Source of the DNA: a virus
Direction: 5' to 3' (one strand)
Virus record (IMG/VR): IMGVR_UViG_3300037189_005864
Location: 1 to 21,179 of that record
DNA length: 21,179 nucleotides
Positions 1 to 21,179 of this stretch are shown here, piece after piece. A program made the position numbers and the translations under genes. Each line of letters opens with the position of its first letter. Position 1 is the stretch's first letter. Under the pieces are notes generated by a model. It saw nothing but the letters and a program-made list of their open reading frames with translations. It searched no databases and was not told where the DNA came from.

Positions 1-2
1 AG

Positions 3-98
3 TTTGCAGATGAAGAACTTGGAACTATTAGAACTGATTTTGATTTTGGTGTTATTCAAGGAATGAAATGGTATAGAGAACAATTAAAAAATAAATAA
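3..98 (+). CDS. C-terminal end of an unidentified upstream phage protein (partial)
   Basis: The reading frame starting at base 3 is open from the window edge and ends at TAA 96-98, giving 31 residues that finish in a basic, hydrophilic tail (WYREQLKNK). The start lies outside the window. The next small ORF begins 2 nt downstream on the same strand, so this is probably the last part of a gene co-transcribed with the terminase block. The fragment is too short for a family assignment. Confidence 0.5.
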   Translation, partial: FADEELGTIRTDFDFGVIQGMKWYREQLKNK

Positions 99-100
99 TT

Positions 101-181
101 ATGCAAACTTTAGCTGTAATAGGCTTACTAGCCTTTATAGTAGCTTTAATAGCTTACATAGATAAAAAAATAGACGATTAA
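101..181 (+). CDS. 26-residue single-span membrane micropeptide
   Basis: An ATG at 101 opens a 26-codon frame ending at TAA 179-181. That stop overlaps the next gene's ATG (TAATG), as seen repeatedly in this window. Residues 3-20 are almost all hydrophobic (LAVIGLLAFIVALIAYI), followed by a charged DKKIDD tail, so the peptide should be one membrane helix with the charged end probably cytoplasmic. The 2-nt gap before it and the stop/start overlap after it support a translated gene rather than chance. Function is unknown. It is too small to be a canonical holin, and no lysis gene is adjacent. Confidence 0.5.
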   Translation: MQTLAVIGLLAFIVALIAYIDKKIDD

Positions 182-429
182 TGAAAGCAAACTTAACCTT
201 TGACCTCAGCGACCCGGACGATAAAAAAGAGTTTTTACGTTGCGCCAAGTCTTTAGATATGGCTATAGCCCTTTGGGACATATTACACAATACCAAAAAA
301 ACCTTTGAAAGAGAACTAGAGAACAAACCCTACTACGAACAAGGGACCGAACTACTAGACCAAGTTTTCTCTAAGATTTGGGAGATAACCGAGGAGAACG
401 GTATAAACATAGACGAGTTATTAGATTAA
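181..429 (+). CDS. Small conserved phage protein upstream of terminase
   Basis: An 82-residue acidic protein with no membrane segment. Its N-terminus reads as a short beta strand followed by charged helices (LSDPDDKKEF, then SLDMAIALWDIL). This resembles a family of roughly 80-residue phage proteins that carry an ALWDIL-type segment and often lie just before terminase genes; I recognise the family only from general similarity and know no established function. It starts on the stop of the membrane peptide and ends 36 nt before the small terminase ATG. That gap holds a Bacteroidota-type promoter box, so this gene may close an upstream transcript. Confidence 0.6.
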   Translation: MKANLTFDLSDPDDKKEFLRCAKSLDMAIALWDILHNTKKTFERELENKPYYEQGTELLDQVFSKIWEITEENGINIDELLD

Positions 430-433
430 TTTG

Positions 434-441
434 TACCTTTG
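434..441 (+). promoter_or_regulatory. Candidate Bacteroidota -7 promoter box before terminase genes
   Basis: The octamer TACCTTTG matches the Bacteroidota -7 consensus TAnnTTTG. It lies in the 36-nt gap between the small protein and the terminase small subunit, 24 nt before the ATG, followed by an AT-rich stretch. No clear TTG/TTTG -33 element sits about 20 nt upstream. The octamer is expected by chance about a dozen times per strand in a window of this composition, so only its intergenic position makes it a candidate. Confidence 0.35.
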
Positions 442-465
442 ATTAATTAATTAATTTTTTATTAA

Positions 466-729
466 ATGGACGGACGTAAAAATAACGGAGGACATAGTAC
501 AAAGGGGAAAGCGGGCCGTAAGCCAAAAACCGACGAACAAAGCCTTATTGAGCAAATGGACGCTTACCTAGCTCCTACTCAGTATTGGGAACTACTAGCC
601 AATAAATGCGCTCAAGGGGATAGCCATTGTATTAAACTTTGGGGGGCTTATCGTTTTGGTCAGCCTAAGCAAACTATAGACAATAACATAACAGTACAAG
701 AGCCAATAATAGTAGATTGGAGCAAATAA
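466..729 (+). CDS. Probable terminase small subunit
   Basis: An 87-residue protein with a basic, glycine-rich N-terminus (residues 3-20, ending GRKPK), then helical segments (residues 26-60) that could form the DNA-binding helices of a small terminase subunit. It is shorter than many small terminases (usually 120-180 residues) and I see no unambiguous helix-turn-helix. The call therefore rests mostly on position: it immediately precedes the large subunit and overlaps it by 13 nt. The subunit would recognise packaging-initiation DNA and load the large subunit. It lies just downstream of a candidate promoter and uses an ATG after an AT-rich leader without a Shine-Dalgarno sequence. Confidence 0.6.
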   Translation: MDGRKNNGGHSTKGKAGRKPKTDEQSLIEQMDAYLAPTQYWELLANKCAQGDSHCIKLWGAYRFGQPKQTIDNNITVQEPIIVDWSK

Positions 730-2108
730 AATTTACCCCTACGGATAAACAAAAGGAAGCGCACGAGCTTTTAAAGACTAACAATATAGTACTTTATGGC
801 GGCGCTATACGTGGGGCAAAAAGCTATTGGGGCTGCCTAGAGATTATTACTTTTTGTTTTCAGTATCCTAACTCTCGTTGGCTTATGCTCCGGGAAACTA
901 TGCCGACTATTAAGGCCACACTATTAAAAACATTTACCGAGAACTTTCTTAACAAGGGCTTTATAAGCTATGTAAAAGACTTTAACCAACAAAGCTTAGT
1001 CTTAACTTGGGTAAATGGCTCACAAATTTTATTTATGGCCGAGGGATACGATACCGACAAGGACCTAAATAGATTTAGAGGGTTAGAGATTAACGGGGCT
1101 TTTATTGACGAGGTTAACGAAGTCCAAGAGGTTACTTTTGATAAAGTCTTAGAGCGTGCGGGTAGTTGGTTTCACTCCAAAGGTTGTCCTACTAAAATAC
1201 TTATGAGCTGTAACCCTTCGCAAGGGTGGGTAAAAGATAGGTTTTATAACCCTTGGAAAGAGAATAAGTTACCCAACGGAATAGCCTACATACAAGCTAA
1301 AATAACCGATAACCCCTATATCCCCGAAGCTTACCTAGAAAGCCTTAAAATGTTACCTAGGTATCAGTATATGGCCTTTGTTGAGGGAGATTGGGACGTA
1401 AGCCTAAAGATAGGAGGCGAGTTTTACAAATGCTTTGAACTAGACGACCACGTAGGACCAACGAAGTACGACCCTAGCTTACCCTTACACATATCTTGGG
1501 ACGATAACGTTAACCCTTATTTACCCTTGGGGATATTTCAGATAAGAGGCAAAGAGTTATTTATGATTGACGAGATAGCGGGAGAAAACCCTAACAATAC
1601 AGTAAAAGCCGTTTGTAATGAGTTTAAACGTAAGTACCAAGGACATACAACCGGGTTATTTATCTACGGGGACGCTACAGCTAACAAAGAAGACACTAAG
1701 TTAGAGAAAGGGTATAACTTTTACCGATTAATCTTAGAGGAGTTAAAAGACTTTAAGCCTAGTTTAAGAGTGCTAAGAGCTAACCCGTCCGTAGTTATGC
1801 GGGGTAATTGGATAAATACAATACTAGAGAAAGAGTTAAGAGGAATAAAAATAAAAATAGGAGAAAATTGTAAGAAAACTATAAACGATTTTGTACTTTT
1901 GAAAGAGGCTTCAGATGGGACTAAACTTAAAGAAATGGAAACGGACCCAAGGACTAAGGTAAGGTATCAAAAAGTAGGACACTTTACCGATTTATTTGAT
2001 TATTTAATGGTTTCAGCTTTTGCGCAAGATTTTGACCTATATCAGCGCGGCGGTACGGATATTTTAATTAACTTTGGTAAAAACATACCAAGTAAAAACG
2101 TATATTAA
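717..2108 (+). CDS. terL: Terminase large subunit (packaging ATPase-nuclease)
   Basis: This is the motor that pumps phage DNA into proheads and cuts the concatemer. The 463 residues fit the family. The N-terminal ATPase shows a Walker A motif at residues 28-36 (GGAIRGAKS), a Walker B motif at 127-132 (GAFIDE, with D131 and E132), and a coupling motif at 164-167 (SCNP). The C-terminal RNase H-like nuclease shows the expected acidic residues at D262 (WDDN), D319 (YGDA) and D425/D428 (FTDLFDYL). The start is a TTG at 717 inside the end of the small-subunit gene; the first in-frame ATG would remove the Walker A motif, so TTG is favoured. The stop overlaps the next ATG by one base. It looks like the PBSX/Terminase_6-type branch. 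Confidence 0.95.
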   Translation: MEQIKFTPTDKQKEAHELLKTNNIVLYGGAIRGAKSYWGCLEIITFCFQYPNSRWLMLRETMPTIKATLLKTFTENFLNKGFISYVKDFNQQSLVLTWVNGSQILFMAEGYDTDKDLNRFRGLEINGAFIDEVNEVQEVTFDKVLERAGSWFHSKGCPTKILMSCNPSQGWVKDRFYNPWKENKLPNGIAYIQAKITDNPYIPEAYLESLKMLPRYQYMAFVEGDWDVSLKIGGEFYKCFELDDHVGPTKYDPSLPLHISWDDNVNPYLPLGIFQIRGKELFMIDEIAGENPNNTVKAVCNEFKRKYQGHTTGLFIYGDATANKEDTKLEKGYNFYRLILEELKDFKPSLRVLRANPSVVMRGNWINTILEKELRGIKIKIGENCKKTINDFVLLKEASDGTKLKEMETDPRTKVRYQKVGHFTDLFDYLMVSAFAQDFDLYQRGGTDILINFGKNIPSKNVY

Positions 2109-2983
2109 TGGCTTACTTAATACCTTACGATTATAAAGTTAATATCCAAGATATTAACATACAGCAAATAATAAACTCGGACGAGTCTATAAGAGATAGG
2201 GCTCAATTAGCGGGAGAGGCTGAAGCTAAAAGCTATCTAAAACAAAAATACGATACTTCTAGGGAGTTTCAAGATATTTTCCCTTACTCTTATACTAAAA
2301 CTTACGTACCCTTTAATCGTTTCTACTTAGACGCTGACGCTTATAGTACAACTACTAGCTATGCCGTACACGATTTAACATTATACAATGGTAGTGTATA
2401 TAGTTGCTCGGCCGTAACTACGGGAGCTTTTGACCCTACTAAATGGACTATACTAGGTAAACAATATACTATATTTTACGTGTTACCTCCTTACCCGGAG
2501 TTTAACTATTCTAGTATGTATAATATAGGCGACGTAGTCTATTTTAAGGGTAATATCTATACTTGTAGGGTACAAACTTCGGTACTAGACCACGATACAG
2601 CCTTACAATATGGCACTATACAAAACTTACCTTTACCAAACGTCGCACCCGACGACCCTATTAGCGGTATTCATTATTGGGGAGCGCCTACAGTTTATGT
2701 AGTGAACAACCAACTACCTACAAACACTAACTTATTTTCTCAGTCAGATAATAGGGACGCTCAAATGGTCCTTTATACGTGTGATATTGTTTTGTATCAT
2801 TTACACGCTAGGATAGCTCCTAGGAATATCCCGGACCTAAGAGTAAAGAGATACGACGACGCGATAGCTTGGTTAAAAATGTGTGCCGAGGGCGCAATAA
2901 CTCCGAATTTACCCTTAATACAACCAAAACAAGGTAACCGTATAAGATACGGCGGTAATATAAGACAAATAAACTCTTACTAA
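2108..2983 (+). CDS. Mu gp36-like head-tail connector with inserted carbohydrate-binding-like modules
   Basis: The ends resemble the DUF1320/Mu gp36 head-completion family: an N-terminal helical part (residues 14-50, with AEAKSYLKQKYD) and a C-terminal helical part (residues 217-262: CDIVLYHLHAR, then KRYDDAIAWLKMCAEG). Typical members are about 130-150 residues, whereas this protein has 291. The excess is a central beta-rich stretch. Residues 80-117 and 134-192 each read like a CBM5/12 module (GDVVYFKGNIYTC; LTLYNGSVYSC; ending in W). The protein would sit in the neck below the portal, with the modules probably exposed. It begins on the terminase stop and lies 3 nt before the portal gene; in Mu the gp36 gene lies after the capsid gene. 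The family call is from pattern recognition. Confidence 0.65.
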   Translation: MAYLIPYDYKVNIQDINIQQIINSDESIRDRAQLAGEAEAKSYLKQKYDTSREFQDIFPYSYTKTYVPFNRFYLDADAYSTTTSYAVHDLTLYNGSVYSCSAVTTGAFDPTKWTILGKQYTIFYVLPPYPEFNYSSMYNIGDVVYFKGNIYTCRVQTSVLDHDTALQYGTIQNLPLPNVAPDDPISGIHYWGAPTVYVVNNQLPTNTNLFSQSDNRDAQMVLYTCDIVLYHLHARIAPRNIPDLRVKRYDDAIAWLKMCAEGAITPNLPLIQPKQGNRIRYGGNIRQINSY

Positions 2984-2986
2984 TTT

Positions 2987-4315
2987 ATGGCAAATATACT
3001 CAGTCAAGTAAAAAACTATCTTTTTCCGACTCCCGACAACCCTTTAACGCAAGACCGTCCTAGTGATTGGCGGACTATTAAAAACCCGGAGAGAAACTTA
3101 CGCTCTTACATTACACCCGTACAGCTACAACGTATTCGCCACGACGTGCAACTATGGAGAGAAGCCGTAGGAGAAGCGGAGCAAGCTTGGTATCCTCATA
3201 GGGTAAGAATGCAAAGAATGTATATAGATACAGTCTTAAACGGCCACGTAAGCGCGTGTATGTCAAGACGTAAAAACTTAACTTTGTTAAAAGATTTTAA
3301 GCTTTGTAATGACCTAGGAGAGGAAAACGAAATAGCTACCAAGTTAATTAAAAAATCTTGGTTTAACCTTTACTGCAACTATGTACTAGACGCTCAATTT
3401 TTTGGGTATTCGCTAATTTCTTTAGGCGACCTAGTTAACGACGAGTTTCCTAAGCTAACAACTATAAGACGTTTTAACATAAGCCCCGACCGATTGAACG
3501 TTACCTCTTACGTTTATTCTTTGAGTGGTGCGCAATTTATGGAGGACCCTTATAGACTTTGGAATATATACACTCCAACAAGTACCGAGGTAGGTATATC
3601 TTTGTGCGGGTATGGTTTACTTTATAAAGTGGCTATGTATGAAATTATATGTAGAAATACTTTAGGCTTTAATACTGACGCTGCGGAGTTGTACGGTATG
3701 CCTATAAGAAAAGGTAAGACAAGTAAGACCAACGAAGAGGAAAGAGCTTTATTTGAGAAAGCTTTAGCTCAAATGGGTAGCGCGGGTTATATCCTTATGG
3801 ATACAATGGACGAGCTAGACCTAGTAGAGTCAAGCGGTAGCGGAGCGGGGTTTAAAATATATGAGTCTTTAGAGAAACGTTGCGAGGCTAAAATAAGCAA
3901 AGTATTACTAGGACACGCTGACGCGTTAGATAGTACTGCGGGTAAGTTAGGAGCGGGACAAGGCGAAGACTCTCCCGTAGCTCAAGCGTTACAAGACGTA
4001 CAAACTACCGATATAAGATTTTTAGAGTCTAACATTAATACCGAGCTTTTGCCTAGATTAAGAGAGTTAGGCTTAGCAATACCCGAAGACTTACACTTTG
4101 AGATTAAGAACGACGAGGAAAGAGAGGAGGCAAGACGTAGAGAGGACCAAAGTAATAAAATGACGGCCGACATAGCGCAAGTAATGAAAAACGCGGGCTT
4201 ACAAATGGACTCAGCTTATTTTGAGGAAAGGACGGGAATACCTACGACACCAATAACGGCGCCAACTGATAACCTAACTAAAGTACAAAACAAGCTAAGA
4301 AATTTGTATAAGTGA
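2987..4315 (+). CDS. Portal protein, DUF935/Mu gp29-like
   Basis: A 442-residue protein at the portal position, following the terminase and preceding the Mu F homologue. The sequence fits the DUF935 (Mu gp29) portal family. It has an N-terminal part rich in basic residues (RIRHDVQLWREAVGEAE), a middle beta region, a conserved-looking LGHADALDSTAGKLG stretch around residues 310-325, and a long charged C-terminal helix (DEEREEARRREDQ). A dodecamer of this protein would form the DNA-entry vertex and bind the terminase and then the neck proteins. Its stop TGA overlaps the GTG start of the next gene by 4 nt (GTGA), which suggests translational coupling. Confidence 0.85.
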   Translation: MANILSQVKNYLFPTPDNPLTQDRPSDWRTIKNPERNLRSYITPVQLQRIRHDVQLWREAVGEAEQAWYPHRVRMQRMYIDTVLNGHVSACMSRRKNLTLLKDFKLCNDLGEENEIATKLIKKSWFNLYCNYVLDAQFFGYSLISLGDLVNDEFPKLTTIRRFNISPDRLNVTSYVYSLSGAQFMEDPYRLWNIYTPTSTEVGISLCGYGLLYKVAMYEIICRNTLGFNTDAAELYGMPIRKGKTSKTNEEERALFEKALAQMGSAGYILMDTMDELDLVESSGSGAGFKIYESLEKRCEAKISKVLLGHADALDSTAGKLGAGQGEDSPVAQALQDVQTTDIRFLESNINTELLPRLRELGLAIPEDLHFEIKNDEEREEARRREDQSNKMTADIAQVMKNAGLQMDSAYFEERTGIPTTPITAPTDNLTKVQNKLRNLYK

Positions 4316-5094
4316 AATATACTGATAAGCAAATAGAAGACTTTTTAGAGGGTATTTATAACGGGGATATAACCGTAGAGGAGATACCTAAAGATTTGTA
4401 TTTTGCCGTAGCTGATTATTTAAAGAAAGGGCTTTACAAAGGTTTTGGAGGTACTTTAGAGGACTATGTAGGTAAGGACTTAGAATTATTAGCCGAGTTA
4501 AGAGAGAATATATATTTATTTTCGGGTGCTAAGTGTTACCAAACTATAAGAGAGATAAGTACTTTTTTAGCTCAAGCTGATAACTTTAAACAATTTAAAG
4601 AAATGGCTTTGCCGTCTTACGACGCTCAAATGGTACAATACTTAGAAACTGAATATAATACGGCAATAGGTCAAGCTATGCAAGCGCAACAATGGAACGA
4701 AATAGAGAAAGAAAAAAAAGATTTTCCTTATTTACGTTACTCAGCGGTTGTAGACGATAGGACATCGGAGATATGCGAGCCTATAAATGGCGTTACGTTA
4801 CCCGTGGACGACCCTTTTTGGAATGAATATACTCCGCTTAATCACTTTAATTGTCGTTGTACGTTAGAGCAAATAGATAGATTTGAGGACGTAGAAACTA
4901 CAAGTAAAGAGGATATAGATAACTTAGTAAATGGCGACGGAGGCTTAAAGGAAACTGTTAACGACGCTTTTAAAATGAATTCGGGTAAAGACGGTTATAT
5001 TTTTAGCCCCGAACACCCTAACTTTGAGGTAGCGCCAAAAGATAGGGACTTAGCTAGAGAAAACTTTAACTTACCTATCCCGGAGAACGATTAA
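4312..5094 (+). CDS. Mu F / SPP1 gp7-like minor head protein
   Basis: A 260-residue protein with a Phage_Mu_F (PF04233) domain at about residues 105-188. The signature is a conserved Arg/Cys pair (DDRTSEICEPINGVTLP) followed by LNHFNCRC, with C155, H178, N180, C181 and C183. Members are minor head proteins that associate with the portal and enter the capsid; some are ejected with DNA. The start is GTG at 4312, overlapping the portal stop; no in-frame ATG offers a better N-terminus. The C-terminal tail after residue 190 is acidic and not conserved to my eye. The portal followed by Mu F order is standard in Mu-like and SPP1-like phages. Confidence 0.85.
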   Translation: MKYTDKQIEDFLEGIYNGDITVEEIPKDLYFAVADYLKKGLYKGFGGTLEDYVGKDLELLAELRENIYLFSGAKCYQTIREISTFLAQADNFKQFKEMALPSYDAQMVQYLETEYNTAIGQAMQAQQWNEIEKEKKDFPYLRYSAVVDDRTSEICEPINGVTLPVDDPFWNEYTPLNHFNCRCTLEQIDRFEDVETTSKEDIDNLVNGDGGLKETVNDAFKMNSGKDGYIFSPEHPNFEVAPKDRDLARENFNLPIPEND

Positions 5095-5104
5095 AATATA
5101 AAAT

Positions 5105-5467
5105 ATGAAACCAATAGAAGTAGTTAATAAAATGTTAGAGGCGAGGGACTGCCTACATTTAGTACATTGGAATACTAAAAGCTACGCCGAGCATAAAGCT
5201 TTAGGGAAGTTTTACGATAGTTGGCTAGACCTAGTAGATAGCTTTGTAGAAACTTACTCGGGACGTTACGGACGTATCGAGGGCAAAGTAGATATTTCGG
5301 TAAGCTCCGACTACGACTCTACTACATACCTAGAGGAGATAAGAACGTTTTTACAGTTAGAAGCGCCTACGGTTATAGCTCCTACTTTAGACGCGGACTT
5401 AGCTAATATCTTAGCGGATATGTTAGGCCTAGTTAATCATACTTTATACTTACTAACCCTTAAATAA
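5105..5467 (+). CDS. Dps/ferritin-like small phage protein
   Basis: A 120-residue, mostly helical protein. Residues 18-49 read like the ferroxidase segment of Dps: an HWN motif (H21-W22-N23), then H30, D45 and E49. The H30-to-D45 (15) and D45-to-E49 (4) spacings equal those between H63, D78 and E82 of E. coli Dps. The loop after HWN is three residues shorter than in Dps, and the position matching Dps D67 is glycine. The later half (residues 73-118) is another helical pair. It resembles a small phage family I know loosely as DUF5856. Whether it binds iron, coats DNA or is a virion part cannot be read from sequence. It sits between head genes, 10 nt after Mu F. Confidence 0.5.
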   Translation: MKPIEVVNKMLEARDCLHLVHWNTKSYAEHKALGKFYDSWLDLVDSFVETYSGRYGRIEGKVDISVSSDYDSTTYLEEIRTFLQLEAPTVIAPTLDADLANILADMLGLVNHTLYLLTLK

Positions 5468-5468
5468 T

Positions 5469-5747
5469 ATGTACAGTTTTAACAAATACGAGCCTACGTT
5501 TAACTCTACTATAGATTACTGCGGTAACTTAATAGAGTGCGCTAGGAAAAATCAAAAAGCCGTAAAAGCTTTACATTTAACCCCTATGTATTACGCGTGG
5601 TTTAAAAGCGGGGTACAAACTTTAATGAATAGACCTTTAGAGGACGAGGAGTTAATGCAATTTGACGGCGTGAACATTGAGCTAGGTACTAAGTTTCAAA
5701 CCAAAAGCGTAGTAATAGAATACTACGAAAACGCTATAAATGAGTAA
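5469..5747 (+). CDS. Hypothetical 92-residue neck-region protein
   Basis: I do not recognise this family. The protein is soluble and slightly acidic, with aromatic residues concentrated at residues 40-46 (MYYAWF) and no membrane segment or signal peptide. It starts 1 nt after the Dps-like gene and its end overlaps the tail-completion gene by 8 nt, so it is almost certainly co-translated with neck genes. Its size and position suggest a neck or head-completion factor, which is inference only. Confidence 0.6.
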   Translation: MYSFNKYEPTFNSTIDYCGNLIECARKNQKAVKALHLTPMYYAWFKSGVQTLMNRPLEDEELMQFDGVNIELGTKFQTKSVVIEYYENAINE

Positions 5748-6162
5748 GTTTAAATTTGATAAGATTTTAGATAAACTTCAGCAAACGAAGTCAACGCTGC
5801 CAAAGGTATTGGCTAACGACGCGAAAAGGTTTTTTTTAGCGTCTTGGAATAAGCAAGGTTGGGACGACGGGGGGATAAAACCTTGGGCAAAACGTAAAAA
5901 AGAAACAAAAAAAACTGAGGGTAAAGCTATTTTAGTTAGAACGAGTACTTTGAGGCGAGCTGTAGCAACAAGTTTAAAGACTGCAACTTTTGAAAAAATA
6001 AAATTTGAGGTAACTATGCCGAAAGGCGAGAAGTACCCAATATATCTAAATGAGGGTACTAACAAAATGCCGAAACGTCAATTTATGGGGGATAGTAAAA
6101 CCTTACGTAAATTGTTAGAAAAAAAACTTAACTTAGCAATTAAAGAAATATGGCGGGGATAG
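5740..6162 (+). CDS. Tail completion protein, Mu G / P2 S-like (Phage_tail_S)
   Basis: A 140-residue basic protein resembling the PF05069 virion morphogenesis family (Mu gpG, P2 gpS). The recognisable core is the C-terminal signature: YLNEGTNKMPKRQFMG, a variant of the family's HxxGxxxMPxRxFxG, then an amphipathic helix ending at IKEIWRG. The N-terminal half carries a Trp-containing segment (SWNKQGWDDGGIKPWAKRK) typical of these proteins. Members help join heads to contractile tails. It overlaps the preceding gene by 8 nt and the following gene by 13 nt. Confidence 0.75.
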   Translation: MSKFKFDKILDKLQQTKSTLPKVLANDAKRFFLASWNKQGWDDGGIKPWAKRKKETKKTEGKAILVRTSTLRRAVATSLKTATFEKIKFEVTMPKGEKYPIYLNEGTNKMPKRQFMGDSKTLRKLLEKKLNLAIKEIWRG

Positions 6163-6710
6163 CTCAAGTATATAGTAGTTTATTAAACAAAGTAAGAGAG
6201 ATTTCCTCCCTTGGCTTTGTGCATATATGGAACGACCAACTAAGACAACTAGAGGAGGGCGAGACTTACGTTTATCCTTTCCCTAACGCTTTTGTAGAGG
6301 TTATAGCCCCTACTGACTACGCGCCAATAGGGAGAGGATATGCTACCGGGGAGTTGACTGTAAGAATACACATAGGACACGAGGAATACGACGCGGGTAA
6401 TGGTAACTATGAGGAAAACACTAACGTATTTACTTATAGGGACCTAGTAATAAACAAATTAAACAGCTTTCAGCCTACAGCTTGTAGTAGTTTAATGAAA
6501 GTAAGCGAAACTCAAGACTACGTACATACAAACGTGTATCATTACATAATTGATTTTAGGTGCGCTTTTGTAGATAGTAAGGGAAGCTATGACGAGCAAA
6601 ATACTTTTACTGATAGTGTAATAACAGACCAAACCACTAGCGTAGTAGTAGACAAAGTAAACATTTACAATAAATTTGATTACACTTTTGACAATACTTT
6701 TAACTTTTAA
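6150..6710 (+). CDS. Probable tail terminator / Mu gp37-like neck protein
   Basis: A 186-residue protein with an alpha/beta layout: an N-terminal helix (AQVYSSLLNKVREI), strands with an FPNAFVEV segment, then alternating strands ending in YIIDFRCAFVD near residue 135. This layout (helix, strand around a Pro-Phe, then repeated strands) and its place directly after the Mu G/P2 S-like gene fit the tail-terminator group (Mu gp37/gpU-type) that caps the tail tube and binds the head. The last 45 residues are Thr/Asn/Phe-rich and low complexity. The start lies within the previous gene (13-nt overlap). The family call is tentative. Confidence 0.5.
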   Translation: MAGIAQVYSSLLNKVREISSLGFVHIWNDQLRQLEEGETYVYPFPNAFVEVIAPTDYAPIGRGYATGELTVRIHIGHEEYDAGNGNYEENTNVFTYRDLVINKLNSFQPTACSSLMKVSETQDYVHTNVYHYIIDFRCAFVDSKGSYDEQNTFTDSVITDQTTSVVVDKVNIYNKFDYTFDNTFNF

Positions 6711-6712
6711 CA

Positions 6713-7129
6713 ATGAATAAAGACGATTTATTAACGGAAGCTTCAGTAATACAAGGAGAAACGGCCACGGGAGCGAATACAGCTAATAGAATAGGTCAAA
6801 TGTTTACGGACATTATAAACAACGTTCAAGTAACTGAAGCCGCAGCCGAGCCATATTACCAAGTAGACTTAAGCGCGGGAGCTTATGCTATTACTACTAA
6901 TGGTATTTATGAAATAGTAGGAGTAGGAAACGCTATTACTTTTCCTAACCCGTCTAATTATGTAGGACAGCAAGTAATTTTATTAAATACTACGGGAATT
7001 GATGCGGGTATAGACGGTAGTAGGCCTTTATCAATAAATAACGAAAACGAGTACGATAATATCGTAGGAGGTAATGGAATGATTTTAATTTCAACGGGTA
7101 ATAGGTGGGTTTTAATTTCACAAATTTAA
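6713..7129 (+). CDS. Short tail-fibre-like / baseplate-associated protein
   Basis: A 138-residue protein. Residues 1-38 (LLTEASVIQGETATGANTANRIGQMFTDIINN) resemble the N-terminal anchor helix I have seen on Bacteroidota phage fibre proteins. The remaining 90 residues are beta-rich (ITTNGIYEIVGVG, MILISTGNRWVLISQI) and look like a small C-terminal receptor-binding or fibre-tip domain. It lies 2 nt after the tail-terminator candidate and 4 nt before the J-like gene, at the start of a four-gene fibre/baseplate cluster. It is probably a small virion fibre or spike trimer; this is inference from composition and neighbours. Confidence 0.5.
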   Translation: MNKDDLLTEASVIQGETATGANTANRIGQMFTDIINNVQVTEAAAEPYYQVDLSAGAYAITTNGIYEIVGVGNAITFPNPSNYVGQQVILLNTTGIDAGIDGSRPLSINNENEYDNIVGGNGMILISTGNRWVLISQI

Positions 7130-7133
7130 TTAA

Positions 7134-7979
7134 ATGGCACGTTCAGTAAACGAAATACAACAAGCAATAATAACGGACGTAACTAATACGCCCGAGCTTA
7201 GTACTTTAGCAAGTAATACAAGCCGTAGGGCTATTTGGCGTTTGTGGACTTTTATAGTAGCTACCGCTATAGCTATACTAGAGCAATTAATAGACGTATT
7301 TAAGTCTACTACTGAGGCTACAATAGCTGCGGCCGCTCCCGAAACAGCCGCTTGGTTACAAGCTCAGTTTTTTAAGTTTCAATACTCAACAACAACGCCC
7401 CAAGTAATACAACTAATAAACTTAGTGCCTCAATATCCCGTAGTAGACGAAAATTTAAGAATTATTACGCGTTGTTCAGTTAGGACCACTATAAACAACC
7501 AAGTACTAATAAAATTAGCAAAACAAGACCCCCCAACACCCTTGGACTCCTCGGAGTTAGCTGCTAGTCAGTCGTATGTAAATATAATAGGCGTAGCGGG
7601 GGTAAATTATATTTGTGTAAGCCAAGACTCCGACAAACTTTATATACAAGCGGACGTTTACTATAATGGTGCTTACTCTAGTGTTATTAGCGCTAACGTT
7701 ATAGACGCTATTACTACTTATTTAGCTAATTTACCTTTTGACGGAGCTGTAAAAGTTAATGACTTAGAGTTAATAGTTAGAGCTGTAGCCGGGGTAAATG
7801 ATATAGTATTTAAAAACGTTAAAGCTAGAGAAAATTCAGTAGCTTTGTCTAGTGCTACTTATTTGATACAAAATAGCCAACTTATCGGCCGTTTGTGGTC
7901 AACTGTAGCGGGTTATATTGTACCCGAAACAACTAGCGGAAGTACTTTAACCGATACCCTTAATTTTATAGCTGAGTAA
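7134..7979 (+). CDS. Baseplate J-like wedge protein
   Basis: A 281-residue protein resembling the divergent J-like baseplate proteins (Mu gp47/P2 gpJ type) of Bacteroidota phages. Residues 1-75 form a helical part with a hydrophobic segment (RLWTFIVATAIAILEQLIDVF) that is a helix of the wedge rather than a membrane anchor. Next come a beta core and a repeat-like C-terminal half (IDAITTYLANLPFDGAVKVNDLELIVRAVAGVNDIVF), which is the characteristic part: short helix, 'YL..LPF.G.V....L...v..v.GV.di'. It would form the baseplate wedge with the next gene's product, whose ATG overlaps its stop by one base. In Mu this gene follows the gp25-like gene; here it lies upstream of the capsid genes. Confidence 0.7.
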   Translation: MARSVNEIQQAIITDVTNTPELSTLASNTSRRAIWRLWTFIVATAIAILEQLIDVFKSTTEATIAAAAPETAAWLQAQFFKFQYSTTTPQVIQLINLVPQYPVVDENLRIITRCSVRTTINNQVLIKLAKQDPPTPLDSSELAASQSYVNIIGVAGVNYICVSQDSDKLYIQADVYYNGAYSSVISANVIDAITTYLANLPFDGAVKVNDLELIVRAVAGVNDIVFKNVKARENSVALSSATYLIQNSQLIGRLWSTVAGYIVPETTSGSTLTDTLNFIAE

Positions 7980-8650
7980 TGAGCTTTTTTAACATATCAT
8001 TTAATCAAAAAGCGGTTGAGTTAACTCCTCCCGATAAACGCTATCCTAAATTTATTAAGTGGATACAAGCTTTATTAAGCCAAGTACAATATAATAGAGA
8101 TAGTACGTTAGGAGATTATAAAACCGGGTCAAGTTATCCTCTTTGGGTTGCGGGTACTTATTCTAGGTTTGATAGGGTTATTTACGGTCAAAGTGTTTAT
8201 GAGTCTTTAGTAGATAACAATACAGCTAACCCTACCGACGCTACTTATTGGAGAGTTTACCAAGAGTATTTTGTAGGAGTAGACGAAAGGATAATGTATA
8301 ATAGTAAAGTATTAGTTTTTGAATACTCTTTAAATACTAGATTTGAAACTACATTTAGACAACCTCCTTTACAAAGTGATATTTATTTAACAGTTAATGC
8401 TATACCCGACAAACCTTTTGAAGTAGGTAACCAAAATTTTAATAGTAGTATAGTTTATTCAAATACTAGCTTAGAATACGTAGTAAATGATTATACTTTA
8501 ATCGGTACTACTTATAATTTAGAGATAAACGTACCTATAGCGGTATATAATGCTTTAGCCCCGGATAATTTAACTAGAACTAATATAATAAAAAACTTTG
8601 CGGATAAATACGTACCCGCGGGAATACTTTACACAATAATAACCTATTAA
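7979..8650 (+). CDS. Baseplate wedge/I-like protein with a carbohydrate-binding-like module
   Basis: A 223-residue protein directly following the J-like gene, the usual place of gpI/gp48-type wedge proteins. The N-terminal 45 residues are helical (YPKFIKWIQALLSQVQYNRD). Residues 57-96 closely resemble a CBM5/12 chitin/carbohydrate-binding module (WVAGTYSRFDRVIYGQSVYES, then NPTDATYW). The C-terminal half is beta-rich and ends in a helix/strand unit (NIIKNFADKYVPAGILYTIITY) like the end of many wedge proteins. It probably links the wedge to the collar fibre encoded 1 nt downstream, and the module may touch cell-surface glycan. The gpI assignment is positional; the module call is by pattern. 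Confidence 0.55.
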   Translation: MSFFNISFNQKAVELTPPDKRYPKFIKWIQALLSQVQYNRDSTLGDYKTGSSYPLWVAGTYSRFDRVIYGQSVYESLVDNNTANPTDATYWRVYQEYFVGVDERIMYNSKVLVFEYSLNTRFETTFRQPPLQSDIYLTVNAIPDKPFEVGNQNFNSSIVYSNTSLEYVVNDYTLIGTTYNLEINVPIAVYNALAPDNLTRTNIIKNFADKYVPAGILYTIITY

Positions 8651-8651
8651 T

Positions 8652-9557
8652 ATGAGAAAATTAAAGATAACGGATATAACAAGTTCGGCAGCTATGCCCG
8701 TTAAAAGTGGCTCACTAGAACACATACAGCTCGCGGCTCAAGAGGCTATCTCAGCGAGTTTAAAATGTTTACTAGATAGTGAATACGACCCTACTGTAGG
8801 ATATGTTTTATATGGTTGCGAAAATTCGGGTAGTGGAACTACTTACACTATTTCGGAGGGAGCTATATTTTATAACGACGAAGTATTTTTAGTGCCGTCG
8901 GCTAGTTTAACTACTTCGGGAAGTAACGTAGTAGTAGCTCAAATAGTTACAACTTCATACACGGGCAACGGAGTTAATGCGGACCCCGTAAACTTTACCA
9001 ACGGAGTACCTTATAACGTACACGAAATAAGAAAAATTAATTTTGTTTTAGGGTTAAGCGGTAGCCAAGAGTTTAACTATTCAAATACTATATTCGTACA
9101 TAAAAGAATTAAAGGGATACTAGGAGAGATTAAAATGTGGGCGCCTCCAAGCGGTACAATTTCGGACTATTTTAATACTTCTACGGGGTTATCAAATAAC
9201 CCTATTACTCAAGGTTGGGCTTTAGCTAACGGAAGTAACGGCACTTACAATATGAACGGTAGAGTACCCGTAGGATATAACCCAAGCGACGGAGATTTTA
9301 ATACTTTAGCGGGAACGGGAGGAGAAAAAACTCATACTTTAATTATTAATGAAATACCCGCTCACTATCATATACAAGGTAGTGAAAGTTTATACTCTGA
9401 TTATGGCGGTGGAAGTTTAGTAACGGGACAAAGAACATACCCGGACGGGACGCATGACTCATATAGAAATGCGCATACATCAACTGTTGGAGGAGATGCA
9501 GCTCACAATAACTTACAACCTTTTAAAACGGTTTTATTTATTCAAAGGATTTCATAA
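8652..9557 (+). CDS. Phage tail-collar domain fibre protein
   Basis: A 301-residue fibre protein. The N-terminal part (residues 1-60) is an attachment region. A beta-rich shaft follows, then a phage tail-collar domain from about residue 157: GEIKMWAPPSG, PITQGWALANG, NMNGRVPVGY, GGEKTHTL, and IPAHYH near residue 240. The C-terminus is the typical HNNLQPFKTVLFIQRIS. This order (glycine-rich turns, GWALANG, GRxPVGY, HxH, then a hydrophobic last strand) is the short-tail-fibre/collar family signature as in T4 gp12-like proteins, where histidines can bind metal inside the trimer. It should be a receptor-contacting short fibre at the baseplate. The stop overlaps the next ATG by one base. Confidence 0.85.
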   Translation: MRKLKITDITSSAAMPVKSGSLEHIQLAAQEAISASLKCLLDSEYDPTVGYVLYGCENSGSGTTYTISEGAIFYNDEVFLVPSASLTTSGSNVVVAQIVTTSYTGNGVNADPVNFTNGVPYNVHEIRKINFVLGLSGSQEFNYSNTIFVHKRIKGILGEIKMWAPPSGTISDYFNTSTGLSNNPITQGWALANGSNGTYNMNGRVPVGYNPSDGDFNTLAGTGGEKTHTLIINEIPAHYHIQGSESLYSDYGGGSLVTGQRTYPDGTHDSYRNAHTSTVGGDAAHNNLQPFKTVLFIQRIS

Positions 9558-9748
9558 TGAAAAAAAGGGTACACTTAAATAAAGTTTGCGGATACTTAAA
9601 GCCTAAAAACGAAGCTTTATTTAAAGGCTTTGTAGGTATTAACGAACTAGGCCAAAGCGAAGCTATAAACATAATTATTAAAGATTTTTTTCAGCGTATA
9701 AGCGAGAGTGATAAGTTTAGATATTTGAACGCAAAAAAGAAAGTATAA
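9557..9748 (+). CDS. Small ribbon-helix-helix-like protein
   Basis: A 63-residue basic protein. Residues 10-50 fit a ribbon-helix-helix layout: a short N-terminal strand region, a first helix (KNEALFKGFVGIN), a turn, then SEAINIIIKDFFQRI, which resembles the second RHH helix with its common 'S.AI..I...F' pattern. It could be a DNA-binding regulator, but DNA-binding genes are uncommon inside a structural cluster, and a structural role is possible. Near its end it carries A AAA AAG in phase (9733-9739), a canonical -1 slippery heptamer. The -1 frame is then open straight into the protease gene, so a fused product is conceivable. Confidence 0.5.
   Translation: MKKRVHLNKVCGYLKPKNEALFKGFVGINELGQSEAINIIIKDFFQRISESDKFRYLNAKKKV
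9733..9739 (+). other. Possible -1 slippery heptamer leading into the protease frame
   Basis: A AAA AAG sits in phase (gcA AAA AAG) three codons before the stop of the 63-residue ORF. A -1 slip would place ribosomes in the frame of the ClpP-like protease. That frame is open from a TAG at 9718-9720 through the protease and has no ATG before the GTG at 9802. Only a weak AT-rich hairpin (AAAGT/ACTTT) follows, so support is limited. Confidence 0.25.
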
Positions 9749-9801
9749 ACTTTGTACCCTACAACGAAATAGGTATTATTAAACACTTTAATTTTACTAC
9801 T

Positions 9802-10899
9802 GTGAATTGGAACTATACTATAGACGTAGACAGCGACGAGCCAATAATGCTAATTAACAAGCATATCGGTTACGACGAGCAAGAGGGGCAAGGTATAGAC
9901 GGCTCTTTGTTTCAAGAGGAATTACTTAAACTAGATAGTCTAGGTAAAAAAAGGATACAAGTTTGGATAAACTCTCCCGGTGGCGTAGTAATGGACGGAT
10001 ATAACATTTTTAACGCTATCTTAAAGAGTAAAACCAAAGTAGATACTTATAACGTAGGAATAGCGGCAAGTATTGCGGCGGTTATTTTCCAAGCGGGACG
10101 TAAAAGAGTAATGGCTGACTATTCTTTACTTATGTATCACAACCCGTACGGGGGCGACTCAGTAGAGTTAAAGAAAATGAGAGAAAGTATCGGGGTAATG
10201 ATAAGCAAGAGAACGGGAGCTAGTTTAGAGGAGGTCCTTAAGATAATGGATAAGACTACTTGGATAAGTGCTAGCGAGGCTCTTTTAAACGGGTTTACTG
10301 ACGAGGTAGAATATAGCAACGAAACCAACGTAAAACACGGAAACGCTAAAGCTATGTGGGATAGTGGAAAAATGATAGCAAATAGTATTTTAAAACCAAA
10401 AAATAAAATAACAATGATTAACGTAGCAAATAAACTCGGCTTAATTGCTGAAGCTAACGAAGACGCGATTTTGTCGGCTATTAACAAAATGGAAGACAGC
10501 GCTAAAAAAATGGAAGACAAATTAGCTAAAATGGAAGACGCTCTTAAAGCTAAGAAAATGGAGTGCGACGAACTAGAGGCTAAAATGGACGAACTTAAGC
10601 AAAAAGCTGAAGACGAAGCTAAGAAAGCGGAAGACGCTAAAAACGAAGCTAAGAAAAGCGAAGCTAAAAACATGGTTGAAAACTTTGTAAAGGTTGGAAA
10701 AATTAAAAACGAAAGCGCTGAAAAGTGGGTAGCTAAAGCTATCGTAGACTTTGACGGAGTTAAAAACCTTTTAGAAGAATTACCTACAAACGCTAAAGCT
10801 ACTTCTATTAACATTAACGAAGTTTCTAACGAAGCTAGTTTAACAATGGTAGCGGCTAAAGCTATGAACGAAATCAAAAATAAATTATCAATCAATTAA
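9802..10899 (+). CDS. ClpP/S14-type prohead protease fused to scaffold
   Basis: A 365-residue two-part protein. Residues 1-175 are a ClpP-like serine protease: INSPGGVVMDGYNIFNAI (oxyanion region), the probable nucleophile S90 in GIAASIAAV, H113 in MYHNP, and acidic D167 in GFTDEVE. Residues 205-365 form a highly charged scaffold. These include perfect heptads with KMED repeated every seven residues (about 229-246), then a Lys/Glu coiled coil and a helical C-terminus. The scaffold would template capsid assembly and be digested by the protease domain. The start is GTG 9802; no in-frame ATG lies upstream before a stop. An internal ATG at codon 205 could make free scaffold. The gap of 53 nt before it is unusually large for this window. 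Confidence 0.85.
   Translation: MNWNYTIDVDSDEPIMLINKHIGYDEQEGQGIDGSLFQEELLKLDSLGKKRIQVWINSPGGVVMDGYNIFNAILKSKTKVDTYNVGIAASIAAVIFQAGRKRVMADYSLLMYHNPYGGDSVELKKMRESIGVMISKRTGASLEEVLKIMDKTTWISASEALLNGFTDEVEYSNETNVKHGNAKAMWDSGKMIANSILKPKNKITMINVANKLGLIAEANEDAILSAINKMEDSAKKMEDKLAKMEDALKAKKMECDELEAKMDELKQKAEDEAKKAEDAKNEAKKSEAKNMVENFVKVGKIKNESAEKWVAKAIVDFDGVKNLLEELPTNAKATSININEVSNEASLTMVAAKAMNEIKNKLSIN
10414..10899 (+). CDS. Candidate nested scaffold protein from internal start
   Basis: An in-frame ATG at codon 205 of the protease gene would give a separate 161-residue scaffold beginning MINVANKLGLI. It follows directly after the protease domain and a linker, and is preceded by an AT-rich leader (aaaataaaataaca) like those before other starts here. 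Nested scaffold genes inside the protease frame are well established (lambda C/Nu3, Mu I/Z). No direct sequence proof exists that this start is used; the alternative is cleavage of the fusion. Confidence 0.45.
   Translation: MINVANKLGLIAEANEDAILSAINKMEDSAKKMEDKLAKMEDALKAKKMECDELEAKMDELKQKAEDEAKKAEDAKNEAKKSEAKNMVENFVKVGKIKNESAEKWVAKAIVDFDGVKNLLEELPTNAKATSININEVSNEASLTMVAAKAMNEIKNKLSIN
10486..10539 (+). repeat. Three 12-bp repeats at 21-bp period in scaffold coding sequence
   Basis: The 12-mer aaaatggaagac occurs at 10486, 10507 and 10528, exactly 21 bp apart, encoding KMED at the same heptad position three times. This is a coiled-coil repeat rather than a mobile or regulatory repeat; the identical DNA suggests recent duplication of a heptad unit. 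Confidence 0.8.
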
Positions 10900-10922
10900 T
10901 TAACCCAATAAAATAAAACAAA

Positions 10923-11951
10923 ATGAGCGAAGCTTTAAACATTCAAGACACCTCGTGGAGCGGTCCCGCGGCGTCTTATATGATTACACGTGCCGTAGTT
11001 GCTGCTGACACGATTGAAAAAGGTTGTATCTACGTAGAAGACGGTATCAGAAAAAAGAAGACTATCCCTAGAGTAGAAGTATCTAGCTTTATGCAAAAGA
11101 GAACAGCTACTCCAACTTCTCAAGGTAGCGTAGACGTAGACGGTAGAGTTTTGACACCTCAAGACTTAATGTTATACTACGAATTTAACCCAAGAGATTA
11201 CGAGCAACACTTTTACGCTGAACAATTACAACCTAAATTGTTAGGTCGTGAATTGCCCGTAACTGCTGAAAACTTTATGATGATGCAAACAATGAAGCGT
11301 CTAAATGAGTTTTTTGAGAACGCTATTTGGAGAAGTCGTATTGATTACGATTTGGACGGTGCTGCGGTTGACCCAACAACTAAAGGAGATACAGCGGGCG
11401 CTAGCTCTTACTACTACTTTGACGGTTTGATTAAAAAGGCTTTAGACGCTAACACGGGTACTTACCCAACTATCGTTATCTCTAGCCCAAAAACTTTGGT
11501 AGCGGGAACTGCGGGAGTAGGTCAAGAAAATATCGGAGACGCTTTCTTACGTTGTTTAAATTCAGTACCAAAAGCGTTACTTTTCAAGTATGGCGCAGCG
11601 GGTTTGAAGTTTCACGTATCATACGCGACTAAATTGATTTTTGAAGAATGGTTAACTGTTAGTGCTACTTTCAAGAACAACAACTTTACTGAGCAAGGTC
11701 AAAACTTCTACAAAGGTTATACAGTTGCTCCGTTGGCGGGTATGCCCGATAATACTATCGTGGTTTGTATCTCTAAGCCGGACATTGACTCAAACTTGTG
11801 GTTAGGTATTAACTCAACTGAAGATAACCAATTACAGTTGATGAGATTACAAAATAACTCTGAGTTGTTCTTTGTAAAAGGTTTGTTCAAAATGGATACT
11901 CAAATAGGTTTCGCTGACCAATTAGTTATCTATACTACTTTAACTGCTTAA
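10923..11951 (+). CDS. Major capsid protein
   Basis: A 342-residue protein immediately after the protease-scaffold and before the tail genes, matching the size and place of HK97-fold major capsid proteins, here of the divergent Mu-like/Bacteroidota type. Visible regions include an N-terminal segment with basic residues (IRKKKTIPRVEV), a long helix (LLGRELPVTAENFMMMQTMKRLNEFFENAIWRSR, about residues 98-131) like the spine helix, and a C-terminal beta segment (FVKGLFKMDTQIGFADQLVIY). Codon use differs from flanking genes: GAA is favoured over GAG, and ATC, TTC and TTG appear more often, as expected for a very highly expressed gene. A strong terminator follows 7 nt after the stop. It starts at ATG after an A-rich leader. 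Confidence 0.85.
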   Translation: MSEALNIQDTSWSGPAASYMITRAVVAADTIEKGCIYVEDGIRKKKTIPRVEVSSFMQKRTATPTSQGSVDVDGRVLTPQDLMLYYEFNPRDYEQHFYAEQLQPKLLGRELPVTAENFMMMQTMKRLNEFFENAIWRSRIDYDLDGAAVDPTTKGDTAGASSYYYFDGLIKKALDANTGTYPTIVISSPKTLVAGTAGVGQENIGDAFLRCLNSVPKALLFKYGAAGLKFHVSYATKLIFEEWLTVSATFKNNNFTEQGQNFYKGYTVAPLAGMPDNTIVVCISKPDIDSNLWLGINSTEDNQLQLMRLQNNSELFFVKGLFKMDTQIGFADQLVIYTTLTA

Positions 11952-11958
11952 TTAACCC

Positions 11959-11981
11959 GGTAGCCCTACGGGGCTACTTTT
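11959..11981 (+). terminator. Rho-independent terminator after the capsid gene
   Basis: A perfect 7-bp stem (GTAGCCC/GGGCTAC, 11960-11966 with 11971-11977) closes on the tetraloop TACG with a C-G closing pair, that is, a very stable cUNCGg loop. A further G-T pair extends it, and TTTT follows directly. It lies 8 nt after the capsid stop and should limit read-through into the secreted-protein gene. Confidence 0.9.
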
Positions 11982-11994
11982 AAAAAATTATAAA

Positions 11995-12423
11995 ATGAAA
12001 AAATTATCTTTTCTTATTGCTTTTGTAGCGGTTAGCGTTTTCGCTACTGCTCAATCTACTACGCCAAGATATGGCTCGGGAGTAGGTAACGACAATACGG
12101 GTCGTGTTTTGACTTACAAATATCAAACAGCTTCTGACGCTGTAGGAGCTGACACAGTAACTTTATCTCCTAACGCTTGGGAAACTATCGTAAGAATTGC
12201 GGTTGTTGACTCAGTAGTAATCGGTAACCCTAATGTAACTCGTTCTTACGCGGGAGATAACATTAAAATCGTTGCTAGTGGTGCAAGTGGCAAAAAAGTT
12301 AAATTTTCGGGTAGTAATATCCTTTCAGCCGGAACTGCAACTTTATCTAGCGTTGGTCGTGCGGTTATAACTTTAGTGTTTGACGGTGCTAAGTGGGTAG
12401 AGTCTTGTAGAACAGTACAATAG
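11995..12423 (+). CDS. Secreted small protein with Sec signal peptide, next to capsid gene
   Basis: A 142-residue protein whose first 19 residues form a textbook signal peptide: KK at the N-terminus, the hydrophobic core LSFLIAFVAVSVFA, and cleavage at ATA|Q. Gln as the mature first residue is characteristic of signal-peptidase I substrates in Bacteroidota. The mature part (123 residues) is Ser/Thr/Val-rich and beta-like, with no cysteine until the last residues (ESCRTVQ) and no lipobox, so it is soluble periplasmic or surface. Codon use resembles that of the capsid gene (GCT, GTT, ATC), which suggests high expression. Terminators flank it on both sides and no promoter box is visible in the 43-nt gap. 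I do not recognise the family. Possible roles are capsid decoration, receptor masking or superinfection exclusion; these are speculation. Confidence 0.75.
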   Translation: MKKLSFLIAFVAVSVFATAQSTTPRYGSGVGNDNTGRVLTYKYQTASDAVGADTVTLSPNAWETIVRIAVVDSVVIGNPNVTRSYAGDNIKIVASGASGKKVKFSGSNILSAGTATLSSVGRAVITLVFDGAKWVESCRTVQ

Positions 12424-12430
12424 TAAATAT

Positions 12431-12449
12431 AGGGGCTTCGGCCCCTTTT
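12431..12449 (+). terminator. Rho-independent terminator after the secreted-protein gene
   Basis: A 6-bp stem (AGGGGC/GCCCCT) closes on TTCG, the most stable UNCG tetraloop, with TTTT overlapping its 3' end. It starts 8 nt after the stop of the secreted protein. Together with the terminator at 11959-11981 it brackets that gene. Confidence 0.9.
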
Positions 12450-12461
12450 AAAAATCTTTTT

Positions 12462-12641
12462 ATGAAAGTAGAGGATATTAAATTAGCCTTACAAGGACAC
12501 CCTCACGTTAAACAAGTGTGGGTAAAAAATGGCGAGTATTACTTGGTCCCTCAAAAGGGTGCTGAGCTAGTAAAACTAGACGAGCCTACTGTAGTCGTTG
12601 AGGAGGTTAAAGAAACAAAAATTAGTAAAAAATCTAAATAA
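12462..12641 (+). CDS. Hypothetical 59-residue protein before tail sheath
   Basis: An ATG at 12462, 12 nt after the terminator T-run, opens 59 codons ending at TAA 12639-12641, 6 nt before the sheath ATG. The N-terminal 40 residues look folded (EDIKLALQGHPHVKQVWV, then NGEYYLVPQKGAELVKL: a helix followed by two strands). The C-terminus is a charged Glu/Lys tail. I do not recognise the family, but its tight spacing and position in the head-to-tail junction suggest a small head, neck or sheath-associated protein. Confidence 0.7.
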   Translation: MKVEDIKLALQGHPHVKQVWVKNGEYYLVPQKGAELVKLDEPTVVVEEVKETKISKKSK

Positions 12642-12647
12642 CAAACA

Positions 12648-14171
12648 ATGGCGCTTAACGACATTATATTTATAAAAGGCCAAGGGGGGTTAGGAAGACC
12701 TCTTGAGGGCGAAGACTATATCTCGGGGCTATTACTATACTCTAGTACTTTGCCGTCGGGTTTTACGTCTTCAAGCCGTGTAAAATCGGTAGGGAGTTTA
12801 GCTGAGGCTGAGGCGCTAGGAATAGTAGGAGATTATAGCGACGGAACGGCTGCAATCGGGAGCTATTTAGTTTCTAATAAAGGAACGGACGGAGATACTA
12901 TTAATATATCGGTAGTAGGTATTAACGCTGTAGGAGTTGCTACTACTTACGACTTGGGTACTTATACAAAAGTTACTGCGGATAGTACTACTGCTTTAGT
13001 AGCTACTGCTATTGGTGCGGTAATTAACGCGGGAACTTATAACCACGGCTTTAGCGCTTCGGTTGGTAGTTCTACTGTTACTATTACAGCTCCTAAACGT
13101 TTTGGAACATTTTTAAATTCGGGTACTCCTATCGTTGCTACTATCGTGGGAACTATCGCGGGTACTCCTACTCAGTTTTCGGGTGGTACGGTTTCTAAGA
13201 GTGCAGTTTGGCACTATCATATAAGCGAGTTTTTTAGAGTACAATCTAAAGGCCAACTTTTTATCGGTATTTATGCCGTGCCTAGTTCTTACACTTTTAG
13301 CGAAATACAATCTATTCAAGATTACGCGCAAGGTAAGATAAGACAAATAGGTATCTTTAAAGACGCTGCTTTTTCTAGTTCGGACCTTACAGCTATTCAA
13401 GTAGTTTGTAACACTTTAGCGGGTTTACACAAACCTTTAAGCGCTATTTACGCGGGTAACATTCAAGGAACTACCGACTTAACTACTCTTACTAACTTAG
13501 CTACATTAACTGCTAATAACGTTTCGGCTGTTATCGGTCAAGACGCTGCGGGTCAAGGAAATTACTTGTATGTAACTCAAGGAAAATCTATTACTTGTCT
13601 AGGTGCTACTTTGGGAGCGGTTGCTCTTGCAAAAGTAAGCGACGACATAGCTTGGATTTCTAAATTTAATATGAGTAGCGGAACGGAGCTAGATACTATT
13701 GCTTTTGCAAATGGAACTCTAGTAAGTTCTTTAAGTCAATCTACTTTAAACACTTTAGACAATAATAGATACATTTTCTTAATTAAGTACGTAGGTATTG
13801 CGGGTAGTTACTTTAACGACTCACATTGTGCGGTAGCTGTTACTTCGGACTACGCTTATATTGAGAACAATAGAACTATTGACAAAGCTATTAGAGGTAT
13901 TTACTCTAGTTTGTTACCTAACTTAAACAGTCCTTTACAACTTAACGCTGACGGTACTTTACAAAATACTACGGTAGCTTATTTTACTAGCCAAGCGAGT
14001 GTAAACTTAGACGAAATGATTAGACAAACTGAGTTGAGCGCTTACCAAGTATTAATAGACCCTACTCAAAACGTATTAAGTACAAGTAATTTAACTGTAT
14101 CGGTTAAATTAGTACCTATCGGAGTAGCTAGACAAATAACAGTAAAAATTGGTTTCACACTTTCAATTTAA
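12648..14171 (+). CDS. Tail sheath protein
   Basis: A 507-residue contractile sheath subunit. It has an N-terminal segment (ALNDIIFIKGQGGLGRP), an early domain with a SLAEAEALG helix, and the typical sheath C-terminus after residue 430: LDEMIRQTELSAYQVLIDPTQNVLSTSNLTVSVKLVPIGVARQITVKIGFTLSI, which supplies the strands that link neighbouring subunits. Residues 83-181 form a Thr/Ala/Gly-rich beta domain inserted in the N-terminal part, likely exposed on the tail surface. Contraction of this polymer drives the tube through the host envelope, so this gene defines the phage as myovirus type. The tail-tube gene follows 6 nt later. Confidence 0.85.
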   Translation: MALNDIIFIKGQGGLGRPLEGEDYISGLLLYSSTLPSGFTSSSRVKSVGSLAEAEALGIVGDYSDGTAAIGSYLVSNKGTDGDTINISVVGINAVGVATTYDLGTYTKVTADSTTALVATAIGAVINAGTYNHGFSASVGSSTVTITAPKRFGTFLNSGTPIVATIVGTIAGTPTQFSGGTVSKSAVWHYHISEFFRVQSKGQLFIGIYAVPSSYTFSEIQSIQDYAQGKIRQIGIFKDAAFSSSDLTAIQVVCNTLAGLHKPLSAIYAGNIQGTTDLTTLTNLATLTANNVSAVIGQDAAGQGNYLYVTQGKSITCLGATLGAVALAKVSDDIAWISKFNMSSGTELDTIAFANGTLVSSLSQSTLNTLDNNRYIFLIKYVGIAGSYFNDSHCAVAVTSDYAYIENNRTIDKAIRGIYSSLLPNLNSPLQLNADGTLQNTTVAYFTSQASVNLDEMIRQTELSAYQVLIDPTQNVLSTSNLTVSVKLVPIGVARQITVKIGFTLSI

Positions 14172-14177
14172 TAAATT

Positions 14178-14603
14178 ATGCCAACACCTTTAATAAATGG
14201 TATTAACTATTCTTGGGCGAACATTACCTTAACTCTTTTTGGAGTGCCGGTAGTAGGTATTACTAAGATAGAATACAAAAGAAAACAAAAGAAAGAGAAT
14301 AACTACGGTTTTGGCTCTCAACCCGTAAGTCGTGGTTACGGAAATTACGAATACGAGGGAAGTATAGAAATTTACTTAGACGAGTGGAAGCGTATAATAG
14401 CGTCGGCTCCAAGTAATGACCCTTTACTTATTTCTCCTTTTGATATTCAAGTAACTTACTCGGGTCGTGGAATTACAGCGGACAAAGACGTACTTCGTAG
14501 CGTTGAGTTTATGGAGGATAACTTTACTGCAAACCAAGGCGATACAAAATTAATGGTAACTGTGCCTTTAATTATTGGAGCTATTGACCGTAGTAACGCT
14601 TAA
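14178..14603 (+). CDS. Tail tube protein
   Basis: A 141-residue beta-rich protein directly after the sheath gene, the expected place and size for the inner tube subunit (Mu gpM/P2 FII type). Recognisable features are a strand pair (ITLTLFGVPVVGITKIEYKRKQ), a loop with NYGFGSQPVSRGYG, a helix-strand unit (YEYEGSIEIYLDEWKRIIA), and final strands (MVTVPLIIGAI). Hexameric rings of it would stack inside the sheath along the tape measure. A candidate promoter and the frameshifted chaperone gene follow in the 29-nt gap. Confidence 0.8.
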   Translation: MPTPLINGINYSWANITLTLFGVPVVGITKIEYKRKQKKENNYGFGSQPVSRGYGNYEYEGSIEIYLDEWKRIIASAPSNDPLLISPFDIQVTYSGRGITADKDVLRSVEFMEDNFTANQGDTKLMVTVPLIIGAIDRSNA

Positions 14604-14608
14604 TTACT

Positions 14609-14616
14609 TATATTTG
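14609..14616 (+). promoter_or_regulatory. Candidate Bacteroidota -7 promoter box before tail chaperone gene
   Basis: TATATTTG matches TAnnTTTG in the 29-nt gap between the tail tube and chaperone genes, 17 nt before the ATG. A TTG at 14584-14586 lies 22 nt upstream, within the reported -33/-7 spacing range for Flavobacterium-type promoters. As the octamer is common by chance, the intergenic position is the main argument. Confidence 0.4.
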
Positions 14617-14632
14617 TCTAAAATTATTTTTT

Positions 14633-14971
14633 ATGACAAACTTAAGTAACGAAGAAATTACATTAAAAGCGGGTGAGCTTACGCAGCGTGAGGGTTGCAA
14701 AGTTCACCCGTTAGTATTTGAAGACAACGGAGTACAAGTTATAGGTTTTATTAAAGAGCCTCCTAGACACGTAAAACTGCGCGTAATGGATAAAGGACTT
14801 ACTAGCCCGGTAACTGCGGCCTCCGAAGTTTTAGACGCCTATTTGTTAAAAGACGTTAGCGACTCTAGGATATTTGACGAGAAGCCCGAGAATGATGTTT
14901 ACTATTTAGGCGCTACTATGGAAGCCTACAATATGATAACAATGGCTATTAATCAGTTTAAAAAAAAATAG
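14633..14971 (+). CDS. Tail assembly chaperone, G-like product
   Basis: A 112-residue protein between the tail tube and tape measure genes, the universal place of the G/GT (Mu gp41, P2 E/E') tail chaperones. It has an N-terminal ITLKAGELTQREG segment, a central strand region (VFEDNGVQVIGFIKEPPRHVKLRVMD), a helix (SEVLDAYLLKDV) and a C-terminal helix ending in KKK. The zero frame stops at TAG 14969-14971 immediately after a run of nine A residues. These proteins bind the tape measure and recruit tube subunits, and are absent from the virion. The short form should be made in excess over the frameshifted form. Confidence 0.8.
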   Translation: MTNLSNEEITLKAGELTQREGCKVHPLVFEDNGVQVIGFIKEPPRHVKLRVMDKGLTSPVTAASEVLDAYLLKDVSDSRIFDEKPENDVYYLGATMEAYNMITMAINQFKKK

Positions 14972-15132
14972 CTGATTTTATTATAGAGGACCACGCGGAC
15001 GAGATAACACAATGGGAGGCGTTAATACAATTTTATTTTAAAGTGGACCCCGATACTTTAGACGACGATAAATTTTCTTTGTATATCGGTCGTTTACAGT
15101 ATGCCTTAAAAAAGACCAATCAATGGCAATAA
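14633..15132 (+). CDS. Tail assembly chaperone, GT-like -1 frameshift fusion
   Basis: A -1 slip in the A run at 14960-14968 bypasses the TAG at 14969 and continues in a frame open to TAA 15130-15132. This adds 54 residues to 112, for 166 in total. The extension (starting IADFIIEDHADEITQWEALIQFYF, ending ALKKTNQWQ) is clearly protein-like. It contains no in-frame ATG, so frameshifting is the only obvious route to it. It overlaps the tape measure start by 10 nt. This is the conserved tail-chaperone G-GT arrangement of phages. Confidence 0.85.
14960..14968 (+). other. Programmed -1 frameshift site (A9)
   Basis: In the zero frame the codons are TTT AAA AAA AAA TAG. The last heptamer A AAA AAA (14962-14968) allows both P- and A-site tRNA-Lys to slip back one base, after which translation continues with ATA at 14968. 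The stop codon next to the slip may help pausing. No strong downstream hairpin is evident by eye. Confidence 0.8.
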
Positions 15133-16709
15133 ACGAAAACGTACAATATACTCTCTCTTTAAAAGATATGCTTACTCCAAGTTTAAAAACTGCGGAGGCT
15201 GAAGCTACTAAATTAGAGTCTAAAATTACTACAATGGGAGAGAAAACAAAAGGTATGTTTTCCTCTTTAAAAAGTGGTTTAGGTATGATAGGCGTAGGGT
15301 TTGCCGCGTTTAAAGGGTTGGAATTAATACACGAGGGAGTTGAAGCGGTCCACAAATTACACGAAGCTGAAGCTCAAGTAAAAGCGGGCCTAGAAAGTAC
15401 GGGCCACGCTGCGGGGTTATCTTATGAGAACTTGGAGGAAATGGCTAAAAATTTTTCGTCTAAGTTTAAATATAGCCGTACTGAAATTACGGATATGCAA
15501 AGTGTTTTATTAACGTTTCCTAGTGTAACTAAAGACACTTTTGAAAGTGCTAGTACTGCTATTTTCAATATGGCTACTCGTATGGGTAGCGACGTTAAAG
15601 GAACTACCGTACAAATAGGCAAGGCCTTACAAGACCCTATTCACGGGATAACTGCTCTTAAAAGAGTCGGGGTTAATTTTAGCGAAAGTCAAAAAGAGGT
15701 TATAAAAAGCTTAGTAGATACCGGGCAAACGGCTAAAGCCCAAGCTTTAATCTTAAACGAGTTAAATACTGAGTTTGGAGGTAGTGCGGCTGCTGCTGCG
15801 GCTGCTGACCCTTTATTTAAGTATAATAAAGCTATGGGTTCAATGAAAATGGCTTTAGGAGAGGCGGCTGTAGGCGCTCAAGAGATTTTAGCGCCCGCTT
15901 TAATGTATTTAGGTAATGCTGTTAAAATTGTAGCCAATGGCATAAAATCTATTATAGGTTGGTTAAAAGAAAACGAAGACGTAGTAAAAGCTTTTGCTAT
16001 TACTTTAGGAATAGGGGCGGTAGCTTATGGAGTTTATTTAGCTATTACAAATGCTTCGGCTATAGCTACCTCAGTAATGACTGCGGCCCAATGGGCTTTA
16101 AATGCGGCTATGAGTGCTAACCCTATAGGTATAGTTATAGTAGCTTTAGCGGGGCTTGTTGCGGGTATTGTTTACGCTTGGGAACATTTTGTAAAGTTTA
16201 GAGCCGTTATTATGGGAGTTTGGGAGGTTATCAAAGAGGGAATAAGTACCGTTATAACTCATTTTAAGGCTCTTTGGGACGTTATTAGTGGAGTATTTAC
16301 TTTAGATATGTCTAAGGTAAAAAAAGGCTTTTCGGCTGAGTTTGATAACATTAAAAACGCGGGGACTAGATTAGCGGGAGCTTTTAATAAAGGTTACGAC
16401 GAGGAAATGGCTAAAGGCGAAAAAACAACTAAAAAAGGTCCGGCTATTGGAGGCGCGGGAGCTATGGCTACGCCAAAAATGGCGGGAGAAGCGGGAGAAG
16501 TAGGAGCGGGCAAAGCTAAAAAAGATATATCTCCTAAAGGTGCTACGGGGACTAAGTCAACTACTATTAACATATCAATAGGCAAATTAATTGAGGAGTT
16601 TAAAGTACAAACAAGTACAATGGGCGAGGGTGCGGGTAAGGTTAAAGAGTTAGTAGCTCAAGCTTTGCTAGGTGCTGTAAATGATAGCCAAGTAGTAGCG
16701 GGAATTTAA
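15123..16709 (+). CDS. Tail tape measure protein
   Basis: A 528-residue protein in the tape-measure position after the G/GT chaperones. Residues 8-45 and 60-110 are predicted helical, with alternating Glu/Lys. Two hydrophobic stretches sit at about 290-308 (FAITLGIGAVAYGVYLAIT) and 328-353 (SANPIGIVIVALAGLVAGIVYAW), the NPIG-type segment very common in tape measures. The C-terminal 100 residues are Gly/Ala/Lys-rich, then end in a helix. At about 1.5 angstrom per residue this predicts a rather short tail of roughly 75-80 nm (inference). Its ATG lies inside the end of the -1 frame chaperone extension. Confidence 0.85.
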   Translation: MAINENVQYTLSLKDMLTPSLKTAEAEATKLESKITTMGEKTKGMFSSLKSGLGMIGVGFAAFKGLELIHEGVEAVHKLHEAEAQVKAGLESTGHAAGLSYENLEEMAKNFSSKFKYSRTEITDMQSVLLTFPSVTKDTFESASTAIFNMATRMGSDVKGTTVQIGKALQDPIHGITALKRVGVNFSESQKEVIKSLVDTGQTAKAQALILNELNTEFGGSAAAAAAADPLFKYNKAMGSMKMALGEAAVGAQEILAPALMYLGNAVKIVANGIKSIIGWLKENEDVVKAFAITLGIGAVAYGVYLAITNASAIATSVMTAAQWALNAAMSANPIGIVIVALAGLVAGIVYAWEHFVKFRAVIMGVWEVIKEGISTVITHFKALWDVISGVFTLDMSKVKKGFSAEFDNIKNAGTRLAGAFNKGYDEEMAKGEKTTKKGPAIGGAGAMATPKMAGEAGEVGAGKAKKDISPKGATGTKSTTINISIGKLIEEFKVQTSTMGEGAGKVKELVAQALLGAVNDSQVVAGI

Positions 16710-16719
16710 AAATAAAATT

Positions 16720-17361
16720 ATGAGTAACTTTCCTACGATAAAAATAAATAACAATACCGGGGCTTTAAAAAAGATTTTTAATTTATCAAACGTACACATA
16801 CCCGACGCTAGAAACAACCCTTATATAAAAGATAAGTTAAGCGCGGGTTATGTAGCTCCCGACGAAGCTTTAAAAACTTCTACAAAAGACTATCTAGGTA
16901 ATTTACTAGGTACTCCCGTTTTTGCTGACGTAACCTTACAAGGAGGCTCTTATACTGATAATATAACGGGTAAGACAATTACTTACCCCGAAATTAAATT
17001 AGCTACCGTATTACTTACGGTTGACTTTACGGCTAGAATAGTTAAGACTGAGATACAAGGACGCGACGGAACGGTAAAAGAGTACATAGGTCAAGACGAC
17101 GCTAAAGTAACTATCCAAGGTATAATAACCGGGACTAACGGACATTATCCCGCTTACGAAGTAGGGCAATTAAATTTGTGGGCTAAAGCTCCCGTAACTA
17201 AAGGGGCGACAAGTACTTTTTTACAAAACTTGGGAGTAGATAACTTAGTAGTAGAGTCTTTTAGTTTGCCACAAATTGCGGGCGGTTATTCTTATCAAAC
17301 ATTTTCAATAAATTGTATTAGTGATTTACCCGTAGAGTTAAAAATAGTTAACAATGCTTAG
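16720..17361 (+). CDS. DUF6046-like baseplate/tail protein
   Basis: A 213-residue protein directly after the tape measure, where Mu has gp43 (N). It looks like the DUF6046 family of Bacteroidota phages, known only as phage-associated. The central region (TVLLTVDFTARIVKTEIQGRDGTVKEYIGQDDAKVTIQG) and YPAYEVGQLNLW resemble the strand-rich fold of baseplate-hub adaptor proteins in contractile systems, which connect tube end, tape measure and hub. Its 3' end overlaps the hub gene by 8 nt. The function is inferred from gene order; the family call is from recognition. Confidence 0.65.
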   Translation: MSNFPTIKINNNTGALKKIFNLSNVHIPDARNNPYIKDKLSAGYVAPDEALKTSTKDYLGNLLGTPVFADVTLQGGSYTDNITGKTITYPEIKLATVLLTVDFTARIVKTEIQGRDGTVKEYIGQDDAKVTIQGIITGTNGHYPAYEVGQLNLWAKAPVTKGATSTFLQNLGVDNLVVESFSLPQIAGGYSYQTFSINCISDLPVELKIVNNA

Positions 17362-18520
17362 ATGTATTACGGATATATACATAAAACAACAAGGACCGGG
17401 GCGAAATAAAACTTTTTATTTTGACTTTTGTAATGAGTTTACGGCCTCAGACACTTGGGTAGATTTTACTAATCAAGCTACTTTAAAGTTTCCTAAAAAC
17501 ATTTACGTAAGGGACGAGAATAATAAGTTATTAAGCTTAAAGGATAAAAACGCGGGAGGCTTTGACTCTAATAACCCTTTATTTTTAAAAGGAGATATAA
17601 TTACTATAAACTTTGGCTATTATTCTTACGATAAACTAGGTAACGAGTTTAAAATACTACCTAAAATACCCGCTTTTGAGGGCTTTATTACTGAGGTTAT
17701 TAGTAAAATACCTATAGAGTTTAAGTGTGAAGACAATATGTATAAGCTTAAACAAATAGCCGCGCCTAATAAAACTTATCCCGCTTCTATGACGTGGGAG
17801 AACGTTTTAAGGGAATTATTAAAGGGTACGGGTTTTACTGTTAATGCTTTGACTTCTACTAAACTAGGGGAAATAACTATACAAAATGAAACCGTAGCCC
17901 AAGTATTAGAAAGGGTAAGAAAAGACTATCATTTAGAAAGTTATTTTAGGGGTACGGAATTAAGGACCGGGGCAAAGGTTTACATAGATAGCGAAGCTGT
18001 AGACAATACTTTTCAGTTTCAAAATAACATTATAAGCGACGACTTAAAATATAGCCGTAAGGACGACGTAATACTTAGCGCGGTTTGTTACTCAATAAAC
18101 AAAAATGAAGTTTCGGAAACTACCAAAACGGGCAAGACAAAAACAAAACAAGAGAGAGTAGAGATTTTAGTATATTGGGATAAGGCTTTAAAACAGTTTA
18201 AATATCAAAAGAAAGAGAAAGGGAAAGAATATCCAACAAACGTAGAGGGCGAAAGAAAGACCCTTTATTTTTGGGATATACAAAGTACTGAGGAGCTATT
18301 TAATAAGGGCGTAGACGAGCTTAAAAAGTTTTACTATACGGGTTTTAAGGGTAAGTTTACAACCTTTGGGACTCCGTTTGTAAAAATGGGCGACAATGTT
18401 ACATTAATAGATAACATTTTACCCGAAAGAAACGGAAAATATAAAGTAAAAGGAGTAAATTACAGCGGAGGAGTTGGAGGGCATAGACAAGAGATTATTT
18501 TAGACTATAAAATATCGTAA
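17354..18520 (+). CDS. Baseplate hub protein (Mu gp44 / gpD-like)
   Basis: A 388-residue protein in the hub position, between the DUF6046-like protein and the spike. The first 130 residues are a beta domain (FYFDFCNEFTAS, LKGDIITINFGYY). They are followed by WENVLRELLKGTGFTV and VAQVLERVRKDYHLESYF, both helical segments typical of the gp27/Late-control-D fold, then a second beta domain ending in FVKMGDNVTLIDN, YKVKGVNYSGG. Hubs of this family form a trimer on which tube and spike are mounted. A Lys-rich insert (residues about 252-295) has low complexity. The next ATG overlaps its stop by one base. Confidence 0.75.
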   Translation: MLRCITDIYIKQQGPGRNKTFYFDFCNEFTASDTWVDFTNQATLKFPKNIYVRDENNKLLSLKDKNAGGFDSNNPLFLKGDIITINFGYYSYDKLGNEFKILPKIPAFEGFITEVISKIPIEFKCEDNMYKLKQIAAPNKTYPASMTWENVLRELLKGTGFTVNALTSTKLGEITIQNETVAQVLERVRKDYHLESYFRGTELRTGAKVYIDSEAVDNTFQFQNNIISDDLKYSRKDDVILSAVCYSINKNEVSETTKTGKTKTKQERVEILVYWDKALKQFKYQKKEKGKEYPTNVEGERKTLYFWDIQSTEELFNKGVDELKKFYYTGFKGKFTTFGTPFVKMGDNVTLIDNILPERNGKYKVKGVNYSGGVGGHRQEIILDYKIS

Positions 18521-19023
18521 TGAACGAAAGTTTTGATAGGAGTATAAAGACGGCTATGCAAAAAATGACGGGGACGTATAATATAGATACTGTTTATCTA
18601 GTTACGGCCAACGTTATTAGTGTGGACGAAAATGCGGGTACTTGTAGCGTAGAAACTATAAGCGGTAACGCCTCAGTAAATTTAACAAACGTTGAACTAC
18701 AAACCGTGATAAGCGACGGCCTTTTAATTGTGCCTAGGGTAGATAGTGAGGTAAAAGTTATATACTCAAAATATACTACTCCGTTTATTGTGCAATACTC
18801 GGAAATAGAAAAAATGTACCTCTCGGCTGACTTGGTACAATTTGACGACGGAAGTAAAGGAGGGTTAGTTAAGGTTATAGATTTAACCTCTAAGTTAAAC
18901 GCTATAGAGAACAAAATAAACAATATAATAACTTGGGGGGCTACTGTTACACCTCCTTTAATTACAACCCCTTTAATGCCAACGCAAAGGGCTGATATTG
19001 AAAACACAAACATAACTCAATGA
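18520..19023 (+). CDS. Baseplate spike protein (Mu gp45 / gpV-like)
   Basis: A 167-residue protein following the hub gene. Residues 24-95 read as an OB-fold-like beta barrel (LVTANVISVDENAGTCSVETI, LIVPRVDSEVKVIY), as in contractile-tail spikes. A short segment (DDGSKGGLVKVIDLTSKLNAIENKINNI) forms a helix after the barrel, and the Thr/Pro-rich end lacks the HxH iron-binding tip seen in some spikes. The protein should form the trimeric membrane-piercing tip, perhaps with a separate tip protein. The C-terminus overlaps the next gene by 4 nt (ATGA). Confidence 0.7.
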   Translation: MNESFDRSIKTAMQKMTGTYNIDTVYLVTANVISVDENAGTCSVETISGNASVNLTNVELQTVISDGLLIVPRVDSEVKVIYSKYTTPFIVQYSEIEKMYLSADLVQFDDGSKGGLVKVIDLTSKLNAIENKINNIITWGATVTPPLITTPLMPTQRADIENTNITQ

Positions 19024-19322
19024 GAAACGACTTAGGACTAAATAATAACGACATAGTAATACAAAACGGAGATTTTGTGATAGCGGAGAGCGACACTCAG
19101 CATATTGTAGATACTATTAACGCTTTCCCGGGGTGGTGGAAAGAAAACCCTTTAGACGGCGTAGGAATTATGAGTTATACAAAAAGCCCCGCTAACATTC
19201 AAGAGATTAACCGAAAAGTAAGAATAGAACTACAAGCGGACGGATATTTAGCGAAAGCTCCTTTAGTTACTTTGTCTTCGTCGGGCGAATTATTTATTAA
19301 CCCTAACGCTGAAATAATATGA
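19020..19322 (+). CDS. gp25-like baseplate wedge protein (Mu gp46-like)
   Basis: A 100-residue protein with the short gp25-like layout: an N-terminal strand pair (DIVIQNGDFVIAESD), a helix with QHIVDTINAFPGWWKENPLDGVGI, then NIQEINRKVRIELQADG and a closing strand pair. The segment 'dtq.i...l...pG.w...P..GvG' is the recognisable core of this family. In contractile tails gp25-like subunits link sheath to wedge and trigger contraction. Overlaps of 4 nt on both sides (ATGA) suggest coupled translation with spike and LysM-like genes. Confidence 0.75.
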   Translation: MRNDLGLNNNDIVIQNGDFVIAESDTQHIVDTINAFPGWWKENPLDGVGIMSYTKSPANIQEINRKVRIELQADGYLAKAPLVTLSSSGELFINPNAEII

Positions 19323-19873
19323 GAACTTACAAAGCAATAAGCGGGCAAACCTTAGCCGATATATGCATGAATACTTACGGCTCTATGGACTATTTTTATA
19401 CATTACTACAAGACTCGGGAGTAGCTAACGCGGACCAAATGCCGTACACGGGTCAAGAGTTTACTTATAACGAAACTTTAATAGTAGATAGCTCGGTAAA
19501 TAAAACGACTACTTTAAATAACATTCGTTACGCTACAGCTTTTAGTAACAACGGAAATACTTATTATGTAACCCAAGGCGGACCAAGTAATATAATAAAT
19601 AATAACCCCCCGTTTGTGCCGCCTCCAACAAATATATCTATGTATCAAAAAACTTCGGCTAGTGAATATACTAGCGCCTCAAATAGCGGAGAAACTATTA
19701 TAACTTTGCCTAGCTTGGCGGGTAAAGATTTTATACAAGTAGAAAAAAATATCCAAGTATTAGAAACTTCTCAGTACCAATGGAATAAAAATACCTTTAC
19801 TTTAACTTTAGCCGAGCCTATTTATAAGGACGAAAAATTATTTATTTTAGTAACCGAAATGATAACAGTATAA
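19319..19873 (+). CDS. LysM-like baseplate protein with C-terminal beta domain
   Basis: A 184-residue protein. Residues 1-56 resemble a LysM or tail-X type module: YKAISGQTLADICMNTYG, a helix, GQEFTYNETLIV. Such modules occur on baseplate hub proteins (P2 gpX, T4 gp53 type) that bind peptidoglycan or the hub. The middle (residues 60-110) is Asn/Pro-rich and flexible (NNNPPFVPPPTN); the end is a separate beta domain (FIQVEKNIQVLETSQYQWNKNTFTLTLAEPI, KLFILVTEM) as found on tail appendages. It probably sits between the wedge and the large fibre encoded next, whose ATG overlaps its stop by one base. Confidence 0.65.
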   Translation: MRTYKAISGQTLADICMNTYGSMDYFYTLLQDSGVANADQMPYTGQEFTYNETLIVDSSVNKTTTLNNIRYATAFSNNGNTYYVTQGGPSNIINNNPPFVPPPTNISMYQKTSASEYTSASNSGETIITLPSLAGKDFIQVEKNIQVLETSQYQWNKNTFTLTLAEPIYKDEKLFILVTEMITV

Positions 19874-21179
19874 TGAAAAAGATTTTTTTAAGTTTATTTA
19901 TTTTAATAAGTTTTACGGCTTCGGCTCAATGGACTATAATAAACGGTAACCAACGTTTTGTAAAGGGTTTAGGAATACCCGTAAGAGATACGATTATAAC
20001 GGGCGTTTTGGCTAGTGATAGCGCTCAAATAGTGTTAAGACCTCAAGACTCTACAGTTTATGTAAGATACAAAGGGCGTTTTCGTAAGGTAGGAGTAGGA
20101 GGCGCCGGGACCCAAAATTTACAAAGTGTTTTAAATAATGGTAATAGTGCTGATACTGATATAATTTTAAGCCACTCGGGTTTTCAAGCTGTTTTAAGCG
20201 GTACTAGCGGAGTTTTGCAATTAATTAGCAATGATAATTCTACTGTTTATATTAATTCGACGGGTACTGAATACGTAAGCGCTGACGCGAACTCTTATTT
20301 ATATTTATATCCTAATTTTGACGGTAGCGCTCATAATTTATGGTATCCTAATCAATATAAAAGCGACGATACTCTAGCAACTTTAGAGGACGTAAGAGCG
20401 GGAGCTTCAACTATTGACACTACTTCGCTCTCAAACCGTATCAATTTACGCGTGAAATATACGGACACCGCAAGTATGTTAAGCCCTTATTTGAGGAAAA
20501 CTGATACTACGGGAGCTTTTTTGTCTTTAGTTTCTCAACCTAACGACTCTACTTTAACTTTTAAAAAAGGGGGTATTTCTAGCGATTATGTAATAAGGAG
20601 CGCCTCTAGTGCTTCTAGTGCTACTAAACTAAGTACAACGGCTTATAATCAAACGGGGGCTACAATTACAAAAGGTAGCGTAGTTTATATTAACGGCTCA
20701 CACGGAAACCAACCTACTATAACTTTAGCTAAAGCTAACGCTGAAGCTACAAGCGCTTACACTTATGGTATAGCCGCCGCCGATATACCTAACAATTCTA
20801 GCGGTAGTGTTGTACAAGCGGGACTTGTTGAAAATTTAAATACTAACTCTTTTAATGACGGCGACGCTGTTTATTTAAGTCCTACAACTGCGGGAGGATA
20901 TACAACTACTAAGCCTTTATCTCCCTCACATTATGTATTTTTAGGAATAATAGTTAGAAAACACTTTACCCAAGGGACCCTACAACTTTACATACACAAC
21001 GGGTTTCAGCTTGACGAAATGAGCGACGTATCAATAGCCTTAGTGCCTAACGACTCAACTATTTTGCAATTTAGTAGAGTAGATAGTCTTTGGCACGACG
21101 TAGACCCTACAACTGCTATGGGGAATAGATTTATAAAAAGAACTGATACGGCCTCTATGCTTAGTCCTTACGCTCGTAC
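19873..21179 (+). CDS. Large tail-fibre protein with Sec signal peptide (3' end outside window)
   Basis: The frame is open for 435 codons to the window edge. The first 18 residues form a signal peptide (KK, then IFLSLFILISFTASA) with a predicted ASA|Q site, again giving Gln as first mature residue. Residues 19-80 form a strand-rich head domain (WTIINGNQRFVKGLGIP). A low-complexity Ser/Asn/Thr shaft follows. From about residue 255 there is a domain known from many phage fibres (GATITKGSVVYINGSHG, TYGIAAADIPNNSSGSVVQAGLV, DGDAVYLSPT, YVFLGIIVRKH). The decapeptide TDTASMLSPY occurs twice, at about residues 197 and 424, a repeat typical of Bacteroidota fibre shafts. It follows the LysM-like gene with a one-base overlap, so it is in the same operon. 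Confidence 0.75.
   Translation, partial: MKKIFLSLFILISFTASAQWTIINGNQRFVKGLGIPVRDTIITGVLASDSAQIVLRPQDSTVYVRYKGRFRKVGVGGAGTQNLQSVLNNGNSADTDIILSHSGFQAVLSGTSGVLQLISNDNSTVYINSTGTEYVSADANSYLYLYPNFDGSAHNLWYPNQYKSDDTLATLEDVRAGASTIDTTSLSNRINLRVKYTDTASMLSPYLRKTDTTGAFLSLVSQPNDSTLTFKKGGISSDYVIRSASSASSATKLSTTAYNQTGATITKGSVVYINGSHGNQPTITLAKANAEATSAYTYGIAAADIPNNSSGSVVQAGLVENLNTNSFNDGDAVYLSPTTAGGYTTTKPLSPSHYVFLGIIVRKHFTQGTLQLYIHNGFQLDEMSDVSIALVPNDSTILQFSRVDSLWHDVDPTTAMGNRFIKRTDTASMLSPYAR
20461..20490 (+). repeat. Tail-fibre decapeptide repeat, copy 1
   Basis: Codes for TDTASMLSPY in the fibre gene. The second copy at 21142-21171 encodes the same ten residues with eight of ten codons different. The pair marks a repeated shaft or hinge unit. 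Confidence 0.7.
21142..21171 (+). repeat. Tail-fibre decapeptide repeat, copy 2
   Basis: The second TDTASMLSPY unit of the fibre gene, 8 nt before the window end; more copies may follow downstream. Only the ATG and CCT codons are shared with copy 1. Confidence 0.7.

Follow-up and report, generated by a model that had tools for sequence, protein, structure and literature searches.

The assembly of tailed phages is taught as a purely cytoplasmic process. Lambda gpD represents the general kind of protein that decorates the phage head, while T5 Llp, encoded beside a receptor-binding gene, is a superinfection-exclusion lipoprotein. The protein studied here, SPX, resembles Llp in being a small phage protein predicted to be exported, and possibly a receptor mask, but it has no lipobox, and its neighbours are capsid and sheath genes.

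Among the Bacteroidetes, the residue following the cleavage site (+1) is glutamine in 71% of the predicted substrates of signal peptidase I (SPI), averaged across species (the 'Q-rule'; PMC5837995), and the exposed glutamine is converted to pyroglutamate, stabilising the exported proteins (PMC10653852). Signal peptides have been predicted in rumen Bacteroides phages (PMC5723332), and proteins of unknown function with Q-rule signal peptides have been described in P. gingivalis phages (Nixviridae; PMC10367356). By description SPX can be set beside the latter, as a phage protein with a Q-rule signal peptide, but those phages are siphoviruses, and the part of that study considered here describes no capsid-adjacent cassette with signal-free twins (PMC10367356). 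A further likeness is to gp08 of Cellulophaga phage phiSM and to gp085 and gp086 of phi18:3, late proteins labelled as structural by MS/MS that also carry Q-rule signal peptides; phiSM gp08 and phi18:3 gp085 are larger (407 and 548 aa), no homology to SPX was seen in any of the three, and the phiSM gene lies away from the capsid gene. The literature searched contained no description of a capsid-adjacent family with two interchangeable types.

Genomic context and codon usage

The virus record that forms the window, meaning the whole stretch of DNA that was analysed, has 21,179 bases. Its genes are those of a phage with a contractile tail, and include Mu-type portal and F genes and one for a ClpP-type protease (Table 1); the same genome encodes a fibre-type protein with a T4-gp10-like C-terminus. 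Relatives are found in metagenome-assembled genomes of Bacteroidota (Chitinophagaceae bacterium CW02 and uncultured Bacteroidetes).

An earlier note on this DNA had described a small, strongly codon-adapted gene in the capsid-tail junction, encoding a clear Sec signal peptide (ATA↓Q, the arrow marking predicted cleavage), and all of this is borne out. The reading frame is present between capsid-type and sheath genes, and begins at the ATG at 11995, no alternative start being available before the mature part. Apart from the capsid gene itself, no gene has codon usage as capsid-like; the log-ratio per codon is 0.077, with a null mean of -0.275, and none of 5000 resamplings reached so high a value. 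The signal peptide has a classical Sec/SPI Q-rule site, with the conserved residues described below.

The RNA hairpins on either side of SPX were rejected as its key feature, because hairpins similar to the upstream one accompany both the signal-bearing and the signal-free types of SPX in relatives, and the downstream one is retained in a minority of relatives only. The count of consensus terminators was close to the shuffled mean. The small frame between SPX and the sheath gene has a counterpart of approximately 60-100 aa in many relatives. On the minus strand, a 252-codon open frame runs antisense to the protease gene (window 10137-10895), and is probably a by-product of the repetitive coiled-coil region of that gene.

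Table 1. Positions of the features discussed, in the window unless another locus is named.
Feature	Position	Strand	Basis or remark
ClpP-type protease	9802-10899		5' of the capsid-type gene
Putative major capsid protein	10923..11951	+	PHROG 11320 / 20525; homologous to Bacteroides phage capsid proteins
RNA hairpin, gap between capsid gene and SPX	11959..11978	+	dG -15.0 vs shuffled -3.5
SPX (gene in question, 142 aa)	11995..12423	+	ORF; homologues between capsid gene and sheath gene
Predicted Sec/SPI signal peptide, SPX residues 1-19, cleavage ATA↓Q20	11995..12051	+	Q-rule (PMC5837995)
Conserved N-terminal arm of mature SPX (QSTTPRYGSGVGNDNTGRVL)	12052..12111	+	Alignment; signal-free homologues begin here (hhalign)
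Predicted beta-sandwich domain of tailspike / capsid-spike type, SPX residues 39-142	12109..12420	+	AlphaFold2 model, VIA Z 7.9-8.9
RNA hairpin 3' of SPX	12431..12446	+	dG -11.7 vs shuffled -4.7
59-aa ORF, gap between SPX and sheath gene	12462..12641	+	Nucleotide similarity to relatives is back from here after the cassette swap
Contractile tail sheath (DUF2586)	12648..14171	+	PF10758, E=3.7e-47
Probable tail-fibre-type gene with Q-rule signal peptide MKKIFLSLFILISFTASA↓QWTII...	19873..21179	+	Cut by the window end
phi18:3 gp085 and gp086	L300 802-2445 and 2455-3933

Conservation of the signal peptide

The SPX precursor begins MKKLSFLIAFVAVSVFATA↓QSTTPRYG, in which a positively charged n-region is followed by an uncharged h-region and the ATA↓Q site. 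With a hydropathy of 2.94 over nine residues, this is the most hydrophobic N-terminus among the complete genes scanned. Homologous loci were gathered from a first IMG/VR scan (31 loci) and a profile scan (80 loci), and signal peptides were scored by a simple rule. The IMG/VR homologues that reach the N-terminus all start with MKK, MKN or similar, followed by a hydrophobic stretch and then A, G or S before Q.

After dereplication, 68 signal-bearing homologues remained, all of which have glutamine at +1 and A, G or S at -1 (60, 5 and 3 cases respectively). The signal is 18-20 residues long in 67 of the 68, aspartate and glutamate are absent from it in 67, and the gene order of capsid gene, SPX and tail sheath gene is constant throughout. 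A test for lipoprotein (SPII) processing found no lipobox cysteine, the +1 residue being Q in every case. Between close pairs, dN/dS is 0.28 in the signal region and 0.075 in the mature part; the leader is faster-evolving than the rest of the protein, yet under purifying selection, as expected of a working signal peptide. It is present in 62 of the 64 SPX members of the main clade, and every intact member of the main clade to which the window belongs has one. A wrongly assigned start codon or a chance hydrophobic stretch was rejected as an explanation, given the conserved Q-rule site and the purifying selection on the leader. The predicted export of SPX is well supported by this conserved Q-rule signal.

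A signal-free type in the same slot

SPX without the leader also occurs, in this same position and in a number of relatives almost as large, and its start coincides exactly with the mature N-terminus (MANTSRFPGGFNNDNTSR... compared with QSTTPRYGSGVGNDNTGR... in the signal-bearing type). A profile search showed that at two prophage loci in one Chitinophagaceae genome the gene directly 3' of the capsid gene is a leaderless SPX; when Chitinophagaceae genomes were searched for prophage copies, only two genomes matched, one of them with two signal-free copies. Alignment of the two families by hhalign gave a probability of 99.8% (E=5e-29, 38% identity), residue 21 of the signal-bearing family pairing with residue 2-3 of the signal-free family. 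This implies that the leader has been appended exactly at the start of a common protein.

The frequency of the two types was surveyed using the capsid protein as bait and inspecting the gene 3' of it whatever its leader. Following the removal of near-identical capsids, 125 loci were retained: 61 encode one SPX with a signal and 48 one SPX without, six have two copies and ten have none. These frequencies are not population estimates, as the bait used to collect the loci was SPX in some cases and the capsid protein in others. Of the two-copy loci, two have a signal on both copies, one on neither and three have one copy of each type. SPX adjoins the capsid gene in those SPX-bearing loci that reach that gene, and is absent in some relatives; in lotta8-1 and FPSV-S1, which are Winoviridae relatives, the slot is empty, implying that SPX is dispensable.

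Several loci have unusual arrangements. Tandem copies 3' of the capsid gene are both signal-bearing in L058 and L162, and both signal-free in L176. In L071, L075 and L082, a signal-bearing SPX is followed by a divergent signal-free SPX-like gene (127-128 aa) and then by the sheath gene, and L134 has two nearby signal-bearing SPX-like genes, encoding 140 and 280 aa, from position 4198 onwards.

Exchange of the two types as cassettes

On the capsid tree, the state of the leader has switched at least 11 times, or 13 times by a second method, in which at least seven switches are forced by well-supported branches. By contrast, trees of the mature SPX domain require only three or four changes of leader, also when the N-terminal columns are removed. 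The many switches on the one tree and the few on the other indicate that the two types are nearly separate lineages, exchanged beside capsid genes.

The edges of the exchanged segment can be located by comparing closely related loci. The window and L186/L202 (L186 being signal-free), whose capsid proteins are 88% identical to that of the window, are similar in nucleotide sequence up to 11953, two bases beyond the end of the capsid gene. Similarity returns at 12599, and the SPX sequences in the interval cannot be aligned. Likewise, L122 (signal-free) and L123 (signal-bearing) are similar as far as position 3922 of L122, in which the capsid stop codon ends at 3921, and again just after SPX. The SPX types have been swapped by recombination as clean gene cassettes between the capsid and sheath genes. 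As similarity is broken exactly at the gene and the leader state has switched repeatedly, the two types substitute for one another next to the same capsid.

Predicted fold and domain relatives

The AlphaFold2 model of SPX (mean pLDDT 84) shows a helix for the leader, an arm of irregular structure and a beta-sandwich. Its best match is the tailspike TSP4 of CBA120 (Z 8.9, rmsd 2.7 over 92 residues), alongside the Solidus depolymerase gp83 (Z 8.5), the KP1 baseplate (Z 7.9) and the capsid spike of Pseudomonas phage Pa223 in its C-terminal domain (PDB 9ny6; rmsd 2.9 over 91 residues), the last at a modest Z of 7.9 that ties with the tailspike domains. A model of the signal-free family (pLDDT 87) retrieves the same set of structural matches, with a best Z of 8.5 and a Z of 7.3 to the Pa223 capsid spike. 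All these Z values are modest; the top matches nevertheless lie above most unrelated ones and recur for both families. The same hit lists include StcE and a chaperone-substrate complex, such that spike-like folds occur on non-virion proteins too. Judged from these models, the predicted fold is the same in both SPX types, a beta-sandwich of the kind seen in phage tailspikes and in one capsid spike. Among named viral proteins with predicted structures, many of those closest to SPX are tail-fibre proteins.

Searches of Pfam and PHROGs with SPX gave just weak or sub-threshold matches of tail-fibre or depolymerase type, and no enzymatic family. Phage_depo_C (PF25692) matched 2 of 20 and 2 of 27 members of the two types, with best E values of 0.0015 and 0.0017, below the curated cut-off (19.2 bits for L164, against a cut-off of 25). 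Long C-terminal extensions are found both on signal-bearing proteins (L098 2245-3069, L104 1294-2424 and L123 3951-4910; 309, 376 and 319 aa) and on signal-free ones (L127, L186 and L206; 234, 277 and 253 aa), and parts of the L104 and L123 proteins bear a weak resemblance to virion structural and tail fibre families. A PDB sequence search with the profile of either type found nothing convincing, PADLOC-DB, a set of anti-phage defence models, contained no match to SPX, tblastn found no SPX in cultured phages, and one signal-free member compared with phages gave only a weak Arthrobacter match.

SPX can be compared with the Pa223 capsid spike, in that its small predicted beta-sandwich is a modest match to the C-terminal domain of the spike and its gene is capsid-adjacent, with capsid-like codon usage. 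It differs in having a Sec signal peptide and lacking the rest of the spike, and a place on the capsid is for SPX a proposal only. The tailspike, baseplate and depolymerase domains provide the best fold matches of both types (Z 8.9 and 8.5) and the weak Pfam matches (E about 0.0015), but SPX is a free-standing domain that bears a signal peptide, lacks a catalytic domain and is encoded among the head genes.

Other signal-bearing proteins of virion type

SPX is not the only signal-bearing gene in these phages. At the position of the probable tail-fibre-type gene (Table 1), a Q-rule signal is present in 12 of 20 relatives, on proteins of up to 1488 aa, independently of the type of SPX. In cultured Cellulophaga phages, phiSM gp08 (L294 5907-7130) starts MKNYLSILFLLSSFLVLS↓QNPT, and phi18:3 gp085 and gp086 start MKNKITIIMILMSISFGYS↓QVLV and MKKTIYILSILLLTISGVSA↓QTVI. 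GenBank labels phiSM gp08 as structural from experimental MS/MS and both phi18:3 proteins as MS/MS structural, labels that are notes in the database and for which detection in a virion preparation is compatible with co-purified envelope material. They suggest that a signal peptide is compatible with a virion role in this host phylum. The earlier note had argued that cytoplasmic assembly makes export from this locus unexpected; the prediction of export is upheld, whereas the step from exported to non-virion is weakened by these Cellulophaga proteins.

A different kind of leader was observed at four loci (L108 4619-5701, L109 4637-5734, L111 2119-3126 and L117 3675-4769), the capsid or capsid-position genes of Winoviridae and one metagenomic relative, which have hydrophobic, signal-like N-termini without a Q-rule site. 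In Bacteroides phage p00, the capsid protein has a C-terminal BACON domain (L110 4998-6221) and a lysin gene takes the place of SPX. By analogy, such a fusion in a phage lacking SPX would be fitting if the slot serves for display domains.

Possible functions of SPX

The combination of a spike-type fold, a capsid locus, capsid-like codon usage and an interchangeable signal-free form is most simply accounted for by a protein of the virion exterior, in which case the leader would mean that one lineage stores SPX outside the cytoplasm, to meet particles at lysis. Our main reading, to which we assign a probability of roughly 0.4, is that SPX is an adhesin of capsid-spike or decoration type that is routed via the periplasm and joins particles or debris at lysis. 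It would be made in step with the capsid, as a short N-terminal arm and a single beta-sandwich of tailspike or capsid-spike type. In the lineage of the window, the Sec signal peptide would direct the precursor to the periplasm, signal peptidase I would cleave it between A and Q, and the new N-terminus would probably be capped by the glutaminyl cyclase of the host. Mature SPX would most likely wait outside the cytoplasm and meet finished particles once lysis has brought the compartments together, and so equip the particle, or surfaces around it, with a glycan- or envelope-binding domain, while the signal-free type would do the same job from the cytoplasm. We infer the actual export, the particle binding, the time of joining and the ligand binding from the features described above. 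Counted against this reading are that the SPX group has been seen only as sequences and never on a particle, and that the Cellulophaga MS/MS proteins have no seen homology to it; we know of no precedent in tailed phages for a joining step at lysis. More generally, Bacteroidota phages might route virion-surface adhesins, both capsid spikes and tail fibres, via the Sec, SPI and glutaminyl cyclase pathway of the host and fit them only at lysis, such that assembly is completed outside the cytoplasm, a possible but doubtful extension.

The principal alternative retains export but not the virion. Mature SPX could stay in the periplasm or envelope, or be shed at lysis, and mask receptors or bind debris, progeny then not re-adsorbing, in the manner of T5 Llp; we consider this rather unlikely. 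The genuine and strictly conserved Q-rule signal peptide and the capsid-level codon usage both fit such a role, and the modelled spike-like domain could bind the surface ligand used by the phage. Hence the leader is accounted for directly, but its signal-free twins are not: they are interchangeable with SPX beside near-identical capsids, and a periplasmic mask should not so often yield to a cytoplasmic form. SPX also lacks the lipobox of Llp and adjoins a capsid gene rather than a receptor-binding gene. The earlier note had favoured a periplasmic or surface factor (mask, superinfection exclusion or decoy), and had held that homologues lacking the signal peptide would refute it. The prediction of export survives, on the Q-rule signal; the inference that SPX must be an envelope factor is not supported, as in 48 of the 125 loci the slot is filled by one signal-free homologue and no other, with the same predicted fold.

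Other explanations assign the leader a different part or none. It is distinctly unlikely that it is an assembly device, either anchoring SPX, or else the procapsid, at the inner membrane or being cut by the ClpP-type prohead protease. Capsid proteins of lotta8-1, FPSV-S1, Peternella_1 and L117 do have hydrophobic N-terminal leaders, and cleavage of such leaders by prohead proteases has been proposed for P. gingivalis phages (PMC10367356), but those capsid leaders lack the Q, whereas that of SPX is a textbook SPI site with Q at +1 in 68 of 68 cases, and signal-free SPX is found beside related capsids without any leader. The free exchange of the two types, either of which would be released at lysis, would also suit a signal peptide that is a neutral passenger from fusion with a host secreted protein, SPX working after lysis whatever compartment stored it. 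This is improbable given that 62 of 64 main-clade members keep the leader, that it is under purifying selection and that the +1 Q is never lost. An amidase or lysin lies directly 3' of the capsid gene in p00 and Peternella_1, as would befit a lysis or envelope-processing factor in the capsid-sheath junction; the lack of an enzymatic family match and the spike-type fold leave this very little chance of being the role of SPX.

Implications for phage biology

A conserved capsid-locus family with a strict export signal, and with signal-free twins beside the same capsid, makes the passage of virion parts through the periplasm directly testable. If virion parts do take this route, then the Q-rule pathway of the host contributes to virion maturation, and predicted signal peptides would stop counting against a structural role in phage annotation. 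If SPX is instead a decoy, it would be a phage factor that acts on the envelope, is widespread and probably strongly expressed, and has been built from a virion domain. Whichever answer holds, it also concerns the fibre genes of these phages that carry signal peptides.
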